In this document: piece by piece, positions 1-64,000 of the stretch | How the letters are laid out: each line of letters opens with the position of its first letter | Position numbering within the stretch: the first letter of the stretch is position 1 | Translations under genes and position numbers: made by a program | NCBI GenBank assembly: GCA_017941085.1 | Contig: JAGAXF010000034.1 | Location: 1-64,000 of the forward strand | From: Bacillota bacterium | GTDB taxonomy: Bacteria; Bacillota; Clostridia; Peptostreptococcales; Anaerovoracaceae | Length of the DNA stretch: 64,000 bases | Reading direction: 5' to 3' | The notes under the pieces: model-generated | Database searches by the model: none | What the model was told of the DNA's origin: nothing | The model's input: only the letters and a program-made list of their open reading frames with translations

Positions 1-1
1 A

Positions 2-145
2 ATGCCAACAGACAAAAGCATAGCTGATACCTACAAGAGGATGACTGCTCAAGAAAAACTGTCAGAGTCAATTCCTACATGGGGTGATGCAGTTGTTTGG
101 GGCGAGCTTCATAGGACGTCAGATTATCCAGTGTATTGGGATTAG
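2..145 (+). CDS. 3' end of an unrecognised gene (partial at window edge)
   Basis: An open frame enters from the left edge and ends at a TAG at 143-145. About 47 codons are visible, ending in the residues DYPVYWD. The ATG at position 2 may be internal, since the true start probably lies outside the window. The codon use looks like that of the neighbours and the tail is rich in aromatic residues (WGDAVVWGELHR), so it reads as a real protein C-terminus. I do not recognise the family. No hairpin with a U-tract follows it before the converging MgtC-like gene 36 nt downstream. Confidence 0.5.
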   Translation: MPTDKSIADTYKRMTAQEKLSESIPTWGDAVVWGELHRTSDYPVYWD

Positions 146-180
146 CCATCAACGCTTTTTGTCCTATAACCCCTTTTTAA

Positions 181-843
181 TTACACCAGCTTAACTTGAT
201 TCACGCCATTTAGTTTTTCCAGTCTTTCGATTACCTGATTTGGAGTGGCTTCCTTGGATCCGGTTATGCCGGTTCTAAGAATCCACTGGGTGGCATTATC
301 CGTTGGGGCTATATTATTATCCGTCTGAACGAAGCTCATTTCCTGAAGGGCGTCGGAAATCTCCTTTAACTTTGCTCTTTCATCGATGACAAGCTCCAGG
401 TTCATTATGGTTTTGGCGTTGGAATAATTGAAATACTTAAATACGATTCTTTGTACGGCCAAAATGATTATTCCGCTTATGAGGCCGATTACGTAGAAGC
501 CCACGCCAAAGCAAAGACCGATGGCGGAGGTGGCCCAAATGCCGGCGGCAGTGGTTAATCCAAGAATAAGATCGTTCTTTACAAATATGATTCCGGCTCC
601 TAAGAAACCTACACCGGATACAACCTGTGCTGCAATTCTGGCATGGTCGGCTTCTGCACCATCAAAGCCGTATTTGGATACGATCATTATGAGGGCAGAG
701 GCCAGGGCTACAATGGCATGGGTTCTAATACCCGCATCCTTTGATCGGGTATGTCTTTCATAGCCTATTAACCCTCCCATAAAGGTGGCGCACAGTATTC
801 TTAATAGCCATTCTGGTTGAAAATTTAATAAATAATCTGTCAT
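181..843 (-). CDS. MgtC/SapB family membrane protein
   Basis: Inner-membrane protein of the MgtC/SapB family, some members of which inhibit the F-type ATPase or help survival at low Mg2+; the role here is not shown. The family core is clear: GGLIGYERHTRSKDAGIRTH near the N-terminus, several hydrophobic segments including GVGFLGAGIIF, and a small C-terminal cytoplasmic domain of about 75 residues. The frame opens upstream at a TTG (921), but the ATG at 843 gives 220 residues, the usual family length, and begins just before the first membrane helix. There is no Shine-Dalgarno before 843; instead a perfect extended -10 lies 9 nt upstream, suggesting a near-leaderless mRNA. An alternative ATG is at 864. 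It is divergent from the NhaC-like gene. Confidence 0.85.
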   Translation of the reverse strand: MTDYLLNFQPEWLLRILCATFMGGLIGYERHTRSKDAGIRTHAIVALASALIMIVSKYGFDGAEADHARIAAQVVSGVGFLGAGIIFVKNDLILGLTTAAGIWATSAIGLCFGVGFYVIGLISGIIILAVQRIVFKYFNYSNAKTIMNLELVIDERAKLKEISDALQEMSFVQTDNNIAPTDNATQWILRTGITGSKEATPNQVIERLEKLNGVNQVKLV

Positions 844-852
844 AACCCAAAC

Positions 853-858
853 ATTATA
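853..858 (-). promoter_or_regulatory. Extended -10 promoter element of the MgtC-like gene
   Basis: Read on the minus strand the sequence is TGGTATAAT, a perfect extended -10, with only a weak -35 (TTGAGT, 15 bp spacer). The hexamer ends 9 nt before the ATG at 843, so the predicted transcript start lies within a few bases of the start codon. Confidence 0.5.
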
Positions 859-903
859 CCACATTTCTGAATAACTCAAAAGTGAATCATAATTGAATCG
901 TAC

Positions 904-919
904 GAACCATATCTGGTTC
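904..919. repeat. Perfect inverted repeat in the mgtC-nhaC divergent region
   Basis: GAACCA-TATC-TGGTTC: two perfect 6-nt arms separated by 4 nt. It lies upstream of the predicted minus-strand promoter and about 45 bp from the plus-strand promoter of the NhaC-like gene, so it could be a protein-binding site. The spacing does not fit the LexA box (CGAAC-N4-GTTCG). Confidence 0.35.
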
Positions 920-964
920 AAATGAAAAGAGGGGTAATAGAGTTCACAGAATCTTCTTAATTCA

Positions 965-993
965 TTGACGCAATTATTTGTAAGTGCTAAAAT
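965..993 (+). promoter_or_regulatory. Sigma-A type promoter of the NhaC-like gene
   Basis: TTGACG (965-970), a 17 bp spacer, then TAAAAT (988-993). The predicted start near 1000 gives a leader of about 59 nt, in which I see no riboswitch-like structure. Confidence 0.7.
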
Positions 994-1058
994 TTTTGTA
1001 TGGATTGTATTAGTTGTTACTTATTGTAGAAGGACTTATTCAAAGGAGGACAGAATTC

Positions 1059-2696
1059 ATGAAAAGCTTCAAGTCAAGGCTTGTCTTCGTGATCGCTATG
1101 ACACTGCTGTTAGTTGCAGCTCTTCCAATCATAGCTTTTGCTGAAGAAGAGGCTGAATACGTACCTAATTTATACGGTACTATTTTTGCCTTGTTGCCAC
1201 CAGTAATCGCTATCGCTCTCGCACTTATTACAAAAGAAGTTTATAGTTCATTATTCATCGGAATTCTCAGTGGTGCCGTCCTATGGTCAATAGGTGGTCA
1301 GGGATTCTTTGGAATTCTTGAACATGTTATGAACGACGGTATCGTTGGAAACGTGGCAGACTCATACAATGTAGGTATTTTGGTCTTCCTTGTTCTCCTG
1401 GGATGGCTGGTTGCCATGATGAATAAAACCGGCGCTTCCGGAGCCTTCGGTGTTTGGGCTGAGAATCGTATTAAAACAAAGACCGGTGCATCCTTTGCCA
1501 CCATCGCATTGGGCTGCTTAATCTTTGTTGACGACTATTTCAACTGCCTTACAGTTGGATCCGTAATGCGTCCCGTAACAGATAAGCATAAGATTTCAAG
1601 AGCAAAGTTGGCATACTTAATCGATGCTACAGCAGCTCCTGTATGTATCATAGCTCCGGTATCATCCTGGGCTGCAGCTGTTGTAGGCTTTGTTGAAGGG
1701 GATGACGGATTCCTAAGATTCCTAAAGTGCATACCATATAACTATTATGCAATCTTAACCTTAGTTATGATGATATTCCTGGTACTGTTTAAGTTTGACT
1801 ATGGTCCAATGAAGACTCACGAACTGAATGCAGCCCACGGAGATCTGTATACAACAGAAGACAGACCTTATGCTGATGCCGGAGATGACAAGGTTCAGGG
1901 TAAGGGACAGGTTAAGGACATGGTAGTTCCTGTAGTAGTACTCATCGTACTCTGCATTATATTCTTGCTTTACTCAGGTGGATTCTTCGATGGCGAAGGC
2001 GTTATCGATTCATTCTCCAATGCAGACGCAGCAGTTGGTCTTTCCATGGGTAGCATGCTTGCTCTGATCTTCGCTGTAATCTGGTATGTAGGTAGACGTG
2101 TTCTTTCCTTCAAAGATGCAATGGAATGCTTCCCTGAAGGATTTAAGGCCATGGCTCCTGCTATCATGATTCTCACATTTGCTTGGACACTTAAGACAAT
2201 GACTGACAGCCTGGGAGCAAAGCAGTTCGTTGCTGAATTGGTAGAGGGAAGTGCAGCAGGAATGCAGGCCATGCTTCCGGCTATCATATTTGCTATAGCA
2301 GTAGGTCTATCCTTCGCAACAGGTACATCCTGGGGTACATTCGGAATCCTGATTCCAATTGTAATTCCAATATTCGAAGGACACGACACATTGATTTCAC
2401 TTTCAATGGCAGCATGTATGGCCGGTGCCGTATGCGGCGACCACTGCTCACCAATTTCTGATACAACAATCATGGCTTCTGCAGGTGCACAGTCCAACCA
2501 TATTAACCACGTAAATACACAGCTTCCATATGCACTGACAGTAGCAGCTGTATCCTTTGTAGCATACATTATTTCCGGTATTCTTCCGGAAGGAGCAAAG
2601 ATTATTGGTCTTCCAATTGCAATTGCCCTCATGATCGGAACAATGCTGGTTCTCAAGAACACTATAGGTAAGGGTTCTGAAGAAGAATATGCCTAA
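1059..2696 (+). CDS. NhaC-family Na+/H+ antiporter
   Basis: Integral membrane cation/proton or substrate/proton antiporter of the NhaC superfamily (Na_H_antiporter domain), 545 residues. The signature stretch SWGTFGILIPIVIPI near residue 420 and GDHCSPISDTTIMAS near residue 460 are diagnostic. About eleven further hydrophobic segments are visible, and the first helix ends in a signal-peptide-like IIAFAEEE, as often seen in Clostridia members. The start is the ATG at 1059, preceded by AAAGGAGG (1042-1049); the frame extends upstream to 1014 but has no ribosome binding site there. Whether it carries Na+ or an organic substrate such as malate/lactate or an amino acid cannot be read from the sequence. 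It is a single gene between its own promoter and a hairpin terminator. Confidence 0.9.
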   Translation: MKSFKSRLVFVIAMTLLLVAALPIIAFAEEEAEYVPNLYGTIFALLPPVIAIALALITKEVYSSLFIGILSGAVLWSIGGQGFFGILEHVMNDGIVGNVADSYNVGILVFLVLLGWLVAMMNKTGASGAFGVWAENRIKTKTGASFATIALGCLIFVDDYFNCLTVGSVMRPVTDKHKISRAKLAYLIDATAAPVCIIAPVSSWAAAVVGFVEGDDGFLRFLKCIPYNYYAILTLVMMIFLVLFKFDYGPMKTHELNAAHGDLYTTEDRPYADAGDDKVQGKGQVKDMVVPVVVLIVLCIIFLLYSGGFFDGEGVIDSFSNADAAVGLSMGSMLALIFAVIWYVGRRVLSFKDAMECFPEGFKAMAPAIMILTFAWTLKTMTDSLGAKQFVAELVEGSAAGMQAMLPAIIFAIAVGLSFATGTSWGTFGILIPIVIPIFEGHDTLISLSMAACMAGAVCGDHCSPISDTTIMASAGAQSNHINHVNTQLPYALTVAAVSFVAYIISGILPEGAKIIGLPIAIALMIGTMLVLKNTIGKGSEEEYA

Positions 2697-2744
2697 GGAT
2701 GGCTAAAGGAAAAGATTGTTGCAAAGTGAAAAATATTAGTTGAA

Positions 2745-2769
2745 AAAGGGCGGCGACATGCCGCCCTTT
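2745..2769 (+). terminator. Hairpin after the NhaC-like gene
   Basis: A perfect 10-bp stem AAAGGGCGGC/GCCGCCCTTT with a 5-nt loop. The U-tract is short and interrupted (TTTAAAG), so it may be a weak terminator. Confidence 0.65.
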
Positions 2770-2811
2770 AAAGTTAAATCAATAGGTGTAATAATCTCAC
2801 ATAATTTTTTA

Positions 2812-2842
2812 TTTACAAATTGTCAGAATAATGTGATATAAT
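2812..2842 (+). promoter_or_regulatory. Candidate promoter of the CarD-like gene
   Basis: TTTACA (2812-2817) and an extended -10 TGATATAAT (hexamer 2837-2842). The spacer is long (19 bp), but the extended -10 is perfect. Confidence 0.5.
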
Positions 2843-2893
2843 ATATACAGATAAATAGGCATTTCCCAAGCGATAAGGAGTAGTGATCATCCA

Positions 2894-3397
2894 ATGTTCA
2901 AGGAAGGCGAGCTTGTCATGTACGGCGGAATGGGAGTCTGTAAGGTTGAAAAAATCGGCAGACCCGATTTTGCTGAACCGGATGATGATACTCAATTTTA
3001 TTTTTTGGAACCCCTTTACAAAAGCGGCATTTTCTATGTTCCGGTAAAAAGCCGGAAAGCCTCACTCAGAAAGGTTATTTCAAAAAAAGAGGCGAAGAAC
3101 CTAATGGAAAATCTGGATGATGTTAAGTGGGAAATATATTCAAATCCCAGTATTCAGAAGCTTTCTCAGCACTACCAAAGCATTATAGACAACCACGATT
3201 GCAAGGAGCTAATATCTTTAATTAAGTCTATTATAGAAAAGGAAGTTGAAGCCCAGTCCAAGAACAAGAAATTGGGGCAGATAGATAAGCGATTTAGGAA
3301 GAAGGCTGAGGAGCTGGTTTATGGAGAACTGGCAGCAGTTCTGAAAATGGATAGAGAAAAAATAGAGAGCATTATTAGTGAAGGGCTCCAGTCCTAA
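2894..3397 (+). CDS. CarD/CdnL-family transcriptional regulator
   Basis: 167-residue protein of the CarD/CdnL/TRCF family. The N-terminal Tudor-like RNA-polymerase-interacting domain is visible at residues 1-60 (FKEGELVMYGGMGVCKVEKI, then FYFLEPLYKSGIFYVPV). An alpha-helical, basic C-terminal region follows, as in proteins that bind the RNAP beta subunit and stabilise open promoter complexes. This form replaces the usual VYPxHGVG with MYGGMGVC, as is common in Clostridia homologues. AAGGAG at 2875-2880 lies 13 nt before the ATG, slightly long. It is monocistronic, with its own promoter and a strong terminator. It probably acts as a general rather than a local regulator. Confidence 0.88.
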   Translation: MFKEGELVMYGGMGVCKVEKIGRPDFAEPDDDTQFYFLEPLYKSGIFYVPVKSRKASLRKVISKKEAKNLMENLDDVKWEIYSNPSIQKLSQHYQSIIDNHDCKELISLIKSIIEKEVEAQSKNKKLGQIDKRFRKKAEELVYGELAAVLKMDREKIESIISEGLQS

Positions 3398-3417
3398 AGT
3401 TCACTAAACCATAGTTA

Positions 3418-3450
3418 ACCTTTTCCCCTTTGGGGAAGGGTATTTTTTTT
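3418..3450 (+). terminator. Rho-independent terminator after the CarD-like gene
   Basis: A stem with four G-C pairs (CCCC/GGGG), a one-base bulge and six more pairs including a G-U, a TTT loop, and then T8 at 3443-3450. Confidence 0.85.
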
Positions 3451-3481
3451 GGAATTTAAGGGTTTTCTTATGTAAAATATA

Positions 3482-3509
3482 TTGACTATATGAATATATC
3501 GTATATAAT
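3482..3509 (+). promoter_or_regulatory. Promoter of the XRE-potABCD operon
   Basis: TTGACT (3482-3487), a 16 bp spacer, TATAAT (3504-3509). The predicted start near 3516 places the adjacent inverted repeat directly downstream of +1. Confidence 0.75.
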
Positions 3510-3521
3510 CGTAGGTGCAAA

Positions 3522-3549
3522 GTTTAGAAATACTAAACATAAGGTTTAG
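3522..3549 (+). promoter_or_regulatory. Candidate operator: GTTTAG inverted repeat plus a third half-site
   Basis: GTTTAG-N5-CTAAAC (3522-3538) followed by another GTTTAG at 3544-3549. The site sits between the predicted transcript start and the ATG of the XRE-cupin regulator, a typical place for autorepression by a helix-turn-helix protein. Assignment to that regulator is inference from position. Confidence 0.55.
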
Positions 3550-3560
3550 AAAGGGAAAAG

Positions 3561-4103
3561 ATGTCGACTACGGATATAGGCGCAAAAATTAAAGAGCTGA
3601 GGATTATTAATGGCCTTACTCAGGAAGAGCTGGCAGATAGAGCCGAGCTTACCAAGGGCTATATTTCTCAGATTGAAAGAAACCACACTTCGCCTTCTAT
3701 TTCTACCTTAGAGGATATTCTTCTGGCTCTTGGAGTAACTCCCGAGGAGTTTTTCAGAAACACAACCAACGAACAAATCGTCTTTGGAAATGAAGATTAT
3801 TTCGAAAAGGTGGATAGGGATCTTAACAATAAGATTGAGTGGATTATTCCAAATGCTCAGAAGAATGCCATGGAGCCCATCTTCATGACCTTTGGTCCCG
3901 GAGGCAGCTCTTATCCCGACAACCCCCACGAAGGTGAGGAGTTTGGCTATGTGGTAAGTGGAGAAATCATAATCCACATAGGCGACAAGATTTACCGAGC
4001 AAAGTCAGGTGAATCCTTTTACTACAAGGCAGACAGAACCCACTATATTACCTCCAAAAAAGGAGCAAAGGTAATCTGGGTCAGCACACCCCCAAGCTTT
4101 TAA
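3561..4103 (+). CDS. XRE-family regulator with C-terminal cupin domain (PuuR-like)
   Basis: 180 residues. Residues 8-62 form an XRE helix-turn-helix (IKELRIINGLTQEELADRAE, then ISQIERNHTSPSISTLEDI), and about 105-175 form a cupin sensor barrel (HEGEEFGYVVSGEIIIHIGD). This architecture is shared with the putrescine regulator PuuR and many ligand-sensing repressors. The gene sits 5' of potA, in the same direction and 26 nt away, so it most likely senses a polyamine or related amine and controls the importer and itself through the GTTTAG sites ahead of it. AAGGGAAAAG precedes the ATG at 3561. The ligand is inferred from context only. Confidence 0.9.
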   Translation: MSTTDIGAKIKELRIINGLTQEELADRAELTKGYISQIERNHTSPSISTLEDILLALGVTPEEFFRNTTNEQIVFGNEDYFEKVDRDLNNKIEWIIPNAQKNAMEPIFMTFGPGGSSYPDNPHEGEEFGYVVSGEIIIHIGDKIYRAKSGESFYYKADRTHYITSKKGAKVIWVSTPPSF

Positions 4104-4129
4104 GATAATTGTTAAATGGAGATAGATAC

Positions 4130-5200
4130 ATGGCTTCTTTGATAGAACTAAGGAATATAAGTAAATCTTTTGAGGACACTTTGGTGCTGGATGATTTTAG
4201 TCTTTCCGTTGAGGAAAACGAATTCATTACTTTGCTGGGACCCTCGGGTTGCGGAAAAACTACCACCTTAAGAATAGTGGGAGGTTTTGAAACTCCGGAC
4301 AAGGGCAGGGTATATTTCCAGGGGCAGGATATTACCGATGTCCCTCCCAACAAAAGACATATCAATACGGTGTTTCAGAAATACGCTCTCTTCCCGCATA
4401 TGAACGTGGGAGAGAATATTGCCTTTGGTTTAAAAATCAGCGGTAAAAGCGATGAGTATATTAAGGACAAGATTAAATATGCCTTGAAGCTGGTTAACCT
4501 TTCGGGCTACGAGAACAGAAAGATAGATCAGCTTTCCGGTGGCCAGCAGCAAAGAATCGCCATGGCAAGGGCTATTGTAAACGAACCACAGGTGCTTCTG
4601 CTGGATGAGCCCTTGGGAGCATTGGACCTTAAGCTTAGACAGGAAATGCAGTACGAGCTTATTAAGCTTAAGAACGAGCTGGGAATAACCTTCCTCTATG
4701 TAACTCACGATCAGGAGGAAGCTCTTACCATGAGCGACAAGGTTGTGGTAATGAATGGTGGATACATTCAGCAGATGGGAACTCCGGAGGAAATCTACAA
4801 CGAACCGGAAAACGCCTTTGTAGCCGACTTTATCGGTGACAGCAATATTATCGATGCTGTTATGGTGGAGGATAAAAAGGTTAAGATAGGTGAAACAATC
4901 TTTGATTGCGTGGATACTGGCTTCGGCAGAAATAAACCTGTGGACGTTATGATAAGACCGGAGGACATAATCATCGGAAAGCCGGGACAGGGGAGAATCG
5001 ATGGGGTTGTTACTCACAATATCTTTATCGGTGTGTATTACGAGATGGAAATTGAGGCCGGGGGTTTCACCTGGCTTGCGCAGAATACCACCAGCTATCC
5101 TGTGGGGACAGAGGTAAGCATCGACGTAATACCTTTTAACATTCAGATAATGAATAAGCCCAAGACCAAGGAAGAGGAGGCTATCGAGGTTGATCTATAA
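4130..5200 (+). CDS. potA: Spermidine/putrescine ABC importer ATPase PotA
   Basis: 356-residue ABC ATPase that energises polyamine uptake. Walker A GPSGCGKTT is at about residues 35-43, the signature LSGGQQQR near 133, Walker B LLLDEP near 156, and the switch histidine in VTHDQEEA near 190. A C-terminal TOBE domain (PVDVMIRPEDIIIG onward) is typical of PotA/CUT1-type ATPases. The start is the ATG at 4130, preceded by TGGAGA with a 7-nt gap; the frame is open from a TTG at 4109 without a ribosome binding site. The gene is followed by potB with an 11-nt overlap, inside the operon headed by the XRE-cupin regulator. Confidence 0.95.
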   Translation: MASLIELRNISKSFEDTLVLDDFSLSVEENEFITLLGPSGCGKTTTLRIVGGFETPDKGRVYFQGQDITDVPPNKRHINTVFQKYALFPHMNVGENIAFGLKISGKSDEYIKDKIKYALKLVNLSGYENRKIDQLSGGQQQRIAMARAIVNEPQVLLLDEPLGALDLKLRQEMQYELIKLKNELGITFLYVTHDQEEALTMSDKVVVMNGGYIQQMGTPEEIYNEPENAFVADFIGDSNIIDAVMVEDKKVKIGETIFDCVDTGFGRNKPVDVMIRPEDIIIGKPGQGRIDGVVTHNIFIGVYYEMEIEAGGFTWLAQNTTSYPVGTEVSIDVIPFNIQIMNKPKTKEEEAIEVDL

Positions 5201-6005
5201 GAAGTCCTTTACAATTCCCTTCATAGTATTCGTAATAGCAGGGACTATTATTCCACTTTTTGTCATTGCCTTTTATGGGCTTACAGACAGAAGCGGAACC
5301 TTTACCTTTGAAAACATTACAGCTATTCTAAGTGCTGAGCATTCAAAGGCCCTTTGGCTTTCACTGCTTTTGGCCTTTATCAGCACTTTGATTTGCTTGC
5401 TTTTGGCACTTCCCTTGGCTTTGATTCTGAAAAACAGTTCCCTTGGCAAAAAGGGATTCATGGTTTTTATATTTGTGCTTCCCATGTGGATGAATTTTCT
5501 TTTACGTACCATGGCCTGGAGGGTGCTGCTGGAAAGAGGAGGACTGATTAACGATATTCTTTCCCTCCTTCACCTACCGGCTCTTCAGATTATCAATACA
5601 CCTGTTGCCATTGTTTTGGGCATGGTTTATGACTTCTTGCCCTTTATGGTGCTTCCAATTTACAACGCTATGTTAAAAATAGGGGATGACGTAATTGAAG
5701 CTGCCTATGATTTGGGGGCGACCAAATCAAAGGTTCTTACCAGCGTCATCTTGCCCCTTTCTGTGCCGGGAATAGCCAGCGGTATAACCATGGTTTTCGT
5801 TCCCTCTCTTACCACCTTTGCTATTTCCAATATGCTGGGTGGAGGAAAGATAAATCTCATAGGAAATATAATCGAGCAGGAATTTACTACCGCAGGAAAT
5901 TGGAATTTAGGTTCCGGCCTTTCCCTTATTATGATGATCTTCATTTTGGTAAGTATGGCCTTCCTATCAAAGATGGATAAAAACGGAGAGGGGGTACTGA
6001 TATGA
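5190..6005 (+). CDS. potB: Spermidine/putrescine ABC permease PotB
   Basis: 271-residue inner-membrane permease with about six transmembrane segments and the EAA loop (EAAYDLGATKSKVLTSVILP) that docks to PotA. It starts with TTG at 5190, inside the last codons of potA; GAGGAGG lies at 5174-5180 with a 9-nt gap, and translational coupling is likely. The stop codon overlaps the potC start in an ATGA arrangement. It pairs with PotC to make the transmembrane channel. Confidence 0.93.
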   Translation: MIYKKSFTIPFIVFVIAGTIIPLFVIAFYGLTDRSGTFTFENITAILSAEHSKALWLSLLLAFISTLICLLLALPLALILKNSSLGKKGFMVFIFVLPMWMNFLLRTMAWRVLLERGGLINDILSLLHLPALQIINTPVAIVLGMVYDFLPFMVLPIYNAMLKIGDDVIEAAYDLGATKSKVLTSVILPLSVPGIASGITMVFVPSLTTFAISNMLGGGKINLIGNIIEQEFTTAGNWNLGSGLSLIMMIFILVSMAFLSKMDKNGEGVLI

Positions 6006-6796
6006 CGGAATCAAGATTTAGCAGTATCCTTAAGAAGGTTTATCTGATTTTCATTTTGATATTCCTTTATCTTCCCATCGGAACCTTAATTGTGCTTTCC
6101 TTTAATAAGAGTAAGTCCATGTCTGTATGGACCGGATTTACCACCAGCTGGTATTCCGATATGTTTAGAAACTCTCAGATTATGGAAGCCATTTGGAATA
6201 CCTTTTCCATAGCCATAGTATCCGCCACAATAGCCACCATAGTCGGAACCTTGGCTTGTGCCGGCCTTATGGCCATGAGTAAAAGAAGCAAGAATGTGCT
6301 TATGGGTCTAAACAATATTCCTCTTCTGAATGCGGATATTGTTATAGGTATTTCTCTTATGATGACCTTCCTGGTTTTTGGTATTTCTTTATCCTGGGGA
6401 ACAGTGCTTCTGTCCCACGTAACCTTTGGAATACCTTATGTGATTTTATCGGTGCTTCCAAAGTTTAAGCAACTCACTCCCAATGCCTATGAGGCGGCTT
6501 TGGATTTGGGAGCAACTCCTGCCTATGCCTTTAGGAAGGTGGTGCTTCCGGATATACGTCCCGGTATAGTGTCAGGATTTCTTCTGGCCTTTACCATGTC
6601 GGTGGATGATTTTGTTATTACTCACTTCACAAGAGGTGCAGGAATAAATACCATTTCCACTTTGATCTATAGCCAGGTGAAGGTGGGAATAAGACCTACA
6701 TTGTTTGCTCTTTCAACGATTATATTTGTTGTAGTTTTAATAATACTCGTTGCAGCAAACTTCATTTCCAACAAGAATGGAAATGAGGCCAACTAA
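6002..6796 (+). CDS. potC: Spermidine/putrescine ABC permease PotC
   Basis: 264-residue second permease subunit with about six membrane segments and an EAA motif (EAALDLGATPAYAFRKVVLP). The region MSVDDFVITHFTRGAGINT, conserved in PotC, is present near residue 200. The start ATG at 6002 overlaps the potB stop (ATGA). It is the fourth gene of the regulator-potABCD operon. Confidence 0.93.
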   Translation: MTESRFSSILKKVYLIFILIFLYLPIGTLIVLSFNKSKSMSVWTGFTTSWYSDMFRNSQIMEAIWNTFSIAIVSATIATIVGTLACAGLMAMSKRSKNVLMGLNNIPLLNADIVIGISLMMTFLVFGISLSWGTVLLSHVTFGIPYVILSVLPKFKQLTPNAYEAALDLGATPAYAFRKVVLPDIRPGIVSGFLLAFTMSVDDFVITHFTRGAGINTISTLIYSQVKVGIRPTLFALSTIIFVVVLIILVAANFISNKNGNEAN

Positions 6797-6815
6797 GTTT
6801 AAAGGAGATAGTTAG

Positions 6816-7895
6816 ATGACAAGGAAAAGATTTTTCGCACTGGTTGCAGCCCTTATGATGGTTGTAATGGTACTTTCCTCCTGTGGCAGCAAAGGTGGAG
6901 AAAATGGAGAAGTAAGGGTTTATTGCTTTGGTGACTATATTGATCCTGAACTGATAGGGGAGTTCGAAGCAGAAACCGGAATTAAGGTTATTATGGATAC
7001 CTTTGATACCAATGAAGAAATGTATCCGGTGGTCTCTAACCGCAGTGTGAACTATGATGTTATCTGCTGCTCAGATTATATGATTGAAAAACTTATTTCC
7101 GAGGATGCTCTGTATGATTTTAGCAGCGGTGAATTTGGACCGCTGTCTTCCATGGAGAACTATGGAAATTTGGACAGCAAATATCTGACCATTGCTGAGG
7201 CCTGCGACCCCGGTAACAAATATGCGGTTCCTCATACCTATGGAACCTTAGGTATTCTCTATAATACAGAAAACATTGCTGAGGGAGAAATAACTTCCTG
7301 GAAGGATCTTTGGAAGGAAGAGTATTCTCAGAAGATCGTTATGCCGGACAGCATGAGGGATACCTTTGCTATAGCATTGAAGGCAAAGGGATATTCTATC
7401 AATACAACTAACGAAGCGGAACTAAAAGAAGCTACGGAATATTTGGAGGAGCAAAAACCTTTGGTTTACACCTATGCCAACGACTCTGCCAGAGATTTAG
7501 CCATCGGCAATTCTGCTGATCTGGTAGTTGTATGGAACGGAGAGGTTCTCTATTCCCAGGAAGAAAACGAAAATCTGGAGTTTGTAATTCCGAAAGAAGG
7601 AACAGAGGAGTTTATGGATTTTTGGGCAGTTCCTTCCTATGCACAGAATGTGGAAAATGCCATGAAGTGGATTAATTTTATGCTCAGTGAAGATGCTGCA
7701 TTAAGAAACTTCGATTATCTTACATATTCAATTCCAAACAAAGCAGTTATAGATGAAGTATCCTCCGACCAGAAGCAGATGTCCTATCTATTCCCGGAGG
7801 AAGGTGTCCTATCAAAGTGCGAAACCTTAAAGAGTCTTGGTCCTGATAATGACGACATGTACAGTCAATACTGGAAGGAATTTAAAGCTTCCTAA
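6816..7895 (+). CDS. potD: Spermidine/putrescine-binding lipoprotein PotD
   Basis: 359-residue extracellular solute-binding lipoprotein. A signal peptide ends in the lipobox LSSC, with the lipidated cysteine at residue 23. The mature protein is a PotD/PotF-type family 1 binding protein: VYCFGDYIDPELIGEFEAET at the start, YDVICCSDYMIEKLI, and PHTYGTLGILYN later. AAAGGAGATAG precedes the ATG. It is the last gene of the importer operon; no terminator hairpin follows, so some readthrough into the DUF5685 gene is possible. Specificity (spermidine, putrescine or both) cannot be read. Confidence 0.93.
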   Translation: MTRKRFFALVAALMMVVMVLSSCGSKGGENGEVRVYCFGDYIDPELIGEFEAETGIKVIMDTFDTNEEMYPVVSNRSVNYDVICCSDYMIEKLISEDALYDFSSGEFGPLSSMENYGNLDSKYLTIAEACDPGNKYAVPHTYGTLGILYNTENIAEGEITSWKDLWKEEYSQKIVMPDSMRDTFAIALKAKGYSINTTNEAELKEATEYLEEQKPLVYTYANDSARDLAIGNSADLVVVWNGEVLYSQEENENLEFVIPKEGTEEFMDFWAVPSYAQNVENAMKWINFMLSEDAALRNFDYLTYSIPNKAVIDEVSSDQKQMSYLFPEEGVLSKCETLKSLGPDNDDMYSQYWKEFKAS

Positions 7896-7919
7896 TTTAA
7901 GTAGGATTTAGGTGGGGCG

Positions 7920-7925
7920 TATATT
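7920..7925 (+). promoter_or_regulatory. Possible -10 element of the DUF5685 gene
   Basis: TATATT 13 nt before the ATG at 7939, with a weak -35 (TTAAGT). There is no clear Shine-Dalgarno in between. If used, it would give a very short leader. Confidence 0.25.
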
Positions 7926-7938
7926 CTAGAGTTACAAC

Positions 7939-8775
7939 ATGCTGGGATATGTAATAGTTAATAAAAATGAACTAAAGGAAGAGGAGTTTGATATTTACCG
8001 GGGATATTATTGCGGTGTCTGTAAATCCATAGGAAGCAGACTTGGTCAGGTTCCCCGGTTAGCTCTTAGTTATGACTCCGTATTCCTGGCAATGATTCTT
8101 TCTTCTTTGGAGGAAAAGGAACCTGAGATTAGAAGAGAGCATTGCATTATTCATCCCATTGAGAAAAATCCGGCGGTAAAAAATGATCCTGCCGTGGACT
8201 ATGCTGCGGACATTCTCCTTATGCTGGCTTATCATAATTTCCTGGACGACAAAAATGACGAGCACAAGGTTAGGGGAACTGTGGGAAGCGCCATGCTAAG
8301 AAGAGCATATAAGCATTTAAGACCTAAGCATGAAAGGGTTGCTGAAGATATTGAAAAGTATATCCAAAAGCTTTCGGAATTGGAAAAGGAAAAATGCAGC
8401 TCCTTGGATATTATGAGCGAAACCTTTGGTAAGCTTTTGGAATCTGTTTTTACCGGGTTTTCCAAGGAGGCGGAAGTTAATAGAGTCCTGGGAAATCTGG
8501 GAATGAATCTGGGGAAATGGATTTATGTAATGGATGCTCTGGATGACTTTGATAAGGATAAGAAATCCGGTTCCTATAATCCTCTTTTTTACAGAGAAAG
8601 GGGAAGGGAAGGATTGGAGGATCTTCTTTATACCTATCTTGGAAACATTTCCGGTGCGGTGGACCTTCTAGACATCCGAAAAAATAAAGGTATAATAGAT
8701 AATGTAATATGGAATGGCTTAAGAGCCAGAACGGATTTGTTATTACAGGGAGAAAATAATGGACGATCCATATAA
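7939..8775 (+). CDS. DUF5685 family protein
   Basis: 278 residues, matching the DUF5685 family by its N-terminus (LGYVIVNKNELKEEEFDIYR) and the YYCGVC motif at residues 23-28, with a further Cys in REHCIIHP. An Asp-rich motif, DALDDFDKD, near residue 200 followed by NPL resembles metal-binding Asp clusters. The protein appears cytosolic and helical, with no membrane segment. No biochemical function is established. It overlaps the following J-domain gene by 17 nt, so the two are translationally coupled and probably act together. The start fits the family N-terminus, but no good ribosome binding site is seen. Confidence 0.8.
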   Translation: MLGYVIVNKNELKEEEFDIYRGYYCGVCKSIGSRLGQVPRLALSYDSVFLAMILSSLEEKEPEIRREHCIIHPIEKNPAVKNDPAVDYAADILLMLAYHNFLDDKNDEHKVRGTVGSAMLRRAYKHLRPKHERVAEDIEKYIQKLSELEKEKCSSLDIMSETFGKLLESVFTGFSKEAEVNRVLGNLGMNLGKWIYVMDALDDFDKDKKSGSYNPLFYRERGREGLEDLLYTYLGNISGAVDLLDIRKNKGIIDNVIWNGLRARTDLLLQGENNGRSI

Positions 8776-9430
8776 AGTATTGGGTTTAAAAAGAAACGCC
8801 ACAGACGAGGAAATAAAGGCTGCTTATCACTCGCTGGTGAAGAAATATCATCCGGATAAATATCAGAATAATCCTTTGGCGGATTTGGCCGAGGAAAAGC
8901 TGAGAGAGGTAAACGAAGCCTACGATCTTTTAATGAGACCAAAGACAACTACCACTTCGTCCTATGGGGGTAGTTCTAGTTCCTATTCTCAAGGCTCCTA
9001 CCAAGGCTCCTACCAGGGTTCATATAACTACGGAACAGGCTATGACCACGGCCAAGGCGGTGGCTACAGTTCTTATTCCAATGCCCAGAACTCCAACCAT
9101 TACAGCATAAGAGAAGCCTTGGATAACGATGAACTTGCAAGAGCTGAGCAACTGCTTCATTCCACAGGAAACAGAGATGCGGAATGGTATTTCTTGGCGG
9201 GAATTCTTTCTTATAAGAAGGGATACTACGACGACGCCCTTAGCAAAATCTCCTATGCCGTAAACATGGATCCCAGAAACGTGGAATATAGAAGCGTTTA
9301 TCAGCAGATTAGAGGAACCGGTGCACTATATAAAACCACCAGCACAGGAAGAGGCTACAGCTCCTCCAGTGCCTGCTCGGATTTACTTTGGTGCTACTGC
9401 TGTTCCAGTTTGATTTCACCTTGTTGGTAA
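8759..9430 (+). CDS. J-domain protein with TPR-like and Cys-rich tail
   Basis: 223 residues. The J domain spans residues 3-63, with the HPD tripeptide at 31-33 needed to stimulate Hsp70 (DnaK) ATPase. Then comes a Ser/Gly/Tyr-rich linker with QGSY repeats, a TPR-like helical pair (ARAEQLLHSTGNRDAEWYFL; KGYYDDALSKISYAVNMDP), and a short cysteine-rich C-terminus (CYCC). It lacks the DnaJ zinc finger and substrate domains, so it is a specialised co-chaperone rather than DnaJ itself. It is coupled to DUF5685 by overlap; the client protein is unknown. The Cys-rich tail might bind metal or a membrane; inference. Confidence 0.85.
   Translation: MDDPYKVLGLKRNATDEEIKAAYHSLVKKYHPDKYQNNPLADLAEEKLREVNEAYDLLMRPKTTTTSSYGGSSSSYSQGSYQGSYQGSYNYGTGYDHGQGGGYSSYSNAQNSNHYSIREALDNDELARAEQLLHSTGNRDAEWYFLAGILSYKKGYYDDALSKISYAVNMDPRNVEYRSVYQQIRGTGALYKTTSTGRGYSSSSACSDLLWCYCCSSLISPCW
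8990..9025 (+). repeat. Three 12-nt tandem repeats encoding QGSY
   Basis: CAAGGCTCCTAC occurs twice exactly and a third, diverged copy follows, encoding QGSY-QGSY-QGSY in the linker of the J-domain protein. It may vary in number between strains. Confidence 0.75.
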
Positions 9431-9461
9431 GACGAAAGAGGAAGATAGATGAATCGTAGAT

Positions 9462-9496
9462 GTAGGTGTTAATGTCATTGACACCTACTTTTTTTT
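9462..9496 (+). terminator. Rho-independent terminator of the DUF5685/J-domain operon
   Basis: Perfect 8-bp stem GTAGGTGT/ACACCTAC with an 11-nt loop, followed by T8 at 9489-9496. Its descending arm overlaps the -35 box of the next promoter. Confidence 0.85.
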
Positions 9497-9506
9497 AATA
9501 TATATT
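9478..9506 (+). promoter_or_regulatory. Promoter of pyrR-uraA, nested in the upstream terminator
   Basis: Consensus TTGACA (9478-9483), a 17 bp spacer containing the terminator T-tract, and TATATT (9501-9506). The predicted start near 9513 leaves a leader of about 52 nt that holds the PyrR hairpin. Confidence 0.7.
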
Positions 9507-9528
9507 GTGTGTAGGATATTTCTTTAAA

Positions 9529-9554
9529 GCGGTACAGAGATGCCGAAAAGAAGG
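9529..9554 (+). promoter_or_regulatory. Candidate PyrR-binding hairpin covering the pyrR ribosome binding site
   Basis: A stem CGGUA/UGCCG (9530-9534 with 9541-9545, one G-U pair) closes the hexaloop CAGAGA, which fits the PyrR binding-loop consensus CNGNGA. It is followed by GAAAAGAAGG, where the AAGG is also the Shine-Dalgarno. No antiterminator/terminator pair is present, so translational repression by PyrR with UMP/UTP, rather than attenuation, is the likely mode. Confidence 0.6.
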
Positions 9555-9564
9555 TGATTTTTTT

Positions 9565-10116
9565 ATGAAGAAAAAGGCAGAACTTATGACTACGGAAGAG
9601 GTGCTGAGAGCGCTTAAACGTATGGCTCACCAAGTTACTGAAAGAAACAACGGAGCAGAGGATGTGGTTGTTTTGGGAATTGTAAACGGTGGTGTGCCTA
9701 TGGCTAAGCAGCTATCAGCATTTTTAAGTTCCATCGAAAATACGGAAGTGCCTTGTGGAACCTTGGACATCGGCCATTATAGAGACGATTTAAAGGTTGC
9801 AGAGGATGGCACCAAAATCTTTGCCAAGGAATCCTCGGATACATTTATTCCCTGTGACATTAACGGCAAGAATGTGGTGCTGGTGGACGATGTGCTCTAT
9901 ACGGGAAGGACTGCACGAGCGGCCTTTGATGCCCTTTCTCAACATGGAAGGGCAGGAACCATTCAGCTGGCAGTTCTGGTGGACAGAGGTCACAGAGAAT
10001 TACCCATAAGGGCTGACTATGTGGGGAAGAATGTACCTACATCTCATTCAGAGGTGGTTAGGGTAGAGTTTAGCCCTGAGGATGGTGGAGTTACAGTTAG
10101 TATCTATGATAAATAA
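9565..10116 (+). CDS. pyrR: PyrR bifunctional pyrimidine regulator / uracil phosphoribosyltransferase
   Basis: 183-residue PyrR. It binds pyrimidine-biosynthesis mRNA when UMP or UTP is bound and also has uracil phosphoribosyltransferase activity. The PRPP loop VVLVDDVLYTGRT lies near residues 104-116, with VLVDRGHRELPIRADYVGKN conserved after it and GTLDIGHYRDD before it, all typical of PyrR. The start is the ATG at 9565 after AAGGTG; the frame continues upstream to 9505 but that region holds the regulatory hairpin. Its stop overlaps an ATG in the frame of uraA. Pairing with a uracil permease is a classic arrangement. Confidence 0.95.
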   Translation: MKKKAELMTTEEVLRALKRMAHQVTERNNGAEDVVVLGIVNGGVPMAKQLSAFLSSIENTEVPCGTLDIGHYRDDLKVAEDGTKIFAKESSDTFIPCDINGKNVVLVDDVLYTGRTARAAFDALSQHGRAGTIQLAVLVDRGHRELPIRADYVGKNVPTSHSEVVRVEFSPEDGGVTVSIYDK

Positions 10117-10148
10117 TGTACAAAGGTATTATTAATAAGGAGAAAAGT

Positions 10149-11540
10149 ATGACAAAGGAGACCAAAGGAATTTATGACGCAAGGGAGCTTGGAACTCCCA
10201 AAATGTTGATTCTGGGGCTGCAGCATTTGTTTGCCATGTTTGGGGCAACAGTGCTTGTGCCCATTATTACAGGACTCAGTGTATCCGTAACTTTGCTTTT
10301 TGCAGGACTGGCAACGTTGTTTATGCACCTGGTAACCAATGGAAAGGTGCCGGTGTTTTTAGGCTCCTCCTTTGCCTTTTTGGGAGGATACGCAACCATA
10401 AAAGCCGTGGGAATGGATGCAGGATACAGTGAAGCTACATCCCTGGCCTATGCCTGTGTTGGCATTTCCTGCGCAGGGCTGGTGTACCTAATCCTTGCTT
10501 TTATCTGTAAGGTTGCCGGCTCTAAAAGGGTAATGACCTTTTTCCCGCCGGTGGTAACGGGACCCATAATAATCGCCATAGGCCTTACCCTGGCTCCTTC
10601 TGCTCTTAACAATTGTGCCACAAATTGGCCCATAGCTTTGGTAGCTATAGCCGTTGTAATAATAGCAAATATCTGGGGAAGGGGAATGATTAAAATCATA
10701 CCTATTCTTCTGGGAGTAGTTGCTTCCTACATGGTGGCTGCCTTTACCGGCAATGTGGATTTTACCGCGGTTAAAGAAGCTGCCTGGATAGGAGTTCCCA
10801 TTAGATGGGAAAGCGCAGGTCTGTCGGTTTTTACTGGCGGTAATACGGATTGGGGACTGATTCTCACATCTATCATAACCATCGTTCCCATAGCCTTTGC
10901 CACAATGATGGAGCATATCGGTGACATCAGTGCCATTGGTGGAACCGTTAACAGAAATTATATTGAAGATCCCGGTCTCCACAGAACCTTAATAGGTGAC
11001 GGCGTGGGAACTGCTGTTGCTGCCATGTTCGGCGCACCGGCCAATACAACCTACGGAGAGAACACGGGAGTTCTGGCCTTAACAAAGGTCTACGATCCCA
11101 AGGTGGTTAGATTTGCAGCGGTATATGCAATTATCCTATCCTTCTCACCAAAGTTTGCAGGAATAATCGAGGCCATGCCGGCGGCAACAATAGGCGGTGT
11201 TTCCATTATTCTATATGGAATGATTTCTGCCATCGGTATTAGGAATATGGTTGAGAACAAAACCAATTTCCAGGAATCAAGAAATGTAATAATCGCAGCC
11301 TTAATTATTGGTCTGGCCATCGGCATTAACTTCAGTACTGCTCTTGGTTGTGTCTATGATGGTGCCACAACTATTGCCGGTGGAATCAGCTTTAACATCG
11401 GATCCATGAGCGTAAAGCTTTCAGGCCTTGCGGTTGCATCCATTGTGGGAATACTGCTTAATGCGATTCTTCCCGGAAGGGACAGCGATTTTGGGGACAA
11501 TCCCAATGAGACTCTGGCATCGTCCTTGGGAAAGTATTGA
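10149..11540 (+). CDS. uraA: Uracil permease (NCS2 family)
   Basis: 463-residue NCS2 nucleobase/cation symporter with about 14 hydrophobic segments. The family pattern is seen from LGLQHLFAMFGATVLVPIIT at the N-terminus to GAPANTTYGENTGVLALTKV and SGxAVASIVGILLNAILP near the end. The UraA-type glutamates are in MMEHIGDISAIGG and TTYGEN. The start is the ATG at 10149, six nt after AAGGAG; an upstream in-frame ATG at 10116 overlaps the pyrR stop but lacks a ribosome binding site. Cotranscription with pyrR supports uracil as substrate over xanthine. Confidence 0.92.
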   Translation: MTKETKGIYDARELGTPKMLILGLQHLFAMFGATVLVPIITGLSVSVTLLFAGLATLFMHLVTNGKVPVFLGSSFAFLGGYATIKAVGMDAGYSEATSLAYACVGISCAGLVYLILAFICKVAGSKRVMTFFPPVVTGPIIIAIGLTLAPSALNNCATNWPIALVAIAVVIIANIWGRGMIKIIPILLGVVASYMVAAFTGNVDFTAVKEAAWIGVPIRWESAGLSVFTGGNTDWGLILTSIITIVPIAFATMMEHIGDISAIGGTVNRNYIEDPGLHRTLIGDGVGTAVAAMFGAPANTTYGENTGVLALTKVYDPKVVRFAAVYAIILSFSPKFAGIIEAMPAATIGGVSIILYGMISAIGIRNMVENKTNFQESRNVIIAALIIGLAIGINFSTALGCVYDGATTIAGGISFNIGSMSVKLSGLAVASIVGILLNAILPGRDSDFGDNPNETLASSLGKY

Positions 11541-11552
11541 AAGAAATAATTG

Positions 11553-11566
11553 CGAACTAGTGTTTA
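11553..11566. promoter_or_regulatory. LexA box in the lexA promoter
   Basis: CGAACTAGTGTTTA compared with the Firmicutes consensus CGAAC-N4-GTTCG: the left half is perfect, the right half has two mismatches. It overlaps the -35 element, as expected for autorepression. Confidence 0.6.
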
Positions 11567-11591
11567 CATTTTGTTCGGATTATGATATAAT
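11563..11591 (+). promoter_or_regulatory. lexA promoter
   Basis: TTTACA (11563-11568), a 17 bp spacer, and an extended -10 TGATATAAT (hexamer 11586-11591). Confidence 0.75.
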
Positions 11592-11619
11592 GTTCTCGTA
11601 AATTGAAGGGAGAATTATT

Positions 11620-12279
11620 ATGTCAAAAGCAAAGGATAAAGCCAGAGCTAGGGAACAGCGAATTCTGGAATTCATGCGTGCCGAGGTTAAGAGAAAGGGC
11701 TATGCTCCAACCGTTAGAGAAATAGGTTCAGCCCTTGGAATTAAATCCACCTCCACAGTGCACAAGGATATTGAAAGCTTGGCCAAACAGGGCTTTATAA
11801 GGAAGGATCCGGCAAAGCCCAGAGCCTTGGTATTAACAGAACAGGGAATAGGTTCAGGTGACTCTAAAATTGGAAATGTCAGCCCTGTATTTGAGGACAC
11901 TGTTGAGGTTCCCATTATAGGAAATATTTCTGCAGGTATGCCTATTCTTGCAGAAGAGAATATTGAGGATACTTTCCAAATGCCTTCCAGATATGTGGAC
12001 GGTACCACCTTTATGCTTAAGGTAAGAGGTGAAAGCATGGTGGATGCAGGCATCTTTGATGGAGATCTTATTCTTGTTGAGCAAAGGGATACAGCCAAGA
12101 ATGGCGATATAGTAGTTGCCATGGTGGATGGGTTTGAAAGTGAAGCCACAGTTAAAACCTTTTACAAGGAGGATGGACATATTAGACTGCAACCGGAAAA
12201 CAGCAGTATGAGCCCTATAATTGTAAAGGATGCAAAGGTCCTGGGATTAGTAAGGGGAGTCTTTAGATATTACAACTAG
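11620..12279 (+). CDS. lexA: SOS response repressor LexA
   Basis: 219-residue LexA. An N-terminal winged helix (AREQRILEFMRAEVKRKGYA; PTVREIGSALGIKSTSTVHK) is followed by the S24 autoprotease domain. The self-cleavage Ala-Gly bond lies in NISAGMPI near residues 104-105, the nucleophile is Ser139 in RGESM, and the general base is Lys179 in EATVKTF. RecA-stimulated cleavage would release the SOS regulon. A near-consensus LexA box overlaps its own -35. The ATG at 11620 follows GAAGGGAGA. It is monocistronic or weakly linked to the next gene, which has its own promoter. Confidence 0.96.
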   Translation: MSKAKDKARAREQRILEFMRAEVKRKGYAPTVREIGSALGIKSTSTVHKDIESLAKQGFIRKDPAKPRALVLTEQGIGSGDSKIGNVSPVFEDTVEVPIIGNISAGMPILAEENIEDTFQMPSRYVDGTTFMLKVRGESMVDAGIFDGDLILVEQRDTAKNGDIVVAMVDGFESEATVKTFYKEDGHIRLQPENSSMSPIIVKDAKVLGLVRGVFRYYN

Positions 12280-12285
12280 TTACAA

Positions 12286-12313
12286 TTGATAGTCTTATAA
12301 AGACAGTTATTAT
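12286..12313 (+). promoter_or_regulatory. Promoter of the flippase-like gene with very short leader
   Basis: TTGATA (12286-12291), a 16 bp spacer, TATTAT (12308-12313). The ATG at 12325 is 11 nt after the -10, so the predicted leader is only about 4-6 nt, and no Shine-Dalgarno is present. Confidence 0.55.
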
Positions 12314-12324
12314 ACCCTTCCGGA

Positions 12325-13398
12325 ATGAGTAGAAAAAAAGAACTAAACCGAAAAAATCATTTCCTTTGGATGATACTTGCTGTTTTAATAGCCGGCATCA
12401 CCATAGCCGTGGTTTTCTCCAGAAGTGAGACCATGACCTTGGAAGAGCTTCATGACTTGCTTTGGGATGGACATCCCGGCTGGCTTGTATTGGCATTGGT
12501 TTCCATGCTGGGATATATGGTATTTGAAGGTCTGTCTCTAAATGTTCTTCTTAGATCCATAGGCATTAAAACCAGCTTAAAGAATGGAATTGTTTACGGA
12601 GCTGCCGATGCCTATTTTTCCGCCATAACTCCCTCAGCCACCGGCGGTCAGCCGGCAGTGGTATATTTTATGACCAAGTATGGCGTGCCCATGGCTACAG
12701 CCATTGCCATTTTGATTATTAATTTAATACTATACAATGTATCAACGATTATTTTGGGTCTCTTGGTGGTGATTATCCACCCGGAGATTTTCTTTGCCTT
12801 TAATCCTCTTTCCAGAACCATAATAATTGCCGGAGGAACTGTGGTTACTTTGTTAGGGATTGCCCTTATTTTGCTCCTAAAAAAGGGAGAATGGATGGGG
12901 GAATTTCTGGTTAAAATAGTAAATCTCATTCATAAAATCGGCATTATAAGAAAACCGGATAAACTGGTTAAAAGAATCAGAGAACTGGAAAAGGATTACG
13001 GAGATGCTGAAAAGCTAATAGAAGGGAAGCCTTTAATGATTTTCAAGGCAGGGGTATATAATCTTCTTCAAAGACTTTCCCTGATTATGGTTCCTGTCTA
13101 TATGGATTTGGCCATAAGCCATTCTACAGGAAAACCCATTACCATTTGGGCCATACAGTGCTTTATAGCCCTGGGGGCAAATTGCGTCCCCATTCCCGGG
13201 GCCATGGGGGCCTATGACTATCTGATGATTGATGGATATCACAATCTAATGAATCCGGAAAGGGTTTACAGATTGGCTATATTATCCAGAGCCATGTCCT
13301 TCTATCTCTGTGTAATTATCTCCTGCATCATAGTTTTGATTGCATATTTAAGGACCAAAGAGAAGGATAAGGGGACGGAGGATGTAGAGACAAGTTAA
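12325..13398 (+). CDS. Lysylphosphatidylglycerol-synthase-like membrane protein (UPF0104, flippase-like)
   Basis: 357-residue integral membrane protein of the UPF0104 family, the same fold as the membrane (flippase) half of MprF, without the lysyl-transferase half. About eight membrane segments are visible, with YGAADAYFSAITPSATGGQP near residue 90 and CVPIPGAMGAYDYLMI near residue 290, both family hallmarks. Members are proposed to move lipids or glycolipids across the membrane; the substrate is unknown here. The tail is charged (RTKEKDKGTEDVE). It starts 46 nt after lexA, with its own promoter and no Shine-Dalgarno. Confidence 0.85.
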   Translation: MSRKKELNRKNHFLWMILAVLIAGITIAVVFSRSETMTLEELHDLLWDGHPGWLVLALVSMLGYMVFEGLSLNVLLRSIGIKTSLKNGIVYGAADAYFSAITPSATGGQPAVVYFMTKYGVPMATAIAILIINLILYNVSTIILGLLVVIIHPEIFFAFNPLSRTIIIAGGTVVTLLGIALILLLKKGEWMGEFLVKIVNLIHKIGIIRKPDKLVKRIRELEKDYGDAEKLIEGKPLMIFKAGVYNLLQRLSLIMVPVYMDLAISHSTGKPITIWAIQCFIALGANCVPIPGAMGAYDYLMIDGYHNLMNPERVYRLAILSRAMSFYLCVIISCIIVLIAYLRTKEKDKGTEDVETS

Positions 13399-13403
13399 AA
13401 TGC

Positions 13404-13432
13404 TTGCAATTACTTGATTCCTGTGGTATATT
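13404..13432 (+). promoter_or_regulatory. rpsO promoter
   Basis: TTGCAA (13404-13409), a 17 bp spacer, and an extended -10 TGGTATATT (hexamer 13427-13432). Confidence 0.7.
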
Positions 13433-13448
13433 AAGCAAGTTGAATTAC

Positions 13449-13490
13449 TTTCACTTAGTTTACCGATACTCCGACGGCAACTCGGTGAAA
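13449..13490 (+). promoter_or_regulatory. rpsO leader: probable S15 autoregulatory structure
   Basis: The arm ACCGA (13462-13466) pairs with TCGGT (13482-13486), while TTTCAC (13449-13454) can pair with GTGAAA (13485-13490), which overlaps the 3' arm. Such alternative or pseudoknotted pairings just ahead of the ribosome binding site are typical of S15-binding rpsO leaders. Confidence 0.5.
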
Positions 13491-13515
13491 GCGTATAGAA
13501 GAAAAGGAGAAAAAC

Positions 13516-13782
13516 ATGATTACTAAAGAACAAAAAGAAGCTATTATTCAGGAATATGCAACAAAGTCCGGAGACACAGGTTCCCCGGAGGTACAGGTGG
13601 CAGTTCTTACCGCTCGTATCAATGATTTAAACGAGCACCTTAAGGTTCATAAGAAGGACCACCATTCCAGAAGAGGTCTACTTAAGATGGTAGGTAAGAG
13701 ACGTAATCTTCTTAACTATTTGAGAGAAAAGGATATCGAAAGATACAGAACTCTTATCGCGCGTCTAGGACTCAGAAAATAA
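13516..13782 (+). CDS. rpsO: Ribosomal protein S15
   Basis: 88 residues, full length for bacterial S15, a primary binder of 16S rRNA in the small-subunit platform. The conserved core is present: [38 protein letters not shown] and [22 protein letters not shown] precedes the ATG. It lies upstream of pnp, the classic bacterial order, with a hairpin in the 89-nt gap. Its mRNA leader carries a structure that may bind S15 itself. Confidence 0.98.
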
Positions 13783-13789
13783 TGTTTAA

Positions 13790-13817
13790 AAATAGCGGGG
13801 ATTTAACCTCGCTATTT
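13790..13817 (+). terminator. rpsO-pnp intergenic hairpin
   Basis: An 11-bp stem AAATAGCGGGG/CCTCGCTATTT with one G-U pair and a 6-nt loop. The U-tract is poor, so it may be a partial terminator or an RNase processing site, as known for rpsO-pnp mRNAs. Confidence 0.65.
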
Positions 13818-13871
13818 GTATGTTATTGCCAAAAGGAGAGATGAAATAAACAGGAAGGAGTTGTTTATTAA

Positions 13872-15971
13872 ATGGCAAGATTTACAGACTATAGAACTTT
13901 TAAAACGGCAGTAGGAGGAAGACTTCTCCAGCTGGAAATCGGTAATGTGGCCGAGCAGGCCAACGGACAGTGCTGGGTTAGATACGGTGATTCCGTAGTT
14001 AACGTAACAGCATGTGCATCAAAGGAACCAAGAGCAGATATTGACTTTTTGCCCTTGTCCTGCGAATACGAAGAGAAAATGTATGCCTTCGGAAAGATTC
14101 CCGGTGGCTTCATAAAAAGAGAGGGACGCCCCAGTGAAAAGGCTACCCTTAGTTCCAGACTTATGGATAGACCCCTTAGACCTCTTTTCCCAAAGACATA
14201 TCACAATGACATCGTAGTTGTTGCCACTGTTCTCAGTGTAGACCTGGATTGTGAAACAGACATTATGGCAATGATCGGATCCTCTGTAGCTCTTGCTACA
14301 TCTGATATTCCCTGGGAAGGACCTACAGGTTCCGTTAGAGTTGGTAGGGTAGATGGCAACTTTGTTATTAACCCAACCTTGGCAGAAAGAGAAAAATCAG
14401 ACATCAATCTTACAGTAGCAGGAACCAAGGATGCCATTATGATGGTAGAAGCAGGTGCCCAGGAGGTTCCTGAGGACGTAATGCTGGATGCAATTTTCTT
14501 TGGTCATGAAGAAATCAAGAAGATTGTTGAATTCATAGAAGAGGTTGTAGCTGAGGTAGGAAAAGAAAAGCAGATTATTCCTGAGAAGGAACTTCCGGAA
14601 GGACTGGAGGATGCAGTTAAGGCCTACGGCGAAGAGAAAATGATTCAAGCCATCCACACAGTAGATAAGCAGGAACGTCTTGACAATATGGATGCTGTGG
14701 AAAAGGATGTTAAGGAGCACTTTGCTGAAGAATATCCTGACAATATTGCAGATATTTCCGGAATTATGTACAACATCAAGAAGGAAAATGTTCGCAAGAT
14801 GATTCTTGATGAAGGTATTAGACCGGATAACAGAAAAGTTAACGAAATCAGACCGGTATGGTGTGAAACCGGGGTACTTCCAAGGGTTCACGGCACGGGA
14901 CTTTTCAAGCGTGGTCAGACTCAGGCTCTTTCCTGCTGCACCCTTGCTCCCTTAAGCGAGATGCAGACCATCGACGGAATTACAGAGCAGACAGAAAAGA
15001 GATATATGCACCACTATAACTTCCCGGGATATTCCACCGGTGAAGCAAAGGCCCCCAGAAGCGCCAGCCGTAGAGAAATCGGACATGGTGCCCTGGCAGA
15101 GAGAGCTCTGCTGCCGGTACTTCCTTCTGAGGAAGAATTCCCATATGCCATTAGAGTGGTTTCCGAAATTATGTCATCCAATGGTTCCAGCTCCATGGCT
15201 TCAACCTGCGGATCCACACTTGCTCTTATGGATGCAGGTGTTCCAATTAAACGCCCAGTAGCTGGTATTGCCATGGGTCTCATTGAGAGAGTAAATGAAG
15301 ATGGAACAAGCGACATGGTAGTGCTTTCCGACATTCAGGGCATGGAAGACTTCCTGGGAGATATGGACTTTAAGGTAACAGGAACAGAAGTAGGTGTTAC
15401 AGCCCTTCAGATGGACATTAAGGTACATGGACTTTCCAGAGAAATCCTCCAGCAGGCTCTTACCCAAGCAAAGGAAGGAAGAATGCATATCATGGGTATT
15501 ATGCTGGAGGAACTGGCAGCTCCAAGGACAGAGCTTTCCAAGTTTGCACCAAGAAGCATTTCCATGAATATCGATCCTGATAAGATTAGAGTGGTCATCG
15601 GCAAAGGCGGAGAAACCATCAACAGAATCATTGCTGAAACAGGAGCAAAGATAGATATCGATGACTCCGGTCTTGTTACCATCTACAGTGTGGATATGGA
15701 AGGAGCAGAAGCTGCCAAATCCGAAATCGAAATTCTTACCAAAGAAGTAGAAGTAGGAGAAGTATACGAGGGCAAGGTTACCAGAATAATGAACTTTGGT
15801 GCCTTTATAGAAATACTTCCGGGTAAGGAAGGACTTCTCCATATTTCCAAGATGGCAAAGAATAGAGTAGAAAAGGTAGAGGATGTAATGAATGTTGGTG
15901 ATACTGTAATCGTTAAGGTTGCAGAAATCGACAATCAAAACAGAATCAACCTGCTAAGGGCAGACCTGTAA
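13872..15971 (+). CDS. pnp: Polyribonucleotide nucleotidyltransferase (PNPase)
   Basis: 699-residue phosphorolytic 3'-5' exoribonuclease of mRNA decay. Two RNase PH-like domains are seen (FGKIPGGFIKREGRPSEKAT in the first; RRKEIGHG-type RREIGHGALAERALLPVLPS and TCGSTLALMDAGVPIKRPVA in the second). A KH domain follows (IRVVIGKGGETINRIIAETG) and a C-terminal S1 domain (GEVYEGKVTRIMNFGAFIEI). The length and order are normal. GGAAGGAG precedes the ATG. It is followed by a clear terminator. Confidence 0.97.
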   Translation: MARFTDYRTFKTAVGGRLLQLEIGNVAEQANGQCWVRYGDSVVNVTACASKEPRADIDFLPLSCEYEEKMYAFGKIPGGFIKREGRPSEKATLSSRLMDRPLRPLFPKTYHNDIVVVATVLSVDLDCETDIMAMIGSSVALATSDIPWEGPTGSVRVGRVDGNFVINPTLAEREKSDINLTVAGTKDAIMMVEAGAQEVPEDVMLDAIFFGHEEIKKIVEFIEEVVAEVGKEKQIIPEKELPEGLEDAVKAYGEEKMIQAIHTVDKQERLDNMDAVEKDVKEHFAEEYPDNIADISGIMYNIKKENVRKMILDEGIRPDNRKVNEIRPVWCETGVLPRVHGTGLFKRGQTQALSCCTLAPLSEMQTIDGITEQTEKRYMHHYNFPGYSTGEAKAPRSASRREIGHGALAERALLPVLPSEEEFPYAIRVVSEIMSSNGSSSMASTCGSTLALMDAGVPIKRPVAGIAMGLIERVNEDGTSDMVVLSDIQGMEDFLGDMDFKVTGTEVGVTALQMDIKVHGLSREILQQALTQAKEGRMHIMGIMLEELAAPRTELSKFAPRSISMNIDPDKIRVVIGKGGETINRIIAETGAKIDIDDSGLVTIYSVDMEGAEAAKSEIEILTKEVEVGEVYEGKVTRIMNFGAFIEILPGKEGLLHISKMAKNRVEKVEDVMNVGDTVIVKVAEIDNQNRINLLRADL

Positions 15972-16004
15972 TTTCTCAAGAAGAAGAAACAAAAAACATA
16001 ATTA

Positions 16005-16034
16005 TGCTCGGACCTTAAGAGTCCGGGCATTTTT
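16005..16034 (+). terminator. Rho-independent terminator after pnp
   Basis: A 9-bp stem TGCTCGGAC/GTCCGGGCA with one G-U pair, a 7-nt loop, then TTTTTA. Confidence 0.85.
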
Positions 16035-16069
16035 ATTTGCAATGGCGCACCAAACCAAGTTTCAGGCGG

Positions 16070-16097
16070 TTCACTATTTATATTTGTGTGATATAAT
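16070..16097 (+). promoter_or_regulatory. Promoter of the ROK-nagA operon
   Basis: An extended -10 TGATATAAT (hexamer 16092-16097) with a weak -35 TTCACT (16070-16075) at 16 bp. Confidence 0.55.
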
Positions 16098-16126
16098 TGT
16101 TCTAATAGAAAAGGGAGGCAGAAGCT

Positions 16127-17512
16127 ATGAATAAATATGGAATTTCAATAGGTGAATACAGGCTACCTAGCCTTGATAAGGAATTCATTCCCATAGGATT
16201 ATTCAATAAAAGATTTCTTGAATCTGCAGGAACAAATCACCCCATAGGTATTGCCATAGAAGCGGCAGAGGGGCAGATTGAAGTTTGCAATACATTTATA
16301 CACGGAACAGAGGAAATGACTGAAGCGGACTGCTACTACGTGGAAAGATTGGTGAAGACTCTGCTTTGGATGAAAGGTGGATATCGCATATACATTTCCG
16401 GAAGTGACGCCATTTATGAATATCTAAAAAATGCCTATAGCGCAGAGGGTGAAAGAAGCTTTGATTATGAATTCATGGGAACTACCTATGGATGTGAATT
16501 CCAGGTTATAAAGGTGGATAAGCTTCCCAATCCCAAGGGCAACAGAAAGCATATAGGCGGTCATTTGGATGGATGCAGAATAGGCTTTGATGCCGGTGGA
16601 AGCGATAGAAAGGTATCTGCCGTAATTGATGGTGAAAGTGTTTTCTCCGAAGAAACGGTTTGGCATCCCAAGGTTACTGAGGACCCTTCATATCACTATG
16701 AAGGAATTACCTCGGCCTTAAAGGAAGCAGCAAAGCATATGCCCAGGGTGGATGCTGTTGGTGTATCAACGGCAGGTATTGTTATTAACAATCGCATTAT
16801 GCAGGCATCCCTTTTTAACAAGGTTCCCAGAGAGCTTTGGAGGGAACATGTAAATGATATTTACATTCGTGCAGTAAAGGATGTTTTTGGTGACATACCT
16901 GTAGAGGTGGCCAATGATGGAGATATTTCCGCTGTGGCAGGAGTAATGAGCATAGGAGAGCCGGGGGTTCTTGGCATAGCCATGGGTACCAGCGAGGCAG
17001 GAGGCTTTGTTGATGGAGATGGATGCATTACCGGTTGGCTAAATGAAATTGCCTTTATTCCCGTGGACTGTGCTGAAACTGCCATGGTGGATGAATGGAG
17101 CGGAGACATAGGCTGCGGCGTTAAGTATTTCTCTCAGGATTCAGTAAACAAACTGGCACCAAGAGCAGGCATAGAACTGGATGAAGGTCTTACTCCGGCA
17201 GAAAAGCTAAAGGTAGTTCAAGGCTTAATGGAAAGTGACGACCAAAGAGCAGTTCAGGTATATGAAAGTATTGGTGTTTATCTGGGACATACACTAGCCT
17301 TTTATTACGACCTATATGAAATGAAGCATGTACTTCTTTTAGGCCGTGTAATGAGCGGAAAGGGCGGGGATTTGATTTTGGAAACTGCAAAGGATGTTCT
17401 TGAGAAGGAGTATCCGCAGCTTTCATCAAAGATAAATGTGCAGCTTCCCGATGAAAAATTCCGCAGAGTTGGTCAGTCAGCGGCAGCTGCCGGATTGCCG
17501 AAGCTGAAATAA
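16127..17512 (+). CDS. Atypical ROK-family sugar kinase with N-terminal extension
   Basis: 461 residues, against about 300 for normal ROK kinases. Residues from about 150 on match the ROK/hexokinase fold: phosphate-loop-like FDAGGSDRKVSAVID near 153, VGVSTAGIV, the catalytic-Asp region VANDGDISAVAG, and MGTSEAGGFV. The zinc site of ROK proteins (GHxxx then CxCGxxGC) is not intact: the His position reads GWLNEI and only DIGCG remains of the Cys cluster. The first 148 residues form a separate alpha/beta region I cannot assign. No HTH is present, so it is not an XylR/NagC-type repressor. Directly upstream of nagA, it is likely an N-acetylhexosamine or hexose kinase, but this is inference. GGGAGG precedes the ATG. 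Confidence 0.75.
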   Translation: MNKYGISIGEYRLPSLDKEFIPIGLFNKRFLESAGTNHPIGIAIEAAEGQIEVCNTFIHGTEEMTEADCYYVERLVKTLLWMKGGYRIYISGSDAIYEYLKNAYSAEGERSFDYEFMGTTYGCEFQVIKVDKLPNPKGNRKHIGGHLDGCRIGFDAGGSDRKVSAVIDGESVFSEETVWHPKVTEDPSYHYEGITSALKEAAKHMPRVDAVGVSTAGIVINNRIMQASLFNKVPRELWREHVNDIYIRAVKDVFGDIPVEVANDGDISAVAGVMSIGEPGVLGIAMGTSEAGGFVDGDGCITGWLNEIAFIPVDCAETAMVDEWSGDIGCGVKYFSQDSVNKLAPRAGIELDEGLTPAEKLKVVQGLMESDDQRAVQVYESIGVYLGHTLAFYYDLYEMKHVLLLGRVMSGKGGDLILETAKDVLEKEYPQLSSKINVQLPDEKFRRVGQSAAAAGLPKLK

Positions 17513-17567
17513 GAGTAAAACCTTGAAAGAGAAGGATAGATATAATCTTCAGGAGGTTGACTAAGCC

Positions 17568-18698
17568 ATGAAAATTGTAAATGCGCAAATATTTACAGGA
17601 GAAGGTTTTCGAAAAGGACAGGTTGCCTTTAATGAGAAAATACAGGATGTGATTTTTACAGAAGAGAAGAATGAAGAATCTCAGGAAGGTGACTTTGTTG
17701 ATGGAGAAAATGGATATCTCATTCCGGGGTTAATAGATGTGCATACCCATGCAGCCATGAATGAAGATGCCAGTGATGGCAGTGAAGCCGGACTTCAAAA
17801 AATGTCCAGGTACTATGCTGAAGAAGGAGTTACCACCTTCATTCCCACCACATTGACTTTACCTCAGGAAAATCTTAAAAAGGCCATTCTCGCCGCCGGA
17901 AAGGTTAAAGGAAAGGAAGCGGGAGCCAAAATAGGAGGAGTCCACTTGGAGGGACCCTTTATAAGCATGGAAAAGCGAGGAGCCCAGAATCCTGAGCATA
18001 TACGTAAGCCCGACATAGATTTATTTAAAGGTCTTGTGGAGGTAGTTCCTGGCCTTATAAAGTTAATTACTATGGCGCCGGAGACAGAGGGTGCCATTGA
18101 GTTTATTAAAGAAGCGTCTAAACTTTGCCGGGTATCCCTGGGACATACAGCCTGTGATTATGATACCGCTATGAAGGGCTTTGATGCCGGGGCTTCTCAT
18201 ATTACCCATTTATATAATGCCATGCCATCACTTCTACATAGAGATCCGGGGCTGATAGCAGCAGCAGTGGATGCGGGAGCAGAGGCGGAAATCATTTCCG
18301 ATGGTTTGCATTCTCATCCTTCTATGGTAAGAATTGCCCATAAGCTTTTTGGCAGGAATCTTATTTTGATTTCCGATTCAATTAGATGCGCAGGTATGCC
18401 GGATGGAGAGTATGAGCTGGGAGGACTTCCCGTTACATTAAAAAATGGTAAGGCCACAGTTTCCGGAACGGACACCATTGCAGGTTCCACCATTCATCTT
18501 ATGGAGGGAATGAGAAGGTGTGTATCCTTTGGTATACCTTTGGCGGATGCGGTATATGCAGCTGCAACCCGTCCTGCCATTTCCCTGGGAATGGAAGAGG
18601 AAATAGGTTCCATCAAAGAAGGTTGCTATGCTGATATGGTTCTTATCGATGAGAATCTAAAGGTTAAGTCCGTTTTCATAAATGGAAGGGTTATGTAG
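17568..18698 (+). CDS. nagA: N-acetylglucosamine-6-phosphate deacetylase
   Basis: 376-residue amidohydrolase that converts GlcNAc-6-P to glucosamine-6-P and acetate. The metal-binding DVHTH motif is near residue 58, VHLEGPFI (metal Glu) near 126, SLGHTACDYDTAM and THLYNAMPSLLHRDPG carry the His ligands and the HLFNAM-like signature, and SDSIRCAGMPDG holds the catalytic Asp. AGGAGG precedes the ATG. It is the second gene in the ROK-nagA-epimerase group and links this region to amino-sugar catabolism; nagB is not in the window. Confidence 0.94.
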   Translation: MKIVNAQIFTGEGFRKGQVAFNEKIQDVIFTEEKNEESQEGDFVDGENGYLIPGLIDVHTHAAMNEDASDGSEAGLQKMSRYYAEEGVTTFIPTTLTLPQENLKKAILAAGKVKGKEAGAKIGGVHLEGPFISMEKRGAQNPEHIRKPDIDLFKGLVEVVPGLIKLITMAPETEGAIEFIKEASKLCRVSLGHTACDYDTAMKGFDAGASHITHLYNAMPSLLHRDPGLIAAAVDAGAEAEIISDGLHSHPSMVRIAHKLFGRNLILISDSIRCAGMPDGEYELGGLPVTLKNGKATVSGTDTIAGSTIHLMEGMRRCVSFGIPLADAVYAAATRPAISLGMEEEIGSIKEGCYADMVLIDENLKVKSVFINGRVM

Positions 18699-18714
18699 TT
18701 TTATATAGACACCA

Positions 18715-19710
18715 ATGAATAGTGATTTTATTTGCCTTGAATCAAGTGAAATAAAAGCTCTTCTTACTCCAATAGGTGCATCCCTTAGAAGTCTTTTTGT
18801 TAAAGACAAAAGGGGTAATTGGCGAGACGTTGTGCTTGGATACGAAACTCAGGAGGAGTATAAAACCAACCCGGGATCTTTGGGGGCAGTGGTGGGTAGA
18901 TATGCCAGCCGCATTGGAAACGCCAGATTTGAATTGTGCGGAACCACTTACACCTTGGATAAAAACGACGGGAGGAACTGCCTTCACAGTGGTTTTAATC
19001 GCTATGAAACCAGAGTATTTCACCTGGTTTCCAAAACCCATAATAAGGCTGTCTTCCAACTGAAAAGTCCCCATGGGGATCAGGGTTTTCCGGGAAATGC
19101 CATAATTAGGGTTAGTTATACCATTATAGATGACTGTAGCCTTCGTATAGACTATTATGCAGAAGCAGATAGGGAAACGGTATTTAACCTTACAAATCAC
19201 AGTTATTTTCAATTGGATGGTCACGGGGCAGGGGATATAAAGGGTCATAGCCTAATATTGGATTCCTCGGAATATATTGTCTTTGATGAAGAAGGAATAC
19301 CTACAGGGGAATTAAGGAAGGTGGAGGACTCGATTTACGATTTTCGTAAGGCCAGAAGCCTTGACCATGACTATGACAATTGCTTTGTCCTTAATAATGA
19401 AAAAGATAAAAAATGGACGGAAGAAGGACCGGAGAATTGGAATAAACCCTGCGCCATTTTAAGTAGCAAGGATGGGAGCATTGTTATGGAGGTATTTACA
19501 AATAGCCCCATTATGGTGCTATATACCGGTCAATACTTAAATGTAAAGGGAGGAAAGGATGGAGCAAATTACGGGCCCGGCCAGGGAATATGCCTTGAAA
19601 CAGAAGGGTATCCCGATGCCATGAACCAGCCCGGGTTTCCCCTTGAAATCTATGGACCCAGTAATAACTTCAGTTCCTATACCATATTAAGGTTCTCAAG
19701 GAAAAGGTAA
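18715..19710 (+). CDS. Aldose 1-epimerase (galactose mutarotase family)
   Basis: 331 residues, full length for GalM-type mutarotases, which interconvert alpha and beta anomers of sugars. Conserved points are VVGRYASRIGNARFEL, NCLHSGFNRY, NLTNHSYFQL (catalytic His), VLYTGQYL and the catalytic Glu in CLETEGYPDAMNQPGFP. It starts 16 nt after nagA with no clear ribosome binding site, so it may depend on coupling to nagA translation. In this context it would speed anomer exchange of the imported sugar before the anomer-specific NahK-like kinase; inference. Confidence 0.92.
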   Translation: MNSDFICLESSEIKALLTPIGASLRSLFVKDKRGNWRDVVLGYETQEEYKTNPGSLGAVVGRYASRIGNARFELCGTTYTLDKNDGRNCLHSGFNRYETRVFHLVSKTHNKAVFQLKSPHGDQGFPGNAIIRVSYTIIDDCSLRIDYYAEADRETVFNLTNHSYFQLDGHGAGDIKGHSLILDSSEYIVFDEEGIPTGELRKVEDSIYDFRKARSLDHDYDNCFVLNNEKDKKWTEEGPENWNKPCAILSSKDGSIVMEVFTNSPIMVLYTGQYLNVKGGKDGANYGPGQGICLETEGYPDAMNQPGFPLEIYGPSNNFSSYTILRFSRKR

Positions 19711-19770
19711 TAATTGGTTATTCTGCATTAAAATGGAAAAAGGTAATATCTGGTTATTTTTCATTAAAAT
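19706..19770 (+). repeat. Two 29-bp direct repeats upstream of the sugar importer
   Basis: Copies at 19706-19734 and 19742-19770 share 25 of 29 bases (GGTAATA..TGGTTATT.T.CATTAAAAT) with a 36-bp period. They end two bases before the -35 of the importer promoter, a typical place for activator binding. The first copy begins in the last codons of the epimerase gene. Confidence 0.7.
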
Positions 19771-19772
19771 AA

Positions 19773-19801
19773 TTGAAGAAAAACCATATATATAGTAAAA
19801 T
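19773..19801 (+). promoter_or_regulatory. Promoter of the CUT1 importer genes
   Basis: TTGAAG (19773-19778), a 17 bp spacer, TAAAAT (19796-19801), immediately downstream of the direct repeats. Confidence 0.65.
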
Positions 19802-19842
19802 ATTTAAGTCAATTTGATAATACGAATTGTAGGAGGAAAAGT

Positions 19843-21162
19843 ATGAAAAAAATTGTTGCATTGTTATTGGTCGCACTCCTGACCTTTGGTCTCGTAGCAT
19901 GCGGAACATCAAAACCTGCAGAGGAGCCTACCGAAGAAGCTACTGAAACTGCCGAAGAGACATCAGAAGCCTCCGGTGACCAGGTTGAACTGGATGTTAT
20001 CATTTGTCAGTATGGACCCAACACAAATGATTGGTTCCTGGGAACAGGAATGGACGGATCAAACTTTGTGGATAAATTCCATGAAGCTAATCCGGATGTT
20101 AAGTTGAATCTGGAAGTTGTTTCTTGGAACGATGTATACACAGTTGTTGATACACGTATCGCAAACAACAACGCTCCTGACATCCTTAACATCGACGTAT
20201 TTGCTAACTATGCAAATGACGGACTTCTTATGCCTGTAACAGATTACTGCCCGGAAGATCTCTATAATGACTTCTTCCCATCCTTCATTGATCAGTCAGT
20301 AATCGACGGCACAGTATGGGCTGTTCCGGATTTGGCCAGCGCACGTGCTATGTTCTACAACGTAGACATGCTTAAGGAAGTAGGCGTTGAGCCACCTAAG
20401 ACATGGGATGAACTGAGAGACGTATCTCAGGCTATCATCGACTACTATGATGGCGAAGTATATCCATGGGGTATCGATATGACAACTGACGAAGGTCAGG
20501 CTGCATTTGCATACTATGCATGGGGTAACGGCGGTGGATTCGTAGACGAAAACGGTGAGTGGGCAGTAAACTCTGACGCTAACGTTGAAGCTATCGAATA
20601 TGCACTTTCCCTTGTTAAGGATGGATTTACAAACCCGAATCCTGCAACAGAAACACGTTATGACCTTCAGGACATGTTTGCAGCAGGCAAGATGGCAATG
20701 ATCATTGCTCCTAACCAGCTGCCTACATACGTTGCTGATAAGGGTGGTAACATCAATATGGCTACAGCAGCAATCCCGGCTGCAGCAGGTAAGACAGGAT
20801 CCTCCGTTGGTGTTATGGACCGTATCATGGCCTTCAAGGATGAATCTGCAGAAGACCAGGCTGCTCGTAACGAAGCCATCGGCAAGTTCCTTAAGTTCTT
20901 CTATGATCCAGAGAACTACGTTGGTTGGGTAAGCATGGAAGGATTCCTTCCTGCAGTAAACTCAGCAGTTGAAGCTCTTGTTGCTTCCGACGAATCCTTC
21001 TCCGCTTGGTTGGATGTACTTGGTTCCTGCCAGTTCTATCCAACAGCAAAGGCTGAATGGGATCAGGTAAAGCAGGGCGTTATCAAGGTTGAGCAGGATG
21101 CTCTCTCCGGCGCCAGCGTCAAAGAAGGACTGGATGCACTTCAGGCTGAATTGACAAAGTAA
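19843..21162 (+). CDS. CUT1 sugar ABC transporter substrate-binding lipoprotein
   Basis: 439-residue extracellular sugar-binding protein (family 1). The signal peptide ends in a lipobox (GLVAC, lipidated Cys20), followed by an acidic Glu/Thr-rich linker of about 25 residues. The mature domain contains FHEANPDVKLNLEVVSWNDV, a lobe-hinge region, and LASARAMFYNVDMLKEVGVE PP-type conserved motifs. Codon use is more biased than in its neighbours, consistent with high expression. AGGAGG precedes the ATG. The substrate is not readable, but the flanking nagA and NahK-like genes suggest an amino sugar or N-acetylhexosamine-containing disaccharide. Confidence 0.93.
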   Translation: MKKIVALLLVALLTFGLVACGTSKPAEEPTEEATETAEETSEASGDQVELDVIICQYGPNTNDWFLGTGMDGSNFVDKFHEANPDVKLNLEVVSWNDVYTVVDTRIANNNAPDILNIDVFANYANDGLLMPVTDYCPEDLYNDFFPSFIDQSVIDGTVWAVPDLASARAMFYNVDMLKEVGVEPPKTWDELRDVSQAIIDYYDGEVYPWGIDMTTDEGQAAFAYYAWGNGGGFVDENGEWAVNSDANVEAIEYALSLVKDGFTNPNPATETRYDLQDMFAAGKMAMIIAPNQLPTYVADKGGNINMATAAIPAAAGKTGSSVGVMDRIMAFKDESAEDQAARNEAIGKFLKFFYDPENYVGWVSMEGFLPAVNSAVEALVASDESFSAWLDVLGSCQFYPTAKAEWDQVKQGVIKVEQDALSGASVKEGLDALQAELTK

Positions 21163-21171
21163 ATCTTATTT

Positions 21172-21198
21172 AACGGAGCCGGTTTATCCGGCTCCGTT
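21172..21198 (+). terminator. Hairpin between binding protein and permease genes
   Basis: Perfect 11-bp stem AACGGAGCCGG/CCGGCTCCGTT with a 5-nt loop and no U-tract. It probably works as partial terminator or mRNA stabiliser so that the binding protein is made in excess over the permeases, as in malE-malF type operons. Confidence 0.7.
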
Positions 21199-21226
21199 GT
21201 ATTCTTATCTTAGCAAAAGGAATCAC

Positions 21227-22102
21227 ATGAACCGAACGAAATGGGAACCATATGTATGGCTACTGCCCAGCATATTGCTAGTTTCAATTTTTGTTATATT
21301 TCCAATAATAATAGTTTTTAAGCTCTCCTTTAGTGAGATCTCAAAATCCGGTGTAGTAGGCGATTTTATAGGTTTCCAGAACTATATAGACGCTGTGAAA
21401 TTACCGGCTTTTGGTATTGTTATGCGAAATACCTTCTTTTGGGTTATTTCGGTGGTTGGCATTTCTACCATTCTTGGATTTATAATCGCAATGGTTTTAA
21501 ATCAGAAGTTCCGGGGTAGAAAAATCGCCAGGTCTGTACTTATCTTACCCTGGGCCACATCTCTTGTTATCCAGGCATCGGTCTGGAACTATATCATTAA
21601 ATACGAATACGGAAATTTAAATAATATACTTTTGAATTCAGGTGTAATTAACCAGGCAATCAACTGGAGATCATCCTTCCAGATTGAATTTATTTGGGAA
21701 TGCGCCGTAGGTATTTTTGTTACGGTGCCCTTTGTTACATTCTGTATTTTGTCCGGCCTTCAATCTATTGACCCGGTGCTGTACGAAGCAGCCACTGTGG
21801 ACGGAGCCGGATTTTGGAGTAAGTTAAAAAACGTAACCATTCCTCTTGTAAAGCCGGCATTAACGGTAAGTACGGTATTGAATATAATCTATGTATTCAA
21901 TTCCTTCCCCATCATCTATACCATGACCAAGGGGGCTCCGGCCAACAAGACGGATACTATGATTACGTATCTATATATGCTAAGCTTCTATGAGCGAAAG
22001 AAGGGGCCGGCTTCAGCCTTGTCTGTAATAGGCTTCCTCATTCTCTGTGTCTGCGCCGGCATTTATATGTTCGGTGTCCTGAGAAAGGAGGAGGAATCAT
22101 GA
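21227..22102 (+). CDS. CUT1 sugar ABC transporter permease (MalF-like)
   Basis: 291-residue permease with six membrane segments. The start YVWLLPSILLVSIFVIFPII is typical, and the EAA loop (YEAATVDGAGFWSKLKNVTI) is near residue 195. The start is the ATG at 21227, preceded by AAAAGGA; the frame is open from a TTG at 21197 without a ribosome binding site and inside the hairpin. The stop overlaps the next permease (ATGA). It forms the channel with the MalG-like subunit. Confidence 0.92.
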   Translation: MNRTKWEPYVWLLPSILLVSIFVIFPIIIVFKLSFSEISKSGVVGDFIGFQNYIDAVKLPAFGIVMRNTFFWVISVVGISTILGFIIAMVLNQKFRGRKIARSVLILPWATSLVIQASVWNYIIKYEYGNLNNILLNSGVINQAINWRSSFQIEFIWECAVGIFVTVPFVTFCILSGLQSIDPVLYEAATVDGAGFWSKLKNVTIPLVKPALTVSTVLNIIYVFNSFPIIYTMTKGAPANKTDTMITYLYMLSFYERKKGPASALSVIGFLILCVCAGIYMFGVLRKEEES

Positions 22103-23688
22103 ATCCGGAACTGAAGAAAAAGAATCAGCTTTCCCTGATCTTTCTCCTTATAGGACTGGTGCTTACCATAGCCATCGTTAGTTTGCCTTTATATACCTTT
22201 CAGGCAGGAGTATATACTCAGAAATCCTCCAATACCTTTGTGGGAGACGCCAAGTACAACCAGGTAAAAAGCGAAGTTGAAGCAGTGGCTGAGGATTACA
22301 AAGCTCAGGGCTTTGATGTGGAAATTGTTGAGGAGGTTACAGAGCGTGTAACATCAGCAGGAGAAACCACCAGCCTTGTGGCCTTTACCATTGAGCAAAC
22401 CCAGGGTAAAAATCTTTGGAGTTTCATAGGAACGGGATTACCCACGGGAATAATATTCCTGGCACTTATAGTATGTGCAGCAGTTGCTCTTATAAGTGGA
22501 TTTATAGGACTTAATGGATCCTGGGAAACCTTGCCCAAGGACTTAAACAGTTCATCAAAGTTCTTCCGAGGGCTATCTGTTGTAACTTCGGTTATAGCCT
22601 TTATTCTGGTGCCGGTAATAACCATGGCAAATAATATTACCTTCTCCAGAAAGCTGGGACTTTATCTGGGTGGTCAAATAGAAGAGGGCAAAGAAGAGTA
22701 TTATGCTTCTATGGATAAATTCCTCTTTGATGGAACTGCAGGGGATAAGATTGAAAGCATGTTAAGTAAACCAGATGTACATCAGTCGGGAATGCTTTAT
22801 CTCCTTCTGTTTACTCTGGGAATAATGATAATAGGGGCAATGCTTATTAGACATGGGGGAGTTAAGAATACACTTCTTCGTATGCTGCTCTATGTTTTCG
22901 TTATAGTGGTATGTGTGGTGACGGTATATCCATATTTCGTAATGCTGGTAACGGGTCTTCGCTCCAATGCTGAGACCTTGGATATGTACTTCCTCCACGT
23001 GCTGCCTACCCAGTGGATGTGGCAGAACCTGGTGGATATATTGCATCGAGGGGTAGCCAGATATTTACTGAATTCGTTGCTGGTGGCAGGAGGTGCCACA
23101 GCCATTGCCATGCTCTGTGGTATACCGGCGGCATATGCCTTGGCTAGAATGAGATTCGTAGGTAAGAATGCCTTCCTAGGCTTTGTAATAGTCAGTCAGA
23201 TGTTTTCACCTGTGGTACTTCTTATAGGCATATCTCAGCTTATGAATACTCTGCATCTAAATAATTCCCTGTTGGGTCTTATGCTTATAAATGCAGCCTT
23301 TAACCAGGCCTTTGCCATATGGCTTCTTAGGGGAACCTTTGTGGCTATATCTCCTGAAATGGAGGAGGCTTCGCTGATAGATGGGTGCGGAACGGTTTCA
23401 GCATTAACAAAGGTGCTGGCCCCAATGGCAGCACCCGGAATTGTAACAGCTTTGATTTTTGTCTTTATTAATGCTTGGAATGAATATACGATTTCAACGG
23501 TACTTATTTCCTCAGCTCAATTTAGACCTATTACCGTTGGTATAACCCAGTTCTCATCCTTTAACATGATTGAGTGGCAGTATCTATTTGCTGCATCTCT
23601 ATTGGCTACTATACCGGTGGTAATACTCTTTATGACCATTGAGAAGCATCTTACTGCTGGACTAACGGCAGGAGGAGTTAAAGGCTAA
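22099..23688 (+). CDS. CUT1 sugar ABC transporter permease (MalG-like) with long N-terminal extension
   Basis: 529 residues, roughly twice the usual MalG length. The C-terminal half (about 275-529) is a normal binding-protein-dependent permease with the EAA loop (EEASLIDGCGTVSALTKVLA) and a family-typical end (TIEKHLTAGLTAGGVKG). The first 260 residues add about four membrane helices (12-33, 111-137, 158-178, 233-252) and two soluble loops: one of about 75 residues between helices 1 and 2 with Val/Glu-rich strands and helices, another of about 55 between helices 3 and 4. I know no assigned function for this extension. ATGA overlap with the upstream permease. The end overlaps the converging NahK-like gene by 11 nt. 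Confidence 0.9.
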   Translation: MNPELKKKNQLSLIFLLIGLVLTIAIVSLPLYTFQAGVYTQKSSNTFVGDAKYNQVKSEVEAVAEDYKAQGFDVEIVEEVTERVTSAGETTSLVAFTIEQTQGKNLWSFIGTGLPTGIIFLALIVCAAVALISGFIGLNGSWETLPKDLNSSSKFFRGLSVVTSVIAFILVPVITMANNITFSRKLGLYLGGQIEEGKEEYYASMDKFLFDGTAGDKIESMLSKPDVHQSGMLYLLLFTLGIMIIGAMLIRHGGVKNTLLRMLLYVFVIVVCVVTVYPYFVMLVTGLRSNAETLDMYFLHVLPTQWMWQNLVDILHRGVARYLLNSLLVAGGATAIAMLCGIPAAYALARMRFVGKNAFLGFVIVSQMFSPVVLLIGISQLMNTLHLNNSLLGLMLINAAFNQAFAIWLLRGTFVAISPEMEEASLIDGCGTVSALTKVLAPMAAPGIVTALIFVFINAWNEYTISTVLISSAQFRPITVGITQFSSFNMIEWQYLFAASLLATIPVVILFMTIEKHLTAGLTAGGVKG

Positions 23689-24742
23689 TATAGGAATTGC
23701 AGATCTCCTGCATCTCATGGAATTTGCTTTCCATATCCATAACAAGTTTAATTTGTGTGCGCGCTCTGTCAAGATTTTGAACGGGGTGCGCTATTTTATA
23801 ATATGTATCACCGTCTATATAGTCCATTAGAAAACGTAAAGCATTTTCCAAAGTGATTATCTTTGCTCCGTAGGGAAGGGAACGGATTTCTTCAGAAGTT
23901 AATCCGGGGCAGGCGGGAATAAATCCTTCACAATAGGCCTTAAAAAGATCCAAATCCATTTCTATCTTTGACAGATCCTTCTCATCCTCGGCTCCGGTAG
24001 AGGCTCCAAAGCGTATGCTGTCACCAAAGTCATAGGCCACAAGGCCGGGCATTACAGTGTCTAAATCTATAATGCAAAGGGCTTCTCCCGTATTCTCATC
24101 CAGAAGAACATTGTTAAGCTTGGTATCATTGTGAGTAACCCTAAGGGGCAATATGCCTTTTTCCAATCTTTCTTGTAGATAGACAGCGTCCTCTTCTCGG
24201 GATAGAATGAAGTGGATTTCCTCTTCCACTTCCTCTGCGCGACCGGCGGCATTTTCCTTAAGGGATTTCTTGAACTGCTGATACCTGGCAGGGGTATTGT
24301 GGAAATTTGGAATGGTTTCCACCAAGGTGGAGGCAGGAAAGTCTATAAGAGCTGCCTGAAATCCACCAAAGGCAGCGGCGCTATTAAAAAAGTCCTCTTT
24401 TGAGCGTGCCATCTGAAGGCATGTGCTTCCTTCAATAAAGTCATAGACTCTCCAATAGTAGCCTTCATGGTCCACGTGCCAATCAGTTCCCTGAAGGGTT
24501 GGCACCAGATGAAGGCTTCTTCTGGGATCTGAATATTTTTTAGACAAAAAAGAAGTGACAGAGGATACATTGTTCATAAGTCCATGACAGTCTTTGAATA
24601 CAAAGCTGTTAAGGCGCTGCATAATGTACCTCTTGCCCTTGTCTGTAACTACCAGATAAGTTTGGTTAATGTGGCCTTCTCCATATTTATCACAGGAAAT
24701 AACATTTCCATCAAAGCAGAATGCGTTAATAGGTGTTTCCAT
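23678..24742 (-). CDS. NahK-like N-acetylhexosamine 1-kinase (APH-fold phosphotransferase)
   Basis: 354-residue aminoglycoside-phosphotransferase-fold kinase. The N-terminus (YGEGHINQTYLVVTDKGKRY then IMQRLNSFVFKD) closely follows the NahK/LnpB pattern of bifidobacteria, enzymes that phosphorylate GlcNAc and GalNAc at C1. The catalytic loop HNDTKLNN is near residue 204 and the metal-binding DLDTV follows. Homologues are often labelled mucin desulfatase, a historical name I would not follow. AGGAGG precedes the ATG. It is 17 nt downstream of the UgpC-like ATPase gene in one operon, so transport energisation and sugar-1-phosphate formation are made together. Confidence 0.82.
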   Translation of the reverse strand: METPINAFCFDGNVISCDKYGEGHINQTYLVVTDKGKRYIMQRLNSFVFKDCHGLMNNVSSVTSFLSKKYSDPRRSLHLVPTLQGTDWHVDHEGYYWRVYDFIEGSTCLQMARSKEDFFNSAAAFGGFQAALIDFPASTLVETIPNFHNTPARYQQFKKSLKENAAGRAEEVEEEIHFILSREEDAVYLQERLEKGILPLRVTHNDTKLNNVLLDENTGEALCIIDLDTVMPGLVAYDFGDSIRFGASTGAEDEKDLSKIEMDLDLFKAYCEGFIPACPGLTSEEIRSLPYGAKIITLENALRFLMDYIDGDTYYKIAHPVQNLDRARTQIKLVMDMESKFHEMQEICNSYISL

Positions 24743-24759
24743 TTATATCCTCCTGCAGA

Positions 24760-25926
24760 CTAAACTAGTAGATTCTTTTCTGTGGCTTTATCAAAGAGCT
24801 GCAGGTTCTTTGGATCGAAGGAGAAGAATATCTCAGAACCATTATGAACCGTGGCAGATTCCTCTGTAACAGGAACTACAGCCACCACATCTGTATCCTG
24901 TACATCCAAATGGAGATGGAGTTCTGAACCCATCATTTCTGAAACATCTACAGTGGCTTTAATACCGCTACCGGGGACTATGTGAACAGGGCGGACTCCG
25001 GCTATAACATCTTGAGTTTCCGCTTTTGCTGCCGCGAGCTTTTTGTTTTGTTCATCCGTTAAAGGTATTCTGTGATTGAAAACCTCCACCTCATAGGCGT
25101 CTCCTGTGCGAAGGAGCTTAGCATTGTGGAAGAAATTCATTTGAGGAGTGCCTATAAAACCGGCAACAAAGAGATTAAGAGGATGATGGAATACCTCCTG
25201 AGGGGTTCCAATTTGCTGAATAAAGCCATCCTTCATTATTACAATTCGATCTCCCAGGGTCATGGCCTCTGTTTGATCGTGGGTTACATAAATAAATGTG
25301 GTATTGATACGCTCTCTTAATTTGATAATTTCTGCTCTCATCTGATTACGGAGCTTGGCATCCAAATTGGAGAGAGGCTCATCCATAAGAAGGACCTTTG
25401 GTTCCCGGACAATTGCGCGGCCAATGGCAACACGCTGCCTTTGGCCTCCGGACAGGGCCTTGGGGCGACGGTTCAGGTACTGCTTAATGTCCAGGATTTC
25501 AGCCGCTTCTTCAACCTTTCTTTTGATTTCATCCTTGGGTGTTTTATGCAGCTTTAAAGAAAAGGCCATGTTATCAAATACCGTCATATGAGGGTAGAGA
25601 GCATAGTTTTGGAAAACCATGGCAATGTCACGGTCCTTTGGCTGGACATCGTTAACAAGCTTGCCGTCAATATAGAGCTCTCCGGCTGAAATCTCCTCCA
25701 AACCGGCAATCATACGCAGGGTAGTGGACTTGCCGCAACCGGAGGGACCAACTAGAACAATGAATTCTTTGTCCTTTATATCTAAATCAAATTCCTGAAC
25801 AGCCACAACGCCTTCTTCAGTAATCTGAAGGTTTACTTGGTTTTCTGTATCAGTGGAATCTTTTTTCTTTTTCTTTTCTGTATTTGGATATATTTTCTTG
25901 ATTCCAACCAACTTTACATCTGCCAT
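24760..25926 (-). CDS. CUT1 sugar ABC transporter ATPase (UgpC/MsmK type)
   Basis: 388-residue ABC ATPase. Walker [10 protein letters not shown], signature LSGGQRQR, Walker [12 protein letters not shown] and switch VTHDQTEA are all present, followed by the TOBE regulatory region. Between the first beta strand (GIKKIYPN) and AVQEFDLDI lies a charged insertion of about 27 residues with a Lys run, also seen in other Clostridia MsmK proteins. The start ATG at 25926 follows AAAGGAAG; the frame is open to 25959. It is encoded opposite to the importer it most likely serves; MsmK-type ATPases often energise several importers. Confidence 0.93.
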
Positions 25927-25961
25927 TTTTTGCTTCCTTTCTATGAAGAATATATACATAT

Positions 25962-25990
25962 ATTTTACAATATGGTAAATAAACTATCAA
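25962..25990 (-). promoter_or_regulatory. Promoter of the UgpC-like/NahK-like operon
   Basis: On the minus strand TTGATA (25985-25990), a 17 bp spacer, TAAAAT (25962-25967). Confidence 0.7.
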
Positions 25991-26020
25991 CTGTGGGATA
26001 GGCTGAAAAAAGGAAAATTT

Positions 26021-26049
26021 TTGATTTTTCAACGTTCCTATGGTAAACT
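26021..26049 (+). promoter_or_regulatory. ileS promoter
   Basis: TTGATT (26021-26026), a 17 bp spacer and an extended -10 TGGTAAACT (hexamer 26044-26049). The leader is about 47 nt, too short for a T-box. Confidence 0.65.
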
Positions 26050-26102
26050 TACTAGGTGCAAATTCTAAGTGCATAATAAGATGTGCCCATAAAGGAGATA
26101 AG

Positions 26103-29100
26103 ATGTTTGAAAGACTATGGGACCTTCCTGTGGCGGAGGTTCAGAACAAGCAAGCTCAGAAATGGAAAGAAGAAGATCTTCTTAAAAAATGTGTTGAAAC
26201 CAGGGAAGGCAAGGAACCTTGGATATTTTATGAAGGCCCTCCCACAGCTAACGGAATGCCCGGTATTCACCACGTAATGGCTAGAACCCTTAAGGATTCG
26301 GTTTGCCGTTATTGGACCATGAAGGGGTATCAGGTAAACCGTAAGGCCGGTTGGGATACCCATGGCCTTCCTGTAGAAATAGAGGTTGAAAAGCAGCTAG
26401 GCATGAACGGCAAACAGGATATCGAGAAATACGGTATCAAGGAGTTCAATCAAAAATGCCGTGAATCAGTTTTCACCTATACCAATAAATGGCGTGAAAT
26501 GTCCGAGCGTATGGCCTATCTGGTGGATTTGGATAATCCTTATATTACCTTGGACAACAACTATATTGAAACCGGTTGGTGGATATTAAAGGAATTCCAC
26601 AAGAAGGGCTTAATCTATGAAGGACACAAGATTCTTCCCTATTGCCCTCGTTGCGGAACAGGCTTAGCCTCCCATGAGGTAGCCCAAGGATATAAAGAAG
26701 TTAAGGTAATAACTCTCACTGTCAAGTTCAAGAAAAAGGATACAGAAAATGAGTATTTCCTGGCTTGGACCACAACGGCATGGACCCTGGCATCAAATAC
26801 AGCTCTTACTGTTGGAGCCGATATTGACTATGTCAAAGTTAAAATGCTTACAGGAGAGGATGAAGGAAACTACTTCTATCTGGCAAAGGGTCTTGCTGAC
26901 AGAATCCTGGGTGAAGGAAACTATGAGATAGTTGAAGAAATGAAGGGTAAGGATTTGGAGTATATGGAATACGAACCAATAATGCCCTTCCTTAGAGAAT
27001 CCCTGGGAGAAGATGTTAAGGCCTTCTTCGTAACCTGCATGGACTATGTTTCCACGGAAGATGGTACAGGAATAGTTCACACTGCACCTGCCTTTGGTGA
27101 AGATGACTATAATTGCGGAGTAAAATATGGACTTCCCGTATTCCAGCCTGTGGATGAAACCGGAAAGTATACCACAACCCCCTGGGCCGGACGCTTCATT
27201 ATGGAGGATGGTCTAGACGTTGATATTATCAAATGGCTGGGGGAAAAGGTGTTCGCCAAGCAAAAGATCGAACACAATTATCCCCACTGCTGGCGCTGTG
27301 GTACGCCTCTTGTTTACTATGCAAGAAAGAGCTGGTACATCAAGATGAGCGACCTTAAGGATCAGCTGGTTGCCAACAACAATTCAGTTAATTGGTATCC
27401 GGAATTTGTAGGTGAAAAGCGTTTCGGAAACTGGCTGGAGGAGGTTAAGGACTGGGCCATTTCCAGATCCCGTTACTGGGGAACTCCAATTCCTATTTGG
27501 CGTTGTGAATGTGGAGAACTGGACTGCATTGGAAGTAGAGCAGAGCTGATAGAAAAGGCCATTGAACCAATAGATGAAACCATAAAGCTTCACAGACCCT
27601 ATGTGGACGATGTTCATATTAAGTGTCCAAAGTGCGGAAAGCCTATGACCAGAATAACTGAGGTTATGGACTGCTGGTTCGATTCCGGTGCCATGCCCTT
27701 TGCCCAATGGCATTATCCTTTTGAAAACAAAGAAGAGGTGGATAGCGGAAAACTATTCCCTGCTGACTTTATCTGCGAGGGTATAGACCAAACCAGAGGA
27801 TGGTTCTATTCCCTTATGGCCATCTCCACCTTTATCAAGGGCCAGTCTCCCTACAAGAATGTTCTTGTTAATGACCTTATTCTGGATAAAGAGGGTAAAA
27901 AGATGAGTAAGTCCAGAGGGAATACGGTGGATCCCTTTGCTCTCTTTGATAAATATGGGGCAGATGCCACCAGATGGTATCTCCTGTCTGTATCTCCTGC
28001 CTGGACTCCCACCAAGTTCGACGAAGAGGGACTTAAGGATGTAGTTAGCAAATTCTTTGTAACCCTTAAGAACGTATATAATTTCTTTGTTCTGTATGCA
28101 GAGCAGGATGGGGTAGGAGTGGACAGCATTAAGGACCTTACTGTTCCTTATGGTGAAAGACCGGAGCTGGATCGCTGGATTATTTCCAAATACAATAAGC
28201 TGGTTCGAGATGTAAGAGAATACATGGACAGCTATGACCATATGAAAACCGTTAGAGCTCTTACTGAGTTTGTAAGCGAGGATCTTTCTAATTGGTATAT
28301 TCGTCGTGCAAGACGTCGTTATTATGGTTCGGAAATGACCCTGGACAAGAAGGCAGTATATGCCACCACCTATGAGGTTTTGGTGGGAGTGTCAAAGCTT
28401 ATGGCACCCTTTGCTCCCTTCCTTTCCGATGAAATCTATACCAAACTGACGGGAGAGTACAGCGTACATACGGCCTATATGCCGGAGCCGGAGCTATCCC
28501 TTATAGACCATCAGGTAGAGGAGAGAATGGACCTGGTTAGAACCCTGGTAACCCTGGGCCGCGGAACCCGTGAAAAGGAAAGAATCAAAGTAAGACAGCC
28601 TCTTTCCGAGATTTTGGTGGATGGTAAATATAAGGACACCATTGAGGATCTGGTTCCCTTAATTCAGGAGGAACTCAATGTAAAGAATGTGGTCTTTGCC
28701 AATGACCTGGATACCTATATGGACTTTAGCCTAAAGCCTAATTTCAAAGAGGCAGGTCCGATTCTGGGAGGCAAGATTAAGGCCTTTGGTCAGGCTCTTT
28801 CCCAGGTGGATCCCAAGGAATTTGTTTCCCAACTGGAGACCAATGACAAGGCTGTCCTAAACCTGGAAGGAGAGGACACGGATATTACCAGAGACCTGGT
28901 AGATGTAAGAATCAGTGCCAAAGAGGGCTTTGCTGTGGCCATGGAAAACAATGTATTTACAATTCTGGATACCACTCTTACAGAGAATCTGATAAATGAA
29001 GGATTGGCCAGAGAACTTATTTCCAAGGTGCAGCAGCTCCGTAAGCAGGCTGACTTTGATATGATGGATAGAATCGATATCTATGTGGATGCGGATGAGG

Positions 29101-29261
29101 ATGTAATGCATGCCATAGAAATCCATGAAAGCTATATCAAAGAAGAGACCTTGGCAGACAATATCTACGACACGCCGGGTGAACATGCAGGAGATGGTTC
29201 CGGCCTGGAAGCCTTTGACTTAAACGGACATAAGACAGGAATCCAGGTGCAGAGGAAATAG
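26103..29261 (+). CDS. ileS: Isoleucyl-tRNA synthetase, type 2 (GIHH signature)
   Basis: 1052-residue class I synthetase charging tRNA-Ile, with the editing domain and long C-terminal region of the eukaryote-like type 2 form. The KMSKS loop (KKMSKSRGNTVDPF) is at residues 600-604. The other class I signature, normally HIGH, reads Gly54-Ile55-His56-His57: first and third positions are swapped to GXHH. Type 2 IleRS proteins with this swap have been reported to be extremely resistant to mupirocin, so the protein predicts such resistance. AAAGGAG lies just before the ATG at 26103; the upstream in-frame ATG at 26040 overlaps the promoter. No T-box leader is present. Confidence 0.96.
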   Translation: MFERLWDLPVAEVQNKQAQKWKEEDLLKKCVETREGKEPWIFYEGPPTANGMPGIHHVMARTLKDSVCRYWTMKGYQVNRKAGWDTHGLPVEIEVEKQLGMNGKQDIEKYGIKEFNQKCRESVFTYTNKWREMSERMAYLVDLDNPYITLDNNYIETGWWILKEFHKKGLIYEGHKILPYCPRCGTGLASHEVAQGYKEVKVITLTVKFKKKDTENEYFLAWTTTAWTLASNTALTVGADIDYVKVKMLTGEDEGNYFYLAKGLADRILGEGNYEIVEEMKGKDLEYMEYEPIMPFLRESLGEDVKAFFVTCMDYVSTEDGTGIVHTAPAFGEDDYNCGVKYGLPVFQPVDETGKYTTTPWAGRFIMEDGLDVDIIKWLGEKVFAKQKIEHNYPHCWRCGTPLVYYARKSWYIKMSDLKDQLVANNNSVNWYPEFVGEKRFGNWLEEVKDWAISRSRYWGTPIPIWRCECGELDCIGSRAELIEKAIEPIDETIKLHRPYVDDVHIKCPKCGKPMTRITEVMDCWFDSGAMPFAQWHYPFENKEEVDSGKLFPADFICEGIDQTRGWFYSLMAISTFIKGQSPYKNVLVNDLILDKEGKKMSKSRGNTVDPFALFDKYGADATRWYLLSVSPAWTPTKFDEEGLKDVVSKFFVTLKNVYNFFVLYAEQDGVGVDSIKDLTVPYGERPELDRWIISKYNKLVRDVREYMDSYDHMKTVRALTEFVSEDLSNWYIRRARRRYYGSEMTLDKKAVYATTYEVLVGVSKLMAPFAPFLSDEIYTKLTGEYSVHTAYMPEPELSLIDHQVEERMDLVRTLVTLGRGTREKERIKVRQPLSEILVDGKYKDTIEDLVPLIQEELNVKNVVFANDLDTYMDFSLKPNFKEAGPILGGKIKAFGQALSQVDPKEFVSQLETNDKAVLNLEGEDTDITRDLVDVRISAKEGFAVAMENNVFTILDTTLTENLINEGLARELISKVQQLRKQADFDMMDRIDIYVDADEDVMHAIEIHESYIKEETLADNIYDTPGEHAGDGSGLEAFDLNGHKTGIQVQRK

Positions 29262-29361
29262 CCCGAAATTGTTCTTTGAAAGTAGATGACTAAACCTGCA
29301 GTATAGCTCATCAATATACCTATATCCAAAACTATAAGTAGGCAATTGGAAAAGATGGTGA

Positions 29362-29367
29362 TATAAT
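29362..29367 (+). promoter_or_regulatory. Extended -10 of rlmN, 6 nt from the start codon
   Basis: TGATATAAT with the hexamer at 29362-29367, then 6 nt and the ATG at 29374. Initiation 7 nt after the -10 would make the A of ATG the first base of the mRNA. No Shine-Dalgarno and only a poor -35. Confidence 0.5.
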
Positions 29368-29373
29368 CAATCC

Positions 29374-30462
29374 ATGATAAATATCTTGGATTATACAATT
29401 AAAGAATTCGAAGAATTTATTGAGAAACTTGGCCAGCCCAAATTTAGGGCCCGCCAAGTTTTTGATTGGATTTATAAGGGGGTTTCCTCCTTTGATGAAA
29501 TGTCCAATCTTCCCAAGGATTTAAGAGAAAGGCTGGAGAAGGAGGCTGAAATAGGTCTTCCGGAGGTTGTGGACATGCAGGTATCCAAGACTGACGGAAC
29601 AAGAAAGATTCTCTTTGGCCTTAAGGATGGGAATCTAATTGAATCCGTATTTATGAAATACAAATATGGGAATTCCATATGCATATCCTCTCAGGCAGGC
29701 TGCAGAATGGGATGTAAATTCTGCGCTTCTACCTTAAAGGGTCTTAACAGAAACCTTACTTCCGGAGAGATGGTAGGCCAGATTCTTGCGGCGGAAAGAA
29801 CCATCAGAAGGGAGGCCTTGGCAGAGAAGGAATCCCTTCCGGGCCTGGGACAGATAGATTTAAAGGATGATGATTACAGAGTAGGGCATATAGTTGTTAT
29901 GGGAACGGGAGAGCCATTTGACAATTATGATAATCTATCAAAGTTTTTAAAAAGCGTTCATTCTCAAAATGGACTTAATATTAGCAATAGGAATATTACA
30001 GTTTCCACCTGCGGCGTAGTTCCCATGATAGAAAGATTTGGAAAGGAATTTCCCCAGGTTAATCTGGCTATTTCTCTTCATGCCACCACTGATTCATTAA
30101 GATCCTCCATGATGCCCATTAACAATAAGTATCCTATTTCCAAGGTTATTCAGGCTGCCAGAAACTATATGGAAGAAACCGGCAGGAGAATCACCTTTGA
30201 ATACACCATGGTAAATGGAGTTAATGACAGGGATGAGGATGCGGATAGACTGGCAAATCTTTTAAGAGGTTTACTTTGCCACGTAAATATTATTCCCTTA
30301 AACAAAGTTGAAGGCAGTGGCTTTGATACTGTAAGCAGGAAAAGAGCCATGGAGTTTGGGAATCTTTTGGAGAAGAAAAGAATACCTGCCACAGTAAGGC
30401 GTGAGCTGGGAGGGGATATAGATGCGGCCTGCGGTCAGTTGAGGCTGAAAAATAGAGAATAA
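29374..30462 (+). CDS. rlmN: 23S rRNA (A2503-C2) / tRNA (A37-C2) methyltransferase RlmN
   Basis: 362-residue radical SAM methyltransferase. The cluster motif CRMGCKFC places the three Fe-S cysteines at 110, 114 and 117. VVMGTGEPFDNYDNLSKFL replaces the usual MGMGEPL context, STCGVVPMI is conserved, and the methyl-carrier Cys near the end (DIDAACGQL) is present. The N-terminal helical domain (FRARQVFDWIYKGVSSFDEM) binds RNA. Cfr, the resistance paralogue, is less likely given the overall RlmN pattern and housekeeping context. An insertion of about 20 residues (ALAEKESLPGLGQIDLKDDD) follows the cluster region, as in many clostridial RlmN. The start has no Shine-Dalgarno. Confidence 0.94.
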   Translation: MINILDYTIKEFEEFIEKLGQPKFRARQVFDWIYKGVSSFDEMSNLPKDLRERLEKEAEIGLPEVVDMQVSKTDGTRKILFGLKDGNLIESVFMKYKYGNSICISSQAGCRMGCKFCASTLKGLNRNLTSGEMVGQILAAERTIRREALAEKESLPGLGQIDLKDDDYRVGHIVVMGTGEPFDNYDNLSKFLKSVHSQNGLNISNRNITVSTCGVVPMIERFGKEFPQVNLAISLHATTDSLRSSMMPINNKYPISKVIQAARNYMEETGRRITFEYTMVNGVNDRDEDADRLANLLRGLLCHVNIIPLNKVEGSGFDTVSRKRAMEFGNLLEKKRIPATVRRELGGDIDAACGQLRLKNRE

Positions 30463-30511
30463 GGCCATATTAAGGATAGCTTAGTGGTATAGGTCTTAAG
30501 ATATTTTCTCA

Positions 30512-30540
30512 TTGAAGCAGGGGCTTTCATGTGTTACAAT
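30512..30540 (+). promoter_or_regulatory. Promoter of the small P-loop gene
   Basis: TTGAAG (30512-30517), a 17 bp spacer, TACAAT (30535-30540). Confidence 0.6.
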
Positions 30541-30599
30541 ATTGAAAATTACTGAAACAGATGTGATTTAATTTTAAGCAGAAAATGGAGGGAATGGCC

Positions 30600-31022
30600 A
30601 TGGTTAAATTATTGGTCGGACATAAAGGAACGGGCAAGACTAAATTAATGATTGAGATGGCGAATGACGAAATAGAAAGAAGTAACGGCAGTGTTATTTT
30701 TATTAATAAGAACTCCCGTCTAATGTACGATCTTAAATATAAAATCAGAGTTGTTTGTATGGAGGACTTTGAATACATTACCAATAGTGATGAGTATATC
30801 GGTTTTATCTACGGAATCATCAGTTCCGATCACGATATTGAAACCATTTATATAGACAGTATTCTTAAGCATGCTGATGTGACTTTGGGAGATCTTCCGG
30901 AGTTCCTTACAAGGCTTAAGACCATTTCCAAGAATTATGGTATGGACTTCGTAGTAAGCTTAAGTGCAGAGCAGGAAGAGCTTATTGGAGTGGACTTCAG
31001 CGAGTATGAAATAGTTAACTAA
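30600..31022 (+). CDS. Small P-loop ATPase of unknown function
   Basis: 140 residues with a Walker A GHKGTGKT at residues 7-14 and a Walker B-like strand IETIYIDSIL near residue 83. The remainder is a compact alpha/beta fold with no membrane segment or extra domain. Short clostridial proteins like this are sometimes labelled as PilT-like ATPase, but the length and lack of PilT motifs do not support a motility role. GGAGGG precedes the ATG at 30600; the frame is open from an ATG at 30585 that is itself part of the ribosome binding site. It stands alone, with its own promoter and terminator. Confidence 0.75.
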   Translation: MVKLLVGHKGTGKTKLMIEMANDEIERSNGSVIFINKNSRLMYDLKYKIRVVCMEDFEYITNSDEYIGFIYGIISSDHDIETIYIDSILKHADVTLGDLPEFLTRLKTISKNYGMDFVVSLSAEQEELIGVDFSEYEIVN

Positions 31023-31052
31023 TACTTGCAGAAAAATAATAGAGATTAACAA

Positions 31053-31090
31053 AACCCCTTTTGTTGACATCTTGTGCAACAAAAGGGGTT
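31053..31090. terminator. Bidirectional terminator between convergent genes
   Basis: Perfect 14-bp stem AACCCCTTTTGTTG/CAACAAAAGGGGTT with a 10-nt loop. T-rich sequence follows on both strands (TTGTTGTTTATT on plus, TTTTGTTAAT on minus). Confidence 0.85.
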
Positions 31091-31132
31091 GTTGTTTATT
31101 TATGTAAATGTAATACCCTAAATCCGCCTCTT

Positions 31133-32953
31133 TTACTTTGCTGCGGTAATATAATCATCAATACGTCTTTCGATTACATCAAAGGGGACTCCCCCGGCAC
31201 CCAGAAGGGCTTTGTTAAAGCTTATTTCATCGAACTTGTTTCCCAGGGCTTCTTCGGCTTTAATTCTAAGATCCTGTACAAGCTCGTAACCATAGCCGTA
31301 GACCTCGTAATTTGCCGGTGAGGACCTGAGTATATCGTAGGTGGAATTAATCATTTCATCGTCTACATTGTATCCGCTGTCGGCCATGTAGTTTTTAAGA
31401 TCTTCCCTTGACCAGCCGTAATAGTTTATACCAACATCCATTATGGAATAGAGAAGAAAGCCTGTTTTTGATTCAAGTCTTGTAAACTCCTTCATGCTTT
31501 CTTCTACGTCCTCAAGATAGTCCAGGGAATAGTACTGGGCATATACTGCATATCCCTCTATGAAACCGTCAACCCCAAGGGTTTTTAAGTATTCGGAAGG
31601 ATTGTTTTCGTAGAGATATGCAAATTGATACATATGTCCCGGGAAGCCTTCATGAGCCAAGGTGGTATATGTGTTTAAGGAATCGATTTCCTGGTTACTG
31701 GGGGCCACACGAATCTGCTGGGTATGGTCTCCATCCAGAGCAGGAATAATAAAGTAGGCCGCAGTTCCTTGTTCCTCCAGTTTTTCCTCCGGATCCGCCT
31801 TGTCTACATTATACCTAAGGTCCTTAACCTCCGGATAATGGCTTGGGATTTGTCCCTTAAGGAATTCCAGGGCAGGAACGTAGTCTGTAAACTCCGTGGT
31901 TTCTGTATTGCCATAGTATTTATCGATTACATCCGGATTCTTTTTTATCAAAGAAATCATGGTCAATGTGTGTTCATCAAATTTATCCTCCAGAAGACCG
32001 TTGAATTCCTCCGGGGTCATATCCCTTAGACCCATCTTATAGTTAAGAAGTATTTCAAAATATTCTTTTCCATTGGGCAGGGCAGCTATGCCTTCTGTAA
32101 TATTGTTGCCGCCCTTCATGGATTCCATACCATCCTTGATCTTCTGAATGGCCACAAGATAGGAATCCTGGAAGGCCTTTACCAGGTTATCTTTGTATTC
32201 CGTCTTTTTATCTTCGGCAATTCCCTCAAGCTCGTCTATTTGATCTGTGAGAGCTTTTATAATGAATGTGTCCAGACCTGTTTCCAACATTTCATCGCAG
32301 TTGGAAATAACCGTATCAAAGTCAGTCATAAGCAAATTCATTTCCTGTTGTTTTTTTGCATAGTTAATACTTTGATCGGCAAATTCAGGCAGGGAGTTAA
32401 TTAAAGTGGTAATATCCTGCGCATCCTTTTCGTTTCTAACCTGATAGGAGGAGATAATACTTACCAAATAGGTTTCCATGCTGTTGGGAGGAGTAAAGAG
32501 CTGTTCATAGTAATCGAATTTCTTATCGGTCATCCTTTGGACAATCTCTGTTTCCCACATCATGGAATCGTATTCGTCCTGCTGAAGCCTGGTAAGACTA
32601 TCTCTGTCAAAGGTCTTTAGTTCCTCTATGGTTTCAGCTATAGTAGCCCTTTGCTCTTCGTAATAGGCATCGTTGTATTCTGCTCCCAGGGATATCTCCA
32701 TGTTTTCCACGTCAATACCTGCAGCGGCAGGATCTGAATAATATATGTGGGTGGCTATATACATGTCGGAAAGGGCATCTTTTAAAGTGGCGTCCACAAA
32801 TTCAGCGAATCTGGTCTGCTCCTCAGTCATTTCCTGGGGAATGGAATAGTCCGGAAGAACCGGCTCACTTTGTTCCTTCTTTCCGCAAGAAGCCAAAGAG
32901 AGAACCAGAATCACAATAAGCACTAGGGTTATAATTTTGTTTGTTCTTTTCAT
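31133..32953 (-). CDS. DUF885-family putative metallopeptidase lipoprotein
   Basis: 606-residue secreted lipoprotein with a signal peptide ending in the lipobox LASC (lipidated Cys23). The rest matches DUF885, a family related to M32-like zinc peptidases; the HEGFPGH motif near residue 432 (HExxGH type) supplies the predicted zinc ligands, with GFIEGYAVYAQYY downstream as a conserved helix. It is likely an extracellular peptidase, but substrate and activity are not established. GAGGAG precedes the ATG. It is monocistronic, divergent from the Nudix gene. Confidence 0.87.
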   Translation of the reverse strand: MKRTNKIITLVLIVILVLSLASCGKKEQSEPVLPDYSIPQEMTEEQTRFAEFVDATLKDALSDMYIATHIYYSDPAAAGIDVENMEISLGAEYNDAYYEEQRATIAETIEELKTFDRDSLTRLQQDEYDSMMWETEIVQRMTDKKFDYYEQLFTPPNSMETYLVSIISSYQVRNEKDAQDITTLINSLPEFADQSINYAKKQQEMNLLMTDFDTVISNCDEMLETGLDTFIIKALTDQIDELEGIAEDKKTEYKDNLVKAFQDSYLVAIQKIKDGMESMKGGNNITEGIAALPNGKEYFEILLNYKMGLRDMTPEEFNGLLEDKFDEHTLTMISLIKKNPDVIDKYYGNTETTEFTDYVPALEFLKGQIPSHYPEVKDLRYNVDKADPEEKLEEQGTAAYFIIPALDGDHTQQIRVAPSNQEIDSLNTYTTLAHEGFPGHMYQFAYLYENNPSEYLKTLGVDGFIEGYAVYAQYYSLDYLEDVEESMKEFTRLESKTGFLLYSIMDVGINYYGWSREDLKNYMADSGYNVDDEMINSTYDILRSSPANYEVYGYGYELVQDLRIKAEEALGNKFDEISFNKALLGAGGVPFDVIERRIDDYITAAK

Positions 32954-33011
32954 ATTTGCTCCTCTGTATTTTTAATAGTTTAATTATTAGTCTGTTTCAT
33001 TAACAGGAAAT

Positions 33012-33017
33012 ATTATA
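33012..33017 (-). promoter_or_regulatory. Extended -10 promoter element of the DUF885 gene
   Basis: Minus-strand TGCTATAAT with the hexamer at 33012-33017, giving a leader of about 50 nt. The -35 is weak. Confidence 0.5.
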
Positions 33018-33039
33018 GCATATATAAGGGTTTCTGTGA

Positions 33040-33045
33040 TAAACT
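33040..33045 (+). promoter_or_regulatory. Extended -10 of the Nudix-mnmA operon, 6 nt from the start codon
   Basis: TGATAAACT, hexamer TAAACT at 33040-33045, then 6 nt and the ATG. The geometry is the same as at rlmN and no Shine-Dalgarno is present. Confidence 0.4.
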
Positions 33046-33051
33046 AACTGC

Positions 33052-33705
33052 ATGAGTAAGATAAATGTAAGAAATCTAATGGCATATTATGGAGATAGAA
33101 AGAGACTTCCCATGGGGAAGCATACCTTCTATTCAGTTTTGGTACCCTTTGTAGAGGTGGATGATGAACTTTGCCTTTTATTTGAGAAGAGAGCAGAGGG
33201 AAATATAAAGGATCCCGGGGAAATATGTTTCCCGGGAGGACACCTGGAAGAGGGAGAGTCAGCAGGAAGATGCGCCATGAGAGAGACGGAAGAGGAATTG
33301 GGCATTCCGGCGGAAAGAATAACCTTTATTGGCAGAGGTGACACCGTAAGGGGCTTTGCCAACTATACCCTATATACAACCATAGGCAAAGTGGAGTACG
33401 AGGATTTTCTCAACATGAAGCCGGAGGAAACGGAGGTTGCAGAGGGATTCCTGGTGAAGGTCAGTGAATTTATGGACAAGGAACCCTATGTATATAAATC
33501 TGAGGTAGTTGCCAAAAGGGATGAGTTCCCCTATGAGCTGGCAGGAATAACCCCTGACTATCCCTGGACCATGGGTAAATGGGACACGGTTATTTACAAT
33601 GTTAAGGACATTTCCGGAAAGGACAGAATCGTCTGGGGACTTACCGGGGGTATAGTGAGACATGTAATGAGCCAGCTGGCGGAGGCAGAGGATGTCTTTA
33701 GATAA
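33052..33705 (+). CDS. Nudix hydrolase, CoA-pyrophosphatase-like
   Basis: 217 residues. The Nudix box spans about residues 62-84 (GGHLEEGESAGR, then AMRETEEELGI), with the RExxEE metal-binding glutamates. Upstream, LLFEKRAEGNIKDPGEICFP resembles the CoAse signature found in NudL/PCD1-type enzymes that cleave CoA and its derivatives. The exact substrate is uncertain. No Shine-Dalgarno precedes the ATG. The end overlaps mnmA by 14 nt. Confidence 0.87.
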   Translation: MSKINVRNLMAYYGDRKRLPMGKHTFYSVLVPFVEVDDELCLLFEKRAEGNIKDPGEICFPGGHLEEGESAGRCAMRETEEELGIPAERITFIGRGDTVRGFANYTLYTTIGKVEYEDFLNMKPEETEVAEGFLVKVSEFMDKEPYVYKSEVVAKRDEFPYELAGITPDYPWTMGKWDTVIYNVKDISGKDRIVWGLTGGIVRHVMSQLAEAEDVFR

Positions 33706-34783
33706 GGCTGAAATCAAAAAAGCCATGGTGGCCATGAGTGGTGGAGTTGACAGTAGTGTAGCCGCATACCTGGTAAAGGAAGGGGGCTACCAAACTATTG
33801 GCGTTACCATGAAACTCTTTGATAGGGACGATAGTAAGGGGACTGGAGAAAAAACCTGCTGTTCCTTAGATGACGTGGAGGATGCCAGATCCGTGGCCAA
33901 TAAATTAGGCATTAATTATTATGTCTTTAATTTTGAAGATGACTTTGATAAGGAAGTAATACAAAGATTCGTAGATGCCTATGAAAGAGGCATGACCCCC
34001 AATCCCTGTATCGATTGCAACCGCCATATTAAATTCAAACGATTATTTCAAAGGGCCCTGGAGCTTAAGCAGGACTATGTGGTTACTGGACACTATGTGA
34101 GAACCATGTTTGATGAAGGCTCCGGAAGATATCTTTTGGCCAAATCCTTGGATAAAAACAAGGACCAAAGCTATGTGCTTTATTCCATGACCCAGGAGCA
34201 GCTTAAGCATGCGCTCTTTCCTCTGGGAGGAATGACAAAGGAAGAAACCAGAAGCATTGCAGAATCTCTGGGCTTTGTAAATGCAGAAAAAAAAGATAGC
34301 CAGGATATTTGCTTTGTTCCCCAGGGTAAATACAGTGAATTTATAGAAGCCTATAGAGGAAGGACATACCCGGAGGGAGATTTTGTGGATACCCAAGGTA
34401 ATGTTTTAGGTAGGCACAAGGGAATTATTAAATATACCATTGGACAAAGGAAGGGATTGGGCTTGGCCCTTCCGGAATCCCTTTATGTGAAGGAAAAGGA
34501 TATAGAAAACAACAAGGTGATTTTAGCCAGGGATGAGGAGCTATATCAAAAGAGGCTGGAGGTTACGGACCTTAATTGGATAGCCCTTTCAGGCCTTACC
34601 CATGATTTAAAGGTGTCTGCCAAAATCAGATACAGCCAAAGGGAGGACAAGGCAAGGGTTATTCCTCTCTCTGAGGACAAAGTCCTTGTGGAATTTGAAA
34701 ATCCCCAAAGGGCTGTTACTTCCGGACAGGCGGCGGTATTTTATGACGGCGAAATTGTAGTGGGAGGAGGCACAATTCTATGA
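33692..34783 (+). CDS. mnmA: tRNA-specific 2-thiouridylase MnmA
   Basis: 363-residue enzyme that makes 2-thiouridine at U34 of Lys, Glu and Gln tRNAs. The PP-loop SGGVDSS is at residues 16-22; the catalytic cysteines are in NPCIDCNRHIKF (near 106) and QDICFVPQGKYSEFI (near 207). TGHYVRT and the C-terminal beta-barrel (RYSQREDKARV, AVTSGQAAVFYDGEIVVGGG) are normal. GGAGG at 33681-33685 serves the ATG at 33692, inside the end of the Nudix gene. Its stop overlaps the methyltransferase start (ATGA). Confidence 0.96.
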   Translation: MSLDKAEIKKAMVAMSGGVDSSVAAYLVKEGGYQTIGVTMKLFDRDDSKGTGEKTCCSLDDVEDARSVANKLGINYYVFNFEDDFDKEVIQRFVDAYERGMTPNPCIDCNRHIKFKRLFQRALELKQDYVVTGHYVRTMFDEGSGRYLLAKSLDKNKDQSYVLYSMTQEQLKHALFPLGGMTKEETRSIAESLGFVNAEKKDSQDICFVPQGKYSEFIEAYRGRTYPEGDFVDTQGNVLGRHKGIIKYTIGQRKGLGLALPESLYVKEKDIENNKVILARDEELYQKRLEVTDLNWIALSGLTHDLKVSAKIRYSQREDKARVIPLSEDKVLVEFENPQRAVTSGQAAVFYDGEIVVGGGTIL

Positions 34784-35736
34784 CAAAGGATTCCTTCAAA
34801 ACCAAAGGAAAGGAATTAAAGAATTTCCTCCTGGCTATGGATAGGGCCTGGGAAGAATATGAGAATCTTAAGGAGAGTTTGAAAAACAGGAAGGATTCCT
34901 TTAATCTTCCCAAGGATAACTGTCTATATAAAGGGGATAATATTGATTTGCTTCTTGCTCTTATAGAAAAAGAGGAGAAGCTTTCTTTGATTTACATAGA
35001 TCCTCCCTTTTTTACGAAGGAAGATAAAGAGGCGGTGGTAGAGGAAGAAGGGGAGAAAACCAGAACTCTGGCCTACAAGGACAGCTGGAAGAATATGAGT
35101 GAATACCTGGAAATGCTGGCTCTTAGAATAATGCTAATGAAGGATGTACTGGCAGATGATGGCCTAATATTTGTTCACGTGGATTGGCATGCCGCTCATT
35201 ATGTGAGAGTTATTTTGGATGAGGTTTTTGGTGTCAATCGCTTTGTTAATGAGATTATATGGCAATATAAATCCGGCGGAAGCACCAAGAAGCACTTTGC
35301 CAGAAAGCACGACAATATTCTGGTATATTCCAAAACGGCAAAATACAAGTTTAATCCCCAAAAGGAAAAGTCCTATAACAGAGGACTTAAACCCTATAGA
35401 TTTAAGGGTGTAGAGGAATTCTGCGACGATGTGGGTTGGTATACGGTGGTAAATATGAAGGATGTTTGGTCCTTGGATATGGTGGGGAGAACCTCCTCCG
35501 AGCGTACAGGCTACGCCACCCAAAAGCCTCTTAAACTTATGGAACGAATAATACTTGCGGGAAGCAATTCCGGCGACAAGGTGGCAGATTTTTTCTGCGG
35601 TAGCGGAAGCTTTGGTTTGGCAGCAGCAAAGCTTAATAGAACCTTCTATATGTGCGACTATGGCGAACTGGCAGTTAAGACTACGGCGCAGCGGCTTAAA
35701 GAGCAGGATGTATCCTTTGAACGCCTTTATTTTTAA
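34780..35736 (+). CDS. Orphan beta-class DNA methyltransferase
   Basis: 318-residue site-specific amino-methyltransferase (adenine-N6 or cytosine-N4). Motif IV DPPF lies near residue 75 and the SAM-binding motif I FFCGSGSFG near 279; this order (IV before I) is the beta class. The C-terminal ATQKPLKLMERIILAGSNSG is also typical of the class. No restriction endonuclease or specificity gene is nearby. Instead it overlaps mnmA by 4 nt and sits directly upstream of tRNA-Arg, so it looks like a stable chromosomal orphan that might mark DNA for regulation. The target sequence cannot be read. Confidence 0.88.
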   Translation: MTKDSFKTKGKELKNFLLAMDRAWEEYENLKESLKNRKDSFNLPKDNCLYKGDNIDLLLALIEKEEKLSLIYIDPPFFTKEDKEAVVEEEGEKTRTLAYKDSWKNMSEYLEMLALRIMLMKDVLADDGLIFVHVDWHAAHYVRVILDEVFGVNRFVNEIIWQYKSGGSTKKHFARKHDNILVYSKTAKYKFNPQKEKSYNRGLKPYRFKGVEEFCDDVGWYTVVNMKDVWSLDMVGRTSSERTGYATQKPLKLMERIILAGSNSGDKVADFFCGSGSFGLAAAKLNRTFYMCDYGELAVKTTAQRLKEQDVSFERLYF

Positions 35737-35769
35737 GGGTTTTTGTGCTAAAATCTATTAGTTGTTTAT

Positions 35770-35845
35770 GCGCCAGTAGCTCAGTGGATAGAGTGTTTCA
35801 CTCCGAATGAAAAGGCCGCGAGTTCGATCCTCGCCTGGCGCACCA
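35770..35845 (+). tRNA. tRNA-Arg (anticodon CCG)
   Basis: Full cloverleaf: acceptor stem GCGCCAG/CTGGCGC, D arm with GCTCAGTGGATAGAGT, anticodon stem TTTCA/TGAAA with loop CTCCGAA (anticodon CCG, reads CGG), T arm CGAG-TTCGATC-CTCG, discriminator A and an encoded CCA at 35843-35845. It lies 33 nt after the methyltransferase gene and 5 nt before the ribosome binding site of fchA, so it is probably cut from a longer transcript. Confidence 0.96.
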
Positions 35846-35860
35846 TTTTTGGAGGACAGT

Positions 35861-36484
35861 ATGGAAAACAGTTTCAAAGAAATCTCAATAAAGGAATATA
35901 CAAGGGAGCTATCTTCCTCTGAAGCGGTTCCCGGTGGTGGAGGAACATCCGCCTTGGTGGGGGCCCTGGCTGTTTCCCTTGGTAATATGGTGGGTTCCCT
36001 TACTGTGGGCAAGAAAAAGTACCAGGATGTGGAGGATGAAATAAAGGACCTTATGGCAAGAGGTGAAAGCCTTAGATTAAAACTTCTTGACCTAATTGAC
36101 AAGGATGCAGAGTCCTTTATTCCGCTGGCTGCAGCTTACAGAATAGACAAGGAAGATCCAGATAGGGATGAGATAATGGAGAAGGCTTTAAAGGACGCCT
36201 CCATGGTTCCTTTGGATATTATAAAGGCCTGTAAAGAGGTTGTGGAGATAATAGAAATTCTGGCAGAAAAGGGCTCCAGGCTTGCTGTGTCAGATGCAGG
36301 GGCCGCAGCCACCTTGGTAAAGGCTGCTGCTGAAGCCGCCGTTTTAAATATCTACATAAATACGAAATTCATGAAGAACAGAAACTACGCAGAGAATCAA
36401 AACAAGATAGCCAACAATCTAGTTAAGGAATGCGTGGAAAGAGCAGAAGGGGTCTATGGCAAAGTAGTCGAGAATCTAATGTGA
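35861..36484 (+). CDS. fchA: Methenyltetrahydrofolate cyclohydrolase FchA (cyclodeaminase family)
   Basis: 207-residue protein of the formiminotransferase-cyclodeaminase C-domain family. In acetogens and purinolytic clostridia it hydrolyses 5,10-methenyl-THF to 10-formyl-THF. The SSSEAVPGGGGTSALVGALA stretch near the N-terminus and the SDAGAAATLVKAAAEAAVLN helix are diagnostic. The start is the ATG at 35861 with GGAGG at 35851-35855, right behind the tRNA; an ATG at 35807 in the same frame lies inside the tRNA and is rejected. folD follows 7 nt later, so the two enzymes for adjacent one-carbon steps are made together. Confidence 0.9.
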   Translation: MENSFKEISIKEYTRELSSSEAVPGGGGTSALVGALAVSLGNMVGSLTVGKKKYQDVEDEIKDLMARGESLRLKLLDLIDKDAESFIPLAAAYRIDKEDPDRDEIMEKALKDASMVPLDIIKACKEVVEIIEILAEKGSRLAVSDAGAAATLVKAAAEAAVLNIYINTKFMKNRNYAENQNKIANNLVKECVERAEGVYGKVVENLM

Positions 36485-36491
36485 GGATATA

Positions 36492-37349
36492 ATGGCAGAG
36501 ATTTTAAAGGGTGCTCCAGTGGCTGAGGCCATAAGGGAGAAAAACATCAAAGCTGTAGAAGAACTAAAGAATCAAGGTATCCATCCCACCTTGGCTATTA
36601 TTAGAGTGGGAGAAAGCCCTGATGACATTGCCTATGAAAATAGCATTCTCAAGGCCTGCGAAATGGTTGGAGTTTTGGTGGAGAAGACTTTGCTGGATGA
36701 GAATGTGGACCAGAAGAAATTTGAAGAATCCTTGATTTCTCTAAATCAGAATCCCAAGATCCACGGAATTCTCATGTTTATGCCTCTGCCTAAACACCTG
36801 GATGGAGAAGAGGCCAGAAGAATTTTAGATCCTAAAAAGGATGTGGACGGACTTACAGATGCTTCTTTGGCGGGAGTATTTACCAACAAAAGAACCGGGT
36901 TTCCTCCCTGTACTGCCCAGGGGGTTATGGAGACTCTTAAATACTATGGTGTAGAATTAAAGGGTAAGAAGGTGGCGGTAATAGGTCGATCTTTGGTAAT
37001 CGGTAGACCTGTGGCCATGATGCTTATGCATGAGAATGCAACGGTGGTAAATTGCCATACAGGAACAGTGGATGTCCCGGCCATTACCAGGGAAGCTGAC
37101 GTGCTTATTGCTGCTGCAGGAAAACTTGGCTCCGTTAACTCTACCTTTGTTAATCCCAATCAGGTTGTAATAGATGTGGGAATCAATTGGGATGAAGAGA
37201 ATAAATGCATTGCAGGTGATGTGGACAGAAATGAGGTTGAACCCATTGTTAAAGCTCTGTCTCCCGTGCCTGGAGGAATTGGTACGGTAACCACTGCAGT
37301 TTTGGTATCCCATGTGATAGAAGCGGCAAATGAACAGGGAAGGAAATAA
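36492..37349 (+). CDS. folD: Bifunctional methylene-THF dehydrogenase / methenyl-THF cyclohydrolase FolD
   Basis: 285-residue enzyme interconverting 5,10-methylene-, 5,10-methenyl- and 10-formyl-THF. The catalytic Tyr/Lys region of FolD is here in the form SPDDIAYENSILKACEMVGV: the usual YxxxK is shifted to YENSILK with the Lys kept. GILMFMPLPKHLDGEEARRI, the PCTAQGVMETL loop, the Rossmann segment VIGRSLVIGRPVAMML and PVPGGIGTVTTAVL are all present. It is close behind fchA, which may supply extra cyclohydrolase capacity. GAGGAT precedes the ATG. Confidence 0.94.
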   Translation: MAEILKGAPVAEAIREKNIKAVEELKNQGIHPTLAIIRVGESPDDIAYENSILKACEMVGVLVEKTLLDENVDQKKFEESLISLNQNPKIHGILMFMPLPKHLDGEEARRILDPKKDVDGLTDASLAGVFTNKRTGFPPCTAQGVMETLKYYGVELKGKKVAVIGRSLVIGRPVAMMLMHENATVVNCHTGTVDVPAITREADVLIAAAGKLGSVNSTFVNPNQVVIDVGINWDEENKCIAGDVDRNEVEPIVKALSPVPGGIGTVTTAVLVSHVIEAANEQGRK

Positions 37350-38736
37350 TACTACCAAAAGAAAAGAGAAGAACCTAAAGGAAGGGAAGAGTACAAGGCT
37401 TCAGGATGCGGCTGAAGCCAGATATAAGGATATGACGGAAACACCTATTTCCAGTCTTATTCCCAGATTGGCTGTCCCTACCATAATCAGCATGCTAGTT
37501 ACTGCTTTATACAACGCTGCTGATACTTTTTTTGTTGGAAAAATATCCACAGAGGCCACGGCTGCCGTTGGTCTCTGCTTTTCTGTTATGGCAATTATCC
37601 AAGCCTTTGGTTTTTTTGCCGGGCAGGGTTCAGGAAATTTCTTATCCAGAATGCTGGGGGCCAGAAATGAAAGAGAAGCCCAAGAGATGGCAGCCACAGG
37701 ACTTGCCCTTTCTATGATAATCGGCCTTATTACCGCCAGCCTAATAATATTTAATGTACGGAAGCTGGCAGGTTTCCTGGGAGCAACTTCCACTACGGTG
37801 GATGAGACCGTAAGCTATTTGAGAATAATTGCCCTGGGGGCACCCTTTATGATGGGGCAGTTTGTAATTAACAATCAGCTTAGGTATCAGGGCAGTGCCA
37901 CCTATGCCATGATGGGACTTCTTTGCGGTGCGGTTCTTAATATAGCCTTGGATCCAATTCTAATTTTTGGACTTGATTTGGGGGTCACAGGAGCGGCTCT
38001 TGCCACCATTACCGGGCAGATTACCAGTTTCTTTGTGCTAATGTTCGGCACCACCCGAGGAGCCAATATAAGGCTAAAACCGAGAAATATTCATCTGAAT
38101 TCCCACTATATTTTTGAAATAATAAACGGAGGTATTCCGGCTTTGTTTAGACAGGGTCTTGCAGCAATAGCAACTATTCTGTTAAACAGAGCTGCCGGGG
38201 TATATGGAGATGCGGCCATTGCGGGAATGAGTGTAACCACAAGAGTAATGATGTTTGTAGCCAGTGCCATGATTGGATTTGGCCAAGGCTATCAACCGGT
38301 ATGTGCCTTTAATTATGGTGCAGACTTAAAGGGGAGAGTAAGGGAAGGTTATTTCTTCTGTGTAAAGTATGGAACTGTTTTTTTAACTCTTATGTCGGCC
38401 CTATGTCTAATCTTTGCTCCCAATATAATTGGATTTTTCAGAAATGATCCGGCGGTAATAGAGGTTGGCCAGGTGGCCTTAAGATGTCAGGCGGCAGCCC
38501 TTCCTCTTCTGGGCTGTACAGTAATTACAAATATGATGTTGCAATCCATGGGAAAGGGTCTAAAGGCGTCCGTAACCGCTTCTGCCCGAAGTGGACTGTT
38601 CTTTATTCCGCTGATACTGATTCTTCCAAGAGTTTTTGGACTTTTGGGAGTGGAGATAAGCCAAGCAATTTCCGATGTTTTATCAATTTCCATTTCAATT
38701 CCCTTTGCCTATTCGGAACTGAAGAAAATGAAGTGA
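37330..38736 (+). CDS. MATE-family efflux transporter
   Basis: 468-residue multidrug and toxin extrusion family protein with about twelve membrane segments in two homologous halves. SSLIPRLAVPTIISMLVTAL begins helix 1, YNAADTFFVGKI is the family signature, and IGFGQGYQPVCAFNYGA marks the second half. The first 35 residues are polar and basic, longer than usual, and MTETPISSL (ATG at 37432) is another possible start; neither has a strong ribosome binding site. The frame overlaps folD by 20 nt if the first ATG is used. Substrate unknown. Confidence 0.88.
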   Translation: MNREGNNTTKRKEKNLKEGKSTRLQDAAEARYKDMTETPISSLIPRLAVPTIISMLVTALYNAADTFFVGKISTEATAAVGLCFSVMAIIQAFGFFAGQGSGNFLSRMLGARNEREAQEMAATGLALSMIIGLITASLIIFNVRKLAGFLGATSTTVDETVSYLRIIALGAPFMMGQFVINNQLRYQGSATYAMMGLLCGAVLNIALDPILIFGLDLGVTGAALATITGQITSFFVLMFGTTRGANIRLKPRNIHLNSHYIFEIINGGIPALFRQGLAAIATILLNRAAGVYGDAAIAGMSVTTRVMMFVASAMIGFGQGYQPVCAFNYGADLKGRVREGYFFCVKYGTVFLTLMSALCLIFAPNIIGFFRNDPAVIEVGQVALRCQAAALPLLGCTVITNMMLQSMGKGLKASVTASARSGLFFIPLILILPRVFGLLGVEISQAISDVLSISISIPFAYSELKKMK

Positions 38737-38743
38737 TTTCCTG

Positions 38744-38771
38744 TTGACCAAAGGCTTATTTGTGGTACTAT
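38744..38771 (+). promoter_or_regulatory. folT promoter
   Basis: TTGACC (38744-38749), a 16 bp spacer, and an extended -10 TGGTACTAT (hexamer 38766-38771). The 30-nt leader is too short for a riboswitch. Confidence 0.65.
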
Positions 38772-38801
38772 TAATTGGACTTATCATGGAAGGAGTTTCT
38801 T

Positions 38802-39386
38802 ATGTCTTTAAACAAAGAGACAAATCAAGGATTAAAAGAATTGGACAATACTTCAAGGAGCAAAGACCGGGGAAGTATTTTTAAATTTGACACCAAAACC
38901 TTGGTTATATTGGCTCTTTTGGTAGCTATGGAAATAATCCTAAACCGATTCCTTTCCATTAATGCCTGGAATATCAAAATCGGTTTTAGCTTTGTTCCAA
39001 TAGTTATTGCGGCCATCCTCTTTGGTCCTGTTCACAGTGCCATAGTGGGAGGACTGGGAGATTTTATAGGGGCCTTGCTTTTTCCCATAGGCGCATATTT
39101 TCCCGGATTTACCTTAACTGCTGTTCTAATGGGAATAGTGTGGGGAATATTTCTTTTTAAAAATCAATCCATTGTTAGAATCGGATTGGCAACCATCATC
39201 AATCAGTTTATTTTGGGACTTGTGGTTAATACCTATTGGATTTCAGTTCTATATGGATCTCCCTATGGACCTTTGTTTGTTACAAGAATAGCTCAAGCTT
39301 TTATTCTCACAGTAGTTCAGATACTGGTGATATTTGGAATAGAAAAAGCAGCACCTAGACTAAGAAATGCCATTAGGCAAGAGTAG
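38802..39386 (+). CDS. folT: ECF transporter S-component for folate (FolT-like)
   Basis: 194-residue membrane S-component with about five to six helices after a polar N-terminus of about 35 residues. NAWNIKIGFSFVPIVIAAIL, LFGPVHSAIVGGLGDFIGAL and LFPIGAYFPGFTLTAVLMG match folate-type S-components (FolT), which bind the vitamin and dock to a shared EcfAAT module (not in the window). Its neighbours folD, fchA and the folC fusion support folate as ligand. AAGGAG precedes the ATG at 38802; the frame is open from a TTG at 38775. Confidence 0.85.
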   Translation: MSLNKETNQGLKELDNTSRSKDRGSIFKFDTKTLVILALLVAMEIILNRFLSINAWNIKIGFSFVPIVIAAILFGPVHSAIVGGLGDFIGALLFPIGAYFPGFTLTAVLMGIVWGIFLFKNQSIVRIGLATIINQFILGLVVNTYWISVLYGSPYGPLFVTRIAQAFILTVVQILVIFGIEKAAPRLRNAIRQE

Positions 39387-39413
39387 GTCAAATACTTTTA
39401 CGAGGATGCGTTA

Positions 39414-41276
39414 GTGAGCATGACACCAAAGGAAGCAATTTCATATATTGAGAACTACGGGTGGAGCACCACCAGACTTGGATTGGAAAGAACCAAGGAA
39501 CTTCTGGAAAAGCTGGGAAATCCCCAGAAAAGTCTAAAGTTCATTCACGTGGCAGGAAGCAACGGCAAAGGAAGTACCTGTGCCATGATTGCCGCAATTT
39601 TAGAATCTGCAGGCTATAAAACCGGCCTATACATTTCTCCCTATATTGAAATTTTTAATGAAAGAATCCGGATTAATGGTGAATATATCTCCGGTGAAAG
39701 ACTGGCAGAAATTACGGAAAGGGTTATGGCCATTGCAGATGCCATGGAGGATCATCCCAGCCAGTTTGAATTGGTAACGGCCATTGCCATTCAGTATTAC
39801 TATGAAGAAAACTGCGACATAGTTGTGCTGGAGGTAGGTATGGGAGGTGCATTGGACAGCACCAACGCCATCGATGCTCCGGAGGTTGCGGTTATTACCA
39901 ATATCGGATTGGAGCATACAGAATACCTGGGCAGCAATCTGGAGGAAATTGCTGAAACAAAGTCGGGAATAATTAAGCCGGGTTGCAATTGTGTCTGTTA
40001 TGATGGAGACCAGGTGGTGGTGGAAACTGTACAGAAGGTCTGTGAAAAAATCCGAGTTCCCCTTACAATTGCTTATAAAAATAGAATTAGGAAAATTTCT
40101 TCAGGCCTAAATGGTCAGGAGTTTATGTATTTGCCTTTTGATGGTTCTGATAAGGGGGAGGAGTATAACCTTGCCCTTTTGGGAGACCATCAGTTAAGAA
40201 ATGTTGCTGTGGTACTTGCTATAGTTCAGGTTCTAAGAGACAGAGGATGGAAAATAAATCGGGATGCAGTAAGGACTGGATTAAGGAAGGTTAAATGGCC
40301 GGCTCGTTTTGAGGTTCTTAACAGGAATCCTCTGTTTATTCTGGATGGAGGTCACAATCCTCAATGTGCAGAGGCCTTGGTGGAAGCCATTAATGAATAT
40401 TTGCCGGAAGAAAAAATCATTTTCCTTCTGGGGGTTCTGGGGGATAAGGATTATGAAAGCATTATTCAAATGATGCTGCCCTTTGCTGAAGAATTCATTT
40501 GTGTAACGCCACTAAGCGAAAGGGCCTTACCTGCATTTCAATTGGCCGAATTTATAAGATCCCTTGGAGGAAATGCCACCTATGCAGATGATATTCCCCA
40601 GGGAGTTATGAAGGCACTGGAAAAGGGTGAAAACAATCCCGTAATTGGATTTGGATCTCTTTATTTGGCCGGGGCTGTAAGGAAGGAATTTAAAAAAAGA
40701 GAGAAAGCTGCTCTTCGCTCCAGAGGAATTAAAAATAGAAATGCCTTAACTGAAGAAGAAAGAATAAAAGGCTCTGAGGTAATAGCAAAAAGGATTCTGT
40801 CTTTGCCGGAATATGAAAAAGCAGAAAAGGTTTTCCTCTATAAGTGGACAAAGGGAGAGGTTAGACTGGATCCTCTGGAAGCCTTTAATAATACTGAACC
40901 CCATAGGAAAAGATTTTTATATCCACTGACCCTTGAAGAGGGTGAGATGGTAGCCCTTGAACCGGGAGAAGGAAGGGACAGTTGGAAGACAGGTGCCTTT
41001 GGAATTCTTGAACCTGTATATGAAAAGGGAAAGGAAGTTTCTCCGGAGGAAATAGACTTTGTGATTTGCCCTTTATCTGCCTTTGATAGAGAAGGAAACA
41101 GGCTGGGCATGGGTGGAGGATACTATGATAGATTCCTGCCAAAGTGTAAAAATGCAGTGATTGTTGGGGTGGCCTTTGATGTGCAGGAAATATATAAGGT
41201 GCCAAGGGAACCCTATGATTACAAACCGGATATGATTATAACGGATAGTGGTATTGTGAAGGAACATCAGGAATAA
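39414..41276 (+). CDS. Fusion: folylpolyglutamate synthase (FolC) + 5-formyltetrahydrofolate cyclo-ligase (FthC/MTHFS)
   Basis: 620 residues with two complete enzyme domains. Residues 1 to about 425 are FolC, a Mur-ligase-fold enzyme adding glutamate to folates: P-loop HVAGSNGKGSTCAM near 44-57, YISPYIEIFNERIRI, GMGGALDSTNAI, and the C-terminal ILDGGHNPQCAEAL. Residues about 430-620 are a 5-formyl-THF cyclo-ligase, which turns folinate into 5,10-methenyl-THF with ATP; FDREGNRLGMGGGYYDRFL is its signature. There is no stop or internal Met near the junction, so it is one polypeptide. It starts at GTG 39414 (GAGGAT 6 nt upstream) or ATG 39420. It follows folT by 27 nt. Confidence 0.93.
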   Translation: MSMTPKEAISYIENYGWSTTRLGLERTKELLEKLGNPQKSLKFIHVAGSNGKGSTCAMIAAILESAGYKTGLYISPYIEIFNERIRINGEYISGERLAEITERVMAIADAMEDHPSQFELVTAIAIQYYYEENCDIVVLEVGMGGALDSTNAIDAPEVAVITNIGLEHTEYLGSNLEEIAETKSGIIKPGCNCVCYDGDQVVVETVQKVCEKIRVPLTIAYKNRIRKISSGLNGQEFMYLPFDGSDKGEEYNLALLGDHQLRNVAVVLAIVQVLRDRGWKINRDAVRTGLRKVKWPARFEVLNRNPLFILDGGHNPQCAEALVEAINEYLPEEKIIFLLGVLGDKDYESIIQMMLPFAEEFICVTPLSERALPAFQLAEFIRSLGGNATYADDIPQGVMKALEKGENNPVIGFGSLYLAGAVRKEFKKREKAALRSRGIKNRNALTEEERIKGSEVIAKRILSLPEYEKAEKVFLYKWTKGEVRLDPLEAFNNTEPHRKRFLYPLTLEEGEMVALEPGEGRDSWKTGAFGILEPVYEKGKEVSPEEIDFVICPLSAFDREGNRLGMGGGYYDRFLPKCKNAVIVGVAFDVQEIYKVPREPYDYKPDMIITDSGIVKEHQE

Positions 41277-41290
41277 TCAAGAGGACGCAA

Positions 41291-42256
41291 ATGAAGGAAA
41301 TATCAATTACAGAAATCGAAAATATTGCCATCGGTCAGGTGGAGGATGTGGAGGGAGCAACAGGCTGCACAGCATTTATATCAAAGGAAGGAATGTCTGT
41401 AGGTATGGATGTAAGAGGCGGTGGGCCAGCCTCCAGGGAAAGTGGACTTTTGGATCCTTTAACTCAAGAGCATGATCTTCACGGTGTGGTACTTGCCGGC
41501 GGTAGTGCCTATGGACTTCAGGCATCGGGAGGAGTCCTTAAGTGCTTGGAGGAAAGAGGAATAGGCTACGATGTGGGAGGAAGCATAGTTCCTCTGGTTG
41601 TTCAATCGGATATCTTTGATATAAAAATCGGAAAACCCGGCATAAGACCTGACGAAGAAATGGGATATAGGGCTGCTGAAATGGCCTTGGATTCTCCCAA
41701 TTATAGAGATGGTATTTATGGCGCAGGCTGTGGTGCCACTGTGGGCAAAATCCGAGGAATGGACACCTGTATGAAATCCGGTGTGGGAAGCTACGCAATA
41801 CAAATCGGAAACCTTAAGATAGGAGCAGTGGTGGTTGTAAACGCCTGGGGAGATGTTTTCAATTGGAGAACCGGAGAAAAGATAGCCGGTTTATTAAATG
41901 AGGATAAAAAATCCTTCGGAGACTCTATGAAGGAATTGCAAACCTTAGTTAAGGATGTGGAAAATAAGTTTACGGGAAATACAACCTTGGGAGTTGTTAT
42001 AACCAACGGTAAATTCGATAAAAGAAAACTTTGCAAAATTGCGGGAATGGGTCAGGATGGATTGGCTCGTTCCATAAGACCTGTTCACACCTCTGCCGAT
42101 GGAGATACAGTATATGCTGTTTCCGTAGGGGATGTGGAAGCAGATCAGGATTTGGTTGGAACCATGGCTGCGGAGGTAATAAGCGAAGCCATTACCCGTG
42201 CCATTGAAAAGGCTGAAAGCGCCTACGGCCATACCGCAGCCAGGGATTTGTTTTAG
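41291..42256 (+). CDS. P1-family peptidase (DmpA/S58 type)
   Basis: 321 residues, full length for the DmpA aminopeptidase/autoproteolytic family (N-terminal nucleophile fold). AGGSAYGLQASGGVLKCLEE near residue 75, YGAGCGATVGKIRG near 145 and the predicted self-cleavage region GNTTLGVVITN near residue 230 (Thr nucleophile) are present. Such enzymes release N-terminal D- or L-amino acids or beta-amino acids. It is 14 nt after the folate fusion gene and ends 3 nt before the converging trpS, with no terminator between. Confidence 0.87.
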   Translation: MKEISITEIENIAIGQVEDVEGATGCTAFISKEGMSVGMDVRGGGPASRESGLLDPLTQEHDLHGVVLAGGSAYGLQASGGVLKCLEERGIGYDVGGSIVPLVVQSDIFDIKIGKPGIRPDEEMGYRAAEMALDSPNYRDGIYGAGCGATVGKIRGMDTCMKSGVGSYAIQIGNLKIGAVVVVNAWGDVFNWRTGEKIAGLLNEDKKSFGDSMKELQTLVKDVENKFTGNTTLGVVITNGKFDKRKLCKIAGMGQDGLARSIRPVHTSADGDTVYAVSVGDVEADQDLVGTMAAEVISEAITRAIEKAESAYGHTAARDLF

Positions 42257-42259
42257 AAA

Positions 42260-43264
42260 TTATTTTTCCATGCCAAGGCCATAAACGTCCTTTACTCTTT
42301 GGAGAGTTTTTAAAGCAATGGCATTGGCTCTTTCTGCACCATCCTTTAAGATATCTATAAGTTCATTGGAGTTTCTTATTTCTTCATATTTGGTTTTAAT
42401 TGGAGCCAGGGCCTGGATGGTTACATCCACCAGGTCCTTTTTAAAATCCCCATAGCCTTTGCCTTCATACTGAGAAACCAAAGTGTCTATGGATTTTCCC
42501 GACAGCACGCTGTAAATATTAAGCAGATTGCTTACTCCCGGTTTGTTCTCAATGTCAAACTTTATTATTCCGTCGGAGTCGGTGGTGGACTTCATTATGG
42601 ATTTTTTGATTTTGTTTTCATCGTCCAGGAGAGAAATACGGCTGTGGATGTTTTCTGCGGACTTACTCATCTTTTGAGTTGGATCGTCCAGAGCCATAAT
42701 TCTGGCTCCTTCCTTCATAAAACGTCCCTCGGGAACCACAAAGGTTTTCTTTCTGGTATTGTTTACTCGAGTGGCAATATCTCTTGCCAATTCTATATGC
42801 TGCTTTTGATCGTTTCCTACAGGTACCACATCTGTGTCATAGAGAAGAATGTCTGCAGCCATAAGTACAGGATACATAAGAAGACCTGCAGGAGCTGATT
42901 CCTTGTTTTGGCTCTTTGATTTGAATTGAGTCATTCTAAATAGCTCTCCCGTATAGGAATTGCAGGTGAGAATCCAAGAAAGTTCAGCATGGGCAGGTAC
43001 ATCGGATTGAACAAAGACGATGGATTTTTTAGGATCTACACCTATGGCCAGGTAGAGGGATGCCACATCCAAAATATGCTTTCTAAGTTCCTTTGGATCC
43101 TGAGGAACCGTTATGGCGTGTTCATCTACTATGCAGTATATGCAGTCGTGGTCCTCCTGCAGTTCTACAAATTGCTTAAGGGCTCCCAAATAATTACCCA
43201 AATGAATATTACCTGTGGGCTGAACTCCCGAAAAAACTCTTTTCTTGCGTTGATTCTCTGACAT
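42260..43264 (-). CDS. trpS: Tryptophanyl-tRNA synthetase
   Basis: 334-residue class Ic synthetase charging tRNA-Trp. The first signature is TGNIHLGNYLGALKQF near the N-terminus (HIGH-like HLGN) and the second KMSKS (QKMSKSAENIHSRI) near residue 196. MYPVLMAADILLYDTDVVPV and VGNDQKQHIELARDIA are typical. AGGAGC precedes the ATG. A possible minus-strand -10 TATATT lies at 43311-43316; the region upstream shows no T-box features. Confidence 0.96.
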   Translation of the reverse strand: MSENQRKKRVFSGVQPTGNIHLGNYLGALKQFVELQEDHDCIYCIVDEHAITVPQDPKELRKHILDVASLYLAIGVDPKKSIVFVQSDVPAHAELSWILTCNSYTGELFRMTQFKSKSQNKESAPAGLLMYPVLMAADILLYDTDVVPVGNDQKQHIELARDIATRVNNTRKKTFVVPEGRFMKEGARIMALDDPTQKMSKSAENIHSRISLLDDENKIKKSIMKSTTDSDGIIKFDIENKPGVSNLLNIYSVLSGKSIDTLVSQYEGKGYGDFKKDLVDVTIQALAPIKTKYEEIRNSNELIDILKDGAERANAIALKTLQRVKDVYGLGMEK

Positions 43265-43419
43265 ATTTATTGCTCCTAAAACATTTATTATTCTTTATTT
43301 AAAGCCCGTTAATATAGCTGTAAGCACTTAATTAATCCATTTAATCAATACATAGGGAAAGTCTATCACTTTGTTGAGAAAAAATCAATTTTTGTTACAT
43401 TTACATATCACTAGTGGTG

Positions 43420-43425
43420 TATAAT
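43420..43425 (+). promoter_or_regulatory. Candidate -10 of the acyl-CoA synthetase gene, with adjacent palindrome
   Basis: TATAAT at 43420-43425. A TTTACA lies upstream but only 14 bp away. The near-palindrome ATCACTAGTGGT, with the perfect core CACTAGTG, sits between the two and could be an operator. Confidence 0.4.
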
Positions 43426-43459
43426 ATCATAGTAGTTATTTAGGGGAATAGGAGATGTT

Positions 43460-45220
43460 ATGACAAACGGATATAAAAAGAATTACCATCTTGAAAAGAA
43501 ATTTCATGAATTTAAAGATCTAAGAGAGATGGTGGCTTATTCAGCAGAGAAATATACGGACAAAACAGCCTTTGTTACAAAAGTGAAGACCAGATCTGCC
43601 GATGGAACCAAGGAAACCGGCTATGTGAATACCACATACAAGGATTTTCATGATCAGATAGGCTATCTTGGTACTGCTCTTTGGGAATTGGGCTATCAGG
43701 GCAAGAGAATTGGAGTCATTGGAGAAAACAGCTACAATTGGATTTTATCGTATTTTGCCACCGCCTGTGGATTGGGTGTTGTGGTGCCCTTGGACAAGCT
43801 CCTTCAAAAGGAAGAACTTCAAAGTCTAATTGAAAGAGGGGATGTAAGCGCTATTTTTTGCGATAAAAAATCCTCATCTATGTTGAAGGATATTATGGAT
43901 GAGGGGAATACTCCTCTAAAGGAAATCTTTGGTTTGGACTTTATTCCGGAAGCAGGAAAATCCCTGGCGGAGCTACTGGGTAGAGGTAAGGCTTTGGTTG
44001 AGGAAGGAAAGAGGGATTATCTGGAGGCTCCCATAGATAGGGATACTATGAATTTCCTCCTCTTCACTTCGGGAACAACCCAGGCATCAAAGGCAGTTAT
44101 GCTTTGTCATAGAAATCTTTGCAGTATAACCTATTATATGGACTGTGAAGAACTGTTCTTCCCGGATGATGTTTCCATGCTGTTCCTGCCTTTGCATCAT
44201 GTATTCGGCATGGGAGGCCTTTTGGTATTTATCACCCAGGGAATTAAAAATGTATTCTGTGATGGTCTTAAATATATAACCAACAATTTCCAGGAGTATG
44301 GAGTTTCCGTTATGATGACGGTGCCACTTCTTTTGGAGAACGTATATAAAAAGATATGGAAGGCCATTGATAAACAGGGCATGAGACCAAAGATTGAGAA
44401 GGCCATGAAAATATGCGAAACCTCTGAGAAGTTTGGCATATATTTGAGAAGGCGACTCTTTAAACCCATTATCGATCAGTTAGGGGGCAAGATGAGATTC
44501 TTTATAAATGGTGCAGCTGCCCTGGATCCGGTAGTGGCAAAGGGTCTCAATGACTTTGGTATTTTAACTGTTAGTGGATATGGTCTGACGGAAACATCTC
44601 CCACCATTTCCAGCGAAACCTATCGTTATATTAAGGCGGGTTCTGTTGGTAAGGTGATGCCCTATGTGGAAACCAGGATAGATGAACCGGATGAAAATGG
44701 TATCGGGGAGCTTTGTGCCAGAGGCGAAAACGTTATGCTGGGTTATTATAACGACCAGGAGTCCACAGATGCAGTTATTAAGGATGGCTGGTTCCATACA
44801 GGAGATTTAGCCTACTTTGATGAAGAAGGATATCTATGGATTACGGGAAGAAAGAAAAACGTAATTGTAATGAAGAATGGCAAGAACGTATTTCCGGAGG
44901 AAATAGAAACTCTGGTGAACCTGCTTCCCTATGTATCGGAGAGTATGCTCTTTTCAAGGAACAAAGCCAATGACGTGGTGCTATGGTTAAAGGTGGTATA
45001 CGATGAGGAATATCTGAAGGAGGAGAATATTACCCTGGAACAGCTTCATGACATATTCGATAAGGATTTAGAGAAGATAAACGAAACTATGCCTTCCTAC
45101 AAGATGGTGAAGAAATTCTTCATGTCCAATAGACCAACGGTAAAAACCACCACCATGAAAACAAAGCGAAATGACGAGATGAAGAAGATTCAGGAAGAGT
45201 TGGATGAAAGAGGGTTATAA
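43460..45220 (+). CDS. Long-chain acyl-CoA synthetase-like AMP-binding protein
   Basis: 586-residue adenylate-forming enzyme. The ATP loop reads LLFTSGTTQASKAVMLCHRN, where the usual TSGTTGxPKG has Gln and Ser replacements. SGYGLTETSPTISSE, the GWFHTGDLAYFDEEGYLWIT/GRKKNVIVMKNGKNVFPEEI hinge region, and a C-terminal lysine-rich TTTMKTKRNDEM (place of the catalytic Lys) match the long-chain fatty acyl-CoA ligase group. It would activate exogenous fatty acids for lipid synthesis or beta-oxidation. GGAGATG precedes the ATG. It is monocistronic with a strong terminator. Confidence 0.88.
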   Translation: MTNGYKKNYHLEKKFHEFKDLREMVAYSAEKYTDKTAFVTKVKTRSADGTKETGYVNTTYKDFHDQIGYLGTALWELGYQGKRIGVIGENSYNWILSYFATACGLGVVVPLDKLLQKEELQSLIERGDVSAIFCDKKSSSMLKDIMDEGNTPLKEIFGLDFIPEAGKSLAELLGRGKALVEEGKRDYLEAPIDRDTMNFLLFTSGTTQASKAVMLCHRNLCSITYYMDCEELFFPDDVSMLFLPLHHVFGMGGLLVFITQGIKNVFCDGLKYITNNFQEYGVSVMMTVPLLLENVYKKIWKAIDKQGMRPKIEKAMKICETSEKFGIYLRRRLFKPIIDQLGGKMRFFINGAAALDPVVAKGLNDFGILTVSGYGLTETSPTISSETYRYIKAGSVGKVMPYVETRIDEPDENGIGELCARGENVMLGYYNDQESTDAVIKDGWFHTGDLAYFDEEGYLWITGRKKNVIVMKNGKNVFPEEIETLVNLLPYVSESMLFSRNKANDVVLWLKVVYDEEYLKEENITLEQLHDIFDKDLEKINETMPSYKMVKKFFMSNRPTVKTTTMKTKRNDEMKKIQEELDERGL

Positions 45221-45277
45221 ATCCTTGGATACCGAGAGTAAATAGTTTAGTATTTATAAACAGCTAAAGAGAATGGG

Positions 45278-45310
45278 GAGACCTTGATAAATGTGCAAGG
45301 TCTCTTTTTT
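45278..45310 (+). terminator. Rho-independent terminator after the acyl-CoA synthetase gene
   Basis: Perfect 9-bp stem GAGACCTTG/CAAGGTCTC with a 9-nt loop, then T6. Confidence 0.9.
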
Positions 45311-45359
45311 ATTGAAATTTCATAACTTTTATGGGGAGTAAAAAACACTAAAATATGGC

Positions 45360-45388
45360 TTTACAGTCTTTGGGGAAGTAAATAATAT
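45360..45388 (+). promoter_or_regulatory. Promoter of the Tad pilus operon
   Basis: TTTACA (45360-45365), a 17 bp spacer, TAATAT (45383-45388). The direct repeats TGGGGAGTAAA (from 45332) and TGGGGAAGTAAA (from 45371) flank the -35 and might be regulatory. Confidence 0.65.
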
Positions 45389-45410
45389 CTCCCTAACAAA
45401 GAGGTGAATC

Positions 45411-46484
45411 ATGAGAAAAATAAAGTGTATATGCATGCTTGATGACAAAAATTATAACGAGGCTTTGAAACATAATCTCCTTTATTCAGGTTTTTTCACA
45501 GTAATAGATGATGCCTTTGCACAAGATGAATACTATTCAGAACCGGAACTTATTTATTTTGTGGATAGATATGATGGAAAAAGACAGCCTAAGTCCTTTG
45601 TGGTGGAACTAATGGACTGGAACGAGGTAAGGGGAAGTCATCAGAGCGAAGAAAAGATTTTTAAGAAATACAAAAATAAGGTCCTAACCCTTTTTAAATA
45701 TATTTGTTTTTCCCGGCTGCTGCTGGAAGTTTTTTCTAACCTTGAATTTAAGACGGAAGGAGATCTTCCGGGGCAGCTGGGAGGAACGAAGCCCATAATG
45801 CGTATCTCAGTGGTAGGTACCGCCGGCGGCATAGGTACAACGGAAATAGCCCGAGCCTGCGGAACGATTCTTTTTAGAAATGGATACAAGCCTCTCTGTT
45901 TGGACCTTTCCCCTATTAGTTTTCCCGGAGCAAGGGCGGAGGATATGGAAAACGTTGATATTACGGGAATGATGTACAACCTGAAGCGAAGAAAACCAAC
46001 GGAAATATCCATATATACCAATGAGATAAATGGAGCTCAGTGGCTTAGAAGAGGGATAATTAACAAGTATATAGAGTATTTTGATGTTCAGTCCCTTGAA
46101 CGGTTGGGGTTAATTGCAAAGGAAGAAGGATATGAAATACTTCTTTTAGATTTGGGAACTCAACTTCAAGAGAATACAAGAGAAATAATTAAGAAGTCCG
46201 ATGTTGCCATATTTGTTTTTCCTCTTATTGAGGAATGGATAAGGGAGGACATGCATGGCTTGGAGGAAATACTTGATATGGGACCCGGAAAGAGCTTTGC
46301 CATAATAAACGACTACAAGGGTAAGGCTAGGGATGAATTGCTGGATGACTTGGAGAGAAAGGACTCCATTGACCTGATTATTCCATGGTGTGGAGAACTA
46401 ACGGAAAGAAGCGTGGATCTGGAATTCGGAAATGAAATCAGATACTTGGTAAATAAGATAACCGATGGTACATATGGACAATAG
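45411..46484 (+). CDS. tadZ: TadZ/CpaE-like ParA-type ATPase of the Tad pilus
   Basis: 357 residues. The N-terminal 130 residues are a receiver-like or unknown region; from about 130 a SIMIBI ATPase fold follows (VVGTAGGIGTTEIARACGTI). The deviant Walker A lacks the signature first Lys and the P-loop Lys (AGGIGTT instead of KGGxGKT), so ATP binding may be weak or lost, as reported for some TadZ. GYEILLLDLGTQLQENT is the Walker B-like region. TadZ positions the pilus machine in the cell. GAGGTG precedes the ATG. First gene of the Tad operon. Confidence 0.82.
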   Translation: MRKIKCICMLDDKNYNEALKHNLLYSGFFTVIDDAFAQDEYYSEPELIYFVDRYDGKRQPKSFVVELMDWNEVRGSHQSEEKIFKKYKNKVLTLFKYICFSRLLLEVFSNLEFKTEGDLPGQLGGTKPIMRISVVGTAGGIGTTEIARACGTILFRNGYKPLCLDLSPISFPGARAEDMENVDITGMMYNLKRRKPTEISIYTNEINGAQWLRRGIINKYIEYFDVQSLERLGLIAKEEGYEILLLDLGTQLQENTREIIKKSDVAIFVFPLIEEWIREDMHGLEEILDMGPGKSFAIINDYKGKARDELLDDLERKDSIDLIIPWCGELTERSVDLEFGNEIRYLVNKITDGTYGQ

Positions 46485-47673
46485 ACGAGAAATAACAACA
46501 AAAATAATGGAAGCCGCCACCGAGAGCATAGTTATGGGAGATGTGGCAGAAGATAGAGATGCCATGAGCATTATTGAGCAGGAAGCCTTTAAGTATAAAA
46601 ACATGCTTAAGGTGGATGATCTAATCTGGGTGGTGGATAGAGTTTATGGAAAGTTAAGAGGTCAATTGGGCCCTATATCATATTTGCTGGAGGACAATGA
46701 AATAAGCGAAATAATGGTAAATGGGTATGACCGTATTTTTGTGGAAAGGAATGGACGTATAGAAAGGGTTAAGGATAGCTTTGATTCATGGGAAGAGTTG
46801 GAACAGGTGATTCGCAGAATTGCCGCTTCCGTAAGAAAGGAGATTAATGAAATGTCTCCAATTTTGGATGCCAGGCTAAAGGATGGATCAAGGGTAAATG
46901 CCATATTAAAAAACGTTGCCCTGGATGGTCCCAGCTTAACTATAAGGAAGTTCCGACACAAGAAGATAACCCTGGAGGAAATGGTTGAAAGGGGAGGACT
47001 AACTGAAGAAGCAAAAGAAACCCTGAGAAAGTTTGTGATTTCAGGATACAACATCTTCGTTTCCGGCGGTACATCCACCGGTAAGACCACCTTTCTAAAT
47101 GCTCTTTCGGATTTCATTCCGGAGGGTGAAAGGGTGGTGACCATTGAAGATTCTGCAGAGCTTAAGATGGAGGGAATAAAAAATCTTGTAAGACTGGAAT
47201 GTAGAAATGCCAATGTGCTTAAACAGGGGGCCATTACCATGGAAATGCTGATAAGAACCAGCCTTCGCATGCGCCCCGATAGAATTGTGGTTGGAGAGGT
47301 GCGAGGAAGAGAGGTGGCGGATATGCTTCAGGCCTTAAACACAGGCCACAGTGGCATGTCCACCGGCCACGGTAATTCCATAAGGGGTATGCTAAGACGA
47401 TTGGAGGCCATGTACATATCCGGAAGGGATATGCCCCTAGATGCTGTAAGAGCTCAGATAGTAGAGGGAGTGGACGTTATGATACAACTGGCCCGACTGG
47501 AAGATGGAAGCAGGCGAGTTTTAGAAATCTGCGAGGTTAACGGGTTTAGGGATGGAGAGTATGTGATTAATAATCTATATGCCGTGGACAGTAATTTAAA
47601 TCTTGTGAAACGACATTCTCCAGTTAATACAAGAAAAATGATGCTATCGGGAGTTTTGAATGAGGAATTATAA
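46474..47673 (+). CDS. tadA: TadA/CpaF secretion ATPase
   Basis: 399-residue hexameric motor ATPase for Flp pilus assembly, VirB11/CpaF class. The N-terminal domain has LGPISYLLEDNEISEIMVNG typical of CpaF; Walker A GGTSTGKTTF is near residue 197, the Asp-box VVTIEDSAELKM and Walker B-like RPDRIVVGEVRGRE follow, and the His box GHSGMSTGHGNS is present. The gene overlaps tadZ by 11 nt; an ATG at 46465 in frame is an alternative start. No strong ribosome binding site, so coupled translation is likely. Confidence 0.93.
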   Translation: MDNRREITTKIMEAATESIVMGDVAEDRDAMSIIEQEAFKYKNMLKVDDLIWVVDRVYGKLRGQLGPISYLLEDNEISEIMVNGYDRIFVERNGRIERVKDSFDSWEELEQVIRRIAASVRKEINEMSPILDARLKDGSRVNAILKNVALDGPSLTIRKFRHKKITLEEMVERGGLTEEAKETLRKFVISGYNIFVSGGTSTGKTTFLNALSDFIPEGERVVTIEDSAELKMEGIKNLVRLECRNANVLKQGAITMEMLIRTSLRMRPDRIVVGEVRGREVADMLQALNTGHSGMSTGHGNSIRGMLRRLEAMYISGRDMPLDAVRAQIVEGVDVMIQLARLEDGSRRVLEICEVNGFRDGEYVINNLYAVDSNLNLVKRHSPVNTRKMMLSGVLNEEL

Positions 47674-48403
47674 AAAATACTCCCTGGATTTAAGGGAGAT
47701 GATTATTCTGGGGGCGGCTTCATTAATTGTTTCTCTCTTATGCGGTTGGCTTTTTTATAATACCTTTCTTGGGATTGTAGCAACACCGGTGATATTAGTA
47801 CTTGTGAAAACACCGTTGGAAGAATACCTAATGGAGAGAAGAGTGCGAAATTTAAGGAATCAATTTAGAGATGTTCTATATAGCTTTTCTTCCTCCTTTG
47901 CTGCAGGAGCCCATATGGAAGAAGCTATGGAAATAGCTGTGGTACATATCAACGATATTTATGGAAGAGAGTCGGATATGTCAAAGGAGCTTATGTTCAT
48001 GATTAAAAAAATGAAAGATACTGCAGGAAGCGATACGGAATTATGGATGAATCTGGCGGAGAGAAGTGGAGTTGAGGATATTGAAGACTTTGCTTCGGTG
48101 TTTGCTGCCTGCCGCGATGCAGGGGGAAATCTGGTGCAAGCAGTAGATAGGGCAGCGGCTTTAATTGTTGAAAAGATAAATATTGAAAATGAACTTAGGA
48201 CCCTGTTTTCCCAGAAGAAAACAGAGGGAAGAATGGTGGGAATAATGCCTGTGGCCATGATTCTTTTTTTAAGAATATCTTCTCCTTCTTATTTGGATCT
48301 TATGTATGAAAGTGCTTTAGGAAGAATACTTATGACGGGAGCAGCAACGGCTATGATTTACTCCATATATTTAACAGAGAAGATAACCAAGGTCTGTATC
48401 TAA
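47660..48403 (+). CDS. tadB: TadB-like type II secretion F-domain protein
   Basis: 247-residue inner-membrane platform protein. Two N-terminal helices, then the T2SF cytoplasmic helical domain (FRDVLYSFSSSFAAGAHMEE, AACRDAGGNLVQAVDRAA), then two C-terminal helices. It overlaps tadA by 14 nt. With the next protein it forms the membrane platform on which TadA acts. Confidence 0.85.
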   Translation: MRNYKKYSLDLREMIILGAASLIVSLLCGWLFYNTFLGIVATPVILVLVKTPLEEYLMERRVRNLRNQFRDVLYSFSSSFAAGAHMEEAMEIAVVHINDIYGRESDMSKELMFMIKKMKDTAGSDTELWMNLAERSGVEDIEDFASVFAACRDAGGNLVQAVDRAAALIVEKINIENELRTLFSQKKTEGRMVGIMPVAMILFLRISSPSYLDLMYESALGRILMTGAATAMIYSIYLTEKITKVCI

Positions 48404-48419
48404 AGTTAGGACATAAGTC

Positions 48420-49379
48420 ATGAGAGATTTCATTGAGTTTTGCAAAGGTAAAAAACTTGTGCTGGTAATTATCCTTTTGGTTGCCTTATCTTCTATGATC
48501 CCATTGTACATAAGTACCAAGAGTATGGATGAAGCCTTTCTATTGGAAGGAGAGAAGATTGTGGGAGTCCAAGGGGAAGCAGCAGAAAAGGGCATATCTA
48601 TTTCCGTGGAGGCCATAAGTGGCGAGGCTTCTGTGGAGAGAGATGTGGTCCTTAAAAAAGCGTCAAAGGGCGGAGAGGCGACTGTAACAAAATATGAATT
48701 AAGTCCGGAGGATATGATGGAAACTGAAATATCTAAATTGACTCGGACTATAAACCAAAGTCAAGGGGATGTATTAATCCTCCCCCAACAGTTAGGAGAT
48801 GATATGACCCTTAGTTGGAAGAGGAACGACAATAGAATGACTTGGCTTTTACCCATGATCTTTCCGCCTTTGATTTTGATTTTCATGTATAGAGGGGAAC
48901 GGGATGAAATAAAACAGAAGGACAGAAGAGAAGCAGAGTACATTGTTTCTGAACTTCCTTCCTTTAACAATAAACTGGTTTTGCTTCTGGGCAGCGGTCT
49001 TGTATATGAAGAGTCCCTTAGGAGAATTGCAGCAAGCGTAGTAGAAGGGGAGTCCTATGTATTGCCCCAAAAGATAAAAGAGGTTGTAAAAGAAGCAGAA
49101 AATACAAACAAAGATGCCACAAAGATATTAAATGAATATGCAAGGCAGAAAAAGATATCCGAGCTTAAAAGGGTTACCACCATTATTATGGACAATCAGA
49201 AAATGGGAACAGACCTTAGATCGAAGCTGGTTCTTGAGGGAGAGCTGTTATGGGACAAAAGAAAGAAAAGAGCAGAGGAACTGGGAAAAATTGCAGAGAG
49301 CAAGCTTACCTTGCCTCTGGGAATTATGCTGATTTCTCTACTGGTGGTTACGGCAGGTCCTGCAATGATGCAGATGTAA
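48420..49379 (+). CDS. tadC: TadC-like platform protein with an extracytoplasmic insertion
   Basis: 319 residues. Helix 1 (about 11-30) is followed by a soluble segment of about 110 residues (33-140) rich in Glu, Lys and Ser (EISKLTRTINQSQGDVLILP), then helix 2, the cytoplasmic T2SF-like domain (LLLGSGLVYEESLRRIA, NQKMGTDLRSKLVLEGELLW) and a C-terminal helix. Known TadC proteins lack so large an insertion between the first helices, and here it should face outward. It follows TadB by 16 nt. The assignment rests on order and the T2SF region. Confidence 0.8.
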   Translation: MRDFIEFCKGKKLVLVIILLVALSSMIPLYISTKSMDEAFLLEGEKIVGVQGEAAEKGISISVEAISGEASVERDVVLKKASKGGEATVTKYELSPEDMMETEISKLTRTINQSQGDVLILPQQLGDDMTLSWKRNDNRMTWLLPMIFPPLILIFMYRGERDEIKQKDRREAEYIVSELPSFNNKLVLLLGSGLVYEESLRRIAASVVEGESYVLPQKIKEVVKEAENTNKDATKILNEYARQKKISELKRVTTIIMDNQKMGTDLRSKLVLEGELLWDKRKKRAEELGKIAESKLTLPLGIMLISLLVVTAGPAMMQM

Positions 49380-49409
49380 ATAAATATAGCGAGAAAGGAG
49401 AAACAAACT

Positions 49410-49544
49410 ATGTTAAAAAACAAAAAAGGAATGGAAATGGTACAGGTGGCTATTCTCATAGCATTGGCAATTACTCTGGGGTTAATTTTCAGAACTCAGA
49501 TAACTCAGTTTGTAAACACAGTTTTTTCCGACTTGAATGCTTAG
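49410..49544 (+). CDS. flp: Flp-type (type IVb) pilin, 44 residues
   Basis: A short frame with a good ribosome binding site (GAAAGGAG at 49393-49400, 9 nt gap) and ATG at 49410. The protein has a basic leader MLKNKKG, then a long hydrophobic helix (MVQVAILIALAITLGLIF) and a short polar end (FVNTVFSDLNA), the layout and size of Flp pilins. Cleavage after the Gly of KKG would give a mature pilin of 37 residues starting MEMVQVA; the expected Glu is at +2 rather than +5. Position between tadC and the TadE-like genes fits. It is likely the main pilus subunit. Confidence 0.82.
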   Translation: MLKNKKGMEMVQVAILIALAITLGLIFRTQITQFVNTVFSDLNA

Positions 49545-49564
49545 GAAATAAGCATGGAAACCAG

Positions 49565-49858
49565 GTGGTTGAGGCAGCTATAGTGCTACCTGTTTTTATC
49601 CTAATCCTAGCTACCCTTATTGGAATATCCGTTTTTCATTTTACTTCTTTCAAGAAGGAATGTGAGGTTCAGCGACAGGTGGTGGATACAATACAAGAAA
49701 GTAATTCCATTTTTAAAAGAGTTGGTGAAACCAGTATAGTTTCCAAAGCAACAGTAGGATTCAAAGTTGAAACTCTTTCCAGATCCTATGAACCCTATGG
49801 ATATGTTATTGATGAGGCGGCTATGATCAGGGGCGGAGAATTAATGGGGGTTTTATGA
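49565..49858 (+). CDS. tadE: TadE-like pseudopilin, start unresolved
   Basis: The reading frame carries a clear TadE-type N-terminus: KHG followed by NQVVEAAIVLPVFILI, a prepilin-peptidase site with Gly at -1 and Glu at +5, one membrane helix and a periplasm-like C-terminal region of about 70 residues. But no ATG, GTG or TTG lies in frame between the tadC-overlapping region and this site; the first is GTG 49565, which falls inside the mature sequence. The frame is open upstream through the whole flp gene, in the -1 frame relative to it. Either GTG 49565 is used, giving 97 residues without leader, or a frameshift or sequence error joins it to flp. Its stop overlaps the next gene (ATGA). Confidence 0.6.
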   Translation: MVEAAIVLPVFILILATLIGISVFHFTSFKKECEVQRQVVDTIQESNSIFKRVGETSIVSKATVGFKVETLSRSYEPYGYVIDEAAMIRGGELMGVL

Positions 49859-51093
49859 GTTCCCAAAGAAAAATATTGAATAAAAAAGGCTCCATGACAA
49901 TCTATGTGCTTCTTTTTGCAACTTCGCTAATATCTCTTGTTACGTTGTTTATTGGAGCAGCAAAAAGTGAGCTGGTAAGATCCGGTGCCTATGAGCTGGG
50001 GAACCTTTGGGCAGATTCTGTTTTGGCTGAGTACGATATACCTCTCTATCAGGAATATGGATTATTTGGTTACTATGGCAATGAAGCTTTGGTGGAAGAC
50101 AAGCTTATGTTCTATTGCGACTATACCTTTGGTGATAAGGGCTATGCCAGATGCAATGTGGAAGATGTTAATATATATGATTATTCGCTGGCTAAACCGG
50201 ATATTATTCTTGAACAAATAAGGATAGCGGCCGGTGAAGAGCTGGTATCGGAACTTGTGGCTGCTAAGGATAAGACTCCCATAAGATATGATGATGGATC
50301 CGGGAAATCCGGTACACCAAGAGTAATATCAAATCAATCCACACTAAGGTCTTTGCCATCTTACGGGCGAACAGACACCGGTCTTTTAGACAGGGCCCAG
50401 GAGCTTATTAAGTCTTTTACATCCATAAAAGACATAGTGAAGAAGGGCACAGATGAATATCTTATTAATCAATACATTCAGAAGAAGTTTAGAAATACGT
50501 ATTATTTAGCAGAAGATCACAAGGGGTATTTTTTTAGTGAGCAGGAATATATTATTTCCGGCAAAGCTTCAGATGAACAAAACCGTAAGTCCATAAGAAA
50601 CCGTATTATTGCCATGAGAGAGGTTATGAACGGCCTGTATATAGAGAGCAATTATGAGATGAAGGAAAAAATTCTGGCGGCGGCAGCGGTTCTTAGTGCC
50701 GGTTATGCACCGGAGGAGGTGGCTCTGGTAATTGCCGGAGCTTGGGCTTTGGCGGAAAGTGTAAACGATTATGAATTACTTATAAGAGGTAAGCCTGTTC
50801 CTGTTTTAAAAACTGAAGAGAGCTGGGCTGTCAGTTTAGACAATGTGATAAACAATAAGGAGTCGGGATGCATCGATACGGGAAACACAGAAGGAGATGA
50901 CTATAACGATTACATAGTTTATTTGCTTTGTTTATTGGATGATAATACAAAGCTCCTTAGAATTATGGACTTGATTCAAATCAATATGAGATACAACTAT
51001 CGTAGTGACTTTCTTTTATCGGAACACTATTCAGGCCTTGAATATTCCTTAAAGGCCAATGGAGAATTGTATGAATTCAAAGAAAAGTACTAA
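49855..51093 (+). CDS. DUF5702-like pilin-associated protein
   Basis: 412 residues. It begins with a prepilin-like leader (RKILNKKG, then SMTIYVLLFATSLISLVTLF) and one membrane helix, followed by a large soluble region that should be exported. LGNLWADSVLAEYDIPLYQE YGLFGYYG-type sequence marks the DUF5702 family, found in Tad loci of Clostridia. AWALAESVNDYELLIRGKPVP is another conserved patch. The Glu at +5 of pilins is missing (SMTIY), so it may not be processed like a pilin. Likely a minor pilus or tip component; inference. Starts in ATGA overlap with the TadE-like frame. Confidence 0.75.
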   Translation: MSSQRKILNKKGSMTIYVLLFATSLISLVTLFIGAAKSELVRSGAYELGNLWADSVLAEYDIPLYQEYGLFGYYGNEALVEDKLMFYCDYTFGDKGYARCNVEDVNIYDYSLAKPDIILEQIRIAAGEELVSELVAAKDKTPIRYDDGSGKSGTPRVISNQSTLRSLPSYGRTDTGLLDRAQELIKSFTSIKDIVKKGTDEYLINQYIQKKFRNTYYLAEDHKGYFFSEQEYIISGKASDEQNRKSIRNRIIAMREVMNGLYIESNYEMKEKILAAAAVLSAGYAPEEVALVIAGAWALAESVNDYELLIRGKPVPVLKTEESWAVSLDNVINNKESGCIDTGNTEGDDYNDYIVYLLCLLDDNTKLLRIMDLIQINMRYNYRSDFLLSEHYSGLEYSLKANGELYEFKEKY

Positions 51094-51862
51094 ACCAAGT
51101 GAAGATAAAAAGATTGGTATTGGCAGGAAAGGATCTTACATTCTGGAGGGGTCCCTGGTGATTCCTCCTTTGATACTTGTAATGGTTCTTCTGATTTCTG
51201 CTGTGTCTCTAATTGCCTCCGGGGAGAAAGCTCTTTTTGTAATGGGGGAAGAGCTAAAACTGGCAGGTATAAAGGCGGCTTTTTTGGAAGAACCGGTTAC
51301 AACGCCTATAGCCGTGAAAATGAGAATAGAGGAAGACAGCAATCTGGTGGATGAGGTGGGGATTAGTGAATACGGTTATCTCTATGACAGCCATGGTATT
51401 CAGGATTTAATATCCCTTGGAATAAGCCTAAAGCACTCCGGGTTAAATCCATTGGGGAAAATGTCCCTTTTAAAAATTGAGCAAAGAGTAATTGTCCGAG
51501 CCTTTACGGGACTAAACAGGGAGGGGGACCATGGAGAGAATGCCCTTACAGGTCATGAGACATCGGAAATAGTTTATATCTTTCCGAAACGAGGAGAAAA
51601 GTATCATAAGAGAAATTGTCCTTTTTTAAATCCTGCCTGCCAAAAGGTGTTCCTAACGGCAGATGTAAAAAGAAGGTTTAAGGCATGCACAAATTGCAAA
51701 AGTGGTAGTGCCAAGGTGGGAGATGTGGTGTTTTGCTTTTTTACCGACGGCAAAGTGTACCATTTAGGAAGCTGCAGTCAAGTGGACAAGTATTATGTTG
51801 AGATTGAGAAAAAGGATGCAGAGTCCAGAGGGTATAGTCCCTGTGGAACTTGTGGAGGATAA
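51071..51862 (+). CDS. TadE-like pseudopilin with two Cys-rich metal-binding-like repeats
   Basis: 263 residues. A basic N-terminus leads to a prepilin-like site: GRKG then SYILEGSLVIPPLILV, with Gly at -1 and Glu at +5, and a membrane helix. The C-terminal 90 residues hold two copies of a motif YHxxxC, about 20-25 residues, then CxxC: YHKRNC...CTNC and YHLGSC...CGTC, with the GYSPCGTC form known from zinc-binding Ada-like and nuclease-associated tails. The module would face outside. GGAG precedes the ATG at 51071, which overlaps the previous gene by 23 nt; ATG 51059 is an alternative without spacing. Confidence 0.75.
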   Translation: MNSKKSTKPSEDKKIGIGRKGSYILEGSLVIPPLILVMVLLISAVSLIASGEKALFVMGEELKLAGIKAAFLEEPVTTPIAVKMRIEEDSNLVDEVGISEYGYLYDSHGIQDLISLGISLKHSGLNPLGKMSLLKIEQRVIVRAFTGLNREGDHGENALTGHETSEIVYIFPKRGEKYHKRNCPFLNPACQKVFLTADVKRRFKACTNCKSGSAKVGDVVFCFFTDGKVYHLGSCSQVDKYYVEIEKKDAESRGYSPCGTCGG

Positions 51863-51865
51863 ATT

Positions 51866-52480
51866 ATGACTAAGGATATTATTTGTAAAGAATACGGATC
51901 TGGAGATGTTATACCCTTTCATTTGGAATTTTTGGTAAGAGGAGGGATGGAATTGTTTTTGCCTCTATCTTTTAGAACTAAAAGTGGAGGGATAGTGGAA
52001 ATATGTTATAACCTGTCTGAGGTGGATCCATTAGGTAAAAGGGATGATGGGGACGAAGCACCCTACATAGCATCTTCGCTAATTAAAGGCATGAAGGGTG
52101 CCATGGATAGATATATATTTCCCAATCAGTACCTTCTAAGAAACAAGGTGGCTTATATGAAAAAGGATGGGGCTGTCAAAATAGCATATGTGCCCTTTAT
52201 ACAGAAGAAGGGGCTTCCTAAGGATCCGGCAAAGGTAATGAGAAGCAAAACCATAGATTTCATAAAGGAGACCTTTGGCTTCCTTGAGGGTGTGAATACA
52301 GCAAGAGAAGAAAAGCAAATGGGAAACCACATCCTTAATGAAACCCTTAGTATACTTTCCGACAGTACCATAGGTATGGATACCTGTGTAAGGAAGATAG
52401 AAAAACTAAAGGAAGAAGCCTATTATTACTCCGGCAAAGACAAGGCCGGAAGCCTTGATTTATACGGGAATATCATATAG
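51866..52480 (+). CDS. DUF6382-like protein of the Tad locus
   Basis: 204 residues, cytosolic, with no membrane segment. The start (LEFLVRGGMELFLPLSFRTK) and LRNKVAYMKKDGAVKIAYVP match the DUF6382 domain that often precedes an FHA domain in Tad loci of Firmicutes; here no FHA domain follows. The function is unknown. GGAGG precedes the ATG, and the gene starts 3 nt after the Cys-rich pseudopilin. It is the last gene of the Tad operon. Confidence 0.65.
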   Translation: MTKDIICKEYGSGDVIPFHLEFLVRGGMELFLPLSFRTKSGGIVEICYNLSEVDPLGKRDDGDEAPYIASSLIKGMKGAMDRYIFPNQYLLRNKVAYMKKDGAVKIAYVPFIQKKGLPKDPAKVMRSKTIDFIKETFGFLEGVNTAREEKQMGNHILNETLSILSDSTIGMDTCVRKIEKLKEEAYYYSGKDKAGSLDLYGNII

Positions 52481-52513
52481 GATAGGGAGGAAGAAACTTG
52501 GAAGGGTTAGGAT

Positions 52514-54628
52514 ATGGAAATAAAACTGGCGGATAATTCCGGCTTCTGTTTCGGAGTAAAAAGAGCCTTGGATATAACAGAAAATGAGATTAATAGCTTC
52601 TCTCAAGGGAAAAAAGAAGGGAAGCTATTTACCTGTGGCCCTCTTATTCACAACAGCCAGGTGACAGATAGTTTAGCGGAAAGAGGATGCAGAATAATTG
52701 ACAATCTTCAGGAAGCGTCAAAGGGGGATACTGTAATAGTTAGATCCCATGGTGAGCCGGAGGAATTCTATACCAAGGCAGAGGAAATGGGTATCAATCT
52801 GGTGGAGACCAGTTGCCCCTTTGTTTCTAGAATTCATCAACTGGTAAAGAATGCCCATGATGAAGGGAAGAATATTCTCATCGTAGGAGATAAATCCCAT
52901 CAAGAAGTAATCGCCACCAATGGTTGGTGCAACTACCAGGCCATCATAGTAGGTGATGGTGATGATGTGAAAAGTATTCCTGGGGGAGAATATTTTATTG
53001 TTTGCCAAACAACCATAAGAAAAGAACTTCTGGACGATATAGTAGCAAAGCTGGATGAAGAAAACATCAAATATGAGCTTCATAACACCATCTGCAATGC
53101 TACAACTTTAAGACAGGATAGTTGTAAAAAATTGGCCGAAGAATCGGAGGCAATGATCATTATTGGTGGCCGCCACAGTTCTAATACAAGAAAACTGTAT
53201 GAAATTTCAAAAAAATGCGGCGCTGATACCTATTTTGTTGAAAATATTAACGAATTACCATTGAAAGAAATACAAAAATATAATAAAATAGGAGTTGCCG
53301 CGGGTGCCTCGACGCCCGAAAGCGCAATTAAGGAGGTTATTGCCAAAATGAGCGAAGTTATCACTAATGTAAATGAAGAAGTCACCATGGAAGATTTCAT
53401 GGATGAAATCGAAGCGTCTACCAGACTACCAAGGAATGGAGAAATCGTTACAGGTACTGTACATCAGGTTTCTGACAAGGAAGTAATTGTTAACCTAGGT
53501 TGCAAGAAAGACGGAATTCTACCTGCTGATGAGGTAACACTAGAAGAAGGAGAAACACTGACTGATGTATTTAAGCCGGATGATGAAATTCAGGCCAAAG
53601 TAATCAAGACAGACGACGGTGATGGCAGTATCCTGCTTTCCAAGAAGCGTCTTGAGATTAGTGAACATTGGACAGAAATTAACGAAGCCCACGAAAACAG
53701 AGACATCATCAACGTAAAGGTTGTTAGAGCTGTTAACGGTGGTGTTATTGCTGCTTATAAAGAGGTTACAGGATTTATTCCTATGTCTCAGCTTTCCGAC
53801 AGATTTGTGGAAGCCGATAAGGCTGAAGATTATATCGGAAAGACCATGGATGTAAGAGTAACCAGAGTTGACCCCAGAAGAAACAGAGCTGTATTCTCCC
53901 ACAAGGCTGTTATCATGGACGAGAAGCAGAAACAGATTGCAAATATCTGGGAGAACCTTAGCGTTGGCGATGTAGTTGAAGGAACAGTAATGAGATTTAC
54001 CGACTACGGTGCATTCGTAGATATCGGTGGACTGGATGGTCTCCTTCATATATCCGAGATTTCTTGGGGCAAGCTAAAGCATCCTGAAGAAGTACTTTCC
54101 ATTGGTGATACCATCAATGTAAAGATTCTTTCTATGAACCAGGAGAAAAACAAGATTTCCTTGGGACTCAAGCAAATTACTCCGGAACCCTGGACAGTTA
54201 TCAGCGACAAATATCAGGTTGGAGCGATTGTGCCGGGTAAGGTAGTACAGCTTAAGGAATACGGTGCATTTGTAGAGCTTGAACCGGGTCTTGATGGTCT
54301 TGTACACATCTCTGAAGTTGCCAACAAGAGAGTTGCAGACATTTCAGAAGAGTTGAAGGTTGGTCAGGAAGTTAATACAAAGATTCTTGACATCGATACA
54401 GACAGAAAGCGCATCAGCCTAAGCATCAAAGCCACATTGGATGATGTGGAAGAGGAAGAAGCTGCACCTGAAGCAGTTGAAGAGTCTGCACCAGAAGCAG
54501 TTGAAGAGTCTGCACCAGAAGCAGTTGAAGAAGCTGCTCCAGAAGCAGTTGAAGAAGCTGCTCCTGAAGTAGTTGAAGAAGCTGCTGCTGAGGTTGAGGA
54601 AGTAAAGGAAACTTCTGAGGAAGAGTAA
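52514..54628 (+). CDS. ispH: IspH (HMBPP reductase) - ribosomal protein S1 fusion
   Basis: 704 residues. Residues 1-278 are IspH, the Fe-S enzyme of the last MEP-pathway step making IPP and DMAPP; the cluster cysteines are in GFCFGVKRA, ETSCPFV and NTICNATT. From residue 279 four S1 RNA-binding domains follow (starting at about 316, 400, 485 and 570; NGEIVTGTVHQVSDKEVIVN, GDVVEGTVMRFTDYGAFVDI), i.e. ribosomal protein S1. The tail is a run of eight-residue acidic repeats. The fusion is known in Clostridia. An AAGGAGG followed by ATG sits at the exact junction (53330-53350), so free S1 may also be made. The main start is ATG 52514 with a weak ribosome binding site. Confidence 0.95.
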   Translation: MEIKLADNSGFCFGVKRALDITENEINSFSQGKKEGKLFTCGPLIHNSQVTDSLAERGCRIIDNLQEASKGDTVIVRSHGEPEEFYTKAEEMGINLVETSCPFVSRIHQLVKNAHDEGKNILIVGDKSHQEVIATNGWCNYQAIIVGDGDDVKSIPGGEYFIVCQTTIRKELLDDIVAKLDEENIKYELHNTICNATTLRQDSCKKLAEESEAMIIIGGRHSSNTRKLYEISKKCGADTYFVENINELPLKEIQKYNKIGVAAGASTPESAIKEVIAKMSEVITNVNEEVTMEDFMDEIEASTRLPRNGEIVTGTVHQVSDKEVIVNLGCKKDGILPADEVTLEEGETLTDVFKPDDEIQAKVIKTDDGDGSILLSKKRLEISEHWTEINEAHENRDIINVKVVRAVNGGVIAAYKEVTGFIPMSQLSDRFVEADKAEDYIGKTMDVRVTRVDPRRNRAVFSHKAVIMDEKQKQIANIWENLSVGDVVEGTVMRFTDYGAFVDIGGLDGLLHISEISWGKLKHPEEVLSIGDTINVKILSMNQEKNKISLGLKQITPEPWTVISDKYQVGAIVPGKVVQLKEYGAFVELEPGLDGLVHISEVANKRVADISEELKVGQEVNTKILDIDTDRKRISLSIKATLDDVEEEEAAPEAVEESAPEAVEESAPEAVEEAAPEAVEEAAPEVVEEAAAEVEEVKETSEEE
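53330..53350 (+). promoter_or_regulatory. Internal Shine-Dalgarno and ATG at the IspH/S1 junction
   Basis: AAGGAGG (53330-53336), 11 nt, then an in-frame ATG (53348) encoding Met279. It lies where a normal IspH ends and would yield a separate 426-residue S1 protein. Confidence 0.5.
54461..54601 (+). repeat. 24-nt tandem repeats in the S1 tail
   Basis: Five copies of a 24-nt unit encoding variants of APEAVEES/APEAVEEA, plus a partial sixth. The acidic tail follows the fourth S1 domain. Near-identical units suggest recent expansion and possible length variation. Confidence 0.85.
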
Positions 54629-54655
54629 GTGGCTTAAACCTAATTTAGTTATTTT

Positions 54656-54688
54656 AAGCGCAGGGAAAAATCTCTGCGCTTTTCTTTG
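54656..54688 (+). terminator. Rho-independent terminator after ispH-rpsA
   Basis: An 11-bp stem AAGCGCAGGGA/TCTCTGCGCTT with one G-U pair and an AAAA loop, then TTTTCTTT. The ribosome binding site of the next gene begins right behind it. Confidence 0.85.
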
Positions 54689-54705
54689 GAGGAAACATAA
54701 TTGTT

Positions 54706-55527
54706 ATGGCTATCAAAATGATTGGATTGGATTTGGATGGAACCACACTATCCAGCGAAAGGGACTTTTCCAAAAGAACTATTGAGACCATAGGAAGAGC
54801 AATTGAAAAGGGTGTGGAGGTTATAATAGCCACAGGAAGGGCTGAGCATTCATTACCAAAGGCTATCTACGAAATCCCCGGATTAAACTATGTGGCCACA
54901 TCCAATGGTGCTAGAGTAATTGATTTAAAGGAAAAGAAAACGGTCTACAAGAATTTTATCGATCCAAATAGAATTCCTGAAATCCACAAAGTGCTGAAGG
55001 AAAATGATGCGGATATTGAGGTGTTCTTTGATGGTACCGCATATATTGGCGCCCGAGAATACGACAGTATTATAAGTGGCGAAAATACCACCAGGAACAA
55101 GGAATATATTATAGCCAGCAGAAGTCCCTCCCACAGAATTTTCGACCTGCTAATTGAAAACAAAGAGAAGATTGAGAATATTAATATTAACTATCGTGAA
55201 CTTAGTCAAAAGGAACCTATGGAAAAAATACTGAAGTCCATTCAGGGAGTTCATTTAACATCCTCTGTTCCTTTGAATAATGAGATAGGAGGTAAAACCA
55301 CCAGTAAGGCAGACGCCCTTAGATTTCTGATGGAAAGGGCAGGCTTAAAAAGGGAAAACCTTATGGCCTGTGGGGATAATCCCAATGATCTCGAAATGAT
55401 TGTTTTCGCCGGAATAGGTGTAGCCATGGGAAATGCAGAGGATGTGGTAAAGGAAGCTGCAGATTTCGTAACTCTGCCCAATTATGAGGATGGGGTAGCC
55501 TATGCCATTGAGAAGTTTGTGCTATAA
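54706..55527 (+). CDS. HAD-superfamily Cof-type phosphatase
   Basis: 273 residues, HAD class IIB (Cof/YbiV). The catalytic Asp pair is in LDLDGTTL (motif I) near residue 9-16, motif II in IATGRA, the conserved Lys in GGKTTSKADALRFLMER, and motif IV in GDNPNDLEMI. Such enzymes remove phosphate from sugar phosphates, FMN or PLP; the substrate is not readable. GGAGG lies 14 nt before the ATG at 54706; TTG 54701 is out of frame. Monocistronic. Confidence 0.9.
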   Translation: MAIKMIGLDLDGTTLSSERDFSKRTIETIGRAIEKGVEVIIATGRAEHSLPKAIYEIPGLNYVATSNGARVIDLKEKKTVYKNFIDPNRIPEIHKVLKENDADIEVFFDGTAYIGAREYDSIISGENTTRNKEYIIASRSPSHRIFDLLIENKEKIENININYRELSQKEPMEKILKSIQGVHLTSSVPLNNEIGGKTTSKADALRFLMERAGLKRENLMACGDNPNDLEMIVFAGIGVAMGNAEDVVKEAADFVTLPNYEDGVAYAIEKFVL

Positions 55528-55592
55528 AAGTTAAGATGGTAAGGGAAGGGTAAAAGCTCTAAAAATCCCCATTTACAGCAAAATGGAAAAAA

Positions 55593-55621
55593 TTGACAAT
55601 TATATCCAATTCTGATAAGGT
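55593..55621 (+). promoter_or_regulatory. Promoter of the yraN-comM-dprA cluster
   Basis: Perfect TTGACA (55593-55598), a 17 bp spacer, and an extended -10 TGATAAGGT (hexamer 55616-55621). It is flanked by a 10-bp inverted repeat. Confidence 0.6.
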
Positions 55622-55638
55622 ATTGGTAATAATTGTCA
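55594..55638. repeat. 10-bp perfect inverted repeat around the yraN promoter
   Basis: TGACAATTAT (55594-55603) and ATAATTGTCA (55629-55638) with 25 nt between. The left arm overlaps the -35 and the right arm lies just after the predicted start, so it could be a repressor site or form an mRNA hairpin only in longer transcripts. Confidence 0.5.
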
Positions 55639-55674
55639 TTTTTGTTTGCTTTCGTTTATAGGGAGGGGATCAAA

Positions 55675-56022
55675 TTGAATAAAAACGTAATAGGTAAAAC
55701 AGGTGAAGAGCTTTCTGTGGCTTACCTTAAATCCATGGGTCACAGGATTCTGGAATGCGGATATAGGTGCAAGTTGGGGGAGATAGACATTATTTCCTTT
55801 AAGGATAAGACTCTTCATTTTATAGAAGTAAAGACCAGATCCTGCAATAAATATGGAGCCCCCAGGGACGCAGTGACTAAAGAAAAACTAAAACATATTC
55901 GAAATGTTGCGGAGGTCTATCTAAAAAGAATTGGAGTGGGGGTTAACACTTGCCTTCCGGACTTTGATTGTTCCATAGACGTAATAGAAGTAATGGTGAA
56001 TCACATTGAGGGGGTGGAGTAA
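55675..56022 (+). CDS. YraN/UPF0102 family protein
   Basis: 115 residues with a Holliday-junction-resolvase-like nuclease fold. GKTGEELSVAYLKSMGHRIL starts the domain and the metal site LGEIDII...FIEVKTR (E-D-ExK pattern) is intact. The function is unproven; the gene commonly sits near rnhB, comM and dprA. The start is TTG 55675, preceded by GGGAGG at 55661-55666; the frame is open further upstream but overlaps the promoter. The stop overlaps the comM ATG (TAATG). Confidence 0.88.
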   Translation: MNKNVIGKTGEELSVAYLKSMGHRILECGYRCKLGEIDIISFKDKTLHFIEVKTRSCNKYGAPRDAVTKEKLKHIRNVAEVYLKRIGVGVNTCLPDFDCSIDVIEVMVNHIEGVE

Positions 56023-57563
56023 TGCTATCAAAGGTAATTACAGCTTCCATAAATGGAATGGAGGCTAGACTTGTGGATGTGGAAATTGATGTGGCAAGGG
56101 GGCTACCCAATACCAACATAATAGGGCTAGGAGATGCAACGGTTAAGGAGGCTGCAGCAAGAATAAGATCATCTATAATTGCTTCTAATTTTGATTTTCC
56201 CAATGGCAGAATAACTATAAATCTTGCTCCTGCCTGGTTAAGGAAAAAGGGAAGTCACTTTGATTTAGCCATGGGAATAGGAATACTTATTTCTTCTGGA
56301 CAGGTTTCAGCAAATAAAATAAAGGGTTTCGGGTTCCTGGGAGAGCTTTCCTTAAATGGGGATGTTAATCGTTGTAAGGGAATAATGCCAATGGTTAAAG
56401 CTCTTAGAAACAGCGGCATTTATAAGGTTATAGTTCCTCAAGGGAATTTTGAAGAGGCCTCCTTAGTGGAGGGAGTAGAGGTATTTGGGGCAAGGTCTAT
56501 TACCGATGTGGCGGCTTATCTAAATAATCAAGATAATAGTTTAATAACAAAGAAGGATAAGCCCATGAAGGAAAGCATTGGAGTAAATAGCGTAGCCGGA
56601 GGTATTAAGGAATTTCCCCTGGACTATTCCGACATCAAAGGCCAGGAACATGCCAAAAGGGCCATGATAATTGCTGCGGCAGGAGGTCATGGCATTCTTA
56701 TGTCAGGAAGTCCGGGAACGGGGAAAACCATGATGGCGGAACGACTTCCATACATTATGCCGCCACTTACTCAAGAGGAAATACTGGAACTTACATCCAT
56801 TTACTCGGTGGCAGGACTTTTGGATGAAACCAGAACTGTAATTAGAGAACGTCCCTTTAGAAATCCGGGAACCAGTGTAACTGTTCCTGGGCTTATGGGA
56901 AGCGGAGTTCCTCCGGTACCTGGGGAGATTTCATTGGCCCATAAAGGTGTATTATTTCTGGACGAACTGGGAGAAAGAAGCAGAGATATTATTGACTGCC
57001 TAAGAATTCCCATGGAAAGCAAAGTGGTGGTTTTAAACAGAAGGGGGGAAACCTATAGATACCCTGCTGATTTTATGTTTGTGGCAGCCACAAATCCTTG
57101 TAAATGTGGACACTATGGAGATCCTCGAAAGGAATGTACCTGTTCAGCGGTGGAACTTCAGGCCTACCGTTCCAAGCTTTCCGGCCCTATGCAGGGTAGA
57201 ATAGACATTCATGTGGAACTGGCAAGCCCGGAGTTTGGGGAACTTAGTGGGTCTAAGGGGAAAAGCAGTAAGGAAATGCGAGAGGAAATAATAAGGGCCA
57301 GAGAGGTCCAAAGAAAAAGATCAGCTTCCGGTAAATGTTTTTTAAACAGCCATATCCCCGAATCCCTTATTGATGATATTTGCAAAATGGATAGAGATGG
57401 AGAGGATTTTCTGGGAAAGGCCTACGACACAATGAACTTAAATCCCCGCAGTGCCAAGAAGGTTAAGAAGGTGTCAAGAACTATAGCAGACATAGAAGGA
57501 GAGAAGCTAATTGGAGTAAGGCACCTGGCAGAGGCTTTACAGTATAGGGAGAAAAACAAGTAG
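56022..57563 (+). CDS. comM: YifB/ComM-family Mg-chelatase-like ATPase
   Basis: 513 residues. An N-terminal Lon-protease-like S5 fold (residues 1-165) precedes an AAA+ Mg-chelatase domain: Walker A SGSPGTGKTMMAERL near residue 230, Walker B GVLFLDELGE near 310, and a C-terminal helical domain ending NPRSAKKVKKVSRTIADIEG. ComM promotes branch migration during natural transformation in Gram-negatives. Next to dprA here, a role in processing incoming DNA is plausible. The start overlaps the stop of yraN. Confidence 0.92.
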   Translation: MLSKVITASINGMEARLVDVEIDVARGLPNTNIIGLGDATVKEAAARIRSSIIASNFDFPNGRITINLAPAWLRKKGSHFDLAMGIGILISSGQVSANKIKGFGFLGELSLNGDVNRCKGIMPMVKALRNSGIYKVIVPQGNFEEASLVEGVEVFGARSITDVAAYLNNQDNSLITKKDKPMKESIGVNSVAGGIKEFPLDYSDIKGQEHAKRAMIIAAAGGHGILMSGSPGTGKTMMAERLPYIMPPLTQEEILELTSIYSVAGLLDETRTVIRERPFRNPGTSVTVPGLMGSGVPPVPGEISLAHKGVLFLDELGERSRDIIDCLRIPMESKVVVLNRRGETYRYPADFMFVAATNPCKCGHYGDPRKECTCSAVELQAYRSKLSGPMQGRIDIHVELASPEFGELSGSKGKSSKEMREEIIRAREVQRKRSASGKCFLNSHIPESLIDDICKMDRDGEDFLGKAYDTMNLNPRSAKKVKKVSRTIADIEGEKLIGVRHLAEALQYREKNK

Positions 57564-57601
57564 CAAAAAATAGACGTTAATTGTAGAAAGGGGAATTACA
57601 A

Positions 57602-58462
57602 ATGACGGAAACAGGTGTATTGGAATTAAAGGATCCTTTGTATCCTGAGAAGATAAAGCAATTTGTAGCCAATAGAAAGAAATTATATTACAGAGGAAAT
57701 ATTGATCTGTTAAAGGAACCGGCCATTGGAATTGTAGGAAGTCGTAAATGCACTCCCTATGGCCATGCTGTGGCCACGGAAATAGCTAAAAGAGCAGCGT
57801 ACTTTGGTGTTACTGTAATAAGCGGTTTGGCAAAGGGAATAGATGGGGCTGCCCATAGAGGTACCTTGATAAACCATGGTAAAACCATTGCAGTCCTTGG
57901 ATGTGGAGTGGACGTAATCTACCCAAGGCAAAATAAAGATATTTATGAAAAAATTGCCAAAGAGGGACTTCTCCTATCGGAATACCCTTTCGGGGCTCCG
58001 GCGGAAAGGTATAATTTTCCCACGAGAAATAGAATAATAAGTGCCCTTTCTGATGCTTTGATTGTGGTGGAGGGTGGTACCAGATCCGGCTCGTTAATTA
58101 CTGCAGAATGCGCCATAGAGCAGGGAAAAGAAGTATTTGCCGTGCCGGGAAATATAAACAGTATATATAGCATGGGACCCAATAAGCTTATACGGGATGG
58201 CGCCAAACCTTTGGTTTTGATAGATGAACTCTTTACGGATATGGGAATAGAAAGGCCTGCCTTAAGGGAAAACCGAAATTTAGGCAGTAAAGAAGAGAGT
58301 GTTATGACATTTCTCCAGGGAAAAGGGGAGGTTGCCATATCAGAATTATGTGACAAGACAGGTATGCCGATGGCTGAAATCAATGGAATTTTAACGATTC
58401 TGGAGATTAAAGGCCTTGTTTATTGTGAGCTGGGAAAAGTTATGGTTGCAAATTTTACATAA
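57602..58462 (+). CDS. dprA: DNA-processing protein DprA
   Basis: 286 residues. DprA loads RecA on incoming single-stranded DNA during transformation. The Rossmann-like core is present: GIVGSRKCTPYGHAVA near residue 42, VISGLAKGIDGAAHRGTL, YPFGAPAERYNFPTRNRIIS and VVEGGTRSGSLITAECAIEQ. A C-terminal winged-helix DML1-like domain follows (VAISELCDKTGMPMAEINGI). The N-terminal SAM-like domain of longer DprA proteins is missing. GAAAGGGG precedes the ATG. Confidence 0.94.
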   Translation: MTETGVLELKDPLYPEKIKQFVANRKKLYYRGNIDLLKEPAIGIVGSRKCTPYGHAVATEIAKRAAYFGVTVISGLAKGIDGAAHRGTLINHGKTIAVLGCGVDVIYPRQNKDIYEKIAKEGLLLSEYPFGAPAERYNFPTRNRIISALSDALIVVEGGTRSGSLITAECAIEQGKEVFAVPGNINSIYSMGPNKLIRDGAKPLVLIDELFTDMGIERPALRENRNLGSKEESVMTFLQGKGEVAISELCDKTGMPMAEINGILTILEIKGLVYCELGKVMVANFT

Positions 58463-58549
58463 GGAATATAAAATAAACACTCGTAGGCAGTAATTCATTT
58501 TACTACTATATTATATGTAAAAATTTTTAAGTATTATTTTGGAGGAGCA

Positions 58550-60658
58550 ATGAGCGCCACAGCAGCTAAAAAAACCAGGTCGAAAACCACAAAGAAAACT
58601 TCGAAGGAAAAGGGAAAAATTCTTGTAATAGTAGAGTCACCTTCCAAGGCCAAGACTATAGGTAAATACCTTGGATCCAGATACAAGGTGGTGGCATCGG
58701 TGGGCCACGTAAGGGATCTGCCTAAAAGCAAACTGGGGATAGATAAAGAGAATAATTTTGAACCCCAGTATATTCCCATTCGAGGAAAGGGTAGCTTAAT
58801 TAAGGAACTAAAGAAGGAAGCTTCAAAGGCCTCTTCAGTTTATCTGGCAACTGACCCGGATAGAGAGGGAGAAGCTATTTCCTGGCACCTGGCATTTCTT
58901 CTGGGAATTGATCCTGCATCAAAGTGCAGAATTGAATTCAATGAAATTACAAAGAATACCATAAAGGAAGCTATAAAGAATCCCAGAGCCATAAACCTGG
59001 GATTGGTGGATGCTCAACAGGCAAGAAGAGAATTGGACAGACTGGTGGGTTACGAAATCAGCCCATTGCTTTGGCGTAAGGTTAGAAAAGGACTTTCCGC
59101 CGGTAGAGTTCAATCAGCTGCTTTAAAGATTATTTGCGACAGAGAAAAGGAAATTCAGGCCTTTGTTCCTCAGGAATTCTGGAATATAAATGCTCATTTT
59201 AAGAAGGGTAGTAAATTCACCGCAAAGCTAATAGAGAAATCCGGTGAAAAATATACTGTAAGAAGCGAAGAAGAAAACAACAAAGTAATAAATGATTTAA
59301 AGAATGGTAAATTCCTTGTTTCCGGTGTAACGGAAAAGGAAAGAGTAGTAAAGGCTGCGCCTCCTTTTACCACCAGCAGTATGCAACAGGAGGCAGGAAA
59401 CAGACTGAACTTTAATGCAAGAAAAACCATGATGATTGCTCAACAGCTGTATGAAGGTATTGACATTAAGGGCAAGGGCACCATGGGTTTAATAACCTAT
59501 CTAAGAACGGACTCCGTTAGAATTTCTGATTTGGCAAAGGAGTCTGCAAAGGCATTCATTACTGCTCGCTATGGCGCTGAATATGCAGGTAACAACGTCT
59601 ATACCAACAAAAAGAAAGATATTCAGGATGCTCATGAAGCCATTAGACCGTCAGATGTGGAACTTACGCCGGTGGCCATAAGAGACTCTCTCACAGCCGA
59701 TCAGTTTAAACTATATAATCTTATTTGGAATAGATTTATAGCCAGCCAAATGACGCCTGCCAGATTTAACGGAATGCAAGTAAACATATCCAATGGAGAA
59801 TATGGTCTAAGAGCAAACGGTTCTGAGCTTCTCTTTGATGGATTTAGAAAAGTATATAAGTCCAGTAATGATGATGAGGACAACAAAATGCTTCCGAGGC
59901 TGGAAAAAGGAGAAACTCTGGAGGCTGAAGATATAATTGGAGAACAGGCCTTTACTCAACCGCCGGCAAGATATACAGAAGCCAGTCTGGTTAGAGAATT
60001 GGAAGAGAAGAATATTGGAAGACCAAGTACTTATGCTCCTATTGTAAGTACCCTTTCCGAGAGAAGATATGTAAGCAAGGAGAAAAAATCCCTAAAGGCT
60101 ACAGATCTTGGCTTTGTTGTTAACGATATGATGGAAGAACATTTCAAGGACATTGTGGATGTTAACTTTACTGCTGAAATGGAGGATAAACTAGACGCCA
60201 TCGAAATGAACGAAATCGAATGGAAGAAGGTAGTGGGAGATTTTTATGGACCCTTCTCCAAGGAATTGGAAGCAGCAGACAAGGTAATTGAAAAGATAAA
60301 GATAGAAGATCAACCTACTGGAGAGATCTGCGAAATCTGCGGTAAGCCTTTGGTAATTAAAACCGGTAGATTTGGAGATTTCATTGCTTGCAGCGGTTAT
60401 CCGGAATGCAAGAACACAAAACCTATTGTTGAAAAGGTTGGGGTGAAATGCCCATCTTGCGGAAGCGATATTGTGGCAAGAAGAAGTAAAAGAGGACGTC
60501 TCTTCTACGGATGCAGCGGATATCCCAATTGCAAAATGGTATTCTGGAATAAGCCGGTGGATAAAAAATGCCCCAAATGCGGAAGCTTGATGACAGAAAA
60601 GAACGGAAAGAACAAGCAGCTTGTTTGTTCCAACGGGGATTGTGGGTATACAGAATAG
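58550..60658 (+). CDS. topA: DNA topoisomerase I
   Basis: 702-residue type IA topoisomerase that relaxes negative supercoils. A Lys/Thr-rich N-terminal tail of about 22 residues comes before the TOPRIM domain (ILVIVESPSKAKTIGKYLG; YLATDPDREGEAISWHL). The active-site Tyr is in GLITYLRTDSVRIS near residue 316. Three zinc ribbons of the topoisomerase C type end the protein (CEICGKPLVIKTGRFGDFIA; CPSCGSDIVARRSKRGRLFY; CPKCGSLMTEKNGKNKQLVC). The basic tail is an extra compared with many homologues. GGAGGAGC precedes the ATG. dprA-topA order is usual in Firmicutes. Confidence 0.97.
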   Translation: MSATAAKKTRSKTTKKTSKEKGKILVIVESPSKAKTIGKYLGSRYKVVASVGHVRDLPKSKLGIDKENNFEPQYIPIRGKGSLIKELKKEASKASSVYLATDPDREGEAISWHLAFLLGIDPASKCRIEFNEITKNTIKEAIKNPRAINLGLVDAQQARRELDRLVGYEISPLLWRKVRKGLSAGRVQSAALKIICDREKEIQAFVPQEFWNINAHFKKGSKFTAKLIEKSGEKYTVRSEEENNKVINDLKNGKFLVSGVTEKERVVKAAPPFTTSSMQQEAGNRLNFNARKTMMIAQQLYEGIDIKGKGTMGLITYLRTDSVRISDLAKESAKAFITARYGAEYAGNNVYTNKKKDIQDAHEAIRPSDVELTPVAIRDSLTADQFKLYNLIWNRFIASQMTPARFNGMQVNISNGEYGLRANGSELLFDGFRKVYKSSNDDEDNKMLPRLEKGETLEAEDIIGEQAFTQPPARYTEASLVRELEEKNIGRPSTYAPIVSTLSERRYVSKEKKSLKATDLGFVVNDMMEEHFKDIVDVNFTAEMEDKLDAIEMNEIEWKKVVGDFYGPFSKELEAADKVIEKIKIEDQPTGEICEICGKPLVIKTGRFGDFIACSGYPECKNTKPIVEKVGVKCPSCGSDIVARRSKRGRLFYGCSGYPNCKMVFWNKPVDKKCPKCGSLMTEKNGKNKQLVCSNGDCGYTE

Positions 60659-60685
60659 GAAATAGATACACATGAGGAGGGTGCT

Positions 60686-61249
60686 ATGATACAATTTCAC
60701 GCTACAACAATTTGCGCCGTGAGAAGAGGACCTAATGACGTTGCCATAGGTGGCGACGGTCAGGTTACAATGGGTGAAACCTCCATAATGAAAAACAGCG
60801 CAAAGAAGGTAAAAAAGATTTATGGAGGAAACGTGCTTACAGGATTTGCAGGTACTGTTTCCGATGCTTTTTCTCTTACAGAGAAATTCGAAAAGAAACT
60901 GGAAGAGCATGGTGGCAATCTAAAAAGAGCAGCAGTGGATCTGGCGCAAATGTGGAGATCCGATAGTGGTATGAGAAACTTGGAGGCTCTTATGATTGTT
61001 GCTGACAGGGAGGATCTCTTGGTTATCTCAGGAACAGGTGAGGTAATACGTCCCGATCAGGATGTGGTAGCCATAGGTTCCGGCGGAAACTATGCCTATT
61101 CTGCAGCAACGGCTCTTTTTAATCATACTGAATTATCTGCAGAGGAAATAGTTAAGGAAGCTCTTTCCATAGCTGCTTCTATCTGCGTTTATACCAATGA
61201 CCACATTACGGTAGAGAAATTGGAAGGAGGGGAAGAGAATGAAGGCTAA
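60686..61249 (+). CDS. hslV: HslV protease subunit (ATP-dependent HslUV)
   Basis: 187 residues. Processing before Thr7 would expose the catalytic Thr (TTICAVRR), with [40 protein letters not shown] and [14 protein letters not shown] conserved. In Bacillus relatives (ClpQ/CodW) the nucleophile is Ser; here it is Thr as in E. coli. It forms a double hexamer ring capped by HslU. GAGGAGGG precedes the ATG. It overlaps hslU by 11 nt. Confidence 0.96.
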
Positions 61250-62684
61250 TAGAATTCAGGAAATGACGCCAAAGGAAATAGTTGCGGAACTGGATAAATA
61301 CATCATCGGACAGGATGAAGCAAAAAAATCCGTTGCTATAGCTCTTAGAAACAGATACAGGAGATCTCTTCTTTCCGATGAAATGAGAGAAGAAATAACA
61401 CCAAAAAATATTTTGATGATGGGACCAACGGGCTGCGGTAAAACGGAGATTGCCAGAAGACTGGCAAAGCTGATGAAGGCTCCCTTTGTTAAAGTGGAGG
61501 CAACAAAGTTTACAGAAGTAGGCTATGTGGGTAGAGACGTGGATTCCATGGTAAGGGATTTAGCAGAGGCCTCCATTAGAATTACCAAACAATCAAAGCT
61601 AAAGGAAAAATACGATATTGCCGACAGCATTGCAGAAGAAAAAATCATTGAGGCAATTATCCCCGGGAAGAAGACTCAAACCACCAACGGAACTCCAAAT
61701 CCCAATAATCCATTTTCTTTGATTTTAAATGGATTTCCTATGCAGTTTGGTCAGCAGAACAATCAGGAAACAAATAACAATGCCCAGGAGCAAACCCCCA
61801 GTAGCGATATTCAAATGGCCAGAGAACAGGTCCGCCAGCAGCTTAGACAGGGCCTTCTGGAAGAACAGTTTATAGAGATCGAAGTTACTGATGCACCTAA
61901 GGGCAATCAATTGGATATGAGCAACGAAGGCATGAGCATAGCCATCGGTAATATCTTTGGTGATATGATGCCAAAGAAGACCAAGAAGAAAAGAGTAAGG
62001 GTTAGTGAGGCTAGAAAGATTCTGAGAGAGCAGGAAGCCCAGAACCTAATCGATATGGACCAGGTTACCGATGAGGCTATGGAGAATGCAGAGCAGAATG
62101 GAATTATCTTTATCGATGAATTTGATAAGATAGCCTCAAGTTCCAACTACAGGGTTGGGGCAGATGTTTCCAGAGAAGGAGTACAGAGGGATATCCTCCC
62201 CATAGTCGAAGGCAGCGTAGTTAATACCAAGTATGGACCTGTCAAGACAGATCATATTCTGTTTATAGGGGCCGGTGCCTTCCATACAGCAAAGCCTACA
62301 GACCTGATTCCTGAACTACAGGGAAGATTCCCCATAAGGGTTGAATTGGACAGCCTGGATAAAGAAACCTTTGTTAAAATCCTTACAGTTCCGGAAAATG
62401 CCATTATTAAACAAAATCAGGCGCTTCTTGCCACAGAAAATATAAAGTTAGAATTTTCTGAAGATGCTATTGACGAAATTGCCGGAATGGCTTATCTTAT
62501 GAATGAGCAGACGGAAAATATCGGAGCAAGAAGACTTCACACTATTATGGAAAAACTCCTGGAGGATATATCCTTTGAGGTGCCTGAAACCGGTGATGAG
62601 CCTTTTGTTATCGATAGAGACTATGTAAGGGATAAATTTAGCGACACAATCGATAAGGATGATGTAGATAGATATATCCTGTAA
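61239..62684 (+). CDS. hslU: HslU ATPase subunit
   Basis: 481-residue AAA+ unfoldase of HslUV. Start: [20 protein letters not shown]; Walker [10 protein letters not shown] near residue 67; an intermediate domain of about 130 residues, Asn/Gln-rich at its centre ([15 protein letters not shown]); Walker [12 protein letters not shown] near residue 292; C-terminal sensor 2 region [19 protein letters not shown]; ends with VDRYIL, the tail that inserts into HslV. It is complete and active-looking. Translation is coupled to hslV. Confidence 0.96.
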
Positions 62685-62704
62685 AGAAAAGGAACAGGTG
62701 GCCT

Positions 62705-63484
62705 ATGCAGGAAAATATTCTTTCCAGAGTGAGGAAATTGAATTGGGTGCTGTCTGAAAGCACATCGGGATATGTATCCTTTGATGAACTATGCGATATT
62801 ATGTATGACCTGGTTGATGCTAACGTATATATTATGAACAGGCGAGGCAAGGTTTTGGCATCCAGGTTTGACAAAGGACAGGAAGCCCCTTTGGTAATGG
62901 ATAAAGAATCCGGAAAGTATATGCTGCCTGACAAATACCATGATAAATATCTGGAAATAACAGAAACAAAGGAGAACCTGACAGGTGAAGATGTGAAGGC
63001 TCTCTATGGTAATGATTATGATATGGCATCAAAGTACCATACCTTTGTACCTGTGGTTTTTGGAGGACAGAGAATTGCCACAATGCTCTTTGTTCGTGAC
63101 AATGAATCTTTCTCCGATGAGGACATAGCCATATGCGAGTATGGTGCCACAGTGGTTGGCATTGAGGTAAGCCGAGGAATAGCCATGGAAGAGGAGGCAG
63201 ACAGCAGGCACAAGAGTGCAGTTCAGAATGCTTTGGAAACCCTTTCCTATTCCGAAATGGATGCTGTGTCCAAAATCATTGGAGAGCTGGACGGCAACGA
63301 GGGACTTCTTGTGGCCAGCAAAATTGCAGACAAGTCCGGCATCACCAGATCCGTAATAGTAAATGCTTTGAGAAAGCTGGAAAGCGCCGGAGTTATTGAA
63401 TCCAGATCCTTGGGAATGAAGGGTACAAGAATTAAGATTACTAATGAGTATCTCAGAGACGAGATAAAGAATTTAGACATCTGA
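62705..63484 (+). CDS. codY: Global regulator CodY
   Basis: 259-residue GTP- and branched-chain-amino-acid-sensing repressor of Firmicutes. The N-terminal GAF domain is at about 1-155, with conserved YVSFDELCDIMYDLVDANVY. The C-terminal winged helix (ASKIADKSGITRSVIVNALR, KLESAGVIESRSLGMKGTRI) binds DNA. hslUV-codY order is the classic Firmicutes arrangement. AGGTGG precedes the ATG. The short gap of 20 nt to hslU suggests cotranscription. Confidence 0.96.
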   Translation: MQENILSRVRKLNWVLSESTSGYVSFDELCDIMYDLVDANVYIMNRRGKVLASRFDKGQEAPLVMDKESGKYMLPDKYHDKYLEITETKENLTGEDVKALYGNDYDMASKYHTFVPVVFGGQRIATMLFVRDNESFSDEDIAICEYGATVVGIEVSRGIAMEEEADSRHKSAVQNALETLSYSEMDAVSKIIGELDGNEGLLVASKIADKSGITRSVIVNALRKLESAGVIESRSLGMKGTRIKITNEYLRDEIKNLDI

Positions 63485-63490
63485 TAATAA

Positions 63491-64000
63491 GTGGAATATC
63501 TATATAAAACAGTTGAAAAGAGAGCTCGAACAGAGCTCACAATAGAAAAGTCTCGCTTTATAACAACCGTGATTCCCTGCGAAAGCAGGGAAGAAGCAGA
63601 GGCTTTTTTTGATGAAATCAGAAGGGAGTTTAAGGATGCCACCCACAATGTTCCTGCCTTTGTTTTGGGAAACAAAATGGAACTAAAGTGGGCCTCTGAC
63701 GATGGAGAACCCCAAGGAACTTCGGGACCTCCGATACTTAAGCTTTTGGAATCAAAGGAACTTACAAATATAGCCCTGGTGGTTACAAGATATTTTGGTG
63801 GCGTAAAGCTGGGAACCGGTGGATTGGTAAGGGCATATACCCAAAGCGCAGAGCAGGCTATAAATGAAGGGGGAATTGCGGGAGCCGCCATGTTTAAGTC
63901 CCTGGGATTAAAGATGAATTATGGGGACTACAACAAATTCCTGGCCTATAGATTTTCCGAAGAAATAAGAAAACAAATAATTATTGGTGAACCGACTTTT
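63491..64000 (+). CDS. YigZ/IMPACT family protein (partial, runs off the window)
   Basis: The frame starts at GTG 63491, 6 nt after the codY stop, and is open through base 64000 (170 codons). The N-terminal UPF0029 domain is complete: SRFITTVIPCESREEAEAFF, DDGEPQGTSGPPIL and VVTRYFGGVKLGTGGLVRAY, the last being the family signature. The C-terminal domain (DUF1949) is cut off. Function in bacteria is unclear, with links to translation control in eukaryotic IMPACT. No clear ribosome binding site, so it may be coupled to codY. Confidence 0.9.
   Translation, partial: MEYLYKTVEKRARTELTIEKSRFITTVIPCESREEAEAFFDEIRREFKDATHNVPAFVLGNKMELKWASDDGEPQGTSGPPILKLLESKELTNIALVVTRYFGGVKLGTGGLVRAYTQSAEQAINEGGIAGAAMFKSLGLKMNYGDYNKFLAYRFSEEIRKQIIIGEPTF

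Follow-up and report, generated by a model that had tools for sequence, protein, structure and literature searches.

A FolC-5-formyl-THF cyclo-ligase fusion in Anaerovoracaceae, a predicted bifunctional enzyme of folate salvage

A single open frame in a clostridial genome from a group of gut bacteria raises the question of whether FolC (folylpolyglutamate synthase) and 5-formyl-THF cyclo-ligase (5-FCL) are made as one polypeptide and, if so, what the joining is for. The frame lies in a window of 64,000 nt, the whole stretch of DNA analysed here, on the forward strand of contig JAGAXF010000034.1 of a Bacillota bacterium (Anaerovoracaceae; GCA_017941085.1; genome 1.66 Mb, 38 contigs, 96% complete).

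Two complete enzymes in one open frame

The frame (39414-41276, + strand) comprises 620 codons from GTG 39414 to the stop at 41276 and is uninterrupted by stop or frameshift, as the sequence-only reading had stated for the junction. An in-frame ATG lies at 39420, two codons in, and most relatives begin there. The folC profile TIGR01499 matched the N-terminal half over positions 1-399 of 400 (381 bits vs cut-off 163, E = 9.4e-114), with Pfam PF08245 and PF02875 in agreement. The cyclo-ligase equivalog TIGR02727 matched the C-terminal half over positions 1-181 of 182 (141 bits vs cut-off 85, E = 4.6e-41), as did PF01812 (129 vs cut-off 27), and the gap between the two TIGR matches is 5 residues. 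The FolC half was 30-34% identical to FPGS 1o5z/2gc5 (Foldseek E = 1.8e-35), its nearest solved structures being FPGS 1o5z and 1fgs, and fold and conserved motifs of FolC (TIGR01499; 1fgs, 1o5z, 1w78) match this entire half; the solved FolCs, however, terminate at the point where the fusion continues into the second enzyme. Similarly, the entire C-terminal half, including the GMGGGYYD motif, resembles the YgfA/MTHFS 5-FCLs (TIGR02727; 1sou, 2jcb, 3hxt). It matched the solved 5-FCLs 1sou, 1ydm, 2jcb and human 3hxt, and its motif residues were aligned with those of 3hxt and 1sou. YgfA/MTHFS is normally a free protein of ~190 aa, whereas in the fusion the first 5-FCL helix continues the last helix of FolC. 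No solved chain spanning both halves was found by structure comparison.

The active-site residues of FolC (GSNGKGS region N50-S54, E140, H168 and K183) and the motif residues of 5-FCL (R435, R442, E482 and, in R563-x-G-x-G...YD, R563, G565, G567, Y571 and D572) were invariant in 27 aligned fusions. We take the former to be the P-loop and the conserved active-site Glu, His and Lys of FolC, and the latter presumably have catalytic or ATP-binding roles. These results confirmed the domain architecture that had been read from the letters, a complete FolC followed by a complete 5-FCL in one frame with intact signatures, both now with near-total profile coverage and catalytic-motif residues kept. Both halves are very probably active as enzymes.

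We asked whether the frame would yield one protein or two. In the AlphaFold model, made with the 27 fusions (mean pLDDT 92, pTM 0.88), DSSP assigned an unbroken helix across the junction; the pTM value speaks only to confidence in the domain arrangement, not to substrate transfer between sites. Two separate proteins in the cell, arising by an internal start or by proteolysis at the junction, could find a start in TTG codon 418, 10-13 residues ahead of the 5-FCL half. However, codons 400-479 contain neither ATG nor GTG, strong-start codons among them are limited to TTG 418 and TTG 464, no clear Shine-Dalgarno was found ahead of either, and the junction is modelled with high confidence as a continuous helix. 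We consider two proteins highly improbable, and the earlier claim that an internal start is lacking near the junction held.

The fusion might also be an artefact of assembly or sequencing, or a decaying read-through gene, as the draft state of the source genome and the broken folC frame of one relative (G292) could suggest. Against this, ten family genomes, among them G009 (one contig) and G005 (two contigs), carry the fusion unbroken, and dN/dS was 0.04-0.28 in both halves in five pairs of fused genes, with some synonymous distances near saturation. At the junction dN/dS was 0.08-0.22 where computable in these pairs, which indicates purifying selection across it. Recurrence, selection and the single-contig genome led us to reject read-through or mis-assembly, to which we assign next to no chance, and the presence of the same architecture in many independent assemblies excludes chance as well as mis-assembly.

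Table 1. Coordinates of the gene run and of related fusion loci. Positions are those of the window unless a locus is named.
Feature	Position	Strand	Evidence or remark
tRNA-Arg (CCG)	35770-35845		
fchA-like methenyl-THF cyclohydrolase/cyclodeaminase (FTCD_C), opens the run	35861-36484	+	PF04961, E = 1e-57
folD, methylene-THF dehydrogenase/cyclohydrolase	36492-37349	+	PF00763, PF02882
MATE-family efflux gene	37330-38736	+	
folT, folate-family ECF S-component	38775-39386	+	TIGR04518, E = 7.6e-44; 27 bases upstream of fusion
FolC half, residues 1-428	39414-40697	+	TIGR01499, residues 24-425
Junction helix, residues 416-443 (FolC last helix = 5-FCL first helix)	40659-40742	+	AlphaFold, DSSP
5-FCL half, residues 429-620, including stop	40698-41276	+	TIGR02727, residues 431-610
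Peptidase family S58 (DmpA-like) gene	41291-42256	+	14 bases downstream of fusion
FolT-5FCL loci L209-L216	genomes G030, G501, G339, G335, G375, G502, G379, G146		
FolT-FolC-5FCL	L136:1591-3930		780 aa from FolT Met
Formate/nitrite-channel-family protein joined to 5-FCL	L024:610-2067 (G020)		486-aa frame
FolC-5FCL continuing into RlmB-like RNA methyltransferase	L116:2302-5001		900 aa
FolC then P-loop ATP/GTP-binding domain	L198:1652-3694; L199:1918-3924		669-681 aa

Recurrence of FolC-5FCL and other 5-FCL fusions

A survey for the same architecture, which the sequence-only reading had proposed, found it again in many assemblies. Of the 13 genomes in the genus, 7 encode FolC-5FCL in a single frame of 610-673 aa; the remainder have FolC alone without 5-FCL (G008 and G002), are cut at a contig end (two) or have no FolC (two). 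The family contains an intact fusion in 10 of 350 genomes, from two genera, and a named scan returned ~30 fused loci, all in Clostridia records and mostly in uncultured rumen or gut bins. Among the matches listed in a phylum protein search of 398 genomes, from which very divergent ones could escape, no other covered both halves; no record in the plasmid collection covered both halves, and the viral structure library gave no match. Closer inspection of ten long FolC frames showed none to be FolC-5FCL. Elsewhere in the phylum, two other families have frames in which FolC is followed by a P-loop ATP/GTP-binding domain (Table 1).

In a FolC tree of 105 sequences, all 32 distinct fused ones fell within one 73-row clade (98%), mixed with unfused ones, and the fusion state changed 14 times by parsimony, with at least 7 changes forced by well-supported branches. 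In the 5-FCL tree, every fused half grouped in a single clade (99% SH-aLRT) that also contains free neighbours and the FolT-fused one. A single clean origin is not supported, since fused and unfused rows are mixed in both clades, and for the same reason gain and loss are indistinguishable. The earlier reading missed that FolC-5FCL recurs within a clade and has been acquired or lost on several occasions. Split or precursor forms were seen as well: the stop of folC and the start of 5-FCL overlap in G308, and in G361 a short gap lies between the genes. The fusion is dispensable, given that 5-FCL is a separate protein or missing in some close relatives.

A description of the FolC-5FCL domain order was not found in open-access literature text, which agrees with the earlier remark that the fusion was not known as a described enzyme. 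The FolK-FolB and PabA fusions covered in PMC1971073 likewise place consecutive folate enzymes in one chain, but belong to de novo synthesis, whereas FolC-5FCL would belong to salvage; its consulted passages mention ygfA in a figure legend alone and name no fusion of folC with ygfA. The parts are known, and the architecture appears to be new.

5-FCL also occurs in other fusions. FolT-5FCL, with 5-FCL at the FolT C-terminus in one frame of ~360 aa, was found in each of the seven genomes searched from a sister genus (g19) and in one g51 genome; in the two loci scanned (L209 and L216), both parts were above curated cut-offs. Its AlphaFold model comprised six helices and a 5-FCL domain; since pTM was 0.47 and the linker was disordered, we make no claim on domain orientation. 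The C-terminus of S-components is cytoplasmic, and the fused 5-FCL would therefore sit at the importer exit. A single record from a sheep rumen bin (L136) joins FolT, FolC and 5-FCL in one frame, in which an internal Met ahead of FolC would also permit two proteins.

Several further arrangements were noted. A formate/nitrite-channel-family (FNT) protein is joined to 5-FCL in G020, and an FNT gene is found within the fol run of many relatives. In L116, the FolC-5FCL frame extends further to include an RlmB-like RNA methyltransferase. Visual inspection showed a QueH-like domain ahead of 5-FCL in L020 (G039) and a GNAT-like domain behind 5-FCL in L013 (G059). Long frames are also present in G050 and G238, congeners of G039.

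Folate-salvage genotype and the formiminotransferase substitute

The fusion gene lies in a same-strand, closely spaced run of fchA-like, folD, MATE transporter, folT, FolC-5FCL and family S58 peptidase genes (Table 1). The order widely kept in relatives is fchA, folD, (formate-channel-like FNT), folT, folC, with folT directly upstream of folC in most of them; a MATE gene of this kind between folD and folT was not seen in the relatives examined. The listed fchA-like frame (35807-36484) begins inside the tRNA, and the true start is probably ATG 35861, which follows a ggagg signal; the NF045657 match of this gene was under its equivalog cut-off. The start of folT may be an ATG 9 codons further in. 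Upstream of the run, a search for regulatory RNA found none, only the tRNA, and promoter and terminator matches in the run were near chance level.

HPPK (PF01288) was detected in 0 of 13 congeners, with control genomes positive in 11 of 14. The lone Pterin_bind match is an 815-aa frame whose beginning, by reading of the sequence, resembles a homocysteine methyltransferase and whose end resembles a cobalamin-binding domain, which identifies it as MetH rather than FolP. With HPPK absent, MetH the sole pterin-binding match and FolT present, the organism is predicted to be a folate salvager (auxotroph). DHFR is present, so that oxidised folate could also be salvaged and reduced. Because HPPK is missing, and FolP by the same reading, any DHFS activity of the fusion is probably idle; the HPPK absence argues for FPGS only, not DHFS, in the predicted FolC half.

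PF01812 had one match in the whole genome, inside the fusion frame, which is therefore the sole 5-FCL; a check for a stand-alone fthC, set beforehand, accordingly found none. According to PMC3223725, which cites Jeanguenin 2010, glutamate formiminotransferase can replace 5-FCL by complementation. Formiminotransferase is absent from the source genome and was found in 0 of 6 fused genomes passing a quality filter (≥90% complete, ≤5% contaminated), one of which is G292 with its broken folC frame; it is absent in fused G000, G001, G005, G009 and G012. It is present in G008 and G002, which have FolC alone, and in G003 and G006, where 5-FCL was not found. Two genomes, G007 and G010, are fused, yet also carry formiminotransferase. 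Among 151 family genomes ≥90% complete, 73 had 5-FCL only, 31 formiminotransferase only, 38 both and 9 neither, a mutual avoidance with an odds ratio of 0.15 (Fisher p = 2.6e-6, uncorrected for relatedness). The good genomes with neither were G358, G299, G320, G170, G272, G378, G306, G394 and G025. Read most simply, this pattern means that the cell relies on the fused domain for its 5-FCL function.

This bears on whether the 5-FCL half could be a non-working enzyme that instead binds folate and regulates FolC. 5-formyl-THF inhibits folate enzymes (PMC9426524), and in the AlphaFold model a rigid helix connects the halves. However, the half scores above an equivalog cut-off with its catalytic-motif residues invariant, and it is the sole 5-FCL in genomes that also lack formiminotransferase, which makes a regulatory domain very unlikely.

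Role of the fusion in folate import and retention

We consider FolC-5FCL probably a bifunctional folate-salvage enzyme, a prediction to which the cut-offs passed, the motifs kept, the sole 5-FCL, the absent HPPK, the formiminotransferase absence and avoidance pattern, the FolT-5FCL and FolT-FolC-5FCL fusions and the route proposed for JCVI-syn3A all contribute. 5-formyl-THF, the drug leucovorin, is the most stable natural folate. FolT would import reduced folate, 5-formyl-THF included, and the C-terminal half would render it usable by ATP-driven closure to 5,10-methenyl-THF. Two further products of the gene run, FolD and the FchA-like protein, would convert methenyl-THF to 10-formyl- and methylene-THF, which bacterial FPGSs accept. 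The N-terminal half would then polyglutamylate these forms, using ATP and glutamate for gamma-glutamate addition, and so retain folate in the cell. Because bacterial FPGSs prefer 10-formyl- or methylene-THF to 5-formyl-THF, the cyclohydrolase together with 5-FCL would bring imported folinate into a form acceptable to FolC. The 5-FCL half would also clear 5-formyl-THF formed in the side reaction of serine hydroxymethyltransferase. That polyglutamylation keeps folate inside cells is stated in PMC1971073. FolT has been reported as an importer of 5-formyl-THF, and Syn3A was modelled with a 5-formyl-THF route of import, cyclo-ligase and polyglutamylation (PMC6609329); there, FolT, FolC and 5-FCL are three separate proteins, whereas here two of the three are one polypeptide. 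Several observations stand against the salvage reading: with DHFR present, reduced folate is not the sole possible source; fused G007 and G010 also carry formiminotransferase; some close relatives manage without the fusion; and the tandem gene order by itself makes a neutral fusion easy.

The sequence-only reading had suggested a route from imported folinate to retained polyglutamated one-carbon folates, which is partly supported. The adjoining FolT, the sole 5-FCL, the predicted auxotrophy and the independent-looking FolT-5FCL agree with it, and the import step itself we infer. We suggest only tentatively that the two enzymes were joined on account of import. We put forward, with similar reserve, that 5-FCL may be a docking partner of folate import, repeatedly fused to FolT or FolC, up to FolT-FolC-5FCL. 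FolT-5FCL is the strongest hint from which we infer such a link. In four g19 species with FolT-5FCL (G030, G335, G375 and G501), formiminotransferase occurs as well, and repair alone thus does not require their 5-FCL.

A possible though not favoured alternative gives the protein the same two activities but sees in the fusion a frozen accident of operon order, which fixes stoichiometry and saves a start site while the main task of 5-FCL is to remove, as damage control, the 5-formyl-THF that serine hydroxymethyltransferase produces, import being irrelevant. The tandem order of folC and 5-FCL, adjacent or overlapping already in G361 and G308, makes a neutral fusion easy, and the repeated changes of fusion state fit with this. 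Relatives also fuse 5-FCL to non-folate proteins (the GNAT-like and RlmB-like cases), and the literature treats 5-FCL as a repair enzyme (PMC9426524). In contrast, proteins that import or retain folate or one-carbon units (FolC, FolT, formate channel) are over-represented among the fusion partners, and the four g19 species keep a transporter-fused 5-FCL although formiminotransferase could already repair.

Taken with FolT-5FCL, the FolC-5FCL fusion hints that folate import and activation may be physically linked. If so, imported 5-formyl-THF would be activated and polyglutamylated on arrival, and 5-FCL would in such cells be foremost a nutrient-assimilation enzyme, not a repair enzyme. The FolC and FolT fusions make this nutrition view, as against repair, directly testable with single proteins. 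Rumen and gut communities could be screened with them for organisms that possibly scavenge folinate, and for the engineering of folate uptake they offer a model supplied by nature.
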